From NCBI GenBank assembly GCA_013822735.1, contig PNKZ01000002.1, forward strand, positions 186,001 to 250,000: DNA of 64,000 nt. The letters run 5' to 3'. Below the pieces are notes generated by a model. The model was given only the letters and a program-made list of their open reading frames with translations, was not told the origin of the DNA and made no database searches. Shown piece by piece: positions 1 to 64,000 of this stretch. Source of the stretch: Pirellula sp. (GTDB lineage: Bacteria > Planctomycetota > Planctomycetia > Pirellulales > PNKZ01). The number at the start of each line of letters is the position of its first letter. The stretch's first letter is position 1. A program made the translations under genes and the position numbers.

Positions 1-957
1 AGCCAACTGGTGATTGCGGCGGGCCGCGTCGTCGGCAGGCAGAAGATCGCCGGCGATTTGTTCACGGATGAATTGGTCGTAAGGCTTATCCGCATTCAAC
101 GAGTCGACGACCCAATCGCGGTAGTGAAACGCAAGTGGAAACAACACGTTGTGACCACCGCCCGTCGATTCCGCATAGCGAGCTACGTCGAGCCAGTGAC
201 GCCCCCAGCGTTCGCCGAATCGCGGCGAAGCAAGCAGTCGAGCGACAAGTTTTTCGAAGGCCTCACCGCTCTCAGACTGCTTCGCGACATCGTTCAGAAA
301 CTCGCGGACCTCCTCCGGCGTGGGCGGCAGGCCGATGAGATCGAATGTCGCGCGGCGAATGAGTTGCTCCGGTGCGGCATCACGCACCGGCGTCAAACCT
401 TTCTGTTCCAGTCCGACCAAGATAAAACGGTCGATGTCGTTTTGAACCCAACCGGCGCTCTGGGGCTGCGGAGGCCTCGCGTCGCGTATCGGTTGAAACG
501 ACCAGAACTTCCGTCCCGCTTCGATGTCGATCGTCGACTTCGATTCCTGCGCCCCCCCGTCGCGCGGGTCTGCGGCGCCTCCGGCGATCCAGATTTCGAA
601 ATGCTTGACCACGTCGTCGGGCAACCGACCTTGAGGCGGCATCTCGAATCCTTCGTAGCGCAGCGCCTCTAAGAGCAAGCTCTCCTGCGGCTTCCCCGGC
701 ACTACGGCAGGCCCGGAATCGCCGCCGCGAAGCATTCCTGCGCGCGTATCCAGCAGCAAGCCTCCTTTGACCTTCTCGGATTTTTCCGAATGACAAGCGT
801 AGCAATGCTTCACAAGCACCGGACGAATATGCTTCTCGAAGTCCGCGAAGTCGCGCGCTTCCGCACCGTAACCGACCTGCGGTACGACGACGCTCGCAAG
901 ACAAATGAACCACACTGCCGCGGACGATGCCCGTAGTCCAGCAACACAATTCGTCAT
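1..957 (-). CDS. PSCyt1-DUF1549 planctomycete cytochrome-type protein (partial, C-terminus outside window)
   Basis: The gene starts at 957 and runs off the left edge, so 319 residues are visible. After a hydrophobic leader (about residues 5-33) there is a planctomycete cytochrome c domain with a heme motif HCYACHSE (C52, C55, H56), then 'GGLLLDTRAGMLRGGDSGPAVVPG', typical of PSCyt1 (PF07635). From about residue 170 the DUF1549/PSCyt2 domain follows, with 'DRFIL', 'RRATFDLIGLPPTPEEV' and 'RFGERWGRHWLDVARYAEST'. A DUF1553 domain normally follows and would lie outside. Family members are exported and are often encoded beside DUF1501 proteins; a redox role in polymer degradation is commonly supposed but not proven. 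The start overlaps the stop of the FecR-like gene by four bases (ATGA), so it is probably translationally coupled to it. Confidence 0.85.
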   Translation of the reverse strand, partial: MTNCVAGLRASSAAVWFICLASVVVPQVGYGAEARDFADFEKHIRPVLVKHCYACHSEKSEKVKGGLLLDTRAGMLRGGDSGPAVVPGKPQESLLLEALRYEGFEMPPQGRLPDDVVKHFEIWIAGGAADPRDGGAQESKSTIDIEAGRKFWSFQPIRDARPPQPQSAGWVQNDIDRFILVGLEQKGLTPVRDAAPEQLIRRATFDLIGLPPTPEEVREFLNDVAKQSESGEAFEKLVARLLASPRFGERWGRHWLDVARYAESTGGGHNVLFPLAFHYRDWVVDSLNADKPYDQFIREQIAGDLLPADDAARRNHQLA

Positions 958-2519
958 GGCAAAGTCCTCTGCTGCACCACCGACCACCAGGTAGAACCCA
1001 CTCTCAGGTCGTCGAGACCTCGCGCGGCGGGACCGTGCGAAGTGACGAGAACATCCCGAAGCGAACCGCTAAGCTGTACGCCGCGCGTCGATACGTCCCA
1101 AGCCTCCGGTTCAAGGCGCTCGCTTAAATCCTGCGTGTCGAGAAAGATCAGCGACAACTCGTCTTCGCCGACCGTCCGCGATAACAGCTTGCCGACAAGT
1201 CGAACGCTTTTTGAGTTCGGCAGTTTCGTGCGGCCGACAAAGCTGCGACCGGCCGACGTCTCGACGATGGGCCTCAATGATTTATTGAAACCTAATGCGA
1301 ACGACTCCGACGGCGATGGGGGCGCAGCGCGAAAGGAAAGCCGCACGGAGCGTGCTTGTTCAGCGAAAGGCCCGGAACTTGCGACCGTTTCTTCGGCATA
1401 AATGGTGAGGCCGATGTAAAGCACGCCGTTCGAAGCTAAGTCGATGGGCTCCGACAAGGAACGAACGCGAAACGATTTTCCGGCCGGCGACTTCCAAAAG
1501 CTCTCACCGGTCGCCCCTGGGGCGATAGAAATCAGACGCTGCGTACCGGGATAAGCAGGAGATCCGTCGCGCTCTACAGGAAGTCGCCAGGCCCCGTCCC
1601 ACCCGAGGCCCCCGGAAAGGAGCTTGGGTTCGTAGGCGCCCAAAGGATACTCGAATGATTCTTGCGCTCGAAGCTGCGACGGCAAATCTTCGCGGAGGCG
1701 TTTGACCATCTCGGAAATCGGTTCGCCGTTATACGCGATCGGCTCCAAATCCGCATTGTGTTCCTGTTGAATACGTACGGCGTGCTCGGCCAGAAGGATG
1801 GGGGCCGCTTCCGCCGCGTCGGCATGCTCCACGCGCACCGAACCTTCTACGACGTGCACTTCCGTGTTGCCTTGCCCATCGACCCGCAGAACAAACTCGG
1901 TTCCTAGATCTACGACGGTCGCACTAGGGACATGCACCACAAAGCCGTCTGCCTCATCGGCCGACCGAGCCGTGACGACACCGCGTCGCATGTTGATCGC
2001 GCCGTCGCTGCGAAGTTCGAGATCGCAATCGCCGTTGAGCATGAGCAGCGTGCCGCCGTCGAGTCGAATAACGGCGTTGCCGCTCAGCAACCGTATCACG
2101 CCCGCCGGCACGCGCTGGCCTTCTCGATAGCTCGTGCCTTCCCACCGACACTCTTGAGCCAAGACGATCGTTGCCTGAGTCATTGCGGCGGCGTCTGGCG
2201 GTCGTGATCGTTCCGTAGTGTCATCGACCGACGGCCAACTTCGTTGAAGCAGTAAACCCATGAGCAGCGCGGCCGCCGTGGCCATCGCGGCATAAGCAAT
2301 AGTGCGACGGCGGTCGGCCGCGAGCTTCAAAGGTCGCACTTCGATCGCGCCGGCCGCCCAATCCTCCAGGGCGGCGTCGAGATGCATAAACTCTACAAAC
2401 TCGCGTCGTAGCGACGCGTCTTGCAGAATCGCCTCGTTGAGACGTTGAATCTCCACAGCCGTCGCTAGACCCGCGGCGTACTTTGCAAATTGTTCGCGAC
2501 GATCGGCGGGAGTATTCAT
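954..2519 (-). CDS. FecR-like membrane protein with C-terminal LamG-like region
   Basis: This 521-residue protein has an N-terminal cytoplasmic part (residues 1-72) of the kind that binds ECF sigma factors, one membrane segment near 73-92 (AYAAMATAAALLMGLLLQ) and a FecR-type beta domain at about 140-240 (LLSGNAVIRLDGGT, RRGVVTARSADEADGFVVHVPSATVVDLGTEF). The C-terminal 250 residues (SFEYPLGAYEPKLLSGGLGW onward) resemble the beta-sandwich seen on planctomycete FecR proteins. The start ATG at 2519 overlaps the sigma factor stop in an ATGA junction, and its own stop overlaps the next gene in the same way. I infer that it is the sensor/anti-sigma partner of the sigma factor. The ligand is unknown. 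Confidence 0.85.
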   Translation of the reverse strand: MNTPADRREQFAKYAAGLATAVEIQRLNEAILQDASLRREFVEFMHLDAALEDWAAGAIEVRPLKLAADRRRTIAYAAMATAAALLMGLLLQRSWPSVDDTTERSRPPDAAAMTQATIVLAQECRWEGTSYREGQRVPAGVIRLLSGNAVIRLDGGTLLMLNGDCDLELRSDGAINMRRGVVTARSADEADGFVVHVPSATVVDLGTEFVLRVDGQGNTEVHVVEGSVRVEHADAAEAAPILLAEHAVRIQQEHNADLEPIAYNGEPISEMVKRLREDLPSQLRAQESFEYPLGAYEPKLLSGGLGWDGAWRLPVERDGSPAYPGTQRLISIAPGATGESFWKSPAGKSFRVRSLSEPIDLASNGVLYIGLTIYAEETVASSGPFAEQARSVRLSFRAAPPSPSESFALGFNKSLRPIVETSAGRSFVGRTKLPNSKSVRLVGKLLSRTVGEDELSLIFLDTQDLSERLEPEAWDVSTRGVQLSGSLRDVLVTSHGPAARGLDDLRVGSTWWSVVQQRTLP

Positions 2520-3049
2520 CGTACTTCACCTGCCAACGCATGCCGGCGTACGCAATCCAACAACTTGCCCCGAAGCCGCTGGAGCATCTTGTACAGCGAT
2601 TGCACGTTTCGCCCGGTATCGCCGGCAATCTGCTCGAGTTTGGCCCCCGGAGCGTAGGCGGCACGAAGCAATGAGCGGTGATGTTCGTCAAGTTTATCGA
2701 GGCAACGATCCAACGCGGCACGTTGCGAATCGAGACGCGATAGATCGTCGGTTGCCTGAACGGCCAGAACCTCCAAAGCCGCATCGCTGAGTACGAGCCG
2801 ATCACGAGCTTTGTCGCGACGCCAAGCCAAAACTTCAAAACGCGCCACCCCGAACGCCCAACGACGGAAATCTTCTTGTCCCTGGAAGTTGTCAAACTTT
2901 CGCCACAGCACCAGCGAAATATCCTGCATGATTTCCGCGGCGTCGTCTCGCGTCGTCACTATCGTGCGAACATATGCCCGTAGGGCCGCATCGCTGGCCG
3001 TATACAGCCGCAGAAAAGCTTCATGTCGATCGTCGCCCATTTCCTTCAT
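2516..3049 (-). CDS. ECF-type RNA polymerase sigma factor (planctomycete family)
   Basis: The product has 177 residues from the ATG at 3049. Region 2 is visible as 'AFLRLYTASDAALRAYVRTIVTTRDDAAEIMQDISLVLWRKFDNF' and 'FRRWAFGVARFEVLAWRRDKAR'; region 4 as 'LDEHHRSLLRAAYAPGAKLEQIAGDTGRNVQSLYKMLQRLRGKLLDCV'. This matches the sigma-70 subfamily TIGR02989 that is common in Rhodopirellula-like bacteria. A start at 3091 is possible but gives an uncharacteristic N-terminus; 3049 has a GGAG about 12 bases upstream. It is the first gene of a coupled trio with the FecR-like and PSCyt1/DUF1549 genes, which suggests it drives this unit or a similar regulon. Confidence 0.88.
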   Translation of the reverse strand: MKEMGDDRHEAFLRLYTASDAALRAYVRTIVTTRDDAAEIMQDISLVLWRKFDNFQGQEDFRRWAFGVARFEVLAWRRDKARDRLVLSDAALEVLAVQATDDLSRLDSQRAALDRCLDKLDEHHRSLLRAAYAPGAKLEQIAGDTGRNVQSLYKMLQRLRGKLLDCVRRHALAGEVR

Positions 3050-3426
3050 GCCTATACACTCCGCAGAAGTCCCGGATTGGACATTGCGCACGAAGGTCCG
3101 GCAAACTTAATGCGTTGCGCATGACTTCCGCCTTCGACACCCTTACGAATATCGACGGCTTCAAAGGAGATCATATTGAACAAGCACGATATGAATGTAG
3201 GCTCGCCGCGGGCCGGAGAGAAACCGCAGAGATTGGTTCCAAATGAGCATTGAGAGTTAGGATTGCTGGCAGTAGTTCTATATTTACTATGGTGGATGCG
3301 AGATCACTACTGGCCGCCCACTCAATGAAGACGGGTCCGAGCGGCTTAACAAGTAGCCTTGTCAGACGCCGCGTTTCGAACGGAAGAGTTGCTCGATCGG
3401 ACGTCCGTGTTACCGTCGGTCACATC
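3050..3426. other. Intergenic stretch upstream of the sigma factor
   Basis: No convincing gene is seen in these 377 bases. Composition is less GC-rich than the flanks, and the short frames here do not resemble proteins. The stretch should hold the promoter of the leftward sigma-FecR unit. A small inverted repeat (ATGCG-TTG-CGCAT, 3110-3122) lies about 60 bases upstream of the sigma start and could be an operator, but nothing ties it to a regulator. Confidence 0.4.
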
Positions 3427-3986
3427 GACCGGAGCGTACTACCGGCTTGTCGGCTCGCCCGTTGGTGCTGGGCTTCATTAGACGAATTGGTCGATGTCCA
3501 ATTAGGACAGCCGCGTGCACCAGAATTCGCAATGCTAAAGCGTTATCCGTATATTCGGTCCGCAAATATTACATGGGAAGGTCTTCATCTTTCCGACGTG
3601 AAGTCGATGGGATTCGCGGATCCAGGTGCTCTGCAAATGAAGACAGGAGACGTATTGTTGAATGAAGCGTCAGGAAGCCCTACCGAAGTAGGTAAGCCTG
3701 CTCTATGGCGATGCGAAATTCCGAATTGCTGCTTTCAAGCTACGGTGCTGCGGTTACCAGCCGTTCACCCAGCCTTCGCCCCGAATGGCTCTACTATAAT
3801 CGGCTTAGGGACGCGATTTTAGGCGAGTATGCCGCAAAGACTCCGGGGCTTGGAATTATTTATCTAACAGCGAAGTTGCTGCGGAGATGGCCAATCCCGC
3901 TTGCTCCGATCGAAGAGCAGGATGCAGTCGCCAAGACACTTGCGACGGCGACGACGGCACAGGCAGTGATGCGCAGCGGCATCTGA
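3427..3986 (+). pseudogene. Remnant of type I restriction specificity subunit (hsdS), frameshifted
   Basis: Two frames together give the C-terminal half of an HsdS protein. Frame 1 (about 3445-3775) encodes 'WCWASLDELVDVQLGQ', 'YPYIRSANITWEGLHLSDV' and 'VGKPALWRCEIPNCCFQ', which are hallmarks of the conserved part of a target recognition domain. After a shift near 3775-3782 the reading continues in frame 3 with 'PEWLYYNRLRDAI', 'GLGIIYLTAKLLRRWPIPLA' and 'PIEEQDAVA', the usual end of the domain. The first TRD and the final coiled coil are missing, and no hsdR or hsdM is nearby. It is therefore a decayed fragment rather than a working specificity subunit. A sequencing error could explain the shift but not the missing ends. 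Confidence 0.8.
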
Positions 3987-4070
3987 AAGAGATCGCTCAG
4001 GGCCGTTTCGAACTCCGAGCGATTCAGACGCCGCATTGCACTCCGGCCGCTAGTCGCCTCATCGACCTTC
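3970..4070 (-). pseudogene. Scrap of a DUF1592-family gene (DUF1587 start)
   Basis: On the minus strand, immediately beside the hsdS remnant, the sequence reads 'MRRLNRSEFETALSDLFQM'. This matches the beginning of a DUF1587 (PSD3) domain; the intact gene at 15959-18505 has 'MRRLNRLEYENTVHDLLHV' at the same point. Only about 30 residues are recognisable and the frame runs into unrelated sequence on both sides. I read it as debris from a lost planctomycete cytochrome gene, joined directly to the hsdS debris. Confidence 0.6.
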
Positions 4071-4073
4071 GGC

Positions 4074-5573
4074 CTAGCGGCTTCGCCCGCGTACGATGTC
4101 GGCCTTGAGCGCGGCAAAGAGTTCCTTCGCCTTGTCGGGCTCTTGCGCGAAAAGGTTGGTAGCCTCGCCGGGATCGGTGCGGAGGTTGTAGAGTTGGAAC
4201 TTGTCGGTCGAGCCTTTGCCGGTGGTCTCGACGATGTGGTCCGGAGTGATGCCGCCGTCCTGCACGGCATAGACGCGTGAGGGCAGGATGAGCTTCCAAT
4301 CGCCCTCGCGGATGGCGAGCGTGTAGGACCCGTAGTTCACATGCACCATGCCGTTGCGGATGGGTTGTGCGGGTGTCTCGCCGCGCAGCAGCCGCGTGAA
4401 GTCGAAGCTGTCCTCGCCGGCATCGCTCGGGAGTTTTTCCCCGAGCAGCGAAGCAACCGTGGCCAGCATGTCGGCGAAGCAAATCAACTCACCGCACGAA
4501 CTGCCCGCTTGGATCTTGCCCGGCCAACTCGCGATGAAGGGCATGTGATGTCCTGCTTCGGTGAGCGCGCCTTTCATGCCGTCCCATGGACCGGCGGCGC
4601 GGTGGCCGAACTTCTCGATGTCCTGGACGTACCACACGGGGCCGTTGTCGCTCGAGAAAAAGACGAGCGTGTCGTCCTTCAGTTTCAGCTTGTCCAATGT
4701 CGCCATCACTTGGCCGATCTTCGCGTCCACTTCCATCACAAAGTCGCCGTATTGGCCCGCGCCGCTCTTGCCCTTGAATTCGCTCGACGTCGCCCATGGC
4801 GCATGAGGCGCGGGGATGGCGTAATAGAGGAAGAAGGGGGCGTTGTTCTTGGTTTGCTTTTCCAGCCAGCCATCCGCCTTGCTTGCGATGGTAGAAAGGT
4901 AGCCCTCGAACTTCCATCCCGGCGCCGCCAAACCTTGGCGCCAGTGCGCACCTTGCGTCTCGATATTCGTCACGCCTTCGCCCGGGTGATCCTCGATGGT
5001 CTCGGTCGGCGCGACGACGAAGCGTTTGTTTTCGATCCATGCATACGGGCCCTGCTCCGGCGCATCGAAGCCGAAGTAGTAATCGAAGCCGAAGTCCAGC
5101 GGTGTCATCTTCAGCGTGCCGTCCGCCTCGGCCTTCGTCGACATGCCCTGATGCCACTTCCCCACACAAGCCGTCGCGTACCCCTGCCGCTTCATCAGCG
5201 TCGCGAGATTGAGCCGCGTCGGCTCCTTATGCAGCATCGGCGGCGCAAAATGGAGTGTTTCATGGCCGTTGCGCATCTGCTTTTTCGCACCATGTGAAAC
5301 CCAGCTGCGATACGGCATCCGTCCGGTCAGCAAGCTATACCGGCTAGGCACGCAGATGGACGCTCCCGCATGAGCGTCGGTAAAACGCATCCCTTCCGCG
5401 GCCAGCTTGTCGATGTGCGGCGTCACGATCTTCGAATCGGGATTGAAGCAGCGCGGATCGCCGTAGCCCATGTCATCGACAAGAATGATGAGGATGTTGG
5501 GCTTCTGCGCGTCGGCCGCTTTTGCAGACGAGAGGCTAAAACAGAGAATGAGGAGCCGCAGGAGGAGTTTCAT
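4074..5573 (-). CDS. Secreted arylsulfatase (sulfatase family S1), 499 aa
   Basis: The product hydrolyses a sulfate ester, probably on a polysaccharide, outside the cytoplasm. A signal peptide is evident (MKLLLRLLILCFSLSSAKAA). The metal site begins at 'ILVDDMGYGDP' (D33, D34), the catalytic cysteine to be converted to formylglycine is C74 in CVPSR, followed by 'LLTGR', and 'GKWHQGM' and 'FSSDNGPV' supply further active-site residues. The start at 5573 forms an ATGA overlap with the stop of the upstream sulfatase, which supports it over a longer in-frame extension to 6005. This is the last of six sulfatases in one leftward run. The substrate cannot be read from the sequence. Confidence 0.92.
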   Translation of the reverse strand: MKLLLRLLILCFSLSSAKAADAQKPNILIILVDDMGYGDPRCFNPDSKIVTPHIDKLAAEGMRFTDAHAGASICVPSRYSLLTGRMPYRSWVSHGAKKQMRNGHETLHFAPPMLHKEPTRLNLATLMKRQGYATACVGKWHQGMSTKAEADGTLKMTPLDFGFDYYFGFDAPEQGPYAWIENKRFVVAPTETIEDHPGEGVTNIETQGAHWRQGLAAPGWKFEGYLSTIASKADGWLEKQTKNNAPFFLYYAIPAPHAPWATSSEFKGKSGAGQYGDFVMEVDAKIGQVMATLDKLKLKDDTLVFFSSDNGPVWYVQDIEKFGHRAAGPWDGMKGALTEAGHHMPFIASWPGKIQAGSSCGELICFADMLATVASLLGEKLPSDAGEDSFDFTRLLRGETPAQPIRNGMVHVNYGSYTLAIREGDWKLILPSRVYAVQDGGITPDHIVETTGKGSTDKFQLYNLRTDPGEATNLFAQEPDKAKELFAALKADIVRGRSR

Positions 5574-6979
5574 GGCTTTGCAATGAGCGGGGGCAGCTTT
5601 TGAATCTTGGCGGTGAGTTCGGTAACGACGTCGGCGTGTTGCGCAGAGACATCGTGTAACTCCTCGGCATCCGAATCGTGGTCGTAAAGTTCGGTTTGAC
5701 CATCGCTCCATCGTGTGAAGCGCCAACGAGCCGTGCGGATGCTTTGGCCGTAGAGTTTCGGACTCCGTGTGACGAGGGTGAAGGCGGCGTCTTTGATGCC
5801 GGCAGCGGGATCCGCCAGGATCGGCCGCAAACTGGCTCCGGCGGCGGGGTGGGGCATTTTCAGGCCGCAGAAGTCGGCGACGGTGGGATACACATCGACG
5901 AACTCGGCGAGCGAGCGCGTCGTCCGGCCGCCTTTCATCCCGGGCGCGGCGATGATCAGCGGCGCACGGCAACTCCGCTCGAAGAGAGTATTCTTGTTCC
6001 ACCACTGCCGCTCGCCGGTGTGATAGCCGTGGTCGCCGACGAAGATGACGAGCGTCTTGTCCCAGAGTTGGCGCCGATCGAGCGCGTCCAGCACGCGACC
6101 AAGCTGCGCGTCCATGAAACTGGTGCCCGCGAGGTAGGCGCGGAACAACTCACGCCACTCCTGCTGCGTGAACTTGTCAAACGTCGTGCCGTACTCGCCA
6201 AAGCCCACGCTGTCTTTGCGCACGGCTGTCATGCCCGCGGGATCGCTCCAAGGCTTCAGCGAGTCCGGCGGATAAAGATCGAAGTATTTCTTCGGCGCGA
6301 TGAAGGGATCATGCGGTTTCATGAAACCGCAACCGATGAACCACGGCGTGTCGCCGAGCTTCTCGATCATGGCCACCGTTGCCGCGGCAATCTGGCCGTC
6401 TGGTTGGTCGTCGTCCGTGCCATCCGCCGCGCCCCACCGGCACCATTTCAGAGCACCGCCGGTTACGTCGCGGCCTTCAAGCAGCTTGCGGCCCGTCGAT
6501 GTCGCCTCGAACGCCTGCGCTGTGTGCCAGGAGCGCCCCGCGTCCATCCAGCGCAACCTGGCTTCGGCATTCCCGCCTCCGCCGAGGTGGTAGAGCTTTC
6601 CAAACGCATGCGACTGCCACCCGGCATCTTTGCAGAGCTGCGGCAGCGTGATGATGTCCGGCATTTTTTGCCGCAACGGGATGTCATTGCCGACGATGCC
6701 CGTCTGTTCGGCCCGTAGTCCCGCCATCATGCTGCTGCGACTCGGATTGCACACAGGATACTGCACATACGCCCGCTCAAAGGTCGTGCCGCGAGCCCGG
6801 AGCCGATCGAGGTTCGGCGTCTTGACGACCTCCTTCGCGAACGCCCCGCCAAAGTCCCGCAGATCGTCCGCCATGATGAGCAGGACGTTGGGCTTGGCCG
6901 GCAAAGATGCCGACTCGGCGACACCTAGCACCGACAGCGGTACGAGCAGCAGCGTGATGAGAGTTAATGAATGCTTCAT
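5570..6979 (-). CDS. Secreted sulfatase, iduronate-2-sulfatase-like, 469 aa
   Basis: A signal peptide (MKHSLTLITLLLVPLSVLGV) precedes 'NVLLIMADDLRDFGGAF', a variant of the metal site typical of iduronate-2-sulfatase-like enzymes. The catalytic motif is 'YPVCNPSRSSMMAGLR' with C77. 'FGKLYHLGGGG' replaces the KWHLG of arylsulfatases, and 'FVGDHGYHTGERQWWNKNT' is diagnostic of this subgroup. The start at 6979 is preferred to 7024 because it begins the signal peptide. The stop overlaps the next sulfatase start (ATGA). The subgroup suggests a sulfated uronic acid or related sugar as substrate; that is inference. Confidence 0.92.
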   Translation of the reverse strand: MKHSLTLITLLLVPLSVLGVAESASLPAKPNVLLIMADDLRDFGGAFAKEVVKTPNLDRLRARGTTFERAYVQYPVCNPSRSSMMAGLRAEQTGIVGNDIPLRQKMPDIITLPQLCKDAGWQSHAFGKLYHLGGGGNAEARLRWMDAGRSWHTAQAFEATSTGRKLLEGRDVTGGALKWCRWGAADGTDDDQPDGQIAAATVAMIEKLGDTPWFIGCGFMKPHDPFIAPKKYFDLYPPDSLKPWSDPAGMTAVRKDSVGFGEYGTTFDKFTQQEWRELFRAYLAGTSFMDAQLGRVLDALDRRQLWDKTLVIFVGDHGYHTGERQWWNKNTLFERSCRAPLIIAAPGMKGGRTTRSLAEFVDVYPTVADFCGLKMPHPAAGASLRPILADPAAGIKDAAFTLVTRSPKLYGQSIRTARWRFTRWSDGQTELYDHDSDAEELHDVSAQHADVVTELTAKIQKLPPLIAKP

Positions 6980-7074
6980 GGTAGAGGTTAGACTCGGTGT
7001 CGCAACGTGTTTTAGGACAGGCAAATGGAGACGGAAGGACCCAGTTTAATCGGCATGCTGTGGTCCGACCTCGT

Positions 7075-8634
7075 TCACTCTCTCCGAGGTGCGCCGCGGG
7101 GGAGTTCGAAGGGCTGGTCGTCGTCCTTGGTGAATTTGCGCCATTGCGTGAACTCTTGACGCAGGCGCGCCAGCGTTTCCGCGTGAGCGGGATCGTTGAC
7201 GAGGTTTTTCACGGCCCAAGGGTCGGCGTCGAGGTCGTAGAGTTCTTCCCGCGGGGTGTCGTTCATGCACAGCCGGCGCAACAGTTCGTAGGGTAGCGGT
7301 TGGTCGGCTTTGTGGCGCACGGCTTCGTCGTGGAGGTCGATGTGGTAGGGCGGGCCGGGATCGCCGTATTCGCCGTTGCCGCTGCCGAGGTGGAGCACTT
7401 TTTCCACCGGCTCGTTGACGGTGTCCTGATAAACGTTCCCGATGTAATAGAAGCGACCGTCGCACACGGCTCGCGCCTTGGTGGGCTTGGTCGTACTGGG
7501 GGCCGAGGCGAGGCCGCCGTTGGTCTCGGTCATGATCGTGACGCGCTCCGGCAGCGCATCCGCCTTTCCCGACAAAATCGGCCAGAGCGACTTTCCATGA
7601 CACACGGGCTGCGGTGCGATGCCGAAGGCTTCGAGAATGGTGGGATTGAAGTCCATCTGCGAGATCGGCGTGGTCAACGTGCGGCCGGTCTTGATGCCGG
7701 GGCCTTTGATGTAGCACGGCACCTGGGTGCCTGCCGGATAGACGCTGGTCTTGCCGCGGAAAATCGGAATGCCGTGATCGCCGCTGAAGATAACGATGGT
7801 GTTCTGTGCCTGCCCGCCGGCTTCGAGCTTCTGCAGCATCTCGCCGACGAACTTATCCACATTGAGCACGCAGGAGTAATACTGCGCGAGGTCGATTCTT
7901 GCCGCAGGCGTGTCCGGTAACCACGGCGGCATCTGAATCGCCGCGGGATCAACGTCTTTTGGTGCAGAGTTCGGGTCCTTGGGGTCGACGAGCTTACGCT
8001 GCACGTGCCGCCACCACGCCGCATGGGTATCGCCGGGATTGCACCAGAAGAACCACGGTTTTTCGCCCGCCGCCTTGATCACCGCCTCGAGTTCCGCCGT
8101 GCCGACGAAGGCATCATACGGAAAGTTCCGCGCGGGCTGCTGATGCAGTTTTCCCGACAGAGCGCAATATACGTCCTTCGCCTTCAACATCTGGATGAGG
8201 TTCGGGATACCTTCGTGCATTCCGCCTGCCGCGAGGAATGTGGGATCGTTCTCCTTCGTCAGCGGCCGCGGCAGTGGAATCCACTGCGCCGGTCCGCCCA
8301 GCTTCGGATGCGCATTGTGGCAGTTGCGCCAGATTCCGTTCGTGTGCGGCAGCAGTCCGCTGTAGATCGCCGACTTGCTGGGCGAGCACACGCTCTGCCC
8401 GCAGAAGGTGCGCGTGAAATTCACGCTGCTTGCGGCGAGCGCGTCGAGATGCGGCGTGTGCAATCCTGCGAGCCGCGCGTTCGGCTCCCGTGCGGCACGT
8501 TCGCTGGTGTAATAGCCGAGGTCTTCGACATAGATGAAGAGGATGTTCGGCTGCTTTTCGGCGGCGAAGACGGGTGCGGCGAACGAGGTGCAAATGAAGA
8601 GGACGGCGAAAAGGACGGCGAAGAGAAGTCTCAT
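7075..8634 (-). CDS. Secreted sulfatase-like protein with altered active-site motifs, 519 aa
   Basis: The protein has a signal peptide (MRLLFAVLFAVLFICTSFAA) and the overall plan of a heparan N-sulfatase-like S1 enzyme: 'HLDALAASSVNFTRTFCGQS', 'GLLPHTNG', 'FSGDHGIPIFRGKTSVYPAG'. Two key places differ from the norm. The maturation motif reads C83-S-P-S-K87 instead of CxPSR, and the first metal aspartate is glutamate (E37-D38 in 'IYVEDLGYY'). The codon for K87 is clearly AAG. Loss of the arginine may prevent formylglycine formation or be tolerated by an alternative maturase. The start at 8634 begins the signal peptide. It sits in the middle of the sulfatase run, 55 bases after its upstream neighbour. 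Confidence 0.88.
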   Translation of the reverse strand: MRLLFAVLFAVLFICTSFAAPVFAAEKQPNILFIYVEDLGYYTSERAAREPNARLAGLHTPHLDALAASSVNFTRTFCGQSVCSPSKSAIYSGLLPHTNGIWRNCHNAHPKLGGPAQWIPLPRPLTKENDPTFLAAGGMHEGIPNLIQMLKAKDVYCALSGKLHQQPARNFPYDAFVGTAELEAVIKAAGEKPWFFWCNPGDTHAAWWRHVQRKLVDPKDPNSAPKDVDPAAIQMPPWLPDTPAARIDLAQYYSCVLNVDKFVGEMLQKLEAGGQAQNTIVIFSGDHGIPIFRGKTSVYPAGTQVPCYIKGPGIKTGRTLTTPISQMDFNPTILEAFGIAPQPVCHGKSLWPILSGKADALPERVTIMTETNGGLASAPSTTKPTKARAVCDGRFYYIGNVYQDTVNEPVEKVLHLGSGNGEYGDPGPPYHIDLHDEAVRHKADQPLPYELLRRLCMNDTPREELYDLDADPWAVKNLVNDPAHAETLARLRQEFTQWRKFTKDDDQPFELPRGAPRRE

Positions 8635-8689
8635 GGTGCTGGGTTCAATCAAGGAGTTCGTTGCAGCGATGCTCGCACTTTGGTCTTGC

Positions 8690-10579
8690 TCAGAAATCCC
8701 AGCGGCGTGGTTTGCCGGTCGTTTGAAGTTCGATGGAATCAACCTCCACGTCTTGCTGCTGCGCGGGGAGATACACGCGTATGATGCCGGGCAAAGCATC
8801 GGCGGGGATCGTGGCGGTTAGTTCCTCCCAGTCTCCGCCGGCGAGTTGGAAAGGCACGGATAGCGCATCTGTCTGTGTTTTGCCTGCGGGGATCCACTCG
8901 AGCTTGCCAGCGCCACCCTGGGCACAGCGTGCGCGCAGCTGGAGTTTGATCGGGCCTTGGGCTCCGCCGCCGCCGATGCCTAGAAAGGGCGCGGCTCCCT
9001 GGCCGGTGAGGGTGAGGATGCCGTTGCTCACCACGGCCTTGGCGTTGCGGGCGACCCAGCCTTGCAGCGGATCGGCATTCTTCTCGGGCACGGCGGATGC
9101 GGCGGCCTGAAACGCGGGGTTGAGCTTCGGGATGACCGCGTCGGTTTGCTCGAGGAAGGTGTCGATGAGGGCGTTCAGCTCGCGGACCAGCTCCGGCTTA
9201 TCGCCGGCAAGGTTTTTCGATTCACCGACGTCGTCGCGCAAGTTAAAGAGTTCCAACGTGTCGCTACCGTTGGGCTCATTAGCGAACAGGCGAATGAGCT
9301 TCCAATCTCCTCGGCGGACGCTGGTGCCGGGCTTTTGCCCGCTCGCGGGAGTATCGTGCGGGAAGTGGGTAAAGATGGCCTTGCGGTCGAGTTTGTTCGT
9401 TTCCCCTCTCAGCAAAGGCGCCAGGCTGAGGCCATCGGGCTTCACTTTCTGCGGCAGCGGCACTCCCGCGATGTCGAGCAGCGTGGGCAACCAATCTACG
9501 CTTTGGATGATGGTGTCGTCGGTGGTGCCGGGCTTGGTGATGCCTGGCCAGACGACGATGCAAGGCTCGCGCACGCCGCCTTCGTAGAGGCTGGCTTTGC
9601 CGTTGCGCAGCGGGAGATTGCTCGTGGGCGGTGACGTCATATCGGCCTGAAATCGAACACTTTTATGGCCTTTGCCGGCCTTGTCATCCCAGCTCACACC
9701 GCCGTTGTCGGAGAAAAAGACGATGGCGGTTTTCTCCGTGAGGCCGCATTCGTCGAGGGCCGTGAGCACGCGGCCCACGGCTTCATCCAGACTCTGCACC
9801 ATGGCGGCATAGACGGCATTTCGTTGCGGATTCGCAGGGTCGGCGAGGGCGCGATACTTGGCCACCAACTCGTCCTTCGCGTCATAGGGGGCATGCACGC
9901 TCCAGAGCCAGTAGTTGAGGAAAAACGGTTCGTCCCTGTGTTGGCGGATGAACTGCGCGGCGGCTTCGGCCGTGGTGTCCTCGATGTGCTCACCGAGTTT
10001 ACCTTGTTGTGGAAAAGCGGGTGCCCACGGCGCGATATAGCTGCCCGCCGGCCCCGGTCCCGGCCACGCGGGGAAGTCGACATCGAAACCATGCTCGCGC
10101 GGCGAGTGCGGTGCTTTGCCCAGATGCCACTTGCCGAAATGGCCGGTGGCGTAACCTGCTTCGCGCAGAATCTCCGGCAACGTCAGGTAGTCGGTGCTCA
10201 GCCGCGTGACGCTCTGCGCCACGAGTACGCGCGTCTTAGGATTGCCCTTGGCGAGTCGCTTTTCGAGGACAACCTCCGGCAGGTGACACACCGGAGCGGT
10301 AATGCCGGTGCGAGCCGGCCATAGACCGGTAAGGATGCTGCTGCGCGTGGGTGAGCAAAGCGGATTCGCGGCGTAAGCCTGGGTGAACTTCACTCCGCGC
10401 GCGGCGAGGCGGTCGAGATTCGGCGTTTGGTGATAGGTGCTGCCGAAGCACCCGAGGTCGCGCCAGCCGAGGTCATCGGCCATGATGAAGACGATATTCG
10501 TCGGACGCGAATCCGCGGCGTGAAGCGCATTGAACGACGCAAGCAGCAAGGCAACGGCCTGGATGAGAGTGTTTTTCAC
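8690..10579 (-). CDS. Secreted arylsulfatase with C-terminal beta-sandwich, 629 aa
   Basis: A signal peptide (first 21 residues) is followed by 'NIVFIMADDLGWRDLGCFG', the catalytic motif C75-S-P-T-R with 'SSILTGLWPART', 'GHFGKWHLG' and 'FFSDNGGVSW'. These are canonical for an S1 arylsulfatase of the family often found in Planctomycetes and Verrucomicrobia. After the catalytic domain (to about residue 500) comes a 120-residue extension from 'NADPLQGWVARNAKAVVSNG' to 'VEVDSIELQTTGKPRR'. It looks like an all-beta, carbohydrate-binding-like module and recurs in the next two upstream genes. The extension may anchor the enzyme to its glycan or to the cell surface. Confidence 0.92.
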   Translation of the reverse strand: MKNTLIQAVALLLASFNALHAADSRPTNIVFIMADDLGWRDLGCFGSTYHQTPNLDRLAARGVKFTQAYAANPLCSPTRSSILTGLWPARTGITAPVCHLPEVVLEKRLAKGNPKTRVLVAQSVTRLSTDYLTLPEILREAGYATGHFGKWHLGKAPHSPREHGFDVDFPAWPGPGPAGSYIAPWAPAFPQQGKLGEHIEDTTAEAAAQFIRQHRDEPFFLNYWLWSVHAPYDAKDELVAKYRALADPANPQRNAVYAAMVQSLDEAVGRVLTALDECGLTEKTAIVFFSDNGGVSWDDKAGKGHKSVRFQADMTSPPTSNLPLRNGKASLYEGGVREPCIVVWPGITKPGTTDDTIIQSVDWLPTLLDIAGVPLPQKVKPDGLSLAPLLRGETNKLDRKAIFTHFPHDTPASGQKPGTSVRRGDWKLIRLFANEPNGSDTLELFNLRDDVGESKNLAGDKPELVRELNALIDTFLEQTDAVIPKLNPAFQAAASAVPEKNADPLQGWVARNAKAVVSNGILTLTGQGAAPFLGIGGGGAQGPIKLQLRARCAQGGAGKLEWIPAGKTQTDALSVPFQLAGGDWEELTATIPADALPGIIRVYLPAQQQDVEVDSIELQTTGKPRRWDF

Positions 10580-10640
10580 GAGAAGTGTTTCGGGTGGATT
10601 GGGAGTGTGGACGGCGCGGGGCTAGGCCGGCAAAGTTTTA

Positions 10641-12404
10641 TCATCGTGAGGTGGAGGAAAAATCGAGCGCGCGGAACTCGGCCGCTCCGGCAGGAATATG
10701 GACGCGCACATGGACAATGCGGCCTTTCGCGGGGAGCGGGATCTCGTACGACTGCCAGTCCTTCGCCGGCCGAATCGGGAAAGCGACGCGATGGGCCGGG
10801 AGAAAATCCTTCTCCTCGCTCGTGCGCCAGGCCACCGCGGCCTCACCGGACGACGCGGTTCTAAGCGTAATTTTGGCCATGGCGGGGCCGGGGAGGTCGA
10901 AGCCGCTACGGGTGATAAAACTTGATTTGGCCGCATGGTCAGGCGTGAAGAACCAGGTGCCGTCTTTTTCAGTGAGCGCGCCGCCGCGAGCGATCCAGGT
11001 GGGTTTCTCCGCTTTGCGTTGGGGCTTTTCCGCGCGCGGGTCGACCGTTTTGCCTTCGAGATAGTGATCGAAGTAGTCGTTCCACGTTCCGGCCATGGGG
11101 CCGAGGGCCATGCCGGGCGGGGTAAGTCCGGCGGCCCACGTTTGGAGCTTGGCGCGGAGTCGTCCCGCGATCTCGGGATACTGCGAGGCGACGTTATGCT
11201 TTTCTTCGCGGTCGGTGGCGAGGTCGTAAAGATATTCGCGATCGCCGCCGCGCAGGAGTTTCCAGGTCCCCTCGCGAACGGCACTCTGCGCGGTCCAGCG
11301 CCAATACAGCGCGTCGTGCGGCGCGGCTTTGTTTTCGCCGGTGAGATGCGGGAGGAGATTCACGCCGTCGAGGTCACCGGGGTTCACCTTGAGCTTCGTG
11401 ACGGCGGCTGCGGTGGCTGCGACATCCAGCGCGCTGACCTGGTGATCGTATGTCTGACCGCCGGGGATGGTGCCGGGCCACGCGATCAGAAAGGGGGTGG
11501 ACATGCCCCCTTCCGCGAGCATGCCTTTCTCGCCGTTGAGCGGCGTGTTGAGGCTGCCGTCCCAGCCGCCGGGGTCGCCATTGAGCGGCGAGTCCGCTTT
11601 GTGAATCTTCAGCGGCGCGCCGTTGTCGCCGATGAAGAAGATGAGCGTCTTCTCGGTGAGGCCGTGTTTTTTCAAGGTGCTGTTGATCAGGCCTACGCCG
11701 TCGTCGATGGCCGAAAGCATGGCAAGAGCGGCGCGGCGTCGCTCCGGCATTTCCCCGGGAAAGCGGTCCATGTAGCTCTGTGGTGCATCCAGTGGCGTGT
11801 GTGGACCGCGATAGGCGATGTAGAGGAAGAAGGGCTCGTCTTTATAGCGCTCAATGATCGAGGCGGCGGCCCGCGAGCAGCCGTCGAGGTGATAGGCCTC
11901 GGGAGCGAGGTCGCTCATGGGGCGGTCTTTGCCGTCGAGCGTGATGTTGGCAGAGAACTTCTGCTGACCGTGCTGCGAATAAACGTGGCGGAAGCCGTGC
12001 CGCGTAATTTCCGCCGGCGGACCAAGGTGCCACTTTCCAAACTGCGCCGTCGCGTAGCCCGCATTCTGTAACCGCGTCGCGATGGTGGTCTGCTTGTTAA
12101 AGCCGTCGAGCGATGAGCCGTTATTATCGAGATCGAAGCGCCCCTGGAATCGGCCCGTCATCAAGCCGCCGCGCGAAGGTACGCACTGCGGCGCGGTGCT
12201 ATAGCCATGCGTGGCGACCACGCCGCTGCGGGCCAGCATATCGAGATGCGGCGTCTTGACGTCCTTCACGACGCCATGGATGCCGAGATCGGCGTGGCCG
12301 TGGTCGTCGGTATAGAAGACGATTATGTTGGGCTTTTCCGCTGCGAAAAGCGAAGGGGCGAAGGCGCAAATGAGGACTGTGAGAGGGAGTAGTCGTAGTC
12401 GCAT
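10641..12404 (-). CDS. Secreted sulfatase with C-terminal beta-sandwich, 587 aa
   Basis: The signal peptide (MRLRLLPLTVLICAFAPSLFA) leads into 'NIIVFYTDDHGHADLG', with catalytic C74 in 'APQCVPSRGGLMTGR', then 'QFGKWHLGPPAE' and 'FFIGDNGAPLKIH'. All core sulfatase residues are present. The C-terminal 110 residues (about 475 on, 'ARGGALTEKDGTWFF') form a predicted beta module ending in 'VHVRVHIPAGAAEFRALDFS', comparable to the tail of the two neighbouring sulfatases. The start at 12404 is chosen because it begins the signal peptide; the extension to 12437 would overlap the upstream gene end. The upstream gene ends 23 bases away, so co-transcription is likely. Confidence 0.92.
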   Translation of the reverse strand: MRLRLLPLTVLICAFAPSLFAAEKPNIIVFYTDDHGHADLGIHGVVKDVKTPHLDMLARSGVVATHGYSTAPQCVPSRGGLMTGRFQGRFDLDNNGSSLDGFNKQTTIATRLQNAGYATAQFGKWHLGPPAEITRHGFRHVYSQHGQQKFSANITLDGKDRPMSDLAPEAYHLDGCSRAAASIIERYKDEPFFLYIAYRGPHTPLDAPQSYMDRFPGEMPERRRAALAMLSAIDDGVGLINSTLKKHGLTEKTLIFFIGDNGAPLKIHKADSPLNGDPGGWDGSLNTPLNGEKGMLAEGGMSTPFLIAWPGTIPGGQTYDHQVSALDVAATAAAVTKLKVNPGDLDGVNLLPHLTGENKAAPHDALYWRWTAQSAVREGTWKLLRGGDREYLYDLATDREEKHNVASQYPEIAGRLRAKLQTWAAGLTPPGMALGPMAGTWNDYFDHYLEGKTVDPRAEKPQRKAEKPTWIARGGALTEKDGTWFFTPDHAAKSSFITRSGFDLPGPAMAKITLRTASSGEAAVAWRTSEEKDFLPAHRVAFPIRPAKDWQSYEIPLPAKGRIVHVRVHIPAGAAEFRALDFSSTSR

Positions 12405-12427
12405 ATTGATTGGAATTTGAAGTGCCG

Positions 12428-14476
12428 TTAGGGCCATTCCTTTAAGAGTGCGCCATTAGCGCTATGGAGTCGGAGAGATTTGATGCGCACTTCACCGGTG
12501 CCGCTGCAGGGATCGAGACGCAGCGCGTGCAAAGTTTTGACGTCGGCGAGATCGAGTGACATCTCATGCCACCGGCCGTCATGGGTGACTGGGAAGAGTT
12601 GATGCCGGCCTTTGGGCAATGAAGTCGTCGCATCGGTGGTCCAGTAGAGTTCACCCTGACCGCCGGCGTGGCTTAGTAGGACGAACTTCAATGTATAGGG
12701 GCCGGGGACTTTCACATCGCTCGTATCGAAGGTCAGTCCCGGATCGGGGCCGGTGGCGGTGAGAACGAGCTGGTCGGCGTCGATAGCCAGCTTCGTGTCG
12801 ATGCGGGCGCGAATGGCTTTCACTTTCGGAGCGGTGGTAGACCCGGCAGCAGGAGCAGACTCGGCTTTGTTCCGCTTCTTCCTTGGTTTTTTCGTCTCTT
12901 CATCGCCGGCGTCCGTGCCGCCGCCCACAAAGCGCTCCTTTACATCGGCAAGCCGGCGGTAAACGGGCTCGCCCCCGGCGGATTTCATCCGCAGAGAGGT
13001 CTGCTGTGACCAATCGTTCCAAAGCTTCTCCAGTCGCGCGACGTCTTCGGGCCGCGCCTCGGAAAGGTCGTGCAGTTCGGTGCGATCCGTCGCGAGATGG
13101 AACAGCTCCCAGGGACGTCCCCAATCCGAGACGAGTTTCAAGTCACCGGCGATCACGGCGCGATGATCGAAAAGATGAAAATAGAGCGATTCATGCGGTG
13201 TCCGCTGTTCGCCGACGAGAATCGGACGAAGGCTCTTGCCCGGCAGTGGCGCGACCTTGGCTCCGCCGGCCTCACCGGGCCAACTGCCGCCGCCGACATC
13301 CACGATTGTCGCCATCAGGTCGATGATGTGAGCACGCTGATCCGTGACGCTGCCGGGCTTCTTCACGACGGCGGGCCAAGCGACGATGCAGGGCGTGCAG
13401 CTTCCTCCCTGGAACATGTTGCGCTTGTAGTGACGGAACGGCGTCGCGCTCGCGTTTGCCCAGCCGAGACCATAGCCGAGATGACTCGTGCCGTTGAGCA
13501 GCGGTTCGATCTGGCGCGAATCCACTGAGCCGTGATCGAATGGGCTCGCGCCGTTATCGCTGAGGAAAATGACCAGCGTATTCTCTTCTTGGCCGAGTTG
13601 CTTGATCGCGGCGAGCACGCGGCCGATTGCTTGATCCATCCGGTCGACTTGCGCCGCATACACGGCCATGCGCGCGTCTTCAAAATCCTTTTCCGCGTCC
13701 GTCAATGAGTCCCACGCAGGAATCGTGTCGGGCCGGGGCGAGAGCGACCATTCCTTCTTGATGATGCCCAGGTCGATTTGCTTTTGGTAGCGTTGCTCAC
13801 GCAGCTTATCCCAGCCGATGCGATACTTGCCCCGATACTTCGCAATGTCCACAGGCTTGGCCTGCAGTGGAGCGTGCGGAGCATTGAACGCGAGATACAT
13901 GAAGAATGGTTTCTCGGGATGCTGCGCGTGAGCCTCGCTGATGAATTGAACGGCGTAGTCCGCATTCGCGTCGGTGGTGTAGAAGGCGCTATCGGCCGTA
14001 GGCTTGAACGGCTTCAAATCCAGTCGATGCGAGGGACTGCCCTTGAAGTAATCGCTGCCGCCGCTGAGGTGTCCAAAGTAATGATCAAAGCCGCGCTCCA
14101 CCGGATTGCCGTCCAAGTGCCACTTGCCGATCGCGAAGGTGTCGTAGCCCGCAGGCCGCATCGCCTGACCCATCGTGAGTCCCTGCTTCACGCCCAATCC
14201 GCAGTCCTGCCAATACCGGCCGCTCATCAACGAGGCGCGCGTCGGCTCGCACTTCGCGGAGTTGTAGAAGGAGCTGAAGCGCCATCCGTCGGCCGCGAGC
14301 TTGTCGAGATGGGGCGTAGCGATCTCACCGCCGTAGCAACCAAGGTCCGAATAACCCAGATCGTCCGCGAGAATGAGCAGGATGTTGGGCTTGGCTGACG
14401 TGGAAGCATCGCCGGCGTGCAGGCAAAAGGGTGCGAACAGCAGGGCGGCGAGCGTGAGCGACGCGGTCGTTTTCAT
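12428..14476 (-). CDS. Secreted arylsulfatase with basic linker and C-terminal beta-sandwich, 682 aa
   Basis: This is the first sulfatase of the leftward run. It has a signal peptide (to about residue 22), 'NILLILADDLGYSDLGCYGG', the catalytic motif C76-E-P-T-R ('RASLMSGRYW'), 'AIGKWHLDGNPVERGFD' and 'FLSDNGASPFDHGS'. The sequence resembles arylsulfatase A-type enzymes with a long 'KYRGKYRIGWDKLREQRY' insert. After the catalytic domain a charged linker (EETKKPRKKRNK, about 540) leads to a beta module from about 570 to the end, like those of the next two genes. A 146-base spacer separates it from the DUF1552 gene, room enough for its own promoter. Confidence 0.92.
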   Translation of the reverse strand: MKTTASLTLAALLFAPFCLHAGDASTSAKPNILLILADDLGYSDLGCYGGEIATPHLDKLAADGWRFSSFYNSAKCEPTRASLMSGRYWQDCGLGVKQGLTMGQAMRPAGYDTFAIGKWHLDGNPVERGFDHYFGHLSGGSDYFKGSPSHRLDLKPFKPTADSAFYTTDANADYAVQFISEAHAQHPEKPFFMYLAFNAPHAPLQAKPVDIAKYRGKYRIGWDKLREQRYQKQIDLGIIKKEWSLSPRPDTIPAWDSLTDAEKDFEDARMAVYAAQVDRMDQAIGRVLAAIKQLGQEENTLVIFLSDNGASPFDHGSVDSRQIEPLLNGTSHLGYGLGWANASATPFRHYKRNMFQGGSCTPCIVAWPAVVKKPGSVTDQRAHIIDLMATIVDVGGGSWPGEAGGAKVAPLPGKSLRPILVGEQRTPHESLYFHLFDHRAVIAGDLKLVSDWGRPWELFHLATDRTELHDLSEARPEDVARLEKLWNDWSQQTSLRMKSAGGEPVYRRLADVKERFVGGGTDAGDEETKKPRKKRNKAESAPAAGSTTAPKVKAIRARIDTKLAIDADQLVLTATGPDPGLTFDTSDVKVPGPYTLKFVLLSHAGGQGELYWTTDATTSLPKGRHQLFPVTHDGRWHEMSLDLADVKTLHALRLDPCSGTGEVRIKSLRLHSANGALLKEWP

Positions 14477-14622
14477 CGGTTGTTTCCGCCGTCAATTATT
14501 TGCACGTTACCGAACGACCCTTCTTCAATTTTCACTTCGCCTTCTTCTCCGAAGCAGGACTCTTTTTGGCCTCTGTCATCATGAGCCGTTTTTCGCCCAC
14601 GCTGCTCGACCACCTACTTCGA

Positions 14623-15936
14623 CTAACCAGTCTCCAGGCCCGCCATTGTTCCAGTGCTGGAGCCGAAGTGGTCGGTCTCGACGCCCGAGCGCTGCAACAC
14701 CGAGACGAACAAATTGCACAGCGGCGCTTGGTTGACTCCCATCACCGGCGTCTTGTTGTTTTCAGGCGCTTTCTCTTCGACCGCGTGGAGCGTCTCCAAC
14801 AGCCTGCGGTTGAACGCAAGGTGCCGGCCGTGCCGGAAGCCGCCGCCCGCGAGAATGGCGGGTAGGTCGTAATTGCGATGCGAATTGCCGTCGCGCATGT
14901 TGCTGGTGAGGAGTACGGTTGTTTGGTCGAGAATTGGTCGACCGGAGCCTTCGCCGTTCTTAAGCTTCGTCAGCAGGTCGTTAAACGCCGTGAGCAGTTC
15001 GACTTCGACGCCTCGCAACTCGTTCAACTTCTCCGGCTCCTGGCCGTGGTGCGTAAGGTTGTGGTGCTCCGTGAACGTGCGGAGCGAAATCGCGCGGGTC
15101 GAATCGGTGACTAGGGCCAGGTAGATCACGTCGCACATCAACTCAAGCTTCGATCTCTGCTGTCCCGGCCCGTCAATGTCTTTCGGCGGCTTTCCCGGCG
15201 GTGCCGGCTTCGGGCGATTCACCCACTCGCGCGACATTTGCAGTTGCCGCTCCACGTCGCGGACTGAAGTCAGGTATTCGTCGAGACGTGCGCGGTCGGT
15301 GGCGCTGATTCGCTTGCGTAGTCGCCCGGCTTGTTCGGCGACAAAGTCGAGCATGCTTCGTCCTTCGCTGATTTCGTGCAGTTCCACTTCCGCCTGCTCG
15401 CGCGAACCGGCGAGGAACAGTTTGGCGAACACCTCGGCCGGACTTTCCAGCGGCGGAATCGGTACCCCGCTGGGCGTGTAGGAAAGGCTAGGCGAATGGG
15501 TCGTAGGGCCGCCGGTACTTAGCACGAGGCTATCGTAGCGCGTTTGACCGCGCATGTGGGCGGCAAATTCCTGATCCAGCGAAATCGAATTGTGCAGCGT
15601 GGCGGCGCCGGCCATCGGCGCGCCGGTCAACATCACGCGCTCCGTCTCGTGCGCGCCGCTGCATTGCGGATGGCTCACGCCCGTGATCAACGTAAAGTCG
15701 TTACGATGCTCCTTCAAATGCTCCAAGTACGGGCTCAGCGGATAGTCGCGACCGTCGCGCGGCGGAATGAACGACACCGGATCAAATCCGAACGGGGTGC
15801 CGATCAACACGAGCCGGCGCGGAGCATCGTTCGTCGGCGATTTTTCGACGGCCCGTGACATCGACTCAAGCAGCGGCAACGCCAGTGCTACTGCCGACGA
15901 GCGAAGAAACGTGCGGCGGTTCCAAGCGTGATGCAT
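14623..15936 (-). CDS. DUF1552 domain protein, Tat-exported, 437 aa
   Basis: The N-terminus carries a twin-arginine-type signal (NRRTFLRSSAVALALPLLES). The body matches the DUF1552 family (PF07586): 'RRLVLIGTPFGFDPVSFIP', 'TLITGVSHPQCSGAHETE', 'SLDQEFAAHMRGQTRYDSLV', 'LVTDSTRAISLRTFTEHHNL' and 'TTVLLTSNMRDGNSHRNYDLP'. The function is unproven; the protein is nearly always encoded beside a DUF1592 cytochrome protein, as here, where the two genes are 22 bases apart. The pair probably acts together in the periplasm. Its position upstream of six sulfatases suggests it belongs to the same unit, though that is inference. Confidence 0.9.
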   Translation of the reverse strand: MHHAWNRRTFLRSSAVALALPLLESMSRAVEKSPTNDAPRRLVLIGTPFGFDPVSFIPPRDGRDYPLSPYLEHLKEHRNDFTLITGVSHPQCSGAHETERVMLTGAPMAGAATLHNSISLDQEFAAHMRGQTRYDSLVLSTGGPTTHSPSLSYTPSGVPIPPLESPAEVFAKLFLAGSREQAEVELHEISEGRSMLDFVAEQAGRLRKRISATDRARLDEYLTSVRDVERQLQMSREWVNRPKPAPPGKPPKDIDGPGQQRSKLELMCDVIYLALVTDSTRAISLRTFTEHHNLTHHGQEPEKLNELRGVEVELLTAFNDLLTKLKNGEGSGRPILDQTTVLLTSNMRDGNSHRNYDLPAILAGGGFRHGRHLAFNRRLLETLHAVEEKAPENNKTPVMGVNQAPLCNLFVSVLQRSGVETDHFGSSTGTMAGLETG

Positions 15937-15958
15937 ATCGTGATCCGTGTGGGCTTAT

Positions 15959-18505
15959 TTACTTGTTGCGAAACAGATCGCTCTGCACGACCGCATGCAC
16001 AAGCGACCGCAGTCCGTACTTATGCGAGGCCGCGTCCTCGACGACGGCGTCGAGCGCGAGTAAATCCCCCGGCTCCGTCGCCCGGCCGGTGGCGAACGTC
16101 ACTAGCTTGCTTGCTAGGCAACGCGTGACGGCGTGCGGCTCCGCCAGCAGCAGCTTCTTGAACTCTTGAGGGCCGGCGAATCGCTCGCCGTTGAGCAGGC
16201 TTCCGGTGGAATCAACCGGTCGACCGGGCAGGTACGTCATCGGGCCCAGCACGTCGCGTCCGCGTAGGGGTTGTGCCGTAGCGGCCCCGGGTTGCGGCCG
16301 CTTTTCTTTGAGCAGGTCGACACCGTCGGTCGTGCGATAGACGTCGCGCCACTGTCCCGCAGGATCGAAGCTTTCCAAGGCGAAGCCCGGCGGGTCGATC
16401 TGCCGATGGCACGAGGCACACCCGGCGTTCGACTGATGCTTTGCCAACTGCTCGCGAATCGTCATCGAGCCGCGCGTGTCGGGATCGATCGCTCCGGCAT
16501 CGGGCGGAGGAGGTAGCGATTTGCGCCCCAGAATGTTTTCCAACACCCATGTGCCGCGCACGACGGGCGAAGTCCGCGTACCGTTGGCCGTGACTTTCAA
16601 GATGCTCGCCTGCGTTAATACGCCGCCCCGCGGACTGCCCGCCGGCAGCGAAACGCGCCGCATCGTAGATCCTTCAGGCTCCGGCAACTGGTAGAACGCC
16701 GCGAGCCGGTGATTGAGATACGTGAAGTCCGAGTCGATGAGGTGCAACAAGCTCGAATCGTGCTTCAGCAGATCGCCGAAGAAGAGCCGCGTTTCGTCCA
16801 GCATCGACTGCACGAGGAGTCCGTCGTCCTTGAAGTTGCGACCACCCTCTTGCACGTAAAACTCGGGGAACAGCAGCTTGTCGGGCTGCGTGGCCGTGAT
16901 CTCGCGCAGGTGTAGCCATTGATCGAGGAAGTCGTCGACGAACGCTTTCGATCGTGGCGACGCGAGCAGCCGCTCCGTCTCCCGCTTCAATACCTCGGGG
17001 CGGTGAAGCTCACTGCGATCGGCGACGGCGCGCAATTCGTCATCGGGGGCTGTTCGCCAAAGAAAGTACGAAAGCCGCGTAGCGAGCGCGTGATCGTCGA
17101 GCGTACCTGCGGGCTCGACCAAAAAGAGGAACTCAGGCGAACACAGCACCGCGCGGTAGGCCGCGACTAACGCCGCCTCGAAGCACTCGGAACGATCCAA
17201 GTGTCGCTGGACGATCGCCAGATAAGGCGCGACGTCTTCGGCATCGACCGGCCGACGATACGCGCGACCGAGAAAGGCTTGGAGCAAACGTTTGGCGTCC
17301 GCTTCCGGCTGCGTCGAGACGGGCGTGAGTTGGTCCCCTTTGCGCATTGGCAACAGCGTGCCGGGCGTGACGACATTTGCCGGCAGACTCTTGAACGACG
17401 CCATGGCAAGATCGCCGAACAACCGTAGGTGACCGATGGGCGGCCAAGCCTCGACCAGCGGCCCCTCGACCTCGACCCAAGCGACACCGAGCGCAAGCCC
17501 GACCGGAACGGCGCCATCCTCCGGCGGATACTGGCTCAGTCCGCGTTGCCGCCGCAGATCGTTCAAACGATAGGCTTCGACGACGATCGAATCGCCGGGC
17601 AGGAACAACCGTTCGACCTCGAATACCTCGGCGACGTCCGGCGGCGCATCGAACCAGCCGAGCGGATCGTTGCCGGCCTTTTGCTTTTTCGTCGCGCCGC
17701 GAATCGCCAACACCGTGCGCTCTCCGTCGCCGTTCAGCGTGCGCGCCGCGACGCGCACCCGATATCGACCCGGCCGTTTGCGGGTGAGGTCGGAGAATTG
17801 TTGTAGAAACGCGGGATGCTCCTTGTCCGCCTCGGCGAAGAACTGCAATTCACCGTCGCGGCGCAGCAGCATGCCGCCGTAGCGGCGCTGGTCGAAGAAC
17901 AGCTGCTCCTTGCGATGATCGTAAGAGAACCGCGTCGTCACCGTCTCCGGCCGTTCGCCGCGCATCGTCGCCGCGCGTAGGGCGACGTCGGCCGCCTCGA
18001 TGTAGCGCTGAATATGCACCGGCGACACGCTCAACGCATCGGTCCCGGTGTCGAACCCTTCGACGCGATCGTCGACCGGCAGCAAGTCTTGCAGCGCCAC
18101 GTCCACGTGCAACAGATCGTGAACGGTGTTTTCATATTCCAGGCGATTGAGCCGGCGCATCCGCGTTCGTTCGCCGGCGCGGCTTTCAAAGGCTTCCGCC
18201 GCGAGTTGGGCCTTCATCCACTGCAGCGCGGCGTTTGCCTCGATGGGCTTGAGTCGTGCTTCATGATCGGGAGGCGGCATCTCGCCGGCCTCAAGCCGTG
18301 TGACGATCCGTCCCCACGTCGCAGCATCGGCGGCGCCAATCCGATTGGTCGACAACCGATCCATGGCAAGGTTCCCCTCGGCGGCGCCGTTGCCGTGGCA
18401 TTCAAAACAATGGCGCGAGAGGAAATCACGAATGGCTTCGGCCTGCGCGGACGTTGTACTCAGAAAAATGAAAACGAGGGACGTCAGCGTAATTGCAAGT
18501 TTCAT
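15959..18505 (-). CDS. DUF1592-family cytochrome-type protein (PSCyt1-PSD3-PSD4-PSCyt3-PSD2), 848 aa
   Basis: A signal peptide (to about A22) is followed by a cytochrome c-like domain with heme motif C33-F-E-C36-H37. Next come DUF1587 ('MRRLNRLEYENTVHDLLHVD'), a beta region, DUF1595/DUF1592 ('LLQAFLGRAYRRPVD', 'ALATRLSYFLWRTAPDDEL'), DUF1588 ('RGGVLTQASILKVTANGTRT', second CxxCH C696-A-S-C699-H700 in 'CASCHRQIDPPGFALESFD') and DUF1585 ('ALDAVVEDAASHKYGLRSLV'). The order and length are normal for the family. Such proteins are exported and probably redox-active. It heads the run DUF1592-DUF1552-sulfatases. Confidence 0.92.
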   Translation of the reverse strand: MKLAITLTSLVFIFLSTTSAQAEAIRDFLSRHCFECHGNGAAEGNLAMDRLSTNRIGAADAATWGRIVTRLEAGEMPPPDHEARLKPIEANAALQWMKAQLAAEAFESRAGERTRMRRLNRLEYENTVHDLLHVDVALQDLLPVDDRVEGFDTGTDALSVSPVHIQRYIEAADVALRAATMRGERPETVTTRFSYDHRKEQLFFDQRRYGGMLLRRDGELQFFAEADKEHPAFLQQFSDLTRKRPGRYRVRVAARTLNGDGERTVLAIRGATKKQKAGNDPLGWFDAPPDVAEVFEVERLFLPGDSIVVEAYRLNDLRRQRGLSQYPPEDGAVPVGLALGVAWVEVEGPLVEAWPPIGHLRLFGDLAMASFKSLPANVVTPGTLLPMRKGDQLTPVSTQPEADAKRLLQAFLGRAYRRPVDAEDVAPYLAIVQRHLDRSECFEAALVAAYRAVLCSPEFLFLVEPAGTLDDHALATRLSYFLWRTAPDDELRAVADRSELHRPEVLKRETERLLASPRSKAFVDDFLDQWLHLREITATQPDKLLFPEFYVQEGGRNFKDDGLLVQSMLDETRLFFGDLLKHDSSLLHLIDSDFTYLNHRLAAFYQLPEPEGSTMRRVSLPAGSPRGGVLTQASILKVTANGTRTSPVVRGTWVLENILGRKSLPPPPDAGAIDPDTRGSMTIREQLAKHQSNAGCASCHRQIDPPGFALESFDPAGQWRDVYRTTDGVDLLKEKRPQPGAATAQPLRGRDVLGPMTYLPGRPVDSTGSLLNGERFAGPQEFKKLLLAEPHAVTRCLASKLVTFATGRATEPGDLLALDAVVEDAASHKYGLRSLVHAVVQSDLFRNK

Positions 18506-18798
18506 CGATATCCAGCTTAAGCAGCGTCGCCGACATCCAAGGACATCCCAAAGGCATATTCACATATTCAATTGACGCTCGCCGCCGGCAGATTATTCGC
18601 GTCGGTCGGCAACCTCCGCCGCGGCAATGAGTTACAAGGGCGGTCGCACGCGAATCGAGGACGTAGGAGGGCTAACGCTCAGGAATCGACGCGGACTTAA
18701 CAGTGCAGTAGTCTGGCTCTGTAGGCTAGCTAGGCGTCGAGGTCGGCGTCGGTGAGCGGCTGAATTTCCGAACCGCTTCTATTCCGTTTTGGTGACCG
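18506..18798. other. Divergent spacer between the DUF1592 operon and the EF-hand sulfatase
   Basis: No gene is seen in these 293 bases. The stretch must contain promoters for both directions. Immediately before the rightward sulfatase start, GGTGA sits about six bases upstream of the ATG and acts as a Shine-Dalgarno. I did not find a clear paired -35/-10 or a strong palindrome. Confidence 0.4.
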
Positions 18799-20418
18799 AT
18801 GAGACTTATTCTGCAATTGTTTGCGATCCTAGCTTCGACGCTCGTTGCGCCTCAATTTTTGTCAGGGGCTCAACCGAACGTCGTCTTCATCTACGCCGAC
18901 GACTGGGGTTGGGGAGATCTGACGTGTCACGGTCATCCTGATTTGAAGACGCCTCACCTCGACCGTTTGGCGCGCGAAGGGACCGATTTTCATCAGTTCA
19001 CGGTCTGCAATCCGGTCTGCTCGCCGAGCCGGACGGCAATCCTGACCGGCCAGTATCCGGCGCGGCATCGCATTCACGAGGCGATCTCCGATCACGCGTC
19101 CAACGAATCTCGCGGCATGCCCGACTGGCTAGATCCGCAAGTTACCACGCTGCCGCGCTTGCTCCGACAAGCCGGCTACACGACCGGGCACTTCGGCAAG
19201 TGGCATCTCGGCGGACGCAACGACCAATCGGAGGCGCCCAAACCCACCGCATACGGCTACGACGTCTCGGCTGTTTGGAACGGCGCTGGGCCTGACGTTT
19301 GGACCGGCGGTTCCGATCGCAACCGCGGCGTCGACGACCAGGCTGGAGAGTCGGCTCACGACAAGTTGCACGCATGCCTGATGTCGTCGGCCGCGACCGA
19401 ACATGCACTGCGGTTCATTCGCGCAGCCGGTGCGAAGCCGTTCTTCGTAAATCTGTGGTTGCACGAGGCGCATCATCTCGTCGCGGCAACGGACGAAGAT
19501 AAGCAAGCCTACCCGAACACGCCCGAACCGCAGCGCACCTACTACTCGGCGCTAACGCGCGCCGACGGCCTCATTGGCAAAGTGCTCGATCTGCTCGACG
19601 AGTCGGGCACGGCTCAGAACACCATCGTCGTGTTCAGCAGCGATAATGGGCCGGAAAACTCGCATCCGAACCCGGGCCAGAAGTTCTACTACAGCGTCGG
19701 CACCACCGGCGGACTTAAAGGCCGCAAGCGAAGTCTGTACTTAGGAGGCGTCAACGTGCCGTTTCTCGTCCGCTGGCCTGCGCAAGTTCCGGCGGGTCGA
19801 ATCGACAAATCGTCGGTAATCTCCGGCGTCGATGTGTTGCCGACGCTGCTCGACGCTGCAGGGATCGCATTGCCCAAGGACTATCGCCCCGACGGCGTCA
19901 GCGTTCTGCCCGCGCTGCGCGGCGAGAAGTTCGTTCGTCCGCAGCCAATTTTCTGGGACTGGCGCGGAACTCATGCGAGCGAAGTTACTTGGCCGGAGCT
20001 AGGAATGCGCGACGGAGATTGGACTTTGCTGCTGACCCGCGACGGCGGCCGAATCGAACTCTATGACGCCGTGCACGATCGCGGCCAGTCGTTGAACGTC
20101 GCCTCGGCGCAGCCCGACCGTGTCAAGGAGATGCGCAATGCCTTGCTCGCTTGGAACGGTACGTTGCCGCAGCCGGTCGCCGGAACCTCGAAATCGCAAG
20201 TCGTTAAAAAGCCTGCGGCCAAGGTCAAGAACTCGGGTCCCAATCGAGCCGGAGCATTTGCACGATGGGATAAGAACAACGACAAGTTGCTGACCCTGGA
20301 AGAATACCGCCAAGGATTGAGCAATTCGACGAATGCCGAACAACGGTTCAAGAATTTCGACAAGAACGGCGACGGCCGGTTGACTCGCGAGGAGTTCGTC
20401 GGCCCGGCCGTACCCTAG
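18799..20418 (+). CDS. Secreted arylsulfatase with C-terminal EF-hand pair, 539 aa
   Basis: A signal peptide (to about A24) precedes 'NVVFIYADDWGWGDLTCHG', with catalytic C74 in 'NPVCSPSRTAILTGQYPAR', 'GHFGKWHLGGRND' and 'FSSDNGPENSHP'. These are canonical S1 sulfatase residues. After the catalytic domain (to about 460) a Lys/Pro-rich linker is followed by two EF-hand loops, DKNNDKLLTLEEY and DKNGDGRLTREEF, which should bind calcium. EF-hand tails occur on several planctomycete secreted proteins and may stabilise or anchor them. The gene is divergent from the DUF1592 operon and probably forms its own unit, closed by a hairpin just after the stop. Confidence 0.93.
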   Translation: MRLILQLFAILASTLVAPQFLSGAQPNVVFIYADDWGWGDLTCHGHPDLKTPHLDRLAREGTDFHQFTVCNPVCSPSRTAILTGQYPARHRIHEAISDHASNESRGMPDWLDPQVTTLPRLLRQAGYTTGHFGKWHLGGRNDQSEAPKPTAYGYDVSAVWNGAGPDVWTGGSDRNRGVDDQAGESAHDKLHACLMSSAATEHALRFIRAAGAKPFFVNLWLHEAHHLVAATDEDKQAYPNTPEPQRTYYSALTRADGLIGKVLDLLDESGTAQNTIVVFSSDNGPENSHPNPGQKFYYSVGTTGGLKGRKRSLYLGGVNVPFLVRWPAQVPAGRIDKSSVISGVDVLPTLLDAAGIALPKDYRPDGVSVLPALRGEKFVRPQPIFWDWRGTHASEVTWPELGMRDGDWTLLLTRDGGRIELYDAVHDRGQSLNVASAQPDRVKEMRNALLAWNGTLPQPVAGTSKSQVVKKPAAKVKNSGPNRAGAFARWDKNNDKLLTLEEYRQGLSNSTNAEQRFKNFDKNGDGRLTREEFVGPAVP

Positions 20419-20422
20419 CCTC

Positions 20423-20442
20423 GAACGATCCCAAGATCGTTC
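20423..20442 (+). terminator. Hairpin after the EF-hand sulfatase
   Basis: A perfect 8-bp inverted repeat with a 4-base loop (GAACGATC-CCAA-GATCGTTC) lies five bases after the stop codon. There is no T-tract, so it may act as a weak or factor-assisted terminator or as a 3' end stabiliser between convergent genes. Confidence 0.45.
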
Positions 20443-20497
20443 CGCGATGCGGCCGAGGTATTTCCATACTCGTTCCTGCCGAGACGGCGCCGAACCG

Positions 20498-20881
20498 CTA
20501 TGCGCCGAACAGGATTCTCCACGGAATGACCCACGGGTAACCGGCGATGATCATCAGAAACGTCAGCGAAATTCCCCCCGGAACTTCTTGGATTCGCCCA
20601 ACCAACAGGCGCGGCAAAACGAAGACGACCAGCCACAGCGACTTATAAATCACCTGGATCAGCAGCAGCGCAGACATCGAGATCGGGAAGAACAGTCCGA
20701 GAACCGACCCGATGAGAATTGCCGTCCATAGCGAACCGAGGATCGTGCGAAATCCTTCGCTCTCGGTGAACTTGCCTTGGCAAGCGATACGTCCTCCACG
20801 CTCGCCGCCGAACAACGTCATGAGGCCGATAGGAACGAGGACCATGATGTTGAAGATGTAAGGCAACAACAACGGATTCAT
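20498..20881 (-). CDS. Small polytopic membrane protein, 127 aa
   Basis: The protein has about four membrane segments: 'LLLPYIFNIMVLVPIGLMTLF' (3-23), 'TILGSLWTAILIGSVLGLFF' (45-64), 'LLLIQVIYKSLWLVVFVLP' and 'ISLTFLMIIAGYPWVIPW'. I do not recognise a named family with certainty. The ATG at 20881 lies five bases after the stop of the TspO gene, so the two are almost surely co-transcribed with the DUF1990 gene upstream. A longer reading to 21241 only adds an out-of-frame shadow of TspO and is rejected. Confidence 0.75.
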   Translation of the reverse strand: MNPLLLPYIFNIMVLVPIGLMTLFGGERGGRIACQGKFTESEGFRTILGSLWTAILIGSVLGLFFPISMSALLLIQVIYKSLWLVVFVLPRLLVGRIQEVPGGISLTFLMIIAGYPWVIPWRILFGA

Positions 20882-20886
20882 GCCCG

Positions 20887-21282
20887 TCACCAATTCATCG
20901 CCGTGATGCTCAGTTGCAAAACGGTCGCAATCGAGACCCAGACCAAGTACGGCACTTGCGCCGCGGCGATCCAGCGGTAGTGTCGCCAAATCGCCGCGAT
21001 CATCCAAAGGATCGTGACCCAGACGATCAATATATCCACCGAGGCCAGCGGCAGGTTTTTCAGGCCGAATTGAATCGGCGTAAAGCTCAGATTCGCCAGG
21101 AGGTTCAGGGCGAACGGCAAGGCCGCCAACCAGGGCAGCTTCCGACGAAACGCCTGCACGAACACGAACCCGAAGCTGACGAGGATGATCGGGTAGAGAA
21201 TCTGCCAGATCAGACCAATGGTCGCGGGGGCGGGCGTCCAACTCGGCTTCGCTAAACTTTCGTACCAGGGCATCCAGTCCAT
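20887..21282 (-). CDS. tspO: TspO/MBR family tryptophan-rich membrane protein, 131 aa
   Basis: The sequence starts 'MDWMPWYESLAKPSWTP', continues 'IGLIWQILYPIILVSFGFVF', 'PFALNLLANLSFTPIQFGLK' and ends 'PYLVWVSIATVLQLSITAMNW'. These are the conserved elements of TspO, a five-helix membrane protein that binds porphyrins and takes part in oxidative or light stress responses. It is a little shorter than usual (about 150-160). The start overlaps the DUF1990 stop in a TGATG junction, so it is coupled. Association of TspO with a DUF1990 protein and an atypical SDR is seen in other bacteria. Confidence 0.88.
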   Translation of the reverse strand: MDWMPWYESLAKPSWTPAPATIGLIWQILYPIILVSFGFVFVQAFRRKLPWLAALPFALNLLANLSFTPIQFGLKNLPLASVDILIVWVTILWMIAAIWRHYRWIAAAQVPYLVWVSIATVLQLSITAMNW

Positions 21283-21860
21283 CACCGATTCTCCCTTAAT
21301 TCGTTGGCGGCTCGTTGCATCGCCGCGGCCGACTCTCGACCAAATCTCTTCTGCAACCGACGCACCAGCGGATAACCGAGTTTCGTCAGAATGTGCATCG
21401 GCTGCGAGAACGCTTTGATGTCGTACCACACCGAGTCGTCTTCCAAGCGTTCCACAAGAAATCGTTCTTCGCCGCGCTCGACATGGCCGGGCAAGGTGCC
21501 GTAAGCGAAGCCGAATCGCCGCGGCTCGTCCAACACGTAGACGATGCGAGCCGCATTCACCGACCATACGCCGCCGGTCCGGGCAACGACCGCTACGACT
21601 TCCCCGGCGCGAATCGGAGTGTCGGCCGGATAGGCGTGCAGCCATCCGAGGTCAAATTGCCGCCAGCCTTCGACCGCCCGTTTCGCCGAGCGAAACAGTT
21701 CTTCGCCGCTCCCCAGCCGAATTCTCGTGTGGTCGACGACGAACTTCTCCGGGGAGTTTGTCGCCGTCGCTCCGACTTCCAGGTATGTGAAATCAAGCCG
21801 AGCCTGAGACTGCAAGAATCTATTGATGACCGGAGCAGTTGGTTGGCGAAGGAGGAACAC
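21282..21860 (-). CDS. DUF1990 family protein, 192 aa
   Basis: The body matches DUF1990 (PF09348): 'DFTYLEVGATATNSPEKFVVDHTRIRLGSGEELF', 'AVEGWRQFDLGWLHAYP', 'RAGEVVAVVARTGGVWSVNAARIVYVLDE', 'FGFAYGTLPGHVERGEERF' and 'VWYDIKAFSQPMHILTKLGYPLVRRLQKRFG'. It has a SRPBCC-like fold in known structures and no established activity. It is the first gene of a three-gene leftward unit with tspO and a small membrane protein, divergent from the SDR at 21971. The start codon at 21860 is tentative by a few residues. Confidence 0.88.
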   Translation of the reverse strand: MFLLRQPTAPVINRFLQSQARLDFTYLEVGATATNSPEKFVVDHTRIRLGSGEELFRSAKRAVEGWRQFDLGWLHAYPADTPIRAGEVVAVVARTGGVWSVNAARIVYVLDEPRRFGFAYGTLPGHVERGEERFLVERLEDDSVWYDIKAFSQPMHILTKLGYPLVRRLQKRFGRESAAAMQRAANELRENR

Positions 21861-21970
21861 GGCATCCCCAAGTGAATGAAATCGACCTTAAGGCATTCTA
21901 GGTTCGACGATGGATCGTACAATGCACAACCGCAATCGCCGACGCCTGCTCACACTTTTCGTCAACTATT

Positions 21971-22882
21971 ATGACCGATCAACCACGCGTACTGCTGACC
22001 GGAGCGACCGGCTACATTGGCGGCTTGTTGCTCCCGCTTCTTGAAAAGCAGTCGGCGACCGTTCGTTGCTTGGCCCGCAATCCCGACAATATTCGTCGCA
22101 GCGCAGCTACCACCGAAGTGGTTCGAGGCGACGTACTTGACGTTGCTTCCCTGGAGTCGGCGTTGCAGGGAGTCGGCTCGGCGTACTATCTCGTTCACCT
22201 GATGTCGGGGTCGAAGGACTTTGAACGAGAAGATCGGCAAGCGGCGGCGAACTTCGCCACAGCCGCCAAAAAGGCCGGGGTAAGCCGCATTATCTACCTC
22301 GGCGGCCTCGGCGACGACGCCGATCCCAAACTCTCGCCGCATCTGCGCAGCCGTCATGAGGTTGGTGGCATTCTGCGGCAGTCGGGAGCCGAGGTGATCG
22401 AGTTCCGGGCAGGTATGGTCGTGGGAGCGGGCAGTCTTTCTTACCAACTGCTGAAATCCTTGACCGACCGACTGCCGGTGATGCTTTGTCCCAAATGGCT
22501 CTCCACGCCGACACAGCCCATCGCCGCGGACGACGTGCTGGCCTATCTGTTGGCGGCCAGGGACCTAGCCGCCGGTGAAAGTCGCATTTTCGAGATCGGC
22601 GGAACCGACGTCGTTACGTACAGCGATCTCATTCGAGTATATGCCCGGCTCAAGCATCTGCGTCGTTGGCTCATCTCCGTGCCGGTGCTCACGCCGTATC
22701 TCTCCGGTTTGTGGTTGGCTATCGTGACTCCCGCCAGCTTCGAGGTCGGGCGTCATTTGATCGAGGGCTTAAAGAATCCGACCATCGTTCGGGACCACAC
22801 GGCCCTCAAAGTTTTCAAAGTCCGGCCGATGGGCGTCAACGAAGCAATCCAAAAGGCCGTCGATCAAGACAGAAACGGATAG
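21971..22882 (+). CDS. NAD(P)-binding SDR (NmrA/atypical epimerase type), 303 aa
   Basis: A Rossmann nucleotide-binding motif opens the protein ('VLLTGATGYIGG', residues 8-19), followed by 'CLARNPDNIRR', 'VVRGDVLDVASLESALQGVG', 'AYYLVHLM' and 'GVSRIIYLGGLGDD'. The active-site tyrosine motif YxxxK of classical SDRs is replaced ('LRSRHEVGGILRQSGAEVIEFRAGMVVG'), as usual in atypical SDRs of the a5 type. 'PTQPIAADDVLAYLLAA' is typical of this group. Its substrate is unknown. It diverges from the DUF1990-tspO unit by 110 bases, a conserved pairing that hints at a shared stress role. Confidence 0.88.
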   Translation: MTDQPRVLLTGATGYIGGLLLPLLEKQSATVRCLARNPDNIRRSAATTEVVRGDVLDVASLESALQGVGSAYYLVHLMSGSKDFEREDRQAAANFATAAKKAGVSRIIYLGGLGDDADPKLSPHLRSRHEVGGILRQSGAEVIEFRAGMVVGAGSLSYQLLKSLTDRLPVMLCPKWLSTPTQPIAADDVLAYLLAARDLAAGESRIFEIGGTDVVTYSDLIRVYARLKHLRRWLISVPVLTPYLSGLWLAIVTPASFEVGRHLIEGLKNPTIVRDHTALKVFKVRPMGVNEAIQKAVDQDRNG

Positions 22883-23035
22883 CGGCACTTCATCATGAAT
22901 GCCGCTGCGATGTTTGGAAAACGCCGCAGGCCTCTTCGCCGGTCGCCCGTGGGGCGTCCAGCTGAGAGGCCTGTTGAAAAGGCAACGTCTGTAGCGGCGT
23001 TGCGGTTTCTCGGTGTCGTACTCGACTTCCGCGGA

Positions 23036-23473
23036 CTACGACGTCTTGGCGCTCGGCGTGGTCGACGGTTGCGACGGCGTGCTCGGCGTCGTCATGCCGG
23101 CCGGACGCGAGCCGTGGTGGCCGTTGTACCCATGATGACGATGCGCGAACTGATTGTTCAGCGACGGCTTACGATTCGCCGCGCTGAACTTCGTGCCCGA
23201 GAACTTCGGGCCGCTCGCGTGCCGCATGTACCGCGAGTACTTGTTTCCCGACGAAGTGCCCGCCCAGCCTTTGTTCCACGCGCCGCGGCGCTCGGAGCGG
23301 CGAACGGCAGTCGCCTTGGTGGGCGAAGTCTTCTTCGTCGAAACCGTTCGCACGTGCGATTTCGCGGTCGGCTTCGCCAAGTCGGCATAGCCCTTGGCCG
23401 AAGCCGCTTGCGGCAACGCCGTCACAACGCTCAACAACAATGCACACGACGCCCAACCCATGATTCGTGACAT
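23036..23473 (-). CDS. Small secreted basic low-complexity protein, 145 aa
   Basis: The protein has a clear signal peptide (MSRIMGWASCALLLSVVTAL, cleavage probably after ASA near residue 26). The mature part is rich in Lys, Arg, Ser, Thr and His ('KKTSPTKATAVRRSERRG', 'AHRHHGYNGHHGSRPAG') and ends in a Thr/Pro/Ser tail. I do not recognise a domain. A GGAGGTGA-type Shine-Dalgarno precedes the ATG at 23473. The composition suggests a nucleic-acid- or surface-polymer-binding secreted protein, but that is speculation. It is a single-gene unit. Confidence 0.72.
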   Translation of the reverse strand: MSRIMGWASCALLLSVVTALPQAASAKGYADLAKPTAKSHVRTVSTKKTSPTKATAVRRSERRGAWNKGWAGTSSGNKYSRYMRHASGPKFSGTKFSAANRKPSLNNQFAHRHHGYNGHHGSRPAGMTTPSTPSQPSTTPSAKTS

Positions 23474-23961
23474 AAGTCACCTCCAGCAGAAAAGAAGAAT
23501 GTTTCCCACTGAGGATTTCTACGAAGGAAGCTCTCAGCCCGACCGACGACTGAACGAATCGTAACGCGTACGGTGCAAAGCTGAAGGATTCGTGAGCGAA
23601 CGCTTCTTGAAGTGCGGAACTTACACGCCGGGCTTGCGACGAAGCAAGCTGCAAGCGGTATCCCGTAGCGATCGGTTGGGTTCTGCCGAACAACCGGATC
23701 GGTCTGCGGCGTCCATGACCGCATTTCCGAGGCATTCGGCGCTCGTCGATCATGGCGTCGGCCGATTTCGGTCGAAGAAATCAAAGAATCGGCTTATTGG
23801 TTCCGTAGCCCGACGTAGATTTCTCGGCAGCGCTGAGAAATCGATGGTGAGTTCGTGTCGTCGTACTAGCGCAACTTCCGGCGTCGAACGAGAAATGCCT
23901 TTGTTCGTACTGTCGCGGTAACTAGGATCGATCGGAAGCGAACACCCTTGAAAGACGACTC
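23474..23961. other. Intergenic stretch without recognisable gene
   Basis: These 488 bases lie between divergently placed genes at 23473 and 23962. Frames present on both strands show no family resemblance, no clear Shine-Dalgarno and an unusual Arg/Ser-rich composition. Promoters for both flanking genes are expected here. I see no palindrome or RNA gene. Confidence 0.4.
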
Positions 23962-24459
23962 ATGATCACATTGGAAACTCGAGTGAACGTCGAAGGCCTG
24001 CGGGCCCAAACCGTCTTCGAGTTTCTGCTCAACGCCACGGATCGCGACTACCAAACGTGGTGGCCGGGAGTGCATCTAAGTTGTCGGACGCTCAAGCGCT
24101 TCCCGGCGCATGTCGGAAACGTCGTGTACTTCGATCAGTTCATCGGCGACTACCGTGTGAAGCACACGGAGGTGATCGTCGAAGCCGTTCCCTGCCGCCG
24201 CATCGTGCGACAAATCGTCAAGGGGCCGATTCGGTTGCCGGTCCGAATCGTTCTTGAGATGGAGGACGACGATGCCGGCGTGTCGATCACGCACACCATC
24301 TTCGCCGGTTACTCAGGCCGGCTGCGCGTGCTCGATCCGGCGTGTCGCATGTACTTTTCCGATCGCTTTGCCGCCGCCATGGACGAGCATCTGAAGGCCG
24401 AGTGCCGGTTGCTGCGCAATCTTTCAGCAACGCCGACGGTCGCCGTCGCGGCCCGATAA
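23962..24459 (+). CDS. SRPBCC (START-like) family protein, 165 aa
   Basis: The sequence pattern 'VFEFLLNATDRDYQTWWPGVHL', 'VGNVVYFDQFIGDYRVKHTEVIVEAVPCRRIVRQIVKG', 'PVRIVLEMEDDDAGVSITHTIFAGYSG' and a long C-terminal helix ('FAAAMDEHLKAECRLLRN') fits the SRPBCC/polyketide-cyclase fold, which encloses hydrophobic ligands. No catalytic residues are known for this branch. The gene stands alone between a spacer and the YebC-family gene and is preceded by GAAAGACGA before the ATG. Confidence 0.75.
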   Translation: MITLETRVNVEGLRAQTVFEFLLNATDRDYQTWWPGVHLSCRTLKRFPAHVGNVVYFDQFIGDYRVKHTEVIVEAVPCRRIVRQIVKGPIRLPVRIVLEMEDDDAGVSITHTIFAGYSGRLRVLDPACRMYFSDRFAAAMDEHLKAECRLLRNLSATPTVAVAAR

Positions 24460-24642
24460 CGCGCCGGATTTCGATGGCCGCGCACGATATGTCGAGCTCC
24501 GTCCGCGATCTGCGGTTGATAGCTCCGACTTGCAATGCGATGATTCTGGTACCTACCGGGGCGTCCTCCAGCGAGAGTCTCGGGCCGGGTCGCCATTCGG
24601 AAGATTTCTCGCATCCTGCCACGAGACGAAGAAGAGATAGTT

Positions 24643-25365
24643 ATGGGACGTAATTTCGAGAACCGCAAGAATTCGATCTTTAAGACGGCAGCTCAGAAAT
24701 CGAAGCTGTACTCCAAGTACGGCAAGCAATTGTACGTGGTTGCCAAGAACGGCGTTCCCGACCCGGATAGCAATCCGGCCTTGCGGCATCTCATCGACCG
24801 AGCCAAGAAAGAGCAAGTTCCCGCCCACGTGATCGAAAAGGCGATAGAGAAAGCCAAAGGCGCCGGCGGCGAAGATTTCGCAGCGGCCCGCTATGAAGGC
24901 TTTGGTCCGGGCGGGGCGATGTTCATCGTCGATTGCTTGACGGATAACAATCAGCGCACGATCTCGGAAGTCCGCAATTGCTTCTCGAAAACCGGCTCCA
25001 AGCTTGGCGCGACCGGTTCCGTCGCGCTGTGGTTCGACCAAATGGCCGTGCTCTCCTTCAAAGGAGACAACGTCGACGAAGTGATGGAAGCGATGTTGAA
25101 CGCCGACGTGAATATCGACGACGTCGAAAGCAACAACGGCACCCTCACGATCTTCGCGCCGCCGGCCGAGTTTTTCAAAGCCAAGACGGCGTTGCTGCAG
25201 GCCTTCCCTAAGACAGAATTGGAAGTCCAAGAAATCACGTTTCTCCCGCAGTCGATGAAGGCAATTACCGCAGAAGATTTGCCGATGTTCGAAAAGTTCA
25301 TGGGCATGCTGCACGATTGCGACGACGTGCAGGACATCTATCACAACGCCGAATTGCCGAGTTAG
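24643..25365 (+). CDS. YebC/PmpR (YeeN-like) family protein, 240 aa
   Basis: The protein aligns by eye along its length with the YebC/TACO1 family: 'NSIFKTAAQKSKLYSKYGKQ', 'NPALRHLIDRAKKEQVPAHV', 'EKAIEKAKGAGGEDFAAARYEGFGPGG', 'DCLTDNNQRTISEVRNCFSKTGSKLG' and 'GSVALWFDQMAVLSF'. The N-terminus lacks the usual 'AGHSKWANI', placing it in the YeeN-like subgroup. Members act as DNA-binding regulators or as translation factors that help ribosomes through proline stretches. It is monocistronic, with a strong terminator 43 bases after the stop. Confidence 0.92.
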   Translation: MGRNFENRKNSIFKTAAQKSKLYSKYGKQLYVVAKNGVPDPDSNPALRHLIDRAKKEQVPAHVIEKAIEKAKGAGGEDFAAARYEGFGPGGAMFIVDCLTDNNQRTISEVRNCFSKTGSKLGATGSVALWFDQMAVLSFKGDNVDEVMEAMLNADVNIDDVESNNGTLTIFAPPAEFFKAKTALLQAFPKTELEVQEITFLPQSMKAITAEDLPMFEKFMGMLHDCDDVQDIYHNAELPS

Positions 25366-25407
25366 CGCACTCGGCCAAATCGACGCGGCAAACGGCCGGC
25401 AATTAGA

Positions 25408-25448
25408 GGGACGTTCTAGTTCATTAGGCAACTAGAACGTCCCCTTTG
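25408..25448 (+). terminator. Strong intrinsic terminator after the YebC-family gene
   Basis: A perfect 14-bp stem (GGGACGTTCTAGTT / AACTAGAACGTCCC) with an 8-base loop is followed by CTTT. It separates the YebC-family gene from the large kinase gene and could work in both directions. The remaining 250 bases before the kinase start show no gene. Confidence 0.8.
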
Positions 25449-25697
25449 CGTTTGCTCGCCCGACAATCGCCGGCGTTGTCCAACCCGAGAAACTTCGGGG
25501 CCTCGGCGAGATCGTCGGGTTCACGCCCCGCCGCGCACGCAATCGCCGCCGATGGAGATTCCCGGCATTTTTTGCGTGATTCGAGGTGTGCGGTACCCGT
25601 ACAATCGGCAGGTCAGGCGATCCCCGCAAATTTAGGGGCGTGTCTCGGCGCGCGAGCCGCGTTTCCTAGCGCCATCCATCCGTGTTGGGCAGTACCC

Positions 25698-28600
25698 ATG
25701 AACCGTTCCACTTTCGTCGAAACGCTCACGGCCGACGGCTTTGCCTCCGCGACCGAAATCGCCGCGGTGGAAAAGCAGATTCCGCAATACGACGCGGCCG
25801 ACGCCCAACCGCTTGCCCGGGCGCTTGCGCAAACGGGAAAGCTCACAAAGTTTCAAGCCGCCGCGCTCTACCAGGGGCGCGGCAAGTCGCTGATCTACGG
25901 CGACTACGTCGTGCTCGATCGCGTCGGCGCAGGCGGAATGGGTCAGGTGTTCAAGGCCCGCCATCGGCGAATGGACCGGCTCGTTGCGCTCAAGGTTATG
26001 TCGCAAACCGCGATGAAGAGCCCCGACTCCGTAAAGCGGTTCGAGCGCGAAGTGAAGGCCGCCGCGAAACTGACCCATCCGAATATTGTGCACGCCTACG
26101 ACGCGGGCGTTCAAGACGGCGTGTATTACCTCGTCATGGAGCTCGTCGACGGCGCGGATCTGTCGTCGCTGCTGAAGAAGCACGGCAAGCTGGGGCTGAA
26201 GCAAGGTTGCGGCTTCATCGCCCAGGCTGCGCGCGGCTTCGCGGCGGCGCACGCCAAGGGCGTGGTGCATCGCGATATCAAGCCCGGCAACTTACTCGTC
26301 GATCGTGAAGGGAACGTCAAGGTGCTCGACATGGGCTTGGCGCGCTTCGACGACGGCGGCGTCGGCGGCGTGATGGCCGAAGGGGAACTGACGGAAGTCG
26401 GCGCCGTGATGGGCACGGTCGACTACATGGCGCCGGAGCAAGCGCTGAACACACGACACGCCGACGCTAAGTCGGATGTCTACGGTCTCGGTTGCACGCT
26501 TTATCGAGTCATCACGGGCGAGTCGGTCTTTGCCGGTGAGACGCTGGTAGAAAAGGTCTTGGCGCATCGCGAGCAGCCGATTCCGTCGTTGCGGCGGGTG
26601 CGGCCCGATGCTCCCGCGGTGCTCGATCAGTTGCTCTCGCGCATGCTGGCGAAAAAACCTCAGGACCGCCCCACGATGCAAGAAGTAGCCGACCGACTCG
26701 CGGCGCTCGATTTCGGGGCGTCGGGCAATTCCGGCATCGGGCTGAGCGGCGCTCTGCCGCAACCGAGCAACGCGGAACCGTCGGGCATCGGCTTGGCCCC
26801 CGCCCCAGTGTTTCCGGGGGCACCGACATTTTCCGGCCTCCCTCCGCCACCGCGCGCACAAGTCTTGGCGGCCGCGCCTCCGCGCAAGCGGTCGAATTTG
26901 CCGCTCCTGGCAATCGCCGGCGGCGGAGCGCTGCTGGTCTGCTTCGGCATTTGGGTTTACATCAAAGACCAAGACGGCAACACGATCGCCGCCGTGCAAG
27001 TGCCGGAGCAAGGAAGCGTAAGCGTGGTTTCGGGCACGGCTACTCCCGCGGTTGCGGTATCGCCTGCACCAAAACCGACGAACGCTACCCCGCTGTCTGC
27101 CACGCCGCCGCTTTCGACTGTGCCCGCACCCCTGGCGTCGAGCACCGTTGCGCCTGTAACACCCTACGGCTTGACGCAGCGGCCTTCTTCCGGCGTAACT
27201 GCGATAACCCCCGCTCCGCAGGCTCCCGGCGCGACGGCGCTGTCGACGGCAGTCGCAGGCGCGCCGGCCGGTGAAGACCAAGTCAAGATATTCTCCAGCC
27301 AAGCGTATCAACGACGACCGCTCGCAGAACTCTTCGTCACGCAATCGGCGCCGGATTATTTGCGAGACAAGACGCCGTTTCTCATGATCCATGAGAACAA
27401 CCGGGCGAACGTCACCACGGGAGGAGTGGGCTTTCGTCCGACGAGGTCGGGCCCGCTGTATATGGCCGTGAGCTGGAACGACGACGGCGCGATCGATGAG
27501 AAGCTTCGCGTGCACATCATGGACGATGCGGCGCTTCAATCGCGAGGCTGGAAGCCGGTCGGCCAAACGGTGTTCCGGACTCTCATGGAGCCGCCGCTTC
27601 CGCAGCCCCTCGACGAACCGTACACGGTGTACGTGAAGAACTGTGTGGCGGGCGAAAATCTAGCGGCCCGCACGCGCAAATACCGTCCGCCGGTTTTCTT
27701 CCTGACGAACTCCGCAGGACCGTCCACCGCCGTCGCTCAATCGCCCGTGAACGAAGCGCACCCCGCGGCGGCGCCGCCGCGCGCAGTCACCGATCCCGCG
27801 AGCGAACGCGCCACGGCCCTGGCGGTGCTCGCCAAGCAGGGCCGTATCAAGGTCCGCGTCGGAGGTCAGTTTGTCCGCGACTACATCGACGTGCCTGCAT
27901 CGCTGCCGACGCAGCCTTTCGAACTCGTCGAAGTAAGCTTTTACAACATCGCTGCGGCAGGCGATCAGGATTTGGCGCTAATTCGCAATGCGACGGCAAT
28001 CGAAATTCTCGTTCTCAACAACACGCAAGTTACCGATCAGGGTCTCGCGGCGCTACGGAATCTCAAACAATTGCGCACGATCAAGCTCGCAGGCACGCAA
28101 GTTCGCGGTCCGGGGCTTGTGCACTTGGCAGGCCTCACGCAATTGCGCGATTTGATTTTTGCCGATCGCTCGGTGGACGACAGCGTGGCCCAGACGATCG
28201 GCATGTTGCCGCAGTTGGAACATTTCGAATTGGTCCGTACCCAAGTCTCCAATTTCTCTTTTCTGCGATCGCTTCCGAACGTGACGAATCTGAACTTCGG
28301 CGGCTCGCCGGTGCGCGACCTTGCCGGTTTTGAAACGCTGTCGAAACTGAAAACGCTCGCGCTTGGGAGAACCGAGATCTCGGATGAAGACGTCCCTGCG
28401 TTGCAAAATCTCATCTCGCTGGAGACTCTGAATCTTTCCGAAACGAACGTAACCGATGCCTCGGTGCCGTATCTCGAGAAGTTGACGAGTCTCAAAATGC
28501 TCAACCTCAAAGATACCTATGTGACGGGGGCGGGGGCGGCGCGTTTGCGCACCGCGCTTCCGCCGCAATGCAACTTGATGATTGCAACAAGAGCCGGCTC

Positions 28601-30410
28601 GCCCCCTCCGCCGACTCGCGCGCCGCCGCCGATCGCCGCCGCGGCCCCCTCGGCGATGCCCACGGTTCATTCCGCGCTGGGCGCCGCCCTCGCCCCTGCC
28701 GTTCGCGTGCCGGTGCCCGATGCCGCCGCGCAGCAGAAGGCGCTGGCGCTCGTGAAAGAAGTCTTCCAAGCCGACTACGCGGCGGCGAAAACGCCGGAAC
28801 AAAAAGCGGCCCTGGCGGCCAAGCTTACCGACCAGGCGAATCAAACGCAGGACGATCCGGCGTCGCGCTACGTGCTGCTCAACGAAGCGCGCACGTTGGC
28901 CCTCGATGGCGCCTCGGCCGAAGCGCTGCAGAGTGCGCTGCAATCGCTGATTCGCAATTACGAGGTCGCGGCCTCGACGACGCTCGTCGAAGGCTGGACG
29001 GCGCTCACCAAGCGGCCGCGCGTCGATCCGTCGACGTTCCAGCTGTTGTTCAACGAGGCGTCGATCGCGTTCGACGAGGCCGTGATCGCCGCGAAGTTCG
29101 ACGACGCCAAACGGTTCGGCGATTTCGCGCTGACCATCACCCGGCGCTTGAGCAATGCCGCCGCCGAAACCAAAGAGACCACCCAGCGCAATGCGGCACT
29201 GGCCGTCCGTCAAAAGGAATGGCCCGGCATTCTCGCGGCCGCCGAGAAGCTCTCGTCATCCCCCGACGACGCCGAAGCCAATCTCACCTTGGCCCGCTAT
29301 CGGGCCCTCGTCGAAAACGATTGGCCCCACGCCTTTCCGCTTTACGCCAAATGCGGCGAGGAAGTGCTGGCGAAGTTGGCGACGAAAAGCATCGGCGTCC
29401 ACGGCGACGCCGCGGCTCAAAGCGCGGCGCAAACCGCCATGGGAGACGAATGGTGGAACGTGGCTCAAGTGGCCAAAGCGCCCCAGCGCCCGGAGCTCTT
29501 GGCCGCGGCCGACTATTGGTACGGGCTCGCGGCGCCCGGCCTGAGCGGGCTGCAAAAGTCGCGCGTCGATAAACGGGTCGCGGAAATCGAAGCCGCGATT
29601 CCCGCGAGGATCCTTCCCGCGACCCGATTGCCGCAAGACGCCGCCGCCGCGGCGAATCCAGTCGCCGGCTCCTCCGCTCCTCCCGGCTTCGACGTTCGGG
29701 CCATGCCGGTGCGCGGCGGCTTAGGCGATGCGCCGTCGGCCGGCCCTCCACGGACCCTTTCGCTCGGCGGTCCCGCTTCTCCCGGAACATCTACTGCGCC
29801 CGGCGCATCCGCTGCGCCCGGCATGCCGACTTCGACGCCGCCGGTCAAAGTGGTCCCGGTCATCACGGCCTCGATCGGTCCCGTCGTGGCCCTACCGCCG
29901 CCGAAGCGCAATTTGCAGCCCGGCCTCGGCGTGCGCGAGTATGCGGCGCAACCGAACCAAATCGATCGCAATCTTTACACCGGTTGGGTTGAGCCGGCCG
30001 ATCTCGGCAATCACGTCGGCAATCCGTACGTCGTTTCTTCGCTCGACTGGAAGTACGACGTCGAGCGCAACGCGATCGCATCCGGCTTTATCGATATCCA
30101 AACGCCCGGCGAGTATACGTTTCGCACGACGACGCACTTTGCGCGCGGCCTGTTGTACATCAACGGCGCCATCGTGAATCCGTTTCGCCAAGTAGGCGCG
30201 GGCGTGACGAAAGTCGTGCTTCCTCGCGGCCTGCTCTCGTTACACTCCTACGCCTTCCCTTACACACGCGGCGTGATCAAAGTCGAATGGATCCCGCCGG
30301 GCCAAACGGAATTCACCGCCATCCCGAGCAACCTGCTCTTTTACGACACCACCGGCAAACTCCCGCCCCTCCCGCCGCGCAAACCCGACGCGACCACGCC
30401 CGCCAACTGA
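25698..30410 (+). CDS. Membrane-anchored Ser/Thr protein kinase with LRR and PA14-like regions, 1570 aa
   Basis: The N-terminal cytoplasmic kinase (about 70-340) has the glycine loop GAGGMG (77-82), lysine K99, HRD (191-193), DMG (211-213, the usual planctomycete variant of DFG) and APEQ (245-248). A Pro-rich linker leads to one membrane helix (about 401-422). Outside the membrane follow an unassigned domain (about 530-680), leucine-rich repeats (about 758-950, e.g. 'LEILVLNNTQVTDQGLAAL'), a helical 'ADYAAAKTPEQKAALAAKLT' region (about 1015-1290) and a C-terminal beta region (about 1410-1565) with 'GEYTFRTTTHFARGLLYING', resembling a PA14-type carbohydrate-binding fold. I infer a sensor kinase that reads an extracellular polymer or protein. 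The start at 25698 is preferred to the longer frame from 25446, which lacks family resemblance. Confidence 0.9.
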   Translation: MNRSTFVETLTADGFASATEIAAVEKQIPQYDAADAQPLARALAQTGKLTKFQAAALYQGRGKSLIYGDYVVLDRVGAGGMGQVFKARHRRMDRLVALKVMSQTAMKSPDSVKRFEREVKAAAKLTHPNIVHAYDAGVQDGVYYLVMELVDGADLSSLLKKHGKLGLKQGCGFIAQAARGFAAAHAKGVVHRDIKPGNLLVDREGNVKVLDMGLARFDDGGVGGVMAEGELTEVGAVMGTVDYMAPEQALNTRHADAKSDVYGLGCTLYRVITGESVFAGETLVEKVLAHREQPIPSLRRVRPDAPAVLDQLLSRMLAKKPQDRPTMQEVADRLAALDFGASGNSGIGLSGALPQPSNAEPSGIGLAPAPVFPGAPTFSGLPPPPRAQVLAAAPPRKRSNLPLLAIAGGGALLVCFGIWVYIKDQDGNTIAAVQVPEQGSVSVVSGTATPAVAVSPAPKPTNATPLSATPPLSTVPAPLASSTVAPVTPYGLTQRPSSGVTAITPAPQAPGATALSTAVAGAPAGEDQVKIFSSQAYQRRPLAELFVTQSAPDYLRDKTPFLMIHENNRANVTTGGVGFRPTRSGPLYMAVSWNDDGAIDEKLRVHIMDDAALQSRGWKPVGQTVFRTLMEPPLPQPLDEPYTVYVKNCVAGENLAARTRKYRPPVFFLTNSAGPSTAVAQSPVNEAHPAAAPPRAVTDPASERATALAVLAKQGRIKVRVGGQFVRDYIDVPASLPTQPFELVEVSFYNIAAAGDQDLALIRNATAIEILVLNNTQVTDQGLAALRNLKQLRTIKLAGTQVRGPGLVHLAGLTQLRDLIFADRSVDDSVAQTIGMLPQLEHFELVRTQVSNFSFLRSLPNVTNLNFGGSPVRDLAGFETLSKLKTLALGRTEISDEDVPALQNLISLETLNLSETNVTDASVPYLEKLTSLKMLNLKDTYVTGAGAARLRTALPPQCNLMIATRAGSPPPPTRAPPPIAAAAPSAMPTVHSALGAALAPAVRVPVPDAAAQQKALALVKEVFQADYAAAKTPEQKAALAAKLTDQANQTQDDPASRYVLLNEARTLALDGASAEALQSALQSLIRNYEVAASTTLVEGWTALTKRPRVDPSTFQLLFNEASIAFDEAVIAAKFDDAKRFGDFALTITRRLSNAAAETKETTQRNAALAVRQKEWPGILAAAEKLSSSPDDAEANLTLARYRALVENDWPHAFPLYAKCGEEVLAKLATKSIGVHGDAAAQSAAQTAMGDEWWNVAQVAKAPQRPELLAAADYWYGLAAPGLSGLQKSRVDKRVAEIEAAIPARILPATRLPQDAAAAANPVAGSSAPPGFDVRAMPVRGGLGDAPSAGPPRTLSLGGPASPGTSTAPGASAAPGMPTSTPPVKVVPVITASIGPVVALPPPKRNLQPGLGVREYAAQPNQIDRNLYTGWVEPADLGNHVGNPYVVSSLDWKYDVERNAIASGFIDIQTPGEYTFRTTTHFARGLLYINGAIVNPFRQVGAGVTKVVLPRGLLSLHSYAFPYTRGVIKVEWIPPGQTEFTAIPSNLLFYDTTGKLPPLPPRKPDATTPAN

Positions 30411-30474
30411 CGCCCCGGCTCCGGCGCGCAAGCCGATGAACGATTGCTCGGCGCCCCGCGTAATGCGGCGCGTT

Positions 30475-30628
30475 ATCAAGAAACGATATAACGCGCACGG
30501 CAGAGCGTGAAATCTGAGCAAGAGTCGGCTAGGATGCGACTTACGGCATAGCCGAGTCTGCGCGTTATTATACAAACTTGCCGTCTACAGTGATTACGTA
30601 GAAAACTATCTAACAACATAGTTCTGCC
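30475..30628 (+). other. attI-like leader A at the head of the cassette array
   Basis: This ~154-bp stretch is clearly related to a second copy at 34058-34211. Shared blocks include ATCAAGAAAC, GTCGGCTAGGATG/ATCGGCTAGGATG, GACTTACGGCA and CTATCTAA-AACA-AGTT. Both end at a GTT core where a cassette begins. Here the core GTTCTGC (30621-30627) is the exact reverse complement of GCAGAAC, the R'' box of the attC that closes the first cassette, as required for an integrated integron cassette. I therefore read it as an integron insertion site; no integrase gene is adjacent. It may also carry the cassette promoter. Confidence 0.65.
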
Positions 30629-30642
30629 ACGGAGGCGCACCG

Positions 30643-31020
30643 GTGCTGCCAGTCGCGCTTACCCGTTACTTTGCAGATTCCCAATTGAAGGTGGAGTCGT
30701 TTGTCGGCGATGAGAATACGCTCGCTGTTCGAATCGAGAAAGAAATTGGCCCAGAGACGGGCATTATCAAGTTCCGTCAGGTCGCGTTTATGTCGCTGCC
30801 CACGTACTTGCCCGGTGAGTCTATCCGTTCGCGGTTGATTGCAGAGGCTGAAGTAGACTTCTGGTCACGTTGTAAGTTGGACCGCAACGAGTTCGATAAG
30901 GATGATATTTTGTTCGAGATCGAGAGCCAAGATGGTCCTGTTTACTTCGTCGTGGCCAAGTCCCTCGATTACGAAATCTTGGCAGAACCAGGCGTTGCAC
31001 CTGGCCGCGGCGGCACGTAG
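30643..31020 (+). CDS. Cassette 1 hypothetical protein, 125 aa
   Basis: The protein has no signal peptide or membrane segment and no family I recognise. It reads as a compact alpha/beta protein: 'KVESFVGDENTLAVRIEKEIGPETGIIKFRQVAFMSLP', then 'IAEAEVDFWSRCKLDRNEFDKDDILFEIES' and 'VYFVVAKSLDYEILAEPG'. The start codon is GTG at 30643, 16 bases into the cassette, and the stop TAG lies inside the attC, both typical of integron cassettes. An immunity or phage-defence role would fit the context, but nothing in the sequence shows it. Composition is less GC-rich than the flanking chromosome. Confidence 0.7.
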   Translation: MLPVALTRYFADSQLKVESFVGDENTLAVRIEKEIGPETGIIKFRQVAFMSLPTYLPGESIRSRLIAEAEVDFWSRCKLDRNEFDKDDILFEIESQDGPVYFVVAKSLDYEILAEPGVAPGRGGT

Positions 31021-31077
31021 GTTTTTCAGGGGCCAAGTCTCACCTGCCGCCGCGGCAGGTGAACGGTATCGTTAGGC
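30982..31077 (+). other. attC site 1 (cassette 1 end)
   Basis: The site is a 96-bp imperfect palindrome with R'' GCAGAAC (30982-30988) and R' GTTAGGC (31071-31077). Inside, CACCTGG-CCGCGGCGGC on the left pairs with GCCGCCGCGG-CAGGTG on the right, leaving one unpaired base, the extrahelical base expected of attC. The inner loop is about 25 bases. Its arms resemble those of the sites at 32135 and 35094. Confidence 0.75.
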
Positions 31078-31091
31078 GGCAAACCATTTCG

Positions 31092-31496
31092 GTGTTGAGT
31101 CATAGCACATTACGGAATCGCTATTACGCCCTCTGTAAACGACTCGGTGCGCCCAGGACAGCATCGGTCTATCACACCGTTGGCACGGGGTTCGGCGATC
31201 CGCATGTCGAGATCAATTCAGCGGGCTATCACTACGTGGTAACTGAACGAGGCCAAGAGTATAGACGGAGGACAACGACGGACGCCGAGGAGCTCTTGTA
31301 CTGGCTGATCTCCGACGTTGTGTTTGACATGGCTAGCAAATACGAATTGCAGCACCGCGTGCCTAAGCAAGACGGCCGTCGGTTGATGTTTCAAAAGCGC
31401 ATCGAACTAATTTCAACATTGAGCCCGGAATGGGCTGAACGGAAACGAGCTGAGATTGAAGCGATTCTTGCCGAGCATCCGTATTCCGACGACTAA
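31092..31496 (+). CDS. Cassette 2: Imm63-like immunity protein, about 134 aa
   Basis: The C-terminal half, 'EELLYWLISDVVFDMASKYEL' then 'HRVPKQDGRRLMFQKRIELI' and 'LSPEWAERKRAEIEAIL', fits the Imm63 family (PF15599) of immunity proteins against polymorphic toxins as I know it. The N-terminus is less conserved. The GTG at 31092 is chosen as start because the GTG at 31059 lies within the attC; TTG at 31095 is also possible. No toxin is encoded in the flanking cassettes. An orphan immunity gene would protect against toxins of neighbours. The family call is from memory of the motif and is moderately certain. Confidence 0.65.
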   Translation: MLSHSTLRNRYYALCKRLGAPRTASVYHTVGTGFGDPHVEINSAGYHYVVTERGQEYRRRTTTDAEELLYWLISDVVFDMASKYELQHRVPKQDGRRLMFQKRIELISTLSPEWAERKRAEIEAILAEHPYSDD

Positions 31497-31498
31497 TC

Positions 31499-31569
31499 GC
31501 CTAACCATATGCTCCAGTTGGCCCGCAAGCGCCCAGCAAATTGGCTCGCTGGCTTCAAGTGCGTTAGGA
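31499..31569 (+). other. attC site 2 (cassette 2 end)
   Basis: This 71-bp element has R'' GCCTAAC (31499-31505) and R' GTTAGGA (31563-31569). The R'' box is the exact reverse complement of GTTAGGC, the first bases of cassette 2, as expected. The arms are less symmetric than those of sites 1 and 3 (CCTAAC...CCAG...GCC against GGC...CTGG...GTTAGG), so this attC is of a different type, probably imported with its cassette. Confidence 0.65.
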
Positions 31570-31618
31570 TAATTTGCATCCTCGTTCAACTTCGAGCGGG
31601 CAACTGATCAACACCTTT

Positions 31619-32140
31619 ATGTCCTTTGGAAGCATGTTTCGTCGCCTCGTCAATTCGCTGATGCTCTCTCCGCCGGCAAGCGACGAGATTGATCATTATC
31701 GTCGTTTCGAGATTCCGGCTAACCGGGACGTGTTGCCGCGGTTTTCCGGTTATCCCTCGTATCCCTACTCCCAAGCCGTTCGCCGAATAGAAGGCCGTAA
31801 AGCCGTCATGCGACCGCTGCTCGGCCATCCCGACCTTCACCGCTACTTATGGTTTGAAGCGGGCGCAAATATTCCGTCGGATTGCCGCTGGGTTGTCTGC
31901 GGCATCGCTTCGTTTGCGCACCCGGAAACGAACATCATTTTCGCAATCGCGACCGGGTCGCACGAGCTGAGCGTTCGGGTGCCGCAGTCCGAACTCCCAC
32001 AATTTGCGGAAATGAAGAGTGAAGTTGACAATGCAATCGCCGAATCAGTGTGGATTAAGTCTCGCCTGCGTGTCGACGAAGATCAGCGATTGCTCGCTCT
32101 TGCGCACAGGAATGCCTCGTCCCGTCCAGGCACCGCATAA
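31619..32140 (+). CDS. Cassette 3 hypothetical protein, 173 aa
   Basis: I do not recognise this protein. From the ATG at 31619 it reads 'MSFGSMFRRLVNSLMLSPPA', then 'YRRFEIPANRDVLPRFSGYPSYPYSQAVRRIEGRKAVMRP', 'WVVCGIASFAHPETNIIFAIATGSHELSVRVPQSELPQF' and a helical, charged end. It looks soluble and cytoplasmic. A TTG start at 31574 would add 15 residues. The stop TAA is part of the attC R'' box. It is an integron cassette gene by position, without a family to name its job. Confidence 0.7.
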   Translation: MSFGSMFRRLVNSLMLSPPASDEIDHYRRFEIPANRDVLPRFSGYPSYPYSQAVRRIEGRKAVMRPLLGHPDLHRYLWFEAGANIPSDCRWVVCGIASFAHPETNIIFAIATGSHELSVRVPQSELPQFAEMKSEVDNAIAESVWIKSRLRVDEDQRLLALAHRNASSRPGTA

Positions 32141-32229
32141 TCAGTCGCCGCACCTGACGCGGCGGCTTAAACTCAAGTCAAACTCAACGTCTCGCCTGCC
32201 GCCGCGCAGGTGATCGATAACGTTATGTC
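32135..32229 (+). other. attC site 3 (cassette 3 end)
   Basis: The site is a 95-bp imperfect palindrome running from GCATAAT to GTTATGTC. The left arm GCACCTGACGCGGCGGC pairs with the right arm GCCGCCGCG-CAGGTGA, leaving an unpaired A in the left arm, again the extrahelical base. The loop is AT-richer. The right half closely resembles attC1 (CTGCCGCCGCG..CAGGTGA.CG.TA.CGTTA). Its R'' box is not complementary to the GTTAGGA that opens cassette 3, so drift has occurred. Confidence 0.7.
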
Positions 32230-32309
32230 GCTAATACGAAACTGAACCCATGGGCATTCGATCTAAGTTTGCATTGCCGACTGCTCCAATGAGCAGATCA
32301 TCGGGGAAG

Positions 32310-32356
32310 AAAAGGGGACATTCTGGTTTAGTTTTAAAAATAGAATGTCCCTTTTT
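32310..32356. repeat. Dispersed inverted repeat (GGGGACATTCT type), copy 1
   Basis: AAAAGGGGACATTCT is followed after a 17-base loop by AGAATGTCCCTTTT, giving a near-perfect stem. A second copy lies at 33738-33790, with the same loop start GGTTTAGTT. This palindrome is familiar from planctomycete genomes, where it is often near REP-associated (Y1) transposases; none is present here. It could also terminate transcription out of the cassette array. Confidence 0.75.
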
Positions 32357-32449
32357 CTTTTTCCCGGCGTTAGCTGGACCCGGACCCCTTGGGCGGTCAT
32401 CAAGCGCCGCGACGTGCAGGAGCGTAGTACACAAGTGAAAGACCAAGTC

Positions 32450-33649
32450 ATGTTCAATAAACTACTTCTTGCCGCCCTGGCATTTGCGTGTCTGGAGCTT
32501 GGGAAGCCGTCGGCCGTAGCCGATCAGCGTAGCGAGATTGAAGGGGAATGGACGATCGTGGCTCTGAGCGATGGTGGAAGGAAGAAAGATCCCCAAGGCG
32601 CCACGATGGTATTCGCCGGAGACGACGTCACCTTAAAACGTGGGGCGCACCAAGAAAAGATGAAGTTCAGTGTCGATTCGTCGAAGTCACCCCCTTGGAT
32701 CGACTATATCGAAACGGAAAAAAAGCGAACGTCACCGGGAATCTACGAGCTGAAAGGGGACGATCTACGGATATGCGTTAACGGGAATGTCGAGAAGATC
32801 AAGGATCGACCTGCCAGATTCGCATCGGAGTACAGGGCGGCGCACGACACACTGTTTGTGCTTCGCCGTGTTGGGGCGGCTAACGTCGCTTCTTCGCAGC
32901 CGCCGTTATCACTCCGCGATGCGGTCCGTGCCGGGGACGCACCGCAAGTTGCATTAGCTCTGCAAAATGGGGCGGATCCGAACGTTCGTAATCAGTACCC
33001 GACGCCCATCGTGGGGTCGCGTTTGCAGGAACCGATCCTCTGCGTGGCGGCGAAGCAAGGTAATGTCGAAATCGTTCGGTTGCTGCTCAAACATCAAGCC
33101 GCAACGGAGGATCATAGCCACGAAGGACTAACGCCTATCGGCGTCGCCGCCCGCTACGGTCACCGCGAGGTGGTCCGACTACTTTGCGAGCACAAAGTCG
33201 ACGTGCAAGCGTCACCCTCCGGAAGGACAGCACTGAGCGAGGCTTTTCTACGGGGCGATTTCGAGACGGCGAAGCTACTAGTCGCTCAGGGCGCACTGAC
33301 GGCCAACCCCAAGCATACTCACAACATCGCCTCCGTCTGGTCGTCTACCGTTCAACGTACAAACGTACCGGCCGTACGGTTTCTGCTTGCCCACGGCGTG
33401 GATGTGAATCAGCGGAGCGCGGGCCTAACGCCGACTTCGAAACGGAATCCCGGCGGTGACACGGCGCTCACCTGGACACGTTATGAAATCAGCGTCGTGC
33501 AAAAGCGCTGCGATCACTTGATCGGACAGATCAACGGTGCCAACCCCAACAAGGAATCGTTACAGTCGTCGCTCGAATACGAACAGAAGGGATTGGCCGT
33601 GCTCAAAGCGCAGGAGCAGGTACTACTCGACGCCGGAGCCAAAGAATAG
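32450..33649 (+). CDS. Secreted TIGR03067-ankyrin repeat protein, 399 aa
   Basis: The signal peptide (MFNKLLLAALAFACLELGKPSA) is followed by a TIGR03067-type domain, a planctomycete lipocalin-like fold: 'EIEGEWTIVALSDGGRK', 'MVFAGDDVTLKRG', 'WIDYIETEKKRTSPGIYELKGDDLRICVN'. From about residue 185 come at least five ankyrin repeats ('PILCVAAKQGNVEIVRLLLKH', 'TPIGVAARYGHREVVRLLCEH', 'TALSEAFLRGDFETAKLLVAQG', 'VPAVRFLLAHGVDVNQR'). The ATG at 32450 begins the signal peptide. Ankyrins on an exported protein suggest protein binding in the periplasm. It follows the cassette array but has no clear attC of its own, so cassette status is doubtful. Confidence 0.85.
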   Translation: MFNKLLLAALAFACLELGKPSAVADQRSEIEGEWTIVALSDGGRKKDPQGATMVFAGDDVTLKRGAHQEKMKFSVDSSKSPPWIDYIETEKKRTSPGIYELKGDDLRICVNGNVEKIKDRPARFASEYRAAHDTLFVLRRVGAANVASSQPPLSLRDAVRAGDAPQVALALQNGADPNVRNQYPTPIVGSRLQEPILCVAAKQGNVEIVRLLLKHQAATEDHSHEGLTPIGVAARYGHREVVRLLCEHKVDVQASPSGRTALSEAFLRGDFETAKLLVAQGALTANPKHTHNIASVWSSTVQRTNVPAVRFLLAHGVDVNQRSAGLTPTSKRNPGGDTALTWTRYEISVVQKRCDHLIGQINGANPNKESLQSSLEYEQKGLAVLKAQEQVLLDAGAKE

Positions 33650-33737
33650 CAACGTCGAGCAGCGGCAATTCTGTTCTAACGATAGCCGCGAGAGGGACGA
33701 AAAGGGGACAGGGGACAGGGGAAGAAAAGGGGAGGGG

Positions 33738-33790
33738 AAGAAAAGGGGACATTCTGGTTTAGTTGAAAAAGTAGAATGTCCCCTTTTCTT
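33738..33790. repeat. Dispersed inverted repeat (GGGGACATTCT type), copy 2
   Basis: An 18-bp perfect stem, AAGAAAAGGGGACATTCT against its reverse complement, encloses a 17-base loop. Upstream there are extra partial units (ggggaca, ggggaagaaaa), showing local slippage. Together with copy 1 it brackets the ankyrin gene, which may mark a mobilised or recombined segment. Confidence 0.75.
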
Positions 33791-34057
33791 CGTTCTCGCC
33801 TTTTCTTCGTTCTTTTGCGTCGACGGAGCCTTTGCTTTTTCCCGACGTCGTCAACGCCTCGATTCGCATTACGGCAAGAGAACCGGACGGCTGTGCCGCA
33901 GTGGAGTCAGTTTTTTGCGTTCACGCAGACCAGGGGGAAGACGAGGCCCCTCTTCCCCCGGCCCCCTTCTACCCTCTTCTCTGTTCCGGTGGTTGCGAGC
34001 CGTTGCAGCTTGGAACGCCGCCTGCGGCCGGTTTGTTCCGTCGACCCTCGGAGTGAT

Positions 34058-34211
34058 ATCAAGAAACTATCTATCACGCATCGCGACGCGTGAAAGACGA
34101 GGAAGCATCGGCTAGGATGAGACTTACGGCAAAACCGGCTCTGCGTGACAGGACGCAAGCTTGCCGCATAAAGCTGATAGACAGACACTATCTAATAACA
34201 GAGTTTAGGCC
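34058..34211 (+). other. attI-like leader B before the DKNYY cassette
   Basis: This stretch is the homologue of leader A (30475-30628) and shares its order of blocks and its length. It ends CTATCTAATAACAGAGTTTAGGC, close to the AACAAAGTTAGGC end of class 1 attI. The remainder of the 33.79-34.25 kb spacer holds no gene. Two insertion-site-like leaders about 3.6 kb apart suggest a duplicated or composite array. Confidence 0.6.
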
Positions 34212-34245
34212 GCAAAGAATGCCAAGCATTCGGGTGCCATACAAA

Positions 34246-35103
34246 ATGAAGAGCGCCATTCTCTTTTCAGGCGTGTGCATTGCGCTGTTTTGCTGCACTG
34301 GTTGCGGACCTCGGAGTTCCGGATACCAGAAATCTGGTGGTCATTGGTCGTACGTTTCAATGACCGGGAACGGTCTTTATGCAACTGACCTTGGCGCTGA
34401 TTCCGAAACCTTCGTCGTCTTTAATCCACATGGGTACGCCAAAGACAAACAAACAGTCTGGTACTCCGGCACACGAGTTCGCGATATCGACGCCGCGTCG
34501 TTTGTAGCATTGCCCGGCGAAACTTTCGGTCGAGATAATTTGCATGTATTCATTCGCGGCCATGTCATCCCGGGTGCCGATCCGGACACGTATGCAGTGA
34601 TTGGAGGTCCCTATGGTCGCGACAAATCGTCGGTGTTTTGTGGAAACGTAAAGATGCGCGTACAGAACATTAATTTATTCGAAGTCGTAGTTGTCGGATT
34701 GTGGACCGAGGAATACGACAAGGAGCATTTTGTTTTGGCATACGGAGATGAGTTCGCAGACCTCGAAGTATCTCGTGACAATCCCGCTGTTTTAGCGTGC
34801 GCGTGGGGCCGCGATGGGACAAATTATTATTGCGGACCGGCCCGACTTAAGGGGGCGGATTACCAAACTCTCAAAGTTGATGACCTCGGCTTCGGCAGCG
34901 CACAAGATAGGAATCGCAAATACATCCAAGCCTTCTCTGAGGATGAATATCATCAGCGTCAAGAGGATGCATTTCAACGGCGTCGAGAGGAAGAATTTCA
35001 ACGGCGTCAAGAGGAAGAATTTCAACGGCTTCTAGAGGATCTAGATTCTAGCGAATTGAAGACTCGGTTTGAGCGTCACGGCTCCGCGAGCGAGCCCAAT
35101 TAG
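34246..35103 (+). CDS. Cassette-type lipoprotein with DKNYY-like repeats, 285 aa
   Basis: A lipoprotein signal (MKSAILFSGVCIALFCCTGC) predicts lipidation at C20. The mature part has repeated units such as 'YGRDKSSVFCGN', 'YAKDKQTVWYSGTRVRDIDAASF' and 'WGRDGTNYYCGPARLKGADYQTL', which match DKNYY-family repeats (PF13644), a beta-rich module on secreted proteins. The tail has a tandem heptamer-like repeat rich in EEEFQRRQ (about 245-270), probably a short coiled coil. An ATG at 34219 is also possible. The stop TAG lies in the candidate attC4. Function is unknown. Confidence 0.75.
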   Translation: MKSAILFSGVCIALFCCTGCGPRSSGYQKSGGHWSYVSMTGNGLYATDLGADSETFVVFNPHGYAKDKQTVWYSGTRVRDIDAASFVALPGETFGRDNLHVFIRGHVIPGADPDTYAVIGGPYGRDKSSVFCGNVKMRVQNINLFEVVVVGLWTEEYDKEHFVLAYGDEFADLEVSRDNPAVLACAWGRDGTNYYCGPARLKGADYQTLKVDDLGFGSAQDRNRKYIQAFSEDEYHQRQEDAFQRRREEEFQRRQEEEFQRLLEDLDSSELKTRFERHGSASEPN

Positions 35104-35179
35104 TCGTTGCACCCGTCCGCCGCAACGACTTAGCAGGGAATAACTCAACTCCGCGGCCGGTGAACTTCAACGTTCCTGC
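35094..35179 (+). other. Candidate attC site 4
   Basis: The element runs from GCCCAAT to GTTCCTGC over 86 bp. The left arm GTTGCACCCGTCCGC matches the arms of sites 1 and 3 (GCACCTG..CCGC), and the right arm GCGGCCGGTGAAC matches GCGGCAGGTGAAC of site 1. Pairing is imperfect. The R'' box is only partly complementary to the cassette start (GTTTAGGC), so the site is degenerate. The sequence to 35283 shows nothing else. Confidence 0.5.
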
Positions 35180-35283
35180 AATGCCATTACTGCCCGCAGC
35201 AAATGATTCGGCCAAGCCTGGGCGTCGAATCGCAGCAGTTCTAATGGTGTCCTGTCGCCCCGACGTGTGCGATCACTGATTTG

Positions 35284-35493
35284 TTAGAGGCGGGTTGCCG
35301 AGAGGATTTCATCTCGGGCTAGGCGCGAGAGCGTGAAGGGGTCGGCGAGGTAGCCTTCTTTTGTTGCGCGGAAGCCTTGTTCGAGGAGCCACTGCTCCAC
35401 CTCGGCTTCGTCCCAATCGCGCGAGGTGTCGGAGTCGCGGAGGTTTTCCAGCAGCACCGGGAAATTGATCGTGACGAGAAACTCTGCGGACAT
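35284..35493 (-). CDS. Small acidic hypothetical protein, 69 aa
   Basis: The protein begins 'MSAEFLVTINFPVLLENLRD' and ends 'ADPFTLSRLARDEILSATRL', with the segment 'EAEVEQWLLEQGFRATKEG' between. It looks like a small folded alpha/beta protein of unknown function. The ATG at 35493 directly abuts a tandem heptamer repeat, so no normal Shine-Dalgarno is present. The protein-like pattern (amphipathic helices, no low complexity) supports coding. Longer in-frame starts only translate the repeat and the GC-rich spacer. Confidence 0.6.
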   Translation of the reverse strand: MSAEFLVTINFPVLLENLRDSDTSRDWDEAEVEQWLLEQGFRATKEGYLADPFTLSRLARDEILSATRL

Positions 35494-35528
35494 GAGTGGT
35501 GAGTGGTGAGTGGTGAGTGGTGAGTGGC
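35494..35528. repeat. Tandem heptamer repeat (GAGTGGT)
   Basis: Five head-to-tail copies of GAGTGGT (the last GAGTGGC) abut the start codon of the 69-residue gene. Similar arrays occur at 52522-52551 and, more weakly, near 58208, so this is a dispersed minisatellite. Confidence 0.8.
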
Positions 35529-35783
35529 GGGCTGGCTTGGGAACGTCGCAGAACTTCGTGTCGCCTCTGCCGGGAAACGTATCAGAAGTTTGTCTAGCGA
35601 GCGAGCGCCCGACGGGCGCGGCCGTGCGAGAAGTCGCTGCCGTCGTCGGCGGAATTTTCGGTGCCGTCGGCGGCAATGAGGGGAATGACCCCGGGAGCGA
35701 TTTTAAAAATCGATGCTTCGGCGGCAACAGACGGAAATGCGAACTAGTTTTGACTGTTGAGTTGCGCTCGTCATCCCATTCGC

Positions 35784-36185
35784 ATGATTGTTACCACTAT
35801 GGTCGACTCGCCTGAACCGAATGCCGCCGATTCCGTGAACTCCTTGCGTCCGAAGCTGCTCGAGGCTTCGCCGCACGGTTACATTCTCATCGTGCATGAT
35901 GAAGCGTCGGACGAGTGGGTCATCGATCTCGACGAGCGGATGGACGGCGTGCTCGTGGCGCAGATTCTCGAAGCATTTCAATCGCAGATGGTCCGCTGTA
36001 TCCAACAGCAGGCGCGCGTGCTCGACGCCGAGGTCGGACAAATTACGGCGGCGCCGATTCCGGCTGCACGGGTGGACGACGCGTTGCCCGACGCTGTGTT
36101 GCCCGGGACTGCGTTGCCCGCCACAGTGTTACCCAACACGGCGTTGCCCGTCATCATGCCGAACGACGGGATCAACGCGCGTTAG
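35784..36185 (+). CDS. Hypothetical protein with C-terminal ALPxT-type tandem repeat, 133 aa
   Basis: I do not recognise a family. The N-terminal 85 residues form a compact domain ('PHGYILIVHDEASDEWVIDLDERMDGVLVAQILEAFQSQMVRCIQ'). The C-terminus consists of tandem units of six residues (DAVLPG, TALPAT, VLPNTALP), encoded by an 18-base repeat around gcgttgcccg. ATG codons at 35784 and 35799 are both possible starts. It converges with the protoglobin gene, 36 bases away. Confidence 0.6.
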   Translation: MIVTTMVDSPEPNAADSVNSLRPKLLEASPHGYILIVHDEASDEWVIDLDERMDGVLVAQILEAFQSQMVRCIQQQARVLDAEVGQITAAPIPAARVDDALPDAVLPGTALPATVLPNTALPVIMPNDGINAR

Positions 36186-36221
36186 TCGGCCGTCGACCGT
36201 GCGTAGCCGGCCCGCGTTTGC

Positions 36222-36818
36222 TTAGGCCGCCGTCGCCGCAACGGCCGCATCCTGGTAGTGGCGATTGATTAAATCGTTTTGCAACCAGAGCAATTTGTTG
36301 AAGGCGCGCAGCGTGCGCACTTCGTGCTCGCGCTCGAGACCCAGGCTGAGAATGGTGCTCGTGAGGGCGTCGGCGACGAAGCCGAGCAGCGCGTTCATTT
36401 GCACGAGCGGCACGTTGAGCTCGGCGGAGCCGGCCTTGGGCGTGTGCATCTTGCCGACCATGTCGAGATAGCCGACCATCTTGCCGTCGTAGGGACGGGT
36501 GACGAGCGCCGCGAGGTACCGGCCGAGATGCTGCTTGCGGTACTGAATCATTTCATGGTCGGGCGTGACTTCGGCGAGCGTGTGCGGCACGGCCCCGTCG
36601 TAGCCTGACTGCCGCGGCAGAAAGTGTCGCCAGGTGGCGTCGTATTGATGGAGCTTGTCGTAGACGGCGTTTACGAGCGTGGGGACCAGCGGAGCAATGG
36701 CCGGAGCCGCGGCGTGGATCGTCGCGATGTCGTCGGCGCCGAAGCCCATGAATGCGGCGAGATACTGGAAGCGGTACCCGAGGTCGGATTCGAGACGTTC
36801 TTCGTTGATGGAGATCAT
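36222..36818 (-). CDS. Protoglobin-domain protein, 198 aa
   Basis: The sequence fits the protoglobin family (PF11563), heme-containing globin relatives: 'ESDLGYRFQYLAAFMGFGADDIATIHAAAPAIAPLVPTLVNAVYDKLHQYDATWRHFL', 'YRKQHLGRYLAALVTRPYDGKMVGYLDMVGKMHT', 'VQMNALLGFVADALTSTILSL' and 'RTLRAFNKLLWLQNDLINRHY'. A histidine in 'RKQHLGRYL' is a candidate proximal ligand. No output domain is fused, so it may bind or detoxify O2 or NO by itself, or signal to a partner. The ATG at 36818 is preceded by GGAGCTCCG; the longer start at 36872 is less likely. Confidence 0.85.
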   Translation of the reverse strand: MISINEERLESDLGYRFQYLAAFMGFGADDIATIHAAAPAIAPLVPTLVNAVYDKLHQYDATWRHFLPRQSGYDGAVPHTLAEVTPDHEMIQYRKQHLGRYLAALVTRPYDGKMVGYLDMVGKMHTPKAGSAELNVPLVQMNALLGFVADALTSTILSLGLEREHEVRTLRAFNKLLWLQNDLINRHYQDAAVAATAA

Positions 36819-36946
36819 GGCCGGAGCTCCGAGGGGAGAAAGTGAATGCGGCAGCTGGTTGATTATGGACAATCGTATCCGATTTCAAGGCAAGGATAGG
36901 ATCGGCAATTATGGATGTCAACATCTTCTTTTCTGCCATGTGGAAA

Positions 36947-36976
36947 GTCGCAGGCTGACGCATATCAGGATGCGCT
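36947..36976. repeat. Dispersed 29-bp repeat, intergenic copy
   Basis: GTCGCAGGCTGACGCATATC followed by AGGATGCGCT occurs here in the spacer upstream of the protoglobin gene. The same sequence with one base changed lies on the minus strand inside the hydrolase gene at 47250-47278. The remaining spacer (36819-37001) shows no gene. Confidence 0.8.
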
Positions 36977-37001
36977 TGGAAAGGCCGGAAATACGGCACT
37001 T

Positions 37002-38369
37002 CTAGAGCAGAAGATCCGCAACCGGATTGCCGGCCGCGACGAGGCGATGGGGCCGCCCGAGCTGGTCGTGGACCATTTGGGTCGGGTCGATGCCGAGTTG
37101 GCCGTAGATCGTCGCCAGGATGTCGCCCGGCACGAGCGGATCGCGAGCCGGGAAGGCGCCGGTCTTGTCGCTCGCCCCGAACTGATGGCCGCCGCGAAAG
37201 CCTCCCCCGCCGAGCATGAGCGAGTAGCAGTAGTTCCAATGATCGCGACCGGCGTTCTTGTTCACGGTCGGCGTCCGGCCGAAGTCGCCGAATACGGCGA
37301 CGATGGTGCGATCCCAGAGGCCGCGATCGACTAAGTCGTCGACGAGGCTGGAACAGGCCGCGTCGAATTGCGGAAGTAGGGTACCTTTGAGCTTGGCGAA
37401 GTTGCCGCCGTGTGTGTCCCAAGTAGCGTTGGCATCGGGGGCCCACGAGATGGTGACGAACCGGGTGCCTGCCTCGACGAGACGCCGGGCGAGCAGCACG
37501 CTCTGGCCGTAGATATTGCGGCCGTAGCGCTCGCGTGCGGCGTCGGGCTCGCGGCCGAGCTCGAGTGCCTGCTGGGCTGCGGACGACGAGAGTAAGTCGA
37601 AGGCCCGCTGCTGGTATTGGTCGTAGGTGCGGCCGGAGTCGCCGAGTGCGGCGGCGTCGTGCCTGCCGAAGCCTGCGAGCAGCGAGCGCCGCGCGGCGAG
37701 CCGCTCGGTCGACATTTCGCCGGGGAGCGCGAGCTCGGGGACGCCGAAATCGGCGGCGTTCGGGTCTTTCAACACAAAGAGCGGATCGTAGCCGCGGCCG
37801 AGGAAACCGCCGAAGAATCCGGGCTGCGGCGGGCCGTTGGCGCCTTCCTTTGTGAGATAGGGCAACACGACCGACGGTACGACATTGGCCGCCGGCGGAC
37901 GGAGCCGGGCCAGCGCGGCGCCGGGGGTCGGGTAATCGGTCGCCGCTTGGCCGACGATCATGTTCGCATCGCCGCGATCGTGGCCGGTGAGGGCCGTATA
38001 CACGGCCAACGCGTGAGCGTTGTTCACGCGATGGTGCATTGACCGCACCACGGTGAAGCGGTGCATCTGCTTTGCAACCTTCGGCAGGTGCTCGCCCACA
38101 TGGTAGCCAGGTACGCTCGTAGCAATCGACTGGAATTCGCCGCGCACGCCGGCGGGCGCGTCGGGCTTGAGGTCCCACATATCCAGATGGCTGGGCCCGC
38201 CGTTGAGGAAGAGCACGATGCAGGCGTCGGCCGCAGGCTTCGCGGCGCTCCCGGCCGCGAATGCTTGTAGACGGAGCAAGTCGGCCAAACCGAGCGCGCC
38301 GATACCTGCGGCGCCGGTTTGCAACCAGCGGCGGCGCGACAGCGTGTTTCGAGGGGGGCGCAGTTCCAT
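37002..38369 (-). CDS. DUF1501 domain protein, Tat-exported, 455 aa
   Basis: A twin-arginine signal (SRRRWLQTGAAGIGALGLAD) is followed by the DUF1501 (PF07394) sulfatase-like fold: 'CIVLFLNGGPSHLDMWDLKPDAPAGVRGEF', 'HLPKVAKQMHRFTVVRSMHH', 'TALTGHDRGDANM', 'RFVTISWAPDANATWDTHGGNF' and 'VFGDFGRTPTVNKNAGRDHWNYCYSLMLGGGGFRGG'. The family has an alkaline-phosphatase-type fold and is usually encoded beside DUF1549/DUF1553 genes; here it stands alone. The ATG at 38369 is preferred to a GTG at 38396. Its enzymatic activity is unknown. Confidence 0.92.
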   Translation of the reverse strand: MELRPPRNTLSRRRWLQTGAAGIGALGLADLLRLQAFAAGSAAKPAADACIVLFLNGGPSHLDMWDLKPDAPAGVRGEFQSIATSVPGYHVGEHLPKVAKQMHRFTVVRSMHHRVNNAHALAVYTALTGHDRGDANMIVGQAATDYPTPGAALARLRPPAANVVPSVVLPYLTKEGANGPPQPGFFGGFLGRGYDPLFVLKDPNAADFGVPELALPGEMSTERLAARRSLLAGFGRHDAAALGDSGRTYDQYQQRAFDLLSSSAAQQALELGREPDAARERYGRNIYGQSVLLARRLVEAGTRFVTISWAPDANATWDTHGGNFAKLKGTLLPQFDAACSSLVDDLVDRGLWDRTIVAVFGDFGRTPTVNKNAGRDHWNYCYSLMLGGGGFRGGHQFGASDKTGAFPARDPLVPGDILATIYGQLGIDPTQMVHDQLGRPHRLVAAGNPVADLLL

Positions 38370-38636
38370 AAGACGACGTTGATCATCCGACGGCACCCGC
38401 AGGCTGTCAAATTTTTTGCACCACGCCGCTGACGCCTAACCGCACACCGCTGTGGCGGGGCGCGAGCCGGTTTATCCGCTCCAAACGTCCTAGGGCACAC
38501 CAAGTCCGATCGGAAAGCCGACGTGCGCGACGAATCGATTAGTCGCAACCTATCATTTTCTATGACGAGGACGGGAACGCGGCACATTGCCGGTGTTTGT
38601 GAATGCGCGCCTCAAAAGAAGTTGCGGGTACAAGTC

Positions 38637-39296
38637 ATGTCGCAAGTAGAAGCAGTCAAGTCGCGTGAAGCGATGCGCTTTGAAATCTTGGGCGATCGCC
38701 AAGCGACGCTCGAGATCGAGCCGGTTGATCTCCATAGCGAAGCTTCGCTGCTCGCCGCGCGGCTGGTGAATTTGTCGTCGAAGGGAGCCAAGCTCTCGGT
38801 GTCGGAAGACCTCCCGCGAAATCGCGCGATTCGCATGAAGCTGGCCGTCGACGAACTAGGCCTCAGCTTCTATTTGGCCACTCGCGTTTGTTGGACGACG
38901 AAGGGGGAAAACGGTTCTTGGTTTGTCGGTTGTGAACTCTCGCCGAACGTTCCGGAGTCGATCCTCAAGCACGTCACCGAAGGGGGCCGGCTCGAACGTC
39001 GCGAAGACGATCGTCGTCCGGTCGTTCACGAAGTGGGCGTTTGCCGTAAGACCATGTTTCGCACGAAGGAAGACCTCGGCGTACTTCGCAATTTTGCGTC
39101 CGGCGGAATGTGCGTGTCGACCACCGCGCCGGCCAAGCTCGGCGAGAAGTTGGCGATGCGGTTCGGGCGGCTCGCGGAAATTCCGCTGGTCGAGGTCGTC
39201 GTCCGCTGGCAGATGCAGCAGGGGGAGCACTACCTCATCGGCTGTGAATACGCCGATCCGGGAAGCTTTGCCATGCTCAATTCCCTGCTGAAATAG
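38637..39296 (+). CDS. Protein with tandem PilZ domains, 219 aa
   Basis: Two PilZ-type domains are visible. The first (about 10-115) has 'REAMRFEILG' and 'ARLVNLSSKGAKLSV'; the second (about 120-215) has 'ERREDDRRPVVHEV' (RxxxR-like) and 'RNFASGGMCVST' (the [DN]xSxxG motif), then 'RFGRLAEIPLVEVVVRW'. The second domain is the better candidate to bind cyclic di-GMP; the first lacks a perfect RxxxR. It lies in a group with an HD-GYP protein and another PilZ protein. The ATG at 38637 starts just before the domain and is preferred to 38523. Confidence 0.85.
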   Translation: MSQVEAVKSREAMRFEILGDRQATLEIEPVDLHSEASLLAARLVNLSSKGAKLSVSEDLPRNRAIRMKLAVDELGLSFYLATRVCWTTKGENGSWFVGCELSPNVPESILKHVTEGGRLERREDDRRPVVHEVGVCRKTMFRTKEDLGVLRNFASGGMCVSTTAPAKLGEKLAMRFGRLAEIPLVEVVVRWQMQQGEHYLIGCEYADPGSFAMLNSLLK

Positions 39297-39380
39297 CCGC
39301 AGCCGGGCCGCTTCGAACTGCCCGGTATTGACCTCGCTCCCCGCCGGCACCTACTCTTCCGCCGGCAGCGTTCCGCGGAA

Positions 39381-40844
39381 ATGGAATTCCTCCGGCCTAC
39401 GATGGATCGACACTCCACCTCAACGTCGTCGCAGGTACGTCCGACGACAGCGTACTTCGTAACGCTAATGCGCGAGCTATGCACTAGTCGCGTAGCGCCG
39501 GCCGGCGTGGTATTGGTGACGGTACTGTTGCCAATTCTGTTCGTCTCCCGCGGTGAACATAGTGAATGGAACAATTGTTTCGTCGTTGCAGCCCGGCATA
39601 TGGCGGCGAACGAAACGATCCACGGCCCCGGCGCATACTATGCCTATCCGCCTTGCATGGCGTGGCTTGCCGTACCACTCGCGCTGTTGCCGCTGCCGGT
39701 ATCGCTTTTCCTTTGGTCGCTCGTCAATATTGCCGCCGTCATTACGTCGTTCGTCTGTTGTTGGCGATTGATGAACGGACCGCAGCTAACGAAGCTCGAG
39801 TCCCCTTGGGTCGCCGTCTATTGGCTCGGGCTGCTGCTCTCGTTGCGCTGGGTCGTGTCGTCACTCGAGCACCAGCAATTCGATACGGTAATTACCGCTC
39901 TGCTGCTCGCGGGCTGTTGGGCGATTGCCCAAGGCCGCGACTTGCGCGCCGGAGTACTCATCGGGCTCGCGGCCTCGATGAAATGTACGCCGTTATTGTT
40001 TGTGCCCTATCTGATCTGGCGCGGACGGTTTCGTGCCGCACTAGTTGTTCCGGCGGCAACCGTGGTTTTCAATCTGCTGCCCGACCTTTGCTTTCCGAAA
40101 GCGGAAGGAGGGCTCTACGTCGTCGATTGGTGGCGGCAGTTTCTCGTCGGGCTCCAAGACAGCGCGCCGGGCCATTGGCACACGTCGATCCAACTCAACC
40201 AGTCGCTGGCCGGCTTCTTCAATCGGTTGCTCGGCATGCGTCAATACGGTCTCTTGGCAGATCTCACGTTTGTGCAGTTCGATCCCGCGGACAAGAGCTG
40301 GATTAAGTTGCTCACCTATAGCGCCGACGTACTCCTGGTCCTGATCACCTTGGGAATCGCTCGACGCCCATTCGCGGCCCCTGCTCCCTTACTTGATAGA
40401 AGATTCGCTTACCCCCAATCCTCCGGCCCGCTAGTTCACCCTCTTTGGGGCGTCGAGTTCGGCGCGCTCCTCACGCTCATGTTGTTGCTGAGCCCGATGA
40501 GCGGCAAGGCGCACTACGTCGCCCTTTGGTTGCCGACGTTATTGATCGCCCGGCATTGTGTCGAGCGTCCGACGCGCTTTCGCATCGGACTCGTCGCCTT
40601 CCTGCTGATTACCGGTACGCTCACTTCCAAAGGCTTCACCGGTCGCACGCTCGGCGACTTGACGCTCACGCTCGGCTTACCGACGCTCAATGCGTTCGCC
40701 ACGCTCGCGGGCATGTGGGAACTGCACGCGGCCATGCGTCGCAAGCCGTTCACGGCCGCCGCGCAGGGCACCCGTACAACAGTCCCCGCGCCGCTCGGCC
40801 GGGCTTTTCAACGCCGTGTAGCGAAATTCACCAAATCCGACTAA
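39381..40844 (+). CDS. GT87/DUF2029-like polytopic membrane glycosyltransferase, 487 aa
   Basis: The protein has about ten membrane segments and the features of the GT87 (DUF2029) polyprenol-sugar-dependent mannosyltransferase family: 'EWNNCFVVAARHMAANETIHGPGAYYAYPPCMAWLAVPLALLP', 'AVYWLGLLLSLRWVVSSLEHQQFDTVITALLLAGCWAI' and 'GVLIGLAASMKCTPLLFVPYLIWRGRFRAA'. The paired aspartate/glutamate and 'YPP' in the first loop fit a GT-C fold. It would transfer a sugar on the outer face of the membrane. It sits between two c-di-GMP type genes, so control of an exported glycan is a reasonable inference. ATG 39402 is an alternative start. Confidence 0.82.
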   Translation: MEFLRPTMDRHSTSTSSQVRPTTAYFVTLMRELCTSRVAPAGVVLVTVLLPILFVSRGEHSEWNNCFVVAARHMAANETIHGPGAYYAYPPCMAWLAVPLALLPLPVSLFLWSLVNIAAVITSFVCCWRLMNGPQLTKLESPWVAVYWLGLLLSLRWVVSSLEHQQFDTVITALLLAGCWAIAQGRDLRAGVLIGLAASMKCTPLLFVPYLIWRGRFRAALVVPAATVVFNLLPDLCFPKAEGGLYVVDWWRQFLVGLQDSAPGHWHTSIQLNQSLAGFFNRLLGMRQYGLLADLTFVQFDPADKSWIKLLTYSADVLLVLITLGIARRPFAAPAPLLDRRFAYPQSSGPLVHPLWGVEFGALLTLMLLLSPMSGKAHYVALWLPTLLIARHCVERPTRFRIGLVAFLLITGTLTSKGFTGRTLGDLTLTLGLPTLNAFATLAGMWELHAAMRRKPFTAAAQGTRTTVPAPLGRAFQRRVAKFTKSD

Positions 40845-41154
40845 GAACAGGTCGCCTCGGTCAAGCGACGGCGGCCGTTCAAAGTGTTCGTGAAATCGCC
40901 GGACGGATACCCGGGCGGCCGACGTTCCTTATGTACGGCGAAAGTAGCGCCGACGTACGGCATCGATGCGAATGTTGATTTATGTCAACATTGATCCGCT
41001 AAATCCACTCCCCGCGACCGGGCGTCCGTGGTTTGCCGAGGCAGCCTTCCATCTCCGACGCCGACGATACGCGCGTGAGGTAAGGTTGGAGTATCGGTTG
41101 CGATTCCACCAAGAGCTGCCGGCCAACACTTCGTTTTTGTCGGAATCCGTGTCC

Positions 41155-42138
41155 ATGTTATCGAACCAGCACAGTGACGATACGGAGCTCGATCTGACGC
41201 CGGTTCGCATCTTGGCGCTCTATCCCCCGGTGAACATCGACGTCGATCTATACTTGCCGGAGTCGAAAGGGCGAGCGACATGTCTCTATGCTTCGGCCGG
41301 CAACTCGCCGAAAGCGACCGACCTCGACAAGCTTTGTGCTCGGGGCATCTTCTCACTACTCGTGCCTCGCGCTCAAGCCCGGACGCTTCGGGCACAATTG
41401 CGAAGTTTATCCGCCTCAAGCGAGCAGCTGGCCCCGAGTGTTCGACTCGAGTGCGCGCGCGAGGCGGTGAAAGAAGATTTTGCGAGGGCTTGGTGCGAGA
41501 AACTCCCCATTGCTCTCGTAAAGCATGCGGCGGATTTTAGCCAGCAAGTAGTCGACGTTTGTCGTAGCCGCGATGAAATGGTGTCTGCCCTAGCATCGCT
41601 GGCCGCTCACGATCGCGATACGTTCGCGCATATTTCCAACGTCTGCGTTTACTCGATCTTTCTGGCTCGCAGCGCCGGGATCAATGACGACGAACAGCTC
41701 CTGCGAATTGGGCAGGCCGGTTTGCTGCACGATATCGGTAAGCGGCTGATCCGTACGGATATTCTTCAGAAGCCCGGTCCGCTGACGGACGATGAGCGCC
41801 GAGAGATCAACCAACACCCGCGATTAGGATTCGAAGAATTAGCCGGATTGCCGAACCTCACGCGCGATCAACTTTTGACGGTTTATCAGCACCATGAACG
41901 ACTCGACGGCAGCGGTTACCCCGTGGGCCTTGTGGGTGACGAAATCTGCGAGATGGCGCAGTTGTGCGCCGTGGTCGACGTGTTTGACGCGTTCACGGCT
42001 CGACGTAGTTATCGACAGGCGGTTTGCATTGAGGACGCACTAGCGACCATTCGTCGAGGGGCGGGCATTCACTTTTCCGCGGAGTATGTGGAATGTTGGA
42101 CGGAACTCGTCGCTCGGACGACTCCCTTGCCCGTGTAG
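41155..42138 (+). CDS. HD-GYP domain phosphodiesterase, 327 aa
   Basis: The N-terminal 130 residues ('TPVRILALYPPVNIDVDLYL') are a DUF3391-like region. The HD-GYP domain follows with 'HISNVCVYSIFLAR' (H159), 'AGLLHDIGK' (HD 192-193), 'HPRLGFEEL' (H221) and 'HHERLDGSGYP' (246-256), a full set of metal and GYP residues. Such enzymes hydrolyse cyclic di-GMP. The longer reading from 40966 adds 63 residues of low resemblance, so the ATG at 41155 is preferred. The next PilZ gene overlaps its end, so the two are co-transcribed. Confidence 0.9.
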   Translation: MLSNQHSDDTELDLTPVRILALYPPVNIDVDLYLPESKGRATCLYASAGNSPKATDLDKLCARGIFSLLVPRAQARTLRAQLRSLSASSEQLAPSVRLECAREAVKEDFARAWCEKLPIALVKHAADFSQQVVDVCRSRDEMVSALASLAAHDRDTFAHISNVCVYSIFLARSAGINDDEQLLRIGQAGLLHDIGKRLIRTDILQKPGPLTDDERREINQHPRLGFEELAGLPNLTRDQLLTVYQHHERLDGSGYPVGLVGDEICEMAQLCAVVDVFDAFTARRSYRQAVCIEDALATIRRGAGIHFSAEYVECWTELVARTTPLPV

Positions 42139-42515
42139 CGGTCGAACAACCGATCGCCGACGGCGTACGTGCGCAATTGCCCGAGGATTTCTTCTTGAAG
42201 CACGGCGATGTGCCGAGCAAGGAATCCGAACGCAGGCGTTTCGCGCGGCGCTATTATCGCGTTCCGGCACGCGCGAAGTTGCTCGGGCTGCCGCCGCTCT
42301 TTCCTCGCCACGGCCAGTGCGCGGCGGCGTATTTGTCGGACTTTTCGCGCGGAGGAGTGGCGTTCTTCTGCGACCGGCAGCTGTTTCCCGGTGAAAGCGT
42401 GGAACTGGAATTTCCGCGCGTGGGCTTTCGCACTGTCGTTGTAAAGCGTTGCCGACGGCTGACTGCGGGATGTTTTGAGATCGGTTGTACGTTCGGCAAG
42501 TCGAGCAATTCGTGA
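42093..42515 (+). CDS. Single-domain PilZ protein, 140 aa
   Basis: The PilZ motifs are 'ERRRFARRYYRVPARAKLL' (RxxxR at about 49-53) and 'YLSDFSRGGVAFFCDRQLFPGE' ([DN]xSxxG). The remainder ('VELEFPRVGFRTVVVKRCRRL', 'CFEIGCTFG') completes the small beta-barrel that binds cyclic di-GMP. The ATG at 42093 overlaps the HD-GYP gene by 46 bases; a later start is possible because the first 45 residues lie outside the domain. It is likely to read the signal that the HD-GYP enzyme removes. Confidence 0.82.
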   Translation: MLDGTRRSDDSLARVAVEQPIADGVRAQLPEDFFLKHGDVPSKESERRRFARRYYRVPARAKLLGLPPLFPRHGQCAAAYLSDFSRGGVAFFCDRQLFPGESVELEFPRVGFRTVVVKRCRRLTAGCFEIGCTFGKSSNS

Positions 42516-42545
42516 CGAGACTCTGCGATCGTAACCTGCGGTCAG

Positions 42546-43157
42546 TTAGCGCGAAAGCAACTCGATCACCGCACCGACGCTGACCGGCAAGCTGATTTCA
42601 TCGGGTAGCGGGACACGTTCGACGTGAATCGTAAGCCGCGCCAAATCAACGCGCAAGAACGCGGGTACCTCGTTCTCGGCCATGCCGGCATTCGAGCCGT
42701 AAAGCTGCTGCAACGGGCCGCGCGCTTTCACGTGGATCATGTCGCCCGGCTTCATTAGACGCGAAGCGATATCGCACTTCATCCAGTTGACGAGGAAGTG
42801 GCCGTGCCCGATGCCCTGCCGCGCTTGGGGGCGCGTGGCGGTGAGGCCGCCGCGACGAACGATGTTGTCCATGCGTAGTTCGCACATGATCAGCAGGTTC
42901 TCGCCGATGTTGCCCGGAAGCCGCATTGCTTCGTGATAAAGTCGGCGAAGTTGGCGCTCGCTGAGGCCGTAGAAGTACTTGATCTTCTGCTTCTCGAGCA
43001 TCCCTTTGCCGTAGTCGGAGAGTTTACCGCGGCGTTGATGCATGCCCGGCATGCTATCGCTCCGTCGATCGAAGGCTTTGCGAGCGCCGTTGCTTTCGAA
43101 GATCATTGTGCCGAGACGTCGATTGATGCGGACCTTCGGGCCGGTGTAGTGTCCCAT
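42546..43157 (-). CDS. rpsD: 30S ribosomal protein S4, 203 aa
   Basis: The sequence is a standard S4: 'MGHYTGPKVRINRRLGTMIFES', 'QRRGKLSDYGKGMLEKQKIKYFYGLSERQLRRLYHEA', 'LLIMCELRMDNIVRRGGLTATRPQARQGIGHGHFLVN' (the S4 RNA-binding domain). The N-terminus lacks zinc-binding cysteines, as in C-minus paralogues. S4 nucleates assembly of the small subunit body. It lies alone here rather than in the alpha operon, as in other planctomycetes. It converges with the PilZ gene, 30 bases away. Confidence 0.97.
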   Translation of the reverse strand: MGHYTGPKVRINRRLGTMIFESNGARKAFDRRSDSMPGMHQRRGKLSDYGKGMLEKQKIKYFYGLSERQLRRLYHEAMRLPGNIGENLLIMCELRMDNIVRRGGLTATRPQARQGIGHGHFLVNWMKCDIASRLMKPGDMIHVKARGPLQQLYGSNAGMAENEVPAFLRVDLARLTIHVERVPLPDEISLPVSVGAVIELLSR

Positions 43158-43224
43158 GATGCGTCCTTGTCTAAAAATTACGCCGCGGCCGGCTCGAATG
43201 TCGCGCTGCCGCGGGGGGGGGTAA

Positions 43225-43440
43225 TTAGTGAGGGGAGTTGGTCAAACGGCGATCGTGCAGCGCCGCGAGTAACCGCAATTGCTCGCTGCGACGTGCGGCC
43301 ATTCGCGCCTGATTTGGAGCGCGTCGTATAACCGACTTGAAGCGGGCCGCGGCCGAGCACGCGACGGGCCAGAGCGTGAATCCGGCAGCCATCGCCGCAG
43401 CGATGCCGAAATGCAGGAGGATGAGTCGTGCGACGTGCAT
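43225..43440 (-). CDS. Small single-pass membrane protein, 71 aa
   Basis: The protein starts 'MHVARLILLHFGIAAAMAAG', one N-terminal hydrophobic segment, and ends in a basic tail ('RRAPNQARMAARRSEQLRLLAAL'). Its ATG follows the stop of the TPR gene by two bases, which strongly suggests a coupled real gene. No family is recognised. By position it is the third gene of the hemP operon. A run of nine G at 43213-43221 lies just beyond its stop. Confidence 0.6.
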   Translation of the reverse strand: MHVARLILLHFGIAAAMAAGFTLWPVACSAAARFKSVIRRAPNQARMAARRSEQLRLLAALHDRRLTNSPH

Positions 43441-43442
43441 GG

Positions 43443-44243
43443 TTAGCGAGTTCCCGGTGCGGAATCGGGTCGCGACGACGCGGTCGAGGACGCGGAGGTA
43501 GTGCGCGTGCGACGGCGAGGAAGCTGCAAGGCCCGAATGAGCGCCGCGTCGCGTCGTCGAGCGTCGTCAAATTGCTCGAACAGTCGCGTCATGACTCGTA
43601 GACAACTCATACAAGTAACTTGTTGCGGATCGACGCTGCAAAGTAACTCGTAGGCCTCGTCGCAAAGGCCCAATCGCGTACAGGCGACGCCGACGCTGAG
43701 GCGATAAACTGGTCGCTCCGGCTCAAGCGCGAGCGCGCGACGCAAAAGCGGCAGTACGCACTCGGCCGGATACCCGAGCCTGTTCATGAAGAAGGCCATG
43801 CCGAAGCAAGCTTCGTCGTCTTCCGGCTCGCGCAACGACGCTTCACGACAAACATCGAGCGCGAGGGCATACTCGCCGGCCCGTCCGAGGCCCGAAGCCA
43901 GTCTGGGCAAGTGCGGCAGCGCAACGTCGTCGATGCGTGCGGCTAAGAATCGGAGAATGGTTCGAGCGTCGTCGCGCCGTCCGGCCGCGAGGTGAGCATC
44001 GGCCCAGGCGATTTGAGCGCCGATCGAAAGCGGTATGAGCAGCGCGGCGGTTTCCAAGGCACGGCAGGCGGCCGCGAAAGCTCCTTGCGCGTGCCAGACG
44101 AGCCCCTGCCATTGGATGAATCGTCCGTCGTCGGGAAATCGCAACAGCGCGAGTCGCAACGCGCAGTTGCATGCATCCCACTCGCTCGCCTCGTACGCTT
44201 GGGCAATATCACAAAGTAGGCCGTCGGCAACGGAATGAGACAC
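43443..44243 (-). CDS. Tetratricopeptide-repeat protein, 266 aa
   Basis: The protein is built of helical repeats of TPR type: 'AYEASEWDACNCALRLALLRFPDDGRFIQWQGLVWHAQG', 'AACRALETAALLIPLSIGAQIAWADAHLAAGRRDDARTILRFL', 'RAGEYALALDVCREASLREPEDDEACFGMAFFMNRLGYPAECVLPLLRRALALEPERPVYRLSVG'. The C-terminus is a Ser/Thr/Arg-rich tail. A CMSC pair near residue 212 and further cysteines are notable. It has no signal peptide and probably scaffolds protein contacts. It lies 49 bases downstream of hemP and two bases upstream of the small membrane protein. Confidence 0.82.
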   Translation of the reverse strand: MSHSVADGLLCDIAQAYEASEWDACNCALRLALLRFPDDGRFIQWQGLVWHAQGAFAAACRALETAALLIPLSIGAQIAWADAHLAAGRRDDARTILRFLAARIDDVALPHLPRLASGLGRAGEYALALDVCREASLREPEDDEACFGMAFFMNRLGYPAECVLPLLRRALALEPERPVYRLSVGVACTRLGLCDEAYELLCSVDPQQVTCMSCLRVMTRLFEQFDDARRRDAALIRALQLPRRRTRTTSASSTASSRPDSAPGTR

Positions 44244-44292
44244 GGTCGACTCCTTCGATAACTAAGCGGGTCGCGGAATGAAAAGCCGGAAG

Positions 44293-44595
44293 CTACTTCT
44301 GTAGGATCAGACGGTTTTGCATCGTGATGCGCAACCGATAGAGAGCGCCGCGGTGCGCGATACAGACCTCACGCGACGCACCAAAGATTTCCTTCGACAG
44401 CAGCATGCGAACGGCGGTCGGCGGCGCGAGGTCTTCCGGGGTCGAAGCGGCCGGACAGTCGGCGGCGGAAGTGCTCAAATCGGCGGTCGCTTCGAGGCGA
44501 GCCGTTTCGAGCATCGCTGCGATCGGCAAGGCGGGTGGCGCCAGGCCCGGCGCGGCAGGCGACGGTTCGGCGAGCGATGGATGGATCGAGTTCAT
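44293..44595 (-). CDS. hemP: HemP-like hemin uptake protein with N-terminal extension, 100 aa
   Basis: The C-terminal 40 residues carry the HemP signature: 'LLSKEIFGASREVCIAHRGALYRLRITMQNRLILQK' (G-REV-I-H-G--YRLR-T---LIL-K), a small protein widely found at the head of Fur-controlled hemin uptake loci. The N-terminal 60 residues are Ala/Pro-rich and not part of the family. The ATG at 44595 has GGGAG nine bases upstream and is preferred to a TTG at 44631. The neighbours are unusual (TPR protein, small membrane protein) instead of a TonB receptor. A possible Fur box lies about 120 bases upstream. Confidence 0.85.
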   Translation of the reverse strand: MNSIHPSLAEPSPAAPGLAPPALPIAAMLETARLEATADLSTSAADCPAASTPEDLAPPTAVRMLLSKEIFGASREVCIAHRGALYRLRITMQNRLILQK

Positions 44596-44710
44596 CAGAG
44601 CGGGCTCCCGATGGAGATTCTTGATTTCCAAGGCGCTTCGAAATGAAGCGACCTGTGGTCCTCAAGACGTTGCGTCCGGCTAAAAGCCCGGCAATTCGCC
44701 CGTCTCTTGA

Positions 44711-44725
44711 TGATATTGAGTCTCA
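44711..44725 (-). promoter_or_regulatory. Candidate Fur box upstream of hemP
   Basis: TGATATTGAGTCTCA matches the 7-1-7 Fur consensus TGATAATNATTATCA at 11 of 14 arm positions. It lies about 115 bases upstream of the hemP ATG, and the surrounding 80 bases are AT-richer than the genes. The match alone is weak; the hemP context makes it credible. Confidence 0.4.
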
Positions 44726-44811
44726 GTAGCGATTAGTTTAGCGATCTTTTCGGCTCTGTCAAGCGCTCGCCCGACGGCATTCTCAACGCGTTTCCCTTAC
44801 GCACCTTAAGC

Positions 44812-44851
44812 AAAAAAAGAAGGCCCTCCGGCAACGCACCGGAGGGCCTTC
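44812..44851 (-). terminator. Intrinsic terminator of the small TTG-started gene
   Basis: On the minus strand a perfect 13-bp stem (GAAGGCCCTCCGG and its complement) with a 7-base loop is followed by seven T. It is a textbook rho-independent terminator for transcription coming from the right, i.e. from the small ORF at 44930-45013. Confidence 0.9.
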
Positions 44852-44929
44852 TACTATCGGATTGCGAAGTCGAGCCGCGGTGGGCATCGAAATCGCTTCT
44901 ACGTTTGTCGCCGAGCGACCTGCTGCGCT

Positions 44930-45013
44930 TTACGCGGCTTCGCGCTCCTGGCGATCAATCGGAGCGACTACGACCAACCTCGGGTTCGACAAGCAAGCAA
45001 TCGTACTACTCAA
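44930..45013 (-). CDS. Small ORF, 27 aa, TTG start, strong Shine-Dalgarno
   Basis: The minus strand carries AAAGGGGGTGATC, almost the full complement of the 16S 3' end, directly before a TTG codon at 45013. The 27-codon frame reads 'MSSTIACLSNPRLVVVAPID' and ends with a charged RQEREAA before TAA. About 80 bases on lies the strong terminator. Such a strong ribosome site in front of a short frame closed by a terminator is unlikely by chance. The peptide has a hydrophobic centre (LVVVAP) but no clear membrane helix. I do not know a family. It could be a leader peptide or a free small protein. No gene is seen in the rest of 44632-45144. Confidence 0.6.
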   Translation of the reverse strand: MSSTIACLSNPRLVVVAPIDRQEREAA

Positions 45014-45144
45014 TTGATCACCCCCTTTCCTTGGCTAAACATCGATTTCGTTCATGCACCTGTATCATACTGCACTAGTCAAGGGCCCCGCGACTGCAAG
45101 GTGGAAGCGTGACGTCTGAATTCGCCTTGCTATAGCGCGGCGGG

Positions 45145-46407
45145 TTATGCGAGTTGCCCGGCTTTGACAATTCCTCCCTGCATCACGGCGATGAAGTTCG
45201 CACGGTCTTGAAGTTTGCGAATGTCGCGGACCGGGTCGCCGTCGACCACGAGCACGTCGGCGAGCTTACCGGCTTCGAGCGTCCCAAACTCCACGCCGCG
45301 GCCCATGATCTCGGCCCCCGTTTTCGTAGCACACATTAACACTTCGAGCGGCGTGAGGCCGACGTACTCGACGAAGAAGCTCAACTCCTTTGCATAGTCG
45401 CCGTGCGGATTCCAGGCAAATCCGTAATCGCCTCCCATGCCCAAGCGGCCGCCGGCGCGAAAGATGCGCCGCGCGCTTTCGGCGCCCCCTTCCAATGTCT
45501 CGCGATGTCCTTCAATCACGCGTTTGCTCATGCCGAACTCCGGCCCGCGCTCGATGCTCATCAGTTCGAAGTAGAGCGCGGGGACGCACGGCACATCGCG
45601 GGCCAGCAACATCTCGAGCCCTTCGTCGTCGATGAACGTGCCGTGTTCGACCGCGTCATAACCCGCACGCAGTGCGTTCTTGATGCCTTCGGTCGCGCGG
45701 CAATGTCCTGTGACTTTCAGTCCATGATTATGAGCCGTTTGCACGACGGCGTGCATCTCTTCGAACGTCATGCAGAGCGTGTGGTGGTCGTTGGCGTCGG
45801 GCGCGGCGGCGTCGCCGGTCGGGTACGTCTTGATCCACTCGACACCGTCTTTCACAAGCTTGCGTACGGCGGCGCGAGCTTCGTCGGGGCCGTTGACCAG
45901 CAGCACCAACCCTTCCATGCCGATCTTGCGATAGTCGGGATTCCAATCCATGAGGCCCGCCGCTCCGCAGATCTCGCGGCCGCTCGTGGCAAGCCGCGGG
46001 CCGAGAGTGATCCCGCTTTCGATCCCCTTCTTGAGCCACACATCGATATTGAACAAGCTCCCGCCGCTGCGAGCCGCCGTGTAGCCGCACTCCAAAGCAA
46101 GCCGCGCATTCGCAGCCGCCAAGAGCGTTACGTACTCGACCGGATACTTGATATCGAGATCTTCCAGCGCCGCGACGTTAAAGTAAGTCGGGTGGAAGTG
46201 CGCTTCGACGAGGCCCGGCATGATCGTGCCGCCGCGGGCGTCGATCGTCGGCGTGCCCGGCGGCACATCCGGTGCGGCTGCGGCGGGGCCCGCATAACGG
46301 ATGCGGCCCTCTTCCATCACCAGCGCGGCTTTCGGAATCGGCGGAGCGCCGGTGCCGTCGAACAGTTGGCCGTTGCGAATGACGGTGATTCCGGCGGCGG
46401 TTTGCAT
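45145..46407 (-). CDS. Metal-dependent amidohydrolase (imidazolonepropionase-like), 420 aa
   Basis: The sequence follows the amidohydrolase superfamily: 'GQLFDGTGAPPIPKAALVMEEGRIRYAG' (N-terminal beta sandwich), 'GGTIMPGLVEAHFHPTY' with the HxH metal pair, 'VEWIKTYPTGDAAAPD', 'HGLKVTGHCRATEGIKNALRAGYDAVEHGTFI' with two more histidines, and 'LGMGGDYGFAWNPHG' with the catalytic aspartate, then 'GTLEAGKLADVLVVDGDP'. No signal peptide is present, so it acts in the cytoplasm on an amide, ester or ring substrate that cannot be named. It is 42 bases downstream of the alpha/beta hydrolase gene, probably one operon. Confidence 0.9.
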   Translation of the reverse strand: MQTAAGITVIRNGQLFDGTGAPPIPKAALVMEEGRIRYAGPAAAAPDVPPGTPTIDARGGTIMPGLVEAHFHPTYFNVAALEDLDIKYPVEYVTLLAAANARLALECGYTAARSGGSLFNIDVWLKKGIESGITLGPRLATSGREICGAAGLMDWNPDYRKIGMEGLVLLVNGPDEARAAVRKLVKDGVEWIKTYPTGDAAAPDANDHHTLCMTFEEMHAVVQTAHNHGLKVTGHCRATEGIKNALRAGYDAVEHGTFIDDEGLEMLLARDVPCVPALYFELMSIERGPEFGMSKRVIEGHRETLEGGAESARRIFRAGGRLGMGGDYGFAWNPHGDYAKELSFFVEYVGLTPLEVLMCATKTGAEIMGRGVEFGTLEAGKLADVLVVDGDPVRDIRKLQDRANFIAVMQGGIVKAGQLA

Positions 46408-46449
46408 GGGATTCGTCTCGAAGGCGACGGGCGATTACGGGGCGGCGAG

Positions 46450-47352
46450 CTATGTCGAGCAGCGGAGCGATTCGACGAACGCGAACGTCAGGTTGGCAAT
46501 GTCTTGAGTTCGCTGCCAGTGCATCATATGGCCGACTCCGGGCAGGCGGATGTGCATGGTTTCCGGCACGCGGCGGCGAAACTCCGCGACATCGTCGTCG
46601 ACCAACATGCCTCCCACCGCCGTATCGGCTTGCAGCAGCAACACCGGACAACGAATGCGGGCGAAGATGGCCGGTTCGTCGTAGCCCTGCATCCATTGCC
46701 CGCCGACGAGCGGCGTCAGGATACGCTGATCCAGTTGATTCAGCGAAGCCGCTTGGAACCGCAACGAGACGGGATCGCGCGTATCGCCGAAGCGCACGGT
46801 CGAACCGCTCTGAGGGTCGGTAATGCGAATCTCCGCCAGCGCGCGCGCCAAGTCATCGGTGCTGCGCGGGACTTCGAGCAGGTCGGCGATCTGCGAAAAG
46901 TAGCTCAAAAAATTGGTGCCGCCGATATGCGGACCGAGCGTGCGGAACGGCGGGTCTTCCAAGATGCAGCCGCGCACCAAGTCGGGGCATGCGGCAGCCG
47001 CGCCGGCTGCGACCATCGCGCCTAGCGAATGGCCGTAGAGTACGACCGGCCGGCGCACGCATTCGCGCAGCCAGGCCACGGCGTCGGCCACGAAGTCGAC
47101 GACAAGGTACCGATCCGCCGGGGTGCTCGCGCCGTGGCCCCGATGCTCGAGCAGCCAGAGGTCGTACCGCGCGCCGAGTTGCGAAGCCAGCGGCGCGAAG
47201 ACGTCGGCGTTACGCAGCACGCCGTGGAAGAACGCCAATTGAGGCGTCGGCGCATCCTGATACGCGTCAGCCTGCGACGCGCTGAGCGACCGTCGGTAGG
47301 CGAGCGACCGGCCGTCGAGCACGAAGTCCAGCGATTTCAAGATCGAGGTCAT
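46450..47352 (-). CDS. Alpha/beta hydrolase carrying an in-frame repeat insertion, 300 aa
   Basis: The hydrolase fold is shown by 'LAFFHGVLRNADVFAPLASQLGARYDLWLLEHRGHGAST', the nucleophile motif 'VVLYGHSLGAMVAAG' and the histidine in 'IRLPGVGHMMHWQRTQDIA'. It would hydrolyse an ester or C-C bond of a small molecule. Between 'DGRSLAYRR' and 'LAFFHG' an extra segment ('SLSASQADAYQDAPTPQ', about residues 21-37) is coded by the 29-bp dispersed repeat, so the insertion is recent and in frame. The ATG at 47352 is chosen over 47394. It is divergent from the GntR regulator. Confidence 0.88.
   Translation of the reverse strand: MTSILKSLDFVLDGRSLAYRRSLSASQADAYQDAPTPQLAFFHGVLRNADVFAPLASQLGARYDLWLLEHRGHGASTPADRYLVVDFVADAVAWLRECVRRPVVLYGHSLGAMVAAGAAAACPDLVRGCILEDPPFRTLGPHIGGTNFLSYFSQIADLLEVPRSTDDLARALAEIRITDPQSGSTVRFGDTRDPVSLRFQAASLNQLDQRILTPLVGGQWMQGYDEPAIFARIRCPVLLLQADTAVGGMLVDDDVAEFRRRVPETMHIRLPGVGHMMHWQRTQDIANLTFAFVESLRCST
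47250..47278. repeat. Dispersed 29-bp repeat, copy inside the hydrolase gene
   Basis: On the minus strand GTCGCAGGCTGACGCGTATC is followed by AGGATGCGC, matching the intergenic copy at 36947-36976 with a single base change. It lies in the N-terminal part of the hydrolase gene in a frame giving SQADAYQDA and does not break the gene. Confidence 0.85.
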
Positions 47353-47395
47353 GTCAAAAGCTTGTTTTTGTGCCGCTCCAACCGTATGCTGCATC

Positions 47396-47405
47396 CTGCA
47401 TGCAG
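47396..47405. promoter_or_regulatory. Palindrome in the hydrolase/GntR divergent spacer (candidate operator)
   Basis: CTGCATGCAG is a perfect palindrome, extended by AT...AT on the outside (ATCCTGCATGCAGTAT). It is preceded by a further CTGCAT. Its place in the 143-base divergent spacer next to a GntR-family gene suggests the operator of that regulator. Confidence 0.45.
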
Positions 47406-47495
47406 TATGGAGCTTGTCTATTAGAGGCTCCTATCGCCGCGCCGTCAACTGCGGAGCGCGGCAAATTCTACCACGTTCGAATCTGTGAGAGTTTC

Positions 47496-48188
47496 ATGGT
47501 CACCGCAACTCCGGCCGACGCGACGCTCAAACGCGTTTCCTTGGCCGACGCCGCTTACGACGTCCTCCAGCAGGCGATCCTGCGCGGCGAACTTCCCCCG
47601 GGCGAGGAGCTCAGCGCCGTCGCGCTGGCCGAGCGATATCGCGTCAGCCGCACGCCCATCACCGAAGCCTTGCAACGGCTCACGCACGACGGCCTCGTGC
47701 TGCAAGAGCCGCATCGGCAGCCGAGGGTCGTGAAGCTCGGGCGGAGCGACGTCGTCGAAATCTACGAGATGCGGGCCCAGCTCGAAGCGGCCGCCGCCGA
47801 ACGCGCCGCGTCGCGCATCGCGCCGGCCGTGTGCGAAGCGCTGGAAAAGCGGCTCGACGTTCTCTCCGCCAAACGCAAGCCGAGCAATTGGGCCGAGCTC
47901 GCCATCGAGTTCGATCTGCAATTCCACGACGCCGTCGCGGAAGCCTCGGGCAACGGCCGCTTGCGCGACGACATTGCCCGTTATCGTCGCTTGGTGCGCT
48001 GCTTCTGCAGACTCACCGGCAACGACGACAACCTGCAAGCCGCGATTGCCGAACATCGCACGATTCTCGCCGCGCTGAAAGCACGCCGTCCGGCAACCGC
48101 GCGCAAAGCGATGGCCGCGCATATTGAGAAGCGGCTCGCCGCCGTTCTGGCCGAACTCTATCCGCAAGCCGTTGCGAGGAACTCGTAA
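47496..48188 (+). CDS. GntR family (FCD subgroup) transcription regulator, 230 aa
   Basis: The N-terminal winged helix is 'DAAYDVLQQAILRGELPPGEELSAVALAERYRVSRTPITEALQRLTHDGLVLQEPHRQPRV' (about 16-75). The C-terminal all-helical FCD ligand domain follows ('DVVEIYEMRAQLEAAAAERAA', 'EFDLQFHDAVAEASGNGRL', 'EHRTILAALKARRPATARKAMAAHIEKR') with aspartate and histidines that bind a metal and a carboxylate ligand. It likely represses the divergent hydrolase-amidohydrolase genes and the coupled downstream gene until a sugar acid or similar ligand appears. The ATG at 47496 begins just before the domain. Its stop overlaps the next start (TAATG). Confidence 0.93.
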   Translation: MVTATPADATLKRVSLADAAYDVLQQAILRGELPPGEELSAVALAERYRVSRTPITEALQRLTHDGLVLQEPHRQPRVVKLGRSDVVEIYEMRAQLEAAAAERAASRIAPAVCEALEKRLDVLSAKRKPSNWAELAIEFDLQFHDAVAEASGNGRLRDDIARYRRLVRCFCRLTGNDDNLQAAIAEHRTILAALKARRPATARKAMAAHIEKRLAAVLAELYPQAVARNS

Positions 48189-51100
48189 TGTTCGTCCCGC
48201 ATCTCACTCGCCGCCCCCTTGTTCGTTGGTTCCTCGCCGCCGCCCTGCTCTGCCAAGTCGCGGCCGTTGCAAACAACAAAGCCGTCGCGGCCGACGCAAC
48301 CGACGACTTGTTCCGTCGCGACAATCTCGTCGCCTGGTGCATCGTGCCGTTCGACGCCAAGAAGCGCGGGCCGGAAGAGCGCGCGGCGATGTTGGAGAAG
48401 CTCGGCTTCAAGCATTTCGCCTACGACTTTCGCGCCGAGCACGTGCCGACGTTCGAAGCCGAAATCGAGGCCTGCCGGCGGCACGGCGTCGAGCTTTCTG
48501 CCTGGTGGTTCCCCGGCAGTCTCAACGCCGACGCGCTGCACATCCTGGCCCTCTGCAAGAAGCACAATATCCACCCGGAGCTCTGGATCTCCGGCGGCGG
48601 CACCATTCCCGCTACGCCCGAGGAACAGAAGGCGCGCATCGCGCAAGAGGCGGCCCGCATCCGGCCGATCGCCGAAGCGGCCGCCGCGCAAGGGCTGAAG
48701 GTCGGGCTCTACAACCACGGCGGTTGGTTCGGCGAACCGGAAACGCAACTCGCGATCATCGCCGAACTCCAGCTGCCGAACGTCGGCATGGTCTACAACC
48801 TGCACCATGGGCACGATCAAGTCGAGCGGCTCGCCGAGATCCTCCAGAAGTCGCTGCCGCATTTGCTCTGCGTCAATCTGAACGGCATGGTGCCGCAGGG
48901 AGACCGACAAGGTCAGAAGATTCTGCAACTCGGGCAAGGCTCGCTCGATCTCGGCGTACTGAAAACCATCCGCGCCAGCGGCTACCGCGGGCCGATCGGC
49001 ATTCTCGGCCATACGCAAGACGACGCCGAAGCGCGCCTGCAAGACAACCTCGACGGCCTCGCGTGGCTCGTGCCGCAACTCGACGGCAAGCCGGCCGGCC
49101 CGAAGCCGACGCCGCGTACGCCGGTGCCGGCGGCGAAATCGCCGGAGACTTCTGGGGCATCACTGCGCTCTGCCCCAGCCACCCTTGTCAACGTCTCAAC
49201 GGCGCGGGGCGTCGGCTACGTCATCGCCGGGCGCGAGGAATATCGCACGCCACCGCTGCGGGTCGAAGTACGGGCCAAGCTCCGCGGCAAGTCGGGCTAC
49301 AACATTCTCACGGCGTGCGAACCGAAATCGTCGCCGCGTCATTGGGAGCTCTTCACCATGCCGAACTCGGGTGCGCTCACGGCGTATCTGCCGGGACGCA
49401 AGCCTGACCATGTGCGATCGAGCGTCGACGTCTGCGACGGCAAGCCGCATGACTTGGCGATGAGCTACGAGACGGGCAACGTGAAGCTGTTCGTCGACGG
49501 CAAGCAGGTGGCGGAAGAACGGATCTCCGGCGACGATGCGAAGGCCTCTCCGAAGCCTGGCGACTTCGCCGTCGGCCAACTAGTCGAAGGCAACCTTCGT
49601 TGCGAGGGCGAGATCGAATCGGTCCGCTTAATGAACGCCGCGACCGACGCGCTGCTCGGCTCGTGGCAATTCGCGAAATCCGACGCTGTAAAATCCGATA
49701 CAGCAAAATCGGATACAGCGGAAGTGCCCGACCTTTCCGATCGTAAGAACCCGGCGAAGCGCAGCCCCGCATCGCCGGCCGCCAGCGGTGCCGCCAAGGC
49801 CCCAATTCCGCCGCCGGGCGTGCATCTGAAAGCGGTCGATCCGCGTCTCAAGGTCACGCTCATCGATCGCTCGCCCGACCAGGTTTACATGGGAGTGAAG
49901 GTCGATCGCGATGGGCATGTGTTCGTCGGCGGACGCGAAGGGGTGTTCGTGTTCGTCTCGAACGGTGACGGCACGTTCGCCGCGCGCCGCGAGATTCTGC
50001 GGTTCCCGCAAGACTCGATCATCATGGGCCTGGAGTTTAAGAACGACGATCTCTTCGTGCTCACCTGCAATGCCCTCTATCGCGTGCCGCAGGGGCGCGT
50101 GCAGCGTGAAGGCCTCAAGCCGGAGCGCATTCTCTGGGGCCTGCCGCTCGACTTGCACGTGAGCTTCCATTGCTTGGCGTGGGGACCGGACGGCGATTTG
50201 TACATCACGCACGGCGACCCTTGGCTCGGCTACGGCGATTGGAACCGGCCAGACCATTGGGGGCATTGGGTGCTGTACAGCAAGGGGTCAGGGGTGAGGG
50301 GTCAGGGGTCAGTAGGCGAGCCGGGAGCGTCAGCGACCGGAGTCTCTGCAGCGCGCATCTCCAAAGTCGATCCATCTTGGCGCGAGACGCCCTATTGCGG
50401 CCAGGGGGCCGTGTTGCGGATGAACTTGGAAACGGGTGCGATTGATGTGATCGCCACCGGCTTGCGCGGGCCGGTTGGCTTGGCGTTCAATGAGCAGGGA
50501 GAGCTCTTCACCAACGACAACGATCATGAGAGCAAAGCCGATCAGTATGCCCCTGCGAAGTTGCTACACGTTGCGAGAACCGGCACCGATTTCGGCTGGC
50601 CGCGCGGCTGGATGGCGTCGAAAAGTCCCGATCGACTCGATCTCAACGAACCGATTTGCGATCTCGGCCGTGGTGTCCCGTGTGACCTGTTGTGCTATCC
50701 GTCGCGCTACGCTCCGGCAGCGTGGAAGAATCGACTGTTGATGTGTCGCTGGGACCGCCATTCCGTGACGGCGTACGATTCCAGAACCTCTTCCACGCGA
50801 GAAGAGACGGTACTTGTTGGAGAAGAAAACTGTAGGCCGGTAGGAATTGCTGTTGCCGGCGGGGGCGGCGTTTTCGTGACGGCCCTCTACATGACCGGCA
50901 ACATGGCCGCCCCGTATTGTGCGAGCGATCTCTACTATGTGACGACCAGCGAACCGAATCCCGTCGTACCGAAGCCTACAGGCGAAAGAAGAATACTGTT
51001 CGATCCCGAACTTCCCCGCACTTACGACCAACCGCCGACGGATGAAATGAAACGTCAATACTGGGAGTCGTCCAAGATTGAGGAGAAAGCGAACTCGTAT

Positions 51101-52513
51101 TATTCGGAGGAAGAACGTCGAATCGCAGTCGTGGCGATCGGCGAGCGATTGACCCGACCGGCAACTCATTATGTTCCGCCGACTGAGTTGCCGCTCTTCT
51201 ACCCGAACGAGAGTTCGTTCTTCAAGCGAAAACAGAAGTTCTGGGGAAGCGACGACGCGATCGATCTGGCCGACGTGGCGCGGATCGGCAGTTTCACGAT
51301 CGCCCAGCGTTGGAAGGCGTTGCCGCATTCGGCGGACGAGGAAAAGCTCTTCGGCCTCTTGGTGACCATGCTCGACGACAAGTCGGACGCCGTGAGGTTG
51401 CAGGCGGCGTATTATCTGTCGCTCTTGAACGATCCGCGCAGCGAACCGGTCGTTGAATTAGCGCGGCGCGACGTGCAGTTGCGGCGCTTAAGCAATACGC
51501 AGGAGACATCGTTGAAAGAAGCTTGGATCGTCGGACCCTTTCCCGACGGCGACGACATGACGCTGTCAAAATCGCATGCGCCTGAGCAAGGGACGCTCGA
51601 TCTGACGACAAGCTATTCTGCGGGCACGCGGAGTTTGACTTGGGATAAGGCTCTCGCTACCGAGCTCGGTTGGGTATCTGCGACAAGCGACACTTCGAGC
51701 GACGAACGGCAGTCGTGGTACGTCACATTTCGGGGTGCGAGTGATGCCCGTCGGCAAGGATTGCTGACCGTCAACTTCGTCGGCGCGACGAGCGTCCGGC
51801 TCAACGGTGCGGCGGTGACCGATCGTGTACCGTCACGCAACGCGTGGATTGTCGATTTACAACCCGGCGGCAACGAGTTTTTGATTCGCCTACAAACCGG
51901 ACCAGGCGCGGACGCCGGGACCGTATTCTTCGGTGCGTCGTTACAAGCGGCAGGCAAAATCGAACTAACGCTGCCGGAGAAGCTCGACTCGGCCGAACTT
52001 GCGGCCCGGCTGCGCGAGGCGTCGAGCTCGGGCGGAGCGCAGTCGATTGCGAAGGAATTCCTCGCGCTCGATTGGACCCAGGAAGCGGCGCACGGCGATG
52101 CGGCGGCGGGGCGGCGGTTGTTCGGCACGCTTGGGTGCGCGAAGTGCCATGCGATTGTGCCCGACCAGAAGTCGGCCGGGGCGCCGAGCTTGTTTGAAGC
52201 GCGCAGGCGGTTCAACGTGCCGCACTTGGTGGAGTCGATGCTCTTGCCGAGCCGGCAAGTGGCCGAACCGTTTCGTGCTCAGCAGATCACGACCGACGAC
52301 GGGCTGACGCTCACGGGCCTCGTCGTGTCGGAGTCGGCCGACAACGTCGAGCTGGTCCTGCAAGATGCCAGTCGCCGGACGGTGCCGAAACGTCAGATCG
52401 AGGAACGTACGGTGACGACGCTTTCCCCGATGCCGCAAGGGTTGGTGAAGACCCCGGACGAGCTGCGGAACTTGCTGGCGTATCTGTTGAGCGAGAAGCC
52501 GACGCCGCCGTAG
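48188..52513 (+). CDS. Secreted fusion: sugar isomerase barrel, LamG-like, beta-propeller, HEAT, cytochrome c, 1441 aa
   Basis: After a signal peptide (to about A35) comes a xylose-isomerase-like TIM barrel (about 45-300: 'AMLEKLGFKHFAYDFRAEHV', 'GLKVGLYNHGGWFGEPE', 'VYNLHHGHDQVERL', 'YRGPIGILGHTQDDAEARL'). A concanavalin/LamG-type region (about 330-500) and a PVC-type glucose/sorbosone-dehydrogenase-like propeller (about 560-930: 'VYMGVKVDRDGHVFVGGREGVFVF', 'GLRGPVGLAFNEQGELFTNDND', 'TDFGWPRGWM') follow. Then come HEAT-like helices, a beta domain and a cytochrome c domain with C1317-A-K-C-H1321. It probably oxidises or binds a sugar in the periplasm. A short minisatellite insertion codes 'SKGSGVRGQGSVGEPGASAT' near residue 700. 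It is coupled to the GntR gene. Confidence 0.88.
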   Translation: MFVPHLTRRPLVRWFLAAALLCQVAAVANNKAVAADATDDLFRRDNLVAWCIVPFDAKKRGPEERAAMLEKLGFKHFAYDFRAEHVPTFEAEIEACRRHGVELSAWWFPGSLNADALHILALCKKHNIHPELWISGGGTIPATPEEQKARIAQEAARIRPIAEAAAAQGLKVGLYNHGGWFGEPETQLAIIAELQLPNVGMVYNLHHGHDQVERLAEILQKSLPHLLCVNLNGMVPQGDRQGQKILQLGQGSLDLGVLKTIRASGYRGPIGILGHTQDDAEARLQDNLDGLAWLVPQLDGKPAGPKPTPRTPVPAAKSPETSGASLRSAPATLVNVSTARGVGYVIAGREEYRTPPLRVEVRAKLRGKSGYNILTACEPKSSPRHWELFTMPNSGALTAYLPGRKPDHVRSSVDVCDGKPHDLAMSYETGNVKLFVDGKQVAEERISGDDAKASPKPGDFAVGQLVEGNLRCEGEIESVRLMNAATDALLGSWQFAKSDAVKSDTAKSDTAEVPDLSDRKNPAKRSPASPAASGAAKAPIPPPGVHLKAVDPRLKVTLIDRSPDQVYMGVKVDRDGHVFVGGREGVFVFVSNGDGTFAARREILRFPQDSIIMGLEFKNDDLFVLTCNALYRVPQGRVQREGLKPERILWGLPLDLHVSFHCLAWGPDGDLYITHGDPWLGYGDWNRPDHWGHWVLYSKGSGVRGQGSVGEPGASATGVSAARISKVDPSWRETPYCGQGAVLRMNLETGAIDVIATGLRGPVGLAFNEQGELFTNDNDHESKADQYAPAKLLHVARTGTDFGWPRGWMASKSPDRLDLNEPICDLGRGVPCDLLCYPSRYAPAAWKNRLLMCRWDRHSVTAYDSRTSSTREETVLVGEENCRPVGIAVAGGGGVFVTALYMTGNMAAPYCASDLYYVTTSEPNPVVPKPTGERRILFDPELPRTYDQPPTDEMKRQYWESSKIEEKANSYYSEEERRIAVVAIGERLTRPATHYVPPTELPLFYPNESSFFKRKQKFWGSDDAIDLADVARIGSFTIAQRWKALPHSADEEKLFGLLVTMLDDKSDAVRLQAAYYLSLLNDPRSEPVVELARRDVQLRRLSNTQETSLKEAWIVGPFPDGDDMTLSKSHAPEQGTLDLTTSYSAGTRSLTWDKALATELGWVSATSDTSSDERQSWYVTFRGASDARRQGLLTVNFVGATSVRLNGAAVTDRVPSRNAWIVDLQPGGNEFLIRLQTGPGADAGTVFFGASLQAAGKIELTLPEKLDSAELAARLREASSSGGAQSIAKEFLALDWTQEAAHGDAAAGRRLFGTLGCAKCHAIVPDQKSAGAPSLFEARRRFNVPHLVESMLLPSRQVAEPFRAQQITTDDGLTLTGLVVSESADNVELVLQDASRRTVPKRQIEERTVTTLSPMPQGLVKTPDELRNLLAYLLSEKPTPP
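50284..50345. repeat. Minisatellite-like insertion inside the fusion gene
   Basis: Units of GGGGTCA/GGGGTGA are followed by GGCGAGCCGGGAGCGTCAGC and GACCGGAGT. These motifs are common in intergenic planctomycete DNA. Here they lie in frame in a loop of the beta-propeller, adding about 20 residues without a stop. Confidence 0.7.
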
Positions 52514-52521
52514 TACGTGGC

Positions 52522-52551
52522 GAGTGATGAGTGGCGAGTGGCGAGTGGTGA
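52522..52551. repeat. Tandem heptamer repeat after the fusion gene
   Basis: Four imperfect copies of GAGTGRY (GAGTGAT, GAGTGGC, GAGTGGC, GAGTGGT) follow the stop of the fusion gene. The same heptamer is tandemly repeated at 35494-35528. Confidence 0.75.
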
Positions 52552-52586
52552 GCAACGTCGGACGATGCTTTGATCGCTTTTTGATA

Positions 52587-52640
52587 TTTAGCCCGCCGTC
52601 GGCGACGGCGGGCGCCCCCGGTCGCCGACCGGGGGCTAAA
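52587..52640. repeat. Double-palindrome element, copy 1
   Basis: Two adjacent hairpins, CCCGCCGTC-GGC-GACGGCGGG (52592-52612) and CCCCCGGTC-GCC-GACCGGGGG (52615-52635), are framed by TTTAGC and GCTAAA, so the whole element can also fold as one long stem. Copies lie at 52867-52922 and, half, at 59737-59763. It is a BIME/REP-like element. The remainder of the 498-base spacer 52514-53011 shows no gene. Confidence 0.85.
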
Positions 52641-52866
52641 TAGAAAAGCGAGATCGAGCGCCGTGCGCTATTCCTTCACGCGTTCAAAGCTTATCGCGAC
52701 GCTCCTTCTTCGGGTGCGTCGAAGCTCGCGGGGCGAGATTGCGCAGCATCATGTCGCGACTCGCAGGGGCGGTTTCGAGTACGCGAGCGTGCATCGGATA
52801 TTCTAACGAACGGCAGAATATGGGGATGCGGTGTGCGAGATTCGATGAGACGATTGTTATTTCGTT

Positions 52867-52922
52867 ATTTCGCCCGCCGTCGGCGACGGCGGGCGCCCCC
52901 GGTCGCCGACCAGGGGCGAAAT
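52867..52922. repeat. Double-palindrome element, copy 2
   Basis: The same two hairpins as copy 1 appear here with outer arms ATTTCGCCC and GGGGCGAAAT in place of TTTAGC/GCTAAA, a compensatory change in both arms that keeps the pairing. One mismatch (GACCAGGGG) is present in the second hairpin. It precedes the methyltransferase gene by 90 bases. Confidence 0.85.
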
Positions 52923-53011
52923 AAGGCGGCGAAAGGCGAAATAGCGCCGACGCAATAGACGTCGAACTCGCTCAAATCCGGTGGAAAACTTGTCGGATTG
53001 TTTTTGTTAGA

Positions 53012-55090
53012 ATGTGCCGCTTCACAATGGAAACACTTGCGAAGCTTGCCATGATGCCGGACTTCTTGAATCGGATTCACAACGGGGATTGCGTCGCCGG
53101 AATGAACGGCTTGCCGGAGGGGTGCGTCGACTTGGCGTTCGCCGATCCGCCGTTCAACATCGGCTACAAGTACGACGTCTACGACGATCGCCGCGAGCGG
53201 GAGCATTATCTCGATTGGTCGCGCGAGTGGATCTCGGCCGTGTATCGCGCCCTGAAGCCGAGCGGCACGTTTTGGTTGGCGATCGGCGACGAGTATGCCG
53301 CGGAACTCAAGGTCCTGAGCCAAGAGATCGGCTTCCATTCGCGCAGTTGGGTCGTTTGGTACTACACGTTCGGCGTGAACTGCGTGAATAAGTTTACGCG
53401 CTCGCATGCGCACCTGTTCTACTTTGTGAAGGACCCGACGACGTTTACGTTTCGGGGGGACGCGCCGGAGAACCGCATCCCGTCGGCGCGGCAGCTCGTG
53501 TACAACGACTCGCGCGCGAACCCCAAGGGGCGGCTGCCGGACGATACGTGGATTCTGCGCCCGCAGGACATGGCCGATTGCTTCACGCCGGAAGAAGATA
53601 CCTGGTACTTTCCGCGCGTGGCGGGCACCTTCAAAGAACGGGCCGGCTTCCACGGCTGCCAGATGCCGGAGCAATTGCTAGGCCGGATCATTCGTTATTG
53701 CTCGAACGAAGGGGAGACGGTGCTCGACCCGTTCTCCGGCAGTGCGACGACGCTGGTGACCGCGAAGAAGTTGAATCGCAACTATCTCGGCTTCGAACTC
53801 TCGCCCGAGTATGCGGGGCGCGGTTCGGAACGGTTGACGCTGGCGGAAGTGGGCGCGCCGCTGGTGGGCGCCGCCGATCCGACGCGCAGCGCGCCGGCGA
53901 CTCCGGACGGCTCGGGCAAGCGGGGACGTACCAAGGGGGCGAAAGTTGCCGAGGTGCCTGCGGCGCGCTATGCGATGACGGAGCCGGCGATGGCGGAGTT
54001 TGCCGCGGCGACCGCGACGGAAGAGTCGGAAGCTGCCGAGATCTTGGCCGTGGCCGAGGTGGTGGCCGACGTCGAGGATGCGGCGTTGAGTGAAACGGCC
54101 GGCGAGCGCGTGGTGGTCGAAGGGGTAGCCCTGATTGCGAGCGGCCCTGAGGCGTCGATTCATGTGACTTCTGTCGAAGTTGCCTCGGTTGACGCTGCTT
54201 CCGTAACTTCGGTTGAGCCTGGGGAGGCGCGGAAGCAGTTGCTGGTTGAGGCGTTTCGGCGGTCGTGCCAGGGGTACTCGGCCGATCGGATTGTGACCGA
54301 TCCGGCGCTGCAGGCCGCGTTTCAGGCGGAATGCCGCCGACTCGGCGTGGCCGGCGAGGCGCGCGATTGTAATGCGGCGCTATTGAAGCTGCGGAAGGCC
54401 GGCCGGCTTGCGGAAGTGCCGACGACGGCGCGGACGGAAATGACCTGGGAAGAATGTGAACCGCATGCGGCGGCGGCCGAGATGGCCGCGGCGCGCGTGC
54501 TCGGTAGCCGGCCCGACGTGAGCCTGGACGACTTGTTTTGCGATCCGCAATTGACGGCCGAGTTCGACAAGCAGGCTTCGCGTGTGGGCGGAGGACGGAA
54601 GCCGTTTGCGTACCGTTGGACGGCGCTGAAGCTGCGGAAGGACGCGCACCAGCTGCAAGAGCGCGGCGCGGCGTGGCGACGACGCGAGCTGAAGTTCACG
54701 ACGCCGACGCCGACGAGCCGTAAGAATTGGTGGAAAAGTTTGCCGAGTGCCGCCGGCATTTATCTGGTGCTCAACGCCGAAGGGACCCGACTGTTTGTGG
54801 GGGCCGCGCTCGACCTGCGAGCACGGCTGGAGAAGCTGCTGGCGCCGACGAAGCTGGCGGCCTTGGATCGGTCGCGCGATATTCGCGTATCGGTTTGTGC
54901 GATCGATGCGCCGTGGATCGAACTCTTGGCCGGAGCGCATGCGTTAGCGCAACGGGCCGGCGCGCCTTTGAATTGGTTGTCGCATGCGCACGGCGCGGAA
55001 AGTTCGACGGCCGACGTCGGCGAGCGACGGTCGACGACGAAGCAGCGACAAACTGCGCGGCGGCCGCGACGAATTGTCGCGACCTCTTAA
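53012..55090 (+). CDS. DNA methyltransferase (beta class) fused to a GIY-YIG-like domain, 692 aa
   Basis: The N-terminal 270 residues are a DNA methyltransferase with the order motif IV then I: 'DLAFADPPFNIGYKYD' (DPPF 45-48), 'YRALKPSGTFWLAIGDEYAAELK', 'VVWYYTFGVNCVNKFTRSHAHLFYFVKD', then 'GETVLDPFSGSATTLVTAKKLNRNYLGFEL' (DPFSG from 239). It should methylate adenine N6 or cytosine N4. An Ala/Glu-rich linker and helical 'DPALQAAFQAECRRLG' repeats (about 405-560) lead to 'AGIYLVLNAEGTRLFVGAALDLRARLEKLL' (GIY 582-584, FVG 595-597, Arg about 604), E637 and PLN 652-654, the layout of a GIY-YIG nuclease domain. Starts at 53027 and 53051 are possible. No separate restriction gene is adjacent. Confidence 0.87.
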   Translation: MCRFTMETLAKLAMMPDFLNRIHNGDCVAGMNGLPEGCVDLAFADPPFNIGYKYDVYDDRREREHYLDWSREWISAVYRALKPSGTFWLAIGDEYAAELKVLSQEIGFHSRSWVVWYYTFGVNCVNKFTRSHAHLFYFVKDPTTFTFRGDAPENRIPSARQLVYNDSRANPKGRLPDDTWILRPQDMADCFTPEEDTWYFPRVAGTFKERAGFHGCQMPEQLLGRIIRYCSNEGETVLDPFSGSATTLVTAKKLNRNYLGFELSPEYAGRGSERLTLAEVGAPLVGAADPTRSAPATPDGSGKRGRTKGAKVAEVPAARYAMTEPAMAEFAAATATEESEAAEILAVAEVVADVEDAALSETAGERVVVEGVALIASGPEASIHVTSVEVASVDAASVTSVEPGEARKQLLVEAFRRSCQGYSADRIVTDPALQAAFQAECRRLGVAGEARDCNAALLKLRKAGRLAEVPTTARTEMTWEECEPHAAAAEMAAARVLGSRPDVSLDDLFCDPQLTAEFDKQASRVGGGRKPFAYRWTALKLRKDAHQLQERGAAWRRRELKFTTPTPTSRKNWWKSLPSAAGIYLVLNAEGTRLFVGAALDLRARLEKLLAPTKLAALDRSRDIRVSVCAIDAPWIELLAGAHALAQRAGAPLNWLSHAHGAESSTADVGERRSTTKQRQTARRPRRIVATS

Positions 55091-55271
55091 ACCTGCCGCA
55101 ATGATTCACGCCGCGACGGCAAGGATTGCGGAGAGCCGAAAGTTCCTCCGACAAACTGTCGGGCACCTGCGCGCTGAAGTTTCGGCAATTTTCGGGGTAG
55201 TCGGGTTGTTTGCGAGGTGACTCGGGGGACAATAGCAGGGAGAGGCGGGCACAAATCAGTCGGGCTTTGCG

Positions 55272-56738
55272 ATGACGCTATTCCGTGACAACCTGACGGC
55301 GACGGAATTGTCGCGGACGAAGTATCCGTGGATGGTGTCGGCCTATTTGTCGTTTGGCCTGGCGCTCTGCGTCATTTTGGGAATTGCCGCTTGGGGCGCT
55401 TCCGTCGACTTCGAGGAAGCACGCGTCAGTTTGCTCCGTGCCGAGATCAACCGCATTCGTTCGCACGGCGTGCGGACGGTGATTCGGTTGCAAGAGTTAT
55501 TGAATAAGGAAAACGCGCCGGAGAACCTCGCCCACCCCGAGGTGCGGAAGTTTCTGTACGAGCAATGGTCGCGCAATATCCCGAGCGATCCTTCGCGGCT
55601 CTATGCGGCGGTCGTCGATGAGCACGGTCGGATCGTTGCGCACTATCATCAAAACTTGGTCGGTACGTCCGTCGGCGAGAATTGGACCGGCGTCAGAGTG
55701 CCGGAAGCGGGTGACGACGTCGTCGAGACCGCCGACCCGCGGATGACGGGGAGCGATGAGCGGGGACTGGACATTTCGATCCCCATTACGCACGGCACGC
55801 GCGAGATCGGCGCGTACCATTCGGCGTTTCGTTTGGCGTGGTTTGAAACCGAGCTCGCCGAGAAGCGGCAGGCGACCACGCTGCGCTGGAGCGCGGCATT
55901 TCTGGTGATCTCCGTGGTGAGCATCCTGGCCGGAGTGTCGCTGTTTCATGTGGCCCGGCGGTTGACGAACCTGCAGGGGGTGGTGGCGATGGAGCATGTG
56001 CGGCGGCTGGCGGATTTGGGAACTCTCGCCGGCGGCATCGCGCACGAGGTGCGCAATCCGATGAATGCGATACGGCTGAACCTGCACGTGATCAAGAAAC
56101 TCACGGCGCAGGGCGTGCGCGACGAGCGCACCGACACGGTGATGGACGAAACGATTCGCGAGATGGAGCGCGTCGACGGTCTGCTGCGAACGATGCTCGA
56201 ATACGCGCGCCCCGCGGTCGGCAGCGTACAGTTGATGGATTGCCAGGCCGAGTTGCGTTCCGTCGCGAGTTTTCTCAATCCGCTGTTGGAGCGCGAACGG
56301 ATCACGCTGCACATGGATTTCGAAAACGCGCCGTGCATGATTCGCGCCGACACGGGACAATTTCGCCAAATCGTGTTGAACCTTCTGAAAAACTCCATGG
56401 AGGCGATGCGCAGCGACGGCGCCATCGTCGTCGGCTGCCGACGCGCGGGGACGAATATCGAAATGAGCGTCTCCGACGAAGGCCCCGGCGTGCCCCGCGC
56501 GCAGCAGGCGCACGTTTTCGACCCGTTCTTTTCGACGAAGGAGATCGGCACCGGCCTGGGGCTGACGCTCGTCAAGCGCTATGTCGAAGCGGCGGGCGGT
56601 TCCATTCGCTATGAGAACCGCGTGCCGCATGGCGCGCGCTTTGTTTTTCTACTGCCCCAAGCGCCTGCCGAGCCGCCGACCGACGGCGATTCGGGCGCAC
56701 AGGGGCAATCCGCAACTCGCAGTGCCCTGTCTGTTTAG
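55272..56738 (+). CDS. NtrB-type sensor histidine kinase, 488 aa
   Basis: Two membrane helices (about 22-42 and 204-225) enclose a periplasmic or extracytoplasmic sensor region ('RLYAAVVDEHGRIVAHYHQNLVGTSVG', PAS/Cache-like). The kinase core has the H-box 'LAGGIAHEVRNPMNAIRLNLHV' with H258, 'QIVLNLLKNSMEAM' (N-box), 'SVSDEGPGVPRAQQAHVFDPFFSTKEIGTGLGLTLVKRYVEAAGG' (G boxes). It phosphorylates the response regulator encoded 11 bases downstream. The stimulus is unknown. The start at 55272 is the first ATG after the spacer. Confidence 0.93.
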   Translation: MTLFRDNLTATELSRTKYPWMVSAYLSFGLALCVILGIAAWGASVDFEEARVSLLRAEINRIRSHGVRTVIRLQELLNKENAPENLAHPEVRKFLYEQWSRNIPSDPSRLYAAVVDEHGRIVAHYHQNLVGTSVGENWTGVRVPEAGDDVVETADPRMTGSDERGLDISIPITHGTREIGAYHSAFRLAWFETELAEKRQATTLRWSAAFLVISVVSILAGVSLFHVARRLTNLQGVVAMEHVRRLADLGTLAGGIAHEVRNPMNAIRLNLHVIKKLTAQGVRDERTDTVMDETIREMERVDGLLRTMLEYARPAVGSVQLMDCQAELRSVASFLNPLLERERITLHMDFENAPCMIRADTGQFRQIVLNLLKNSMEAMRSDGAIVVGCRRAGTNIEMSVSDEGPGVPRAQQAHVFDPFFSTKEIGTGLGLTLVKRYVEAAGGSIRYENRVPHGARFVFLLPQAPAEPPTDGDSGAQGQSATRSALSV

Positions 56739-56749
56739 GAGAATCGATC

Positions 56750-58183
56750 ATGAGTCAAGCGACCACTGCCATGCCGACGAACCAAGAGAAATCCGATTTG
56801 AAGTCTGCGAACCGTCGGCCGTTGATTCTCGTCGTGGAAGACGGCCCGGCCGAACGCGAAGCGCTGGCCCGCGTGCTACGGCTGGAGGACTATCAGGTGC
56901 TCACCGCGCGCAATCCCGAACACGCGCTCACGCTCTTCGACCAACCGGTTTCGCTCGTCATCAGCGATCTGAAAATGGGGGTCCGCAGCGGTATCGATCT
57001 GCTGCGCACGTGGACCTCGCGCCGTCCCGAAACGCCGTTCATCATCGTCACGGCCTACGGCGACGTCGAATCGGCCGTCGAGGCGATGAAGCTCGGCGCC
57101 TGCGATTTCATGACCAAGCCGATCGATCCGACCAAGCTGCTCGATATGGTGAAGCGTTGCCTCGAGTCGCCGGTCGCCGCGAATGCGGCCCCCGCGGCAG
57201 GCTTGCAACCGGTCGCCGGCGTCGACGTCCGGCTCGACGTCGAGCGGATGGTCGGCGTCAGCGCATCCATCCGCCGCGTGCGCGATCAAATTCGTCGCGT
57301 CGCCCCCAGCGACAGCACGGTGCTGCTCCTCGGCGAATCGGGTACCGGCAAAGAACTCGCCGCCGAAGCCGTGCATGCCCATAGCTCCCGGGCGCAGAAG
57401 CCGCTCGTCGTGGTCAACATGGCCGCCGTGCCGGAGTCGCTGGTCGAAAGCGAACTCTTCGGGCACGTCAAAGGGGCGTTCACCGGCGCCGGCGTCGATC
57501 GGCCCGGCCGTTTTGAAATGGCCGACGGCGGCACGCTCTTCATCGACGAAGTCGGCGACTTCCCGCTCTCGCTCCAAGCCAAGCTCTTGCGGGCCTTGGA
57601 AACGCGCGTCATTCAACGCGTCGGCGGCAACGACGATCGCGCGGTCAACGTGCGCTTGGTGGCCGCTACGAGCCGCAACGTGCGCGAGATGGTGCGCAGC
57701 GGCAAGTTCCGCGAAGATCTTTACTATCGGCTCAACGTCGTCACCATCGAAATGCCGCCGTTGCGCGAACGACGTGAAGACATTCCCATGCTCCTGGAGC
57801 ACTTCGCGACCCACATCGCCCCGCCGCTCGGTAAACCGGTCCCCACTTTCGATGCCGACCTGCAAGGCTTCCTCATCAGCTACGAGTGGCCCGGCAATAT
57901 TCGCGAGTTGCGGAATTCCTTGGAGAGCATGATCGTGCTCTCGCGCACGCAAGAGCTCACGTTGGAAGACTTGCCGCCCAACTTGGCGGATGACCGGCAA
58001 AACGGCCCGACGTCCGAGGAGTCGTCCTCCGCCGACGATCTCCAACTCTCGCGTTTGGAGAAGTCAGTAATCTTGCAAACGCTGAAGCGCACCGAAGGCA
58101 ACCGCACGAAGGCGGCCGAGGCCCTCGGAATCTCCGTCCGCACGCTGCAACGCCGGCTCAAAGAATGGGGCGGCGAAGTATAG
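56750..58183 (+). CDS. Sigma-54-dependent NtrC-family response regulator, 477 aa
   Basis: The receiver domain (about 24-145) has D73 as phosphorylation site ('LVISDLKMGVRSG') and 'FMTKPID'. The AAA+ domain (about 170-395) has Walker A GESGTGKE (195-202), the sigma-54 contact loop GAFTGA (242-247), Walker B 'GGTLFIDEVGDF' and 'WPGNIRELRNSLE'. The C-terminal Fis-type helix-turn-helix is 'GNRTKAAEALGISVRTLQRRLKEW'. It activates sigma-54 promoters in response to the upstream kinase. An AGGAG lies eight bases before the ATG at 56750. Targets cannot be told from the window. Confidence 0.95.
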   Translation: MSQATTAMPTNQEKSDLKSANRRPLILVVEDGPAEREALARVLRLEDYQVLTARNPEHALTLFDQPVSLVISDLKMGVRSGIDLLRTWTSRRPETPFIIVTAYGDVESAVEAMKLGACDFMTKPIDPTKLLDMVKRCLESPVAANAAPAAGLQPVAGVDVRLDVERMVGVSASIRRVRDQIRRVAPSDSTVLLLGESGTGKELAAEAVHAHSSRAQKPLVVVNMAAVPESLVESELFGHVKGAFTGAGVDRPGRFEMADGGTLFIDEVGDFPLSLQAKLLRALETRVIQRVGGNDDRAVNVRLVAATSRNVREMVRSGKFREDLYYRLNVVTIEMPPLRERREDIPMLLEHFATHIAPPLGKPVPTFDADLQGFLISYEWPGNIRELRNSLESMIVLSRTQELTLEDLPPNLADDRQNGPTSEESSSADDLQLSRLEKSVILQTLKRTEGNRTKAAEALGISVRTLQRRLKEWGGEV

Positions 58184-58241
58184 AGGAGCCTGGCGAGCGA
58201 AGGGCGGCGAGTGGTTAGTGACGGGTACGGCGTGGTTTCGG

Positions 58242-58297
58242 CATTCCCTCTCCCCTGGCGGGCGAGGGTGCCGCGTAGCGGCGGGTGAGGGGGAATT
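58242..58297. repeat. Intergenic repeat (CCCTCTCCCC...GCGGGTGAGGGGGAAT)
   Basis: ATTCCCTCTCCCCTGGCGGG on the left and GCGGGTGAGGGGGAAT on the right form an imperfect palindrome around GCCGCGTAGCGGC. This type of repeat is widespread between bacterial genes. The rest of the spacer 58184-58476 shows no gene. Confidence 0.65.
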
Positions 58298-58476
58298 CGC
58301 CGTCGACCAGGCGACTTGCAGTCATTTGCGTGCCAATTGGCCGCCCCCCTGCCGCTGACGTTTCACCGTCGCCGGACTACAATCTCCGGTAGCCGTGCCG
58401 CCTGTAACCTTGATCCTCGTCCGGCATCCAATCTCCCGTCAACGGGCGAGCGGCCCGCGCACCCGGAGTTGTCGCC

Positions 58477-59133
58477 ATGTTACGAATCGCCGTTCTCTCC
58501 GCGTTGGGTGTGGTTGCCATGAGCGCCGCCGTTTGGGGCGCGCTGGAGTGGTCTCGCCCGGCCGTCGACAGCGCGTGCGCGCTCCCCGCGCCTACTAAGG
58601 AATCAAACCAGGAGTCTCCTCGCATGATCTCCGCCAAAATTGCCGACTCCAAAAGCGGCAAAGTCGCCCAAGCCACGTTCGCCGCCGGATGCTTTTGGGG
58701 CGTCGAGTCCACGTTCCGCGCCATCCCCGGCGTCCTCAGCACCTGGGTCGGTTTCACCGGCGGTAAGACCGACAACCCAAGCTATGAAGAGGTCTGCCGC
58801 ACCGACACTAACCACGCCGAGGTCGTGCATCTGGAGTACGATCCCGAGCAGGTCTCGTACGAGCAACTGGTCGAGGTCTTCTTCGCCAATCACAACCCGA
58901 CGACGCGCAACCGCCAAGGTCCCGACTTCGGCACCCAATATCGCTCCGCCATTTTCGTTCACGACGACGCCCAACGCGCCGCGGCCGAAGAGGCGAAGCG
59001 CAAGCTCGGCGAAAGCGGCAAGTGGTCGAGCCCGATCGTCACGCAAATCGAGCCGTTCACGAAGTTCTACCCCGCCGAAGACTATCACCAGCAGTACCTC
59101 GAGAAGCGCGGCAAGACGCATTGTCATCTCTAA
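58477..59133 (+). CDS. msrA: Peptide-methionine (S)-S-oxide reductase, exported, 218 aa
   Basis: The MsrA signature 'ATFAAGCFWGVESTFRAIPGV' contains the catalytic C72. It continues 'GFTGGKTDNPSYEEVCRTDTNHAEVVHLEYDPEQVSYEQLVEVFFANHNPTTRNRQGPDFGTQYRSAIFV' and 'FYPAEDYHQQYLEKRG', all family hallmarks. The enzyme repairs oxidised methionine. An N-terminal hydrophobic segment (about 5-23, 'VLSALGVVAMSAAVWGALEW') suggests export or membrane anchoring, so it may protect envelope proteins. A shorter cytoplasmic form could start at M50. Confidence 0.95.
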   Translation: MLRIAVLSALGVVAMSAAVWGALEWSRPAVDSACALPAPTKESNQESPRMISAKIADSKSGKVAQATFAAGCFWGVESTFRAIPGVLSTWVGFTGGKTDNPSYEEVCRTDTNHAEVVHLEYDPEQVSYEQLVEVFFANHNPTTRNRQGPDFGTQYRSAIFVHDDAQRAAAEEAKRKLGESGKWSSPIVTQIEPFTKFYPAEDYHQQYLEKRGKTHCHL

Positions 59134-59136
59134 GGT

Positions 59137-59242
59137 GAATGCTGAATGCTGTCGGCGAATGCTGACTGCTGAATGCTGAATGCTGAACAAGAGGGCTGAA
59201 TCCTATCCTGTTCAGCATTCAGTCATTCCGCATTCAGCATTT
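59137..59242. repeat. Tandem GAATGCTGA repeats with inverted copies
   Basis: Several copies of GAATGCTGA (59137, 59143, 59157, 59171, 59178 and near) are followed after about 30 bases by the reverse complement (TTCAGCATTCAG, GCATTCAGCATT). The halves can fold into a long hairpin and may end transcription of msrA. Confidence 0.75.
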
Positions 59243-59335
59243 ACCCGGGTCCGCCTTGCCGCGTCCCGCCCGTCGCGGTACAGTCCCGCCCCCTTCGGTT
59301 CGGCCGTTCGGCCCTCCTTTTCGGCGGACTTAGCA

Positions 59336-59698
59336 ATGCAACGTCGTTCCCTTTTGCTCGGCGCACTCGGCTTCCTTGGGCTCACGGGCCTGCACGCCTT
59401 CGGGCGGTTGCCGCTGGTCGGTTCTGCGGTCGCCGTCGATCCGCCGCCGCCGCTCGGTAGCGATCTTCCGAAGGGCCTCACGTATCAGAGGCAATTGGAG
59501 ACGGGCCTGAAGGCTCGCCGTCCGAGCGACTTCACGTTCATCGCCGAAGTGATCGCCAAAATCGAGGCCGGCGAACTACCGCAGAAACTGGTCAACGAAA
59601 CGTTCGACTACGCTCGCGGCAAAAGCTCGTACTACCCGTTCATCTACTTCCAATTCGCCATCCGCAAACGGGCGGAAAAACTCGGCGTGACGCTGTAG
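59336..59698 (+). CDS. Small exported conserved hypothetical protein, 120 aa
   Basis: The start 'MQRRSLLLGALGFLGLTGLHAF' is an RR-containing signal. The mature part, 'LPKGLTYQRQLETGLKARRPSDFTFIAEVIAKIEAGELPQKLVNETFDYARGKSSYYPFIYFQFAIRKRAEKLGV', is helical and resembles small proteins found across planctomycetes without known function. The ATG at 59336 begins the signal; the longer frame from 59180 runs through the repeat region and is rejected. Confidence 0.75.
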   Translation: MQRRSLLLGALGFLGLTGLHAFGRLPLVGSAVAVDPPPPLGSDLPKGLTYQRQLETGLKARRPSDFTFIAEVIAKIEAGELPQKLVNETFDYARGKSSYYPFIYFQFAIRKRAEKLGVTL

Positions 59699-59736
59699 CG
59701 TTATGTCGTCGAGTTTGGTGACGGCAAAGCTCCTCT

Positions 59737-59763
59737 ATTTCGCCCGCCGTCGGCGACGGCGGG
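59737..59763. repeat. Double-palindrome element, half copy
   Basis: ATTTCGCCCGCCGTCGGCGA continues as CGGCGGG, giving the first hairpin of the element at 52867, without the second. It sits between the convergent genes ending at 59698 and 59789 and may serve as a terminator for both. Confidence 0.8.
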
Positions 59764-59788
59764 ACACCGCGACAACCGGCGCGGGCGG

Positions 59789-60685
59789 TTACTTCCCGCG
59801 CAGGTGCCTACTCAAAAACTCCTGCACGCGACTCAGATTCTCGCCGGTAAAAAACACTTTGCCGCCGTGCCCTCCGCCGGGCACGAGAATCATGTCCACG
59901 TCGAGCTGGGCCGCTTCGTACGCTTTGCGAATGCTCTCCGACTGATCGAGATACACGGTCTTGTCCTGGTCGCCATGAACGATGAGCAGCGGCGGATCAT
60001 CTGCGGAAACGTACGTGACGCCGCTCGCGCGCTTCGCCTGCTCGGTCTTTTCAATTGCCGGGCCTCCCAACAGGTCGAACGTGCTGGAGCCTTGCGCATT
60101 GGCGCGCTCCGGATGCGTTTTGGCGCGCAGCACGAAGTCGGTGGGGCCGTAGTAATCGACCACGGCGGCGACGCGCGACGATTGATCCAAGTTCCCCCCG
60201 ACCGTTCCTTCCAGGTCGGCGACTTCGGCCGAGGTGCCGAGCAACACCGCCAAGTGTCCCCCTGCCGACGTACCTGCGACGCCGATGCGTGAGGCGTCGT
60301 AGCCGTACTTCCCGGCGTTGGCGCGCAGCCAACGAACGGCACCTTTGCAGTCGTGAATTTGGGCCGGGAAGATCGCGACGTCGGTGAAGCGATACTCAAT
60401 CGACGCCACGGCGAACCCTTGCTCGGTCAACGACGCCAACGGACAGCTTTTATAACTCCCGGCGCGCCAAGAGCCGCCGTGAATATAAACGACCAACGGC
60501 GGATTCTTGACGCCGCTAGGCACGAAGAGCCGCAACGGCAATTTGTGGCCGTCGACTTCCGCATAAACAACATCCTCCTGCCGCACGTTGTTCGTGTCGG
60601 CGGCGGCAAGCGTGCCGGTTGCGGCGAAGATCACGGACAAGATGAGACCATGTGCGAGGCGATTGATGAGCAGCATCGGAGGCAT
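59789..60685 (-). CDS. Secreted alpha/beta hydrolase (BD-FAE/HSL-like esterase), 298 aa
   Basis: A signal peptide (to about A29) precedes an esterase fold: oxyanion motif 'LVVYIHGGSWRAGSYK' (HGG 69-71), 'VASIEYRFTDVAIFPAQIHDCKGAVRWLRANAGKYGYD', nucleophile S140 in 'GVAGTSAGGHLAVLLG', aspartate in 'LLIVHGDQDKTVYLDQS' and histidine in 'LVPGGGHGGKVF'. Such enzymes remove acyl or feruloyl/acetyl groups from plant or algal polysaccharides. M4 at 60676 is an alternative start. It is a single gene, convergent with the small exported protein. Confidence 0.9.
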   Translation of the reverse strand: MPPMLLINRLAHGLILSVIFAATGTLAAADTNNVRQEDVVYAEVDGHKLPLRLFVPSGVKNPPLVVYIHGGSWRAGSYKSCPLASLTEQGFAVASIEYRFTDVAIFPAQIHDCKGAVRWLRANAGKYGYDASRIGVAGTSAGGHLAVLLGTSAEVADLEGTVGGNLDQSSRVAAVVDYYGPTDFVLRAKTHPERANAQGSSTFDLLGGPAIEKTEQAKRASGVTYVSADDPPLLIVHGDQDKTVYLDQSESIRKAYEAAQLDVDMILVPGGGHGGKVFFTGENLSRVQEFLSRHLRGK

Positions 60686-60869
60686 TCGCGCGAATGAGGC
60701 GGGACGGCGTATACGGAACTATCGCCTAAGATACTCGCCCGCCCACAATGACGCAGCACTCGTACGGATTACTTTGTTCCAGTGCCCTTTGTGCCGGGGA
60801 CTCGAATCCATCCGCTCCGCGCACTATGCTGACGCTCATCGGCATCCAGCCCGTTCAGGATCGACACCC

Positions 60870-61586
60870 ATGCGCTCTCCGTTCATTGCGTTCATACTCG
60901 CCGTGTCTTGCGGCGGCTTGTTCGATTCGTCCACCGCCGCGGCCGGCGAGCGTTACTTCGTCACTATTTTCGGGAGCGAATCGTCTCCGAAGCGGGCCCG
61001 CTATACGCATACTTGGGCCACGGTCACGCGGGCGACTACGGACGACGCGAATCCTGCCGCGCCGCCGGTTCTCGAATCGCTGACGATCTCTTGGATGCCG
61101 CGCAATCTCACGATTCGTCCTCTCGCGCTCCGGCCGGAGTGCGGCGTGAACCTAAGCTTGGAGGCGACGATTCGCGACTGCCGTTGCAAAGGGGAATGCA
61201 TCGCGATGTGGGGACCGTTCGACTACGACCCGTGCATCGGCCCGACGCTCTTTGAGAAAGTGCGCCGGCAAGTGGCGCGACTCGAAAGCGGCTGCGTCCT
61301 TTACAAGTGCATCGATCCTGACACCGGCCCGCGCTCGACGTACATCAGCGATTGCATCCACGCCGTCACCGATTTGGATCCCTACTTGCCGCGCCCTAGT
61401 TACAACGAACTGACGAACTACGGCATGGATGCCTCGCGGCATCTCGTAAGCATCATGGCTTCGCGAAATCGGTTCGATCCCCAAGATCGCCACGAATGGG
61501 TGGCCCAAGCGCTCGGCATCGATGCCGGCGTGCAACGCCGCACGCCGCATATTGCCGTCGAGCCGGCAAACGTCGCAACCGAGTAG
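60870..61586 (+). CDS. Exported hypothetical protein, 238 aa
   Basis: From the ATG at 60870 a signal peptide (MRSPFIAFILAVSCGGLFDS, to about A24) leads into a cysteine-containing mature protein: 'RYFVTIFGSESSPKRARYTHTWATVTRAT', 'RDCRCKGECIAMWGPFDYDPCIG', 'LYKCIDPDTGPRSTYISDCIHAVTDLDPYLPRP' and 'NELTNYGMDASRHLVSIMAS'. The six cysteines may form disulfides. I know similar planctomycete proteins of unknown function but no named domain. The longer frame from 60588 is rejected because it lacks a signal. Confidence 0.75.
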   Translation: MRSPFIAFILAVSCGGLFDSSTAAAGERYFVTIFGSESSPKRARYTHTWATVTRATTDDANPAAPPVLESLTISWMPRNLTIRPLALRPECGVNLSLEATIRDCRCKGECIAMWGPFDYDPCIGPTLFEKVRRQVARLESGCVLYKCIDPDTGPRSTYISDCIHAVTDLDPYLPRPSYNELTNYGMDASRHLVSIMASRNRFDPQDRHEWVAQALGIDAGVQRRTPHIAVEPANVATE

Positions 61587-61637
61587 ACGATTAACTTCCC
61601 CAGGGCGAGCGTCGAGCCGTAAGTCCGACGTGTCCGC

Positions 61638-61671
61638 ATAGTAGTCCGCCGCTCCAGCGGCGGACTACTAT
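61638..61671 (+). terminator. Strong hairpin after the exported hypothetical gene
   Basis: A perfect 15-bp stem (ATAGTAGTCCGCCGC and its complement) encloses TCCA. It lies about 50 bases after the stop. A T-tract is lacking, so it may be a repeat element that serves as terminator. Confidence 0.65.
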
Positions 61672-61744
61672 CTGGCAATTCGACGCTCGGCAAGTTACTT
61701 TCACAGGTCCTTGATTTATCCCGCCTGTGACGGAGTTCTCGCCG

Positions 61745-63811
61745 ATGTCGTCGTCTTTGCCTAATCGCGCCGCGCGGATGTTATCCCGCCCGGCTCTTTG
61801 CCTATTCGCACTCGTCGCGATTGCCGCTCCCGCCGCCGCCGACGGACCCGCCGATAATCATCCGGCCGAAGTGCGGCGAATTCCCAAGCTCGGCATCGAG
61901 TTGCCTGTGGAAAAAAAGGCGCAACTCGAAACCGCGCTGAAGGAACTCGACGACGCAATTGCGCCGCTCGCGAAAAGCAAAGATGCCCGCGTGCAGGAGC
62001 TTCTGCCCGACATTCGGATCTACAGCGAAGCGGTGCGCACGGCGCTGACGTACCAAGAATTCTTTGACCTCAAAGAAACCGGCGCGGCGTTGGAACTATT
62101 GGCCGAAGGCAAACAGCGGGCCGCGGACCTTGCCGCCGGTCGCGCGCCGTGGACCACGCAAACCGGCCTCGTCGTACGGGGCTACGTCTCGAAGATCGAC
62201 GGCTCCGTGCAGCCGTACGGTCTCGTAGTTCCGGCCAGCTATGGGCCGGGGCCCTATCGCTATCGGCTCGATTTCTGGTTTCACGGCCGGGGCGAAACGT
62301 TGAGCGAAGTGAACTTTATCCAAGGTCGGCGGAAGTCGGTCGGCACATTTTCGCCGGAAGACACGATCGTGCTGCATCCGTACGGCCGGTACTCGAACGC
62401 CAATAAATTCGCCGGCGAGACCGACGTGTTTGAAGCGCTTGAAAGTGTGAAGAAGCGTTACAAGATCGATCAGGACCGGATCAACGTGCGCGGCTTCTCG
62501 ATGGGAGGCGCATCGACGTGGCATCTCGCCGTGCATCATCCGACCGCGTGGTCGTTTGCCAACCCCGGGGCAGGCTTCAGCGAAACGCCTGACTTCCTCT
62601 TGAAGTTTCAGAACGAAAAGCTCGACCCGACGTGGTATGAACGGAAACTTTGGCACCTCTACGACTGCACCGATTGGGCCATGAATCTGTTTCACTGCCC
62701 GACCGTCGCCTACTCCGGCGAAATCGATCGTCAAAAGCAAGCGGCCGACATCATGGCCGAAGCGCTCACGGCCGAAGGCCTGGTACTGACACATATCATC
62801 GGCCCGAAAACGGCGCACGCCTACGAACCGAAGGCGCGCGACGAAGTCGAGCGGCGCGTTTCGGAGATTGCAGAATATGGTCGCGTGCTCTATCCGGCCG
62901 AGGTTCGTTTCTCCACCTACACGCTGAAATACAATCGCTGCTCGGCCGTACAGATCGACGGCCTCGGGGAGCATTGGGAGAAGGCGATGGTGAGCGTCGC
63001 CCAAGCCGATGTGGATCTCATCGAAGTGGCCACCGACAACGTGACGGCGCTCACGATCGACTATCCGCCGGGTCCTTCGGCTTTTGATCTACTGACGCCG
63101 GTGACGATCGACATCAACGGCGAAGAGCTCGAAGGACCGCAGCCGCAAACCGACGGCAGTTTTCGCGTGCAAATGCACTCGACTGATGACGGTTGGAAGC
63201 TCGGTCCCGCGCCGCAAGAAGGGCTCGCGAAGCGCCACGGCCTGCAAGGCCCGATCGACGATGCCTTCATGGACTCGTTTATCTTCGTGCGCCCGAGCGG
63301 CAAGTGCCGCAGCGAACTCGTCGACCAATGGAGCAAGGCCGAGCTAGAACGAGCCATCGAGCATTGGCGCCGCCACTTTCGCGGCACGGCCCGCGTGAAG
63401 CTTGATAAAGACGTGACGGACGCCGATATCGCCTCGGCCAACTTGGTGCTGTGGGGAGACGACCAGGCGAACTCGGTCTGGGCTCGCATCGCCGACAAGC
63501 TGCCGCTGCGATACCAAGGGGAATCGCTCGTCGTCGGTTCGGGAGACGTCGAGCGCAAGTTCACGGCCGAGCATCACGCGCCGATCCAGATTTTCCCGAA
63601 CCCGTTGAACGGCGAGCGTTACGTGGTGACAAACAGCTCGTTCACGTTCCGTGAATACGCGTATCTCAACAACGCACGGCAGATTCCGATGCTGCCGGAT
63701 TGGGCCGTGGTGGATCTGCGGCAAAAGCCCGACGCGATTCGCCCGGGCAAGATCGCGGAAGCCGACTTCTTCGGCGAGCAGTGGGAAGTGCGTGCTCCGC
63801 ACGAAGACTAG
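61745..63811 (+). CDS. Exported alpha/beta hydrolase (S9/PHB-depolymerase-like), 688 aa
   Basis: A signal peptide (to about A32) is followed by a helical N-terminal region, then a hydrolase domain: 'YGLVVPASYGPGPYRYRLDFWFHGRGETLSEVNF', 'HPYGRYSNANKFAGETDVFEALESVKKRYKIDQDRINVRGFSMGGASTWHLAVHHP' with nucleophile S252, 'VAYSGEIDRQKQAADIMAEAL' and 'IIGPKTAHAYEPKARDEVERRV' giving the histidine. The C-terminal half holds beta regions of unknown role ('FSTYTLKYNRCSAVQIDGL'). It is of prolyl-oligopeptidase or esterase type; the substrate is unknown. The ATG at 61745 is preferred to a GTG at 61727. Confidence 0.87.
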   Translation: MSSSLPNRAARMLSRPALCLFALVAIAAPAAADGPADNHPAEVRRIPKLGIELPVEKKAQLETALKELDDAIAPLAKSKDARVQELLPDIRIYSEAVRTALTYQEFFDLKETGAALELLAEGKQRAADLAAGRAPWTTQTGLVVRGYVSKIDGSVQPYGLVVPASYGPGPYRYRLDFWFHGRGETLSEVNFIQGRRKSVGTFSPEDTIVLHPYGRYSNANKFAGETDVFEALESVKKRYKIDQDRINVRGFSMGGASTWHLAVHHPTAWSFANPGAGFSETPDFLLKFQNEKLDPTWYERKLWHLYDCTDWAMNLFHCPTVAYSGEIDRQKQAADIMAEALTAEGLVLTHIIGPKTAHAYEPKARDEVERRVSEIAEYGRVLYPAEVRFSTYTLKYNRCSAVQIDGLGEHWEKAMVSVAQADVDLIEVATDNVTALTIDYPPGPSAFDLLTPVTIDINGEELEGPQPQTDGSFRVQMHSTDDGWKLGPAPQEGLAKRHGLQGPIDDAFMDSFIFVRPSGKCRSELVDQWSKAELERAIEHWRRHFRGTARVKLDKDVTDADIASANLVLWGDDQANSVWARIADKLPLRYQGESLVVGSGDVERKFTAEHHAPIQIFPNPLNGERYVVTNSSFTFREYAYLNNARQIPMLPDWAVVDLRQKPDAIRPGKIAEADFFGEQWEVRAPHED

Positions 63812-63920
63812 GAGAAGGAGAGAGAGGGAGACGAGGAGAGAAGGAGACGAGGTTCCAAATCTCCCCCTCTCCCAGTCTCCTGGTCTCCCTATCTCCCTGT
63901 CTCCAGTTCCCCGCGTCTCT
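63812..63920. repeat. Purine/pyrimidine tract with inverted GGAGA/TCTCC units
   Basis: A purine-only run built from GGAGA and GGAGACGA units (63812-63852) is followed by its pyrimidine counterpart built from TCTCC units (63860-63905). The two halves can fold on each other. This is another short-unit repeat typical of these spacers and may end transcription of the hydrolase. Confidence 0.75.
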
Positions 63921-63935
63921 GTGTAAGATGGCGGC

Positions 63936-64000
63936 ATGGCCATTGAGGATCGTTCACATAAGTTCTGCATCGTCGGCGCGGGAAGTTCCGGACTTGCCGC
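63936..64000 (+). CDS. N-terminus of an FAD/NAD-binding flavoprotein (partial)
   Basis: Only 21 complete codons are visible: 'MAIEDRSHKFCIVGAGSSGL' followed by Ala. The GxGxxG dinucleotide motif (GAGSSG) near the N-terminus fits a flavin-containing monooxygenase or a related oxidoreductase. The remainder lies outside the window. Confidence 0.6.
   Translation, partial: MAIEDRSHKFCIVGAGSSGLA

Follow-up and report, generated by a model that had tools for sequence, protein, structure and literature searches.

A DNA methyltransferase fused to a probable GIY-YIG pseudonuclease in Pirellula sp., probably descended from a two-gene restriction-modification-like system

The window (a stretch of 64,000 nucleotides from Pirellula sp., contig PNKZ01000002.1) contains an open frame that encodes a methyltransferase domain, a linker, two helical repeats named A and B and a C-terminal GIY-YIG-fold domain (Table 1). 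The start codon is uncertain: the N-termini of the homologues lie near the ATG codons 53051 and 53054, so the true start may be located there. The first domain matches the Pfam family N6_N4_Mtase (PF01555) from residue 39 to residue 268 (E 4e-49, 167.9 bits for a cut-off of 26.7). The motifs DPPF (residues 45-48) and DPFSG (residues 239-243) are intact, as the earlier note had read them, and DPPx (motif IV) precedes DPFxG (motif I). The Pfam score above the cut-off and this motif order place the domain in the beta class of DNA methyltransferases. A fold search with the predicted model recovers MboIIA, CcrM and M.BceJIV, with Z values of 21.7-23.6 and about 25-32% identity. These three enzymes and the window protein are alike in fold, in motif order and in both motifs but, unlike the window protein, M.BceJIV, CcrM and M.MboIIA possess neither the AB repeats nor a GIY-YIG tail. 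PADLOC returned mainly generic methyltransferase models. Judged from its sequence, the window protein is an active-looking DNA methyltransferase, most likely of the adenine-N6 type. In the fused genes of L051, L052 and L053, and thus in only some of the fused homologues, an extra stretch partly repeating the segment LRPQD is found within the methyltransferase domain.

The linker between the methyltransferase and the repeats is disordered according to the model, and displays 39% amino acid identity between congeners. The repeats A and B (~60 residues each) are homologous to one another (hhalign 96.9%, E 1.7e-10). No Pfam family was matched by these repeats, and no named fold was assigned to them because the fold search gave them weak matches, to HTH regulators among others, with Z about 5.

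The downstream neighbours of the fused gene encode a histidine kinase, a sigma-54 response regulator and MsrA, and they stand beside it only within the genus. No defence island was seen around the gene. Elsewhere in the window, positions 48188-52513 (plus strand) encode a protein of 1441 amino acids with TIM-barrel AP_endonuc_2 and Laminin_G_3 domains; the C-terminal part of its translation contains a CxxCH haem-binding-like motif.

Table 1. Features of the fused gene in the window and of further module genes in relatives (positions in the window unless preceded by a locus name).
Feature	Position	Strand	Evidence or remark
MTase-A-B-pseudo-GIY-YIG fusion protein	53012..55090	+	open frame, 692 aa as listed
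Beta-class N6/N4 DNA methyltransferase domain, about aa 19-279	53066..53848	+	Pfam E 4e-49; PDB relatives M.BceJIV, CcrM, MboIIA
Low-complexity linker, aa 280-405, weakly conserved	53849..54226	+	pLDDT below 50 for most of aa 292-401
Helical repeat A, aa 406-470, four helices, invariant LRK	54227..54421	+	pLDDT >90
Helical repeat B, aa 480-548	54449..54655	+	predicted model; homology to A
Predicted GIY-YIG-fold pseudonuclease domain, aa 575-660	54734..54991	+	profile to UvrC, site table, model topology
HicB-domain + AB + GIY-YIG proteins, Leu at Glu position	L057:5116-6258, L059:4886-6160	-	Pfam HicB, site table
HicB-domain + AB + GIY-YIG proteins, Leu at Glu position	L060:4654-5862, L061:5167-6171	+	Pfam HicB, site table
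AB + GIY-YIG proteins with Glu	L189:2275-3282, L190:7265-8140, L191:6999-8093	-	G464, G452, G484

Compared with the Pfam GIY-YIG family, the C-terminus of the window protein remains below the threshold (13.9-17.0 bits for a cut-off of 22.6), and a profile made from the genus alone matches UvrC weakly (E 0.006). The profile of 28 homologues matches the N-terminal structures of UvrC with an E value of 9e-10. The model of the window protein displays the element order of the GIY-YIG fold with a pLDDT of about 90, and this order is the same in the model of the partner nuclease found in relatives, for which a fold search gives Z 10.1 with UvrC and Z 9.9 with I-TevI. For the window protein, the fold assignment relies on element order and profiles, since the fold search with the full model was filled by methyltransferase matches. 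By predicted fold and by profile homology, the C-terminal domain is a member of the GIY-YIG superfamily, and the fusion to a GIY-YIG-like domain noticed earlier is borne out. The N-terminal nuclease domain of UvrC/Cho is the closest relative of the catalytic domain by profile and fold, but the other UvrC domains are absent here and Glu76 is missing in the fused form.

We take the site residues of T. maritima UvrC to be Y19, Y29, R39, E76 and N88, with roles known from established UvrC work. The aligned residues of the window protein are Y584, F595, R605, A642 and N654, included in the motifs GIY (582-584), FVG (595-597) and, for N654, PLN. The metal-binding Glu (E76 in UvrC, E75 in I-TevI, E142 in Eco29kI) is located 12 residues ahead of the Asn. 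This position is Ala642 in the window, so the protein lacks the metal-binding residue of an active GIY-YIG nuclease. The Glu that the earlier note had placed after DLRARL as the catalytic residue is E607, which belongs to the Arg helix; E607 was also rejected as a substitute acid because it is not conserved even within the genus. The Phe replacing the second Tyr (F595) is indeed present, but the change is minor; Phe occupies this position in 12 of 63 fused homologues. In the set of 65 fused homologues, the residue aligned with Glu76 is Gln in 44 sequences, Arg in 7, Lys in 5, Ala in 4 and another one in a few, but never Glu. Thus, of the two residues whose conservation was to be checked in homologues, the Arg is mostly conserved and the Glu is not. 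Tyr, Gly and Asn are likewise largely kept, and one congener has Thr instead of the catalytic Arg (L055/L182).

With no Glu in any of these 65 sequences, the fused domain is very probably a conserved pseudonuclease, unable to cut. In R.Eco29kI, the mutant E142A has 0% cleavage and keeps DNA binding, with a Kd of 45 nM for 16 nM in the wild type (PMC1952068). By analogy, the loss of Glu would leave a domain that is likely non-cutting and may well bind DNA.

Modification and restriction in one chain, which the earlier note had suggested, would imply a Type IIC-like protein whose GIY-YIG domain still cuts, another residue binding the metal. The fact that Tyr, Gly, Arg and Asn of the site are mostly conserved and the purifying selection acting on the domain are compatible with such a protein, as is the artificial RM.Eco29kI fusion (PMC3039593), which is functional and likewise joins a methyltransferase and a GIY-YIG nuclease in one chain. 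Both activities are live in that fusion, whereas the nuclease half is predicted to be dead here. Against a single-chain system stand the universal loss of Glu, the failure to find a replacement acid in the fused copies (the Glu at the K32 position is common to the live partners and is Ala in the window) and the congener without the catalytic Arg. A Type IIC system contains a functional nuclease and a functional methyltransferase; with its Glu absent, the window protein very probably lacks the former, and we regard a cutting fused domain as highly improbable.

Beyond the view of the earlier note, some relatives hold, beside the fusion, a separate nuclease gene that is intact as judged by its residues. 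In 13 of the loci first gathered, a second gene composed of A, B and GIY-YIG alone is located directly 3' of the fused gene. Two more tandem partners were detected later (G399 and G481), for a total of 15 relatives. The residues Tyr, Tyr, Arg, His, Glu and Asn are intact in 13/13 of the first tandem partners. The stop codon of the fused gene and the start codon of the partner overlap by ATGA in 8/13 loci, and all 13 gaps are within about 10 nucleotides, given free choice of start. In a tree computed after removal of the Glu column, the fused modules all form one clade (100/98 support) and the tandem partners lie outside. Across loci, the distances that separate the fused modules from one another correlate with those that separate the partners (r 0.66, 0/20000 permutations), which fits joint inheritance of the two genes. 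PADLOC gave weak PDC-S14 matches for the partner. Among 196 genomes of the order, the module is present in 53 and the tandem partner in 7; in the phylum-wide search, matches spanning only roughly the profile positions 120-250 look UvrC-like and were left uncounted. No relatives of the partner nuclease were found in viral contigs, phages or plasmids at the limits used, and there was no sign of mobile carriage.

The module also occurs beside methyltransferases of another class. Module proteins with an N-terminal HicB domain adjoin D12-class adenine methyltransferases in G005, G018, G037 and G010, and in L057, L059, L060 and L061 the module genes are divergent from the gene of the D12-class methyltransferase, of which L061 has a short fragment. 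These HicB-type proteins with Leu possibly represent a second pseudonuclease lineage or a methyltransferase regulator. In G437, a module protein with Glu stands ahead of the D12 gene. In G471 (L192:366-5241, minus strand), the genes of a Type III Res protein, of a D12 methyltransferase and of a Glu-bearing AB-GIY-YIG protein overlap in one apparent operon, where the module gene comes after the two others. The Glu-bearing homologues of G464, G452 and G484 have hydrophobic N-termini that resemble, by eye, a signal peptide or a membrane segment, and no methyltransferase was seen near their genes.

The module thus has links to two unrelated DNA methyltransferase classes and, mainly on this ground, we infer that its live form would be a restriction nuclease. 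The partner could instead be a repair or other nuclease. In a repair or mismatch couple, the live partner would cut DNA that is damaged or hemimethylated, to which the methyltransferase would be brought by its fused tail. The kinship of the catalytic domain with the repair nucleases UvrC/Cho speaks for such a couple, together with the non-defence neighbours of the window gene and the nearly order-wide presence of the methyltransferase (matched in 56 of the 57 genomes sampled around the window, two of these matches being weak). However, a partner as patchy as this one (7/196 genomes), and a module coupled to two unrelated methyltransferase classes and once to a Type III Res, fit restriction better, and a repair couple appears unlikely.

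The reading that we consider probable is that the window protein is a methyltransferase with a dead GIY-YIG module and derives from an R-M-like system of two genes, in which it would be the modification subunit. In the ancestor, the first gene would encode the methyltransferase with AB and the dead GIY-YIG, and the second gene, translationally coupled to the first, would encode AB with the live GIY-YIG. The fused AB and GIY-YIG would bind DNA, and perhaps the partner too; methylation and cleavage would thereby address the same sites and the product of the second gene would cut unmethylated DNA. The support found in the sequences consists of the architecture, the universal loss of Glu in the fused copy, the Glu kept in the partner, the gene overlap, the co-inheritance and the patchy absence of both partner and tail. 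More tentatively, the dead nuclease copy of the methyltransferase might serve the adjoining live nuclease as a shared subunit for target recognition or docking, an idea about which we have more doubt than belief. Modification and restriction would then share one DNA-reading AB module, which is paired separately with D12-class methyltransferases. As the two proteins carry homologous modules, of which one would be dead and the other live, they suggest a possible way to hold methylation and cleavage to the same sites.

Concerning the genome of the window, it contains a single copy of the module, the fused one; no second module gene was found there, and hence no gene pair of the Type II R-M kind. 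No live partner was detected in the genus, where the draft genomes may hide one at a contig end. Since the second gene was not found in the genus, the window protein would most likely be an orphan methyltransferase, unless an unrelated nuclease shares its target, and its tail would be a DNA-binding module on which purifying selection acts less strictly. Between congeners, the dN/dS ratios are 0.10-0.13 for the methyltransferase, 0.13-0.31 for the repeats and 0.15-0.37 for the GIY-YIG domain, these values being rough as dS is high. On these rough values, the GIY-YIG domain appears constrained, yet it is the loosest of the folded domains. This lower conservation would also be expected if the tail were functionless and decaying in this genus; each of the catalytic residues Tyr, Arg and Glu is missing from at least one congener, and the tail is absent from many relatives. 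Nevertheless, dN/dS is well under 1, the tail is complete to its end in 4/4 genomes of the genus and the confidence in its fold is high, which makes decay a rather improbable explanation. On the methyltransferase tree, the fused label switches about 21 times. Repeated loss of the tail is the simplest reading, the alternative being transfer of tails, and it is favoured because the fused tails form one clade. The gene pair, the fusion without partner and the bare methyltransferase constitute a natural series for studying the passage from a restriction system to an orphan methyltransferase.

Among the known systems, R.Eco29kI and R.Hpy188I with their methyltransferases likewise combine an R-M-like gene pair with the GIY-YIG fold, but here the methyltransferase itself bears AB repeats and a copy of the nuclease module that is predicted to be dead. 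The DnmA-YeeB-YeeC genes of B. subtilis form an R-M-like cluster that includes a T5orf172/GIY-YIG neighbour; no restriction was observed in tests of it, and the authors propose an orphan methyltransferase from a relic R-M system (PMC9973331). Both cases have in common that the gene of an adenine methyltransferase is clustered, in a conserved arrangement, with one of the T5orf172/GIY-YIG type; the B. subtilis cluster differs by its MmeI-like methyltransferase and helicase gene, and no fused pseudonuclease is described there (PMC9973331). The literature search found no comparable methylation study in Planctomycetota, and no paper joining the terms "Planctomycetota" and "GIY-YIG".

Among the best 80 loci of one scan and in the phylum-limited genome searches, every relative of the module came from a record titled Planctomycetota or unclassified bacteria, and others may exist elsewhere. 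Three loci (L076, L077 and L079) come from MAGs titled Candidatus Kuenenia. Their fused genes are nearly identical to that of L080, from another Planctomycetota MAG, and fall inside the fused clade, which reflects either binning errors or transfer.
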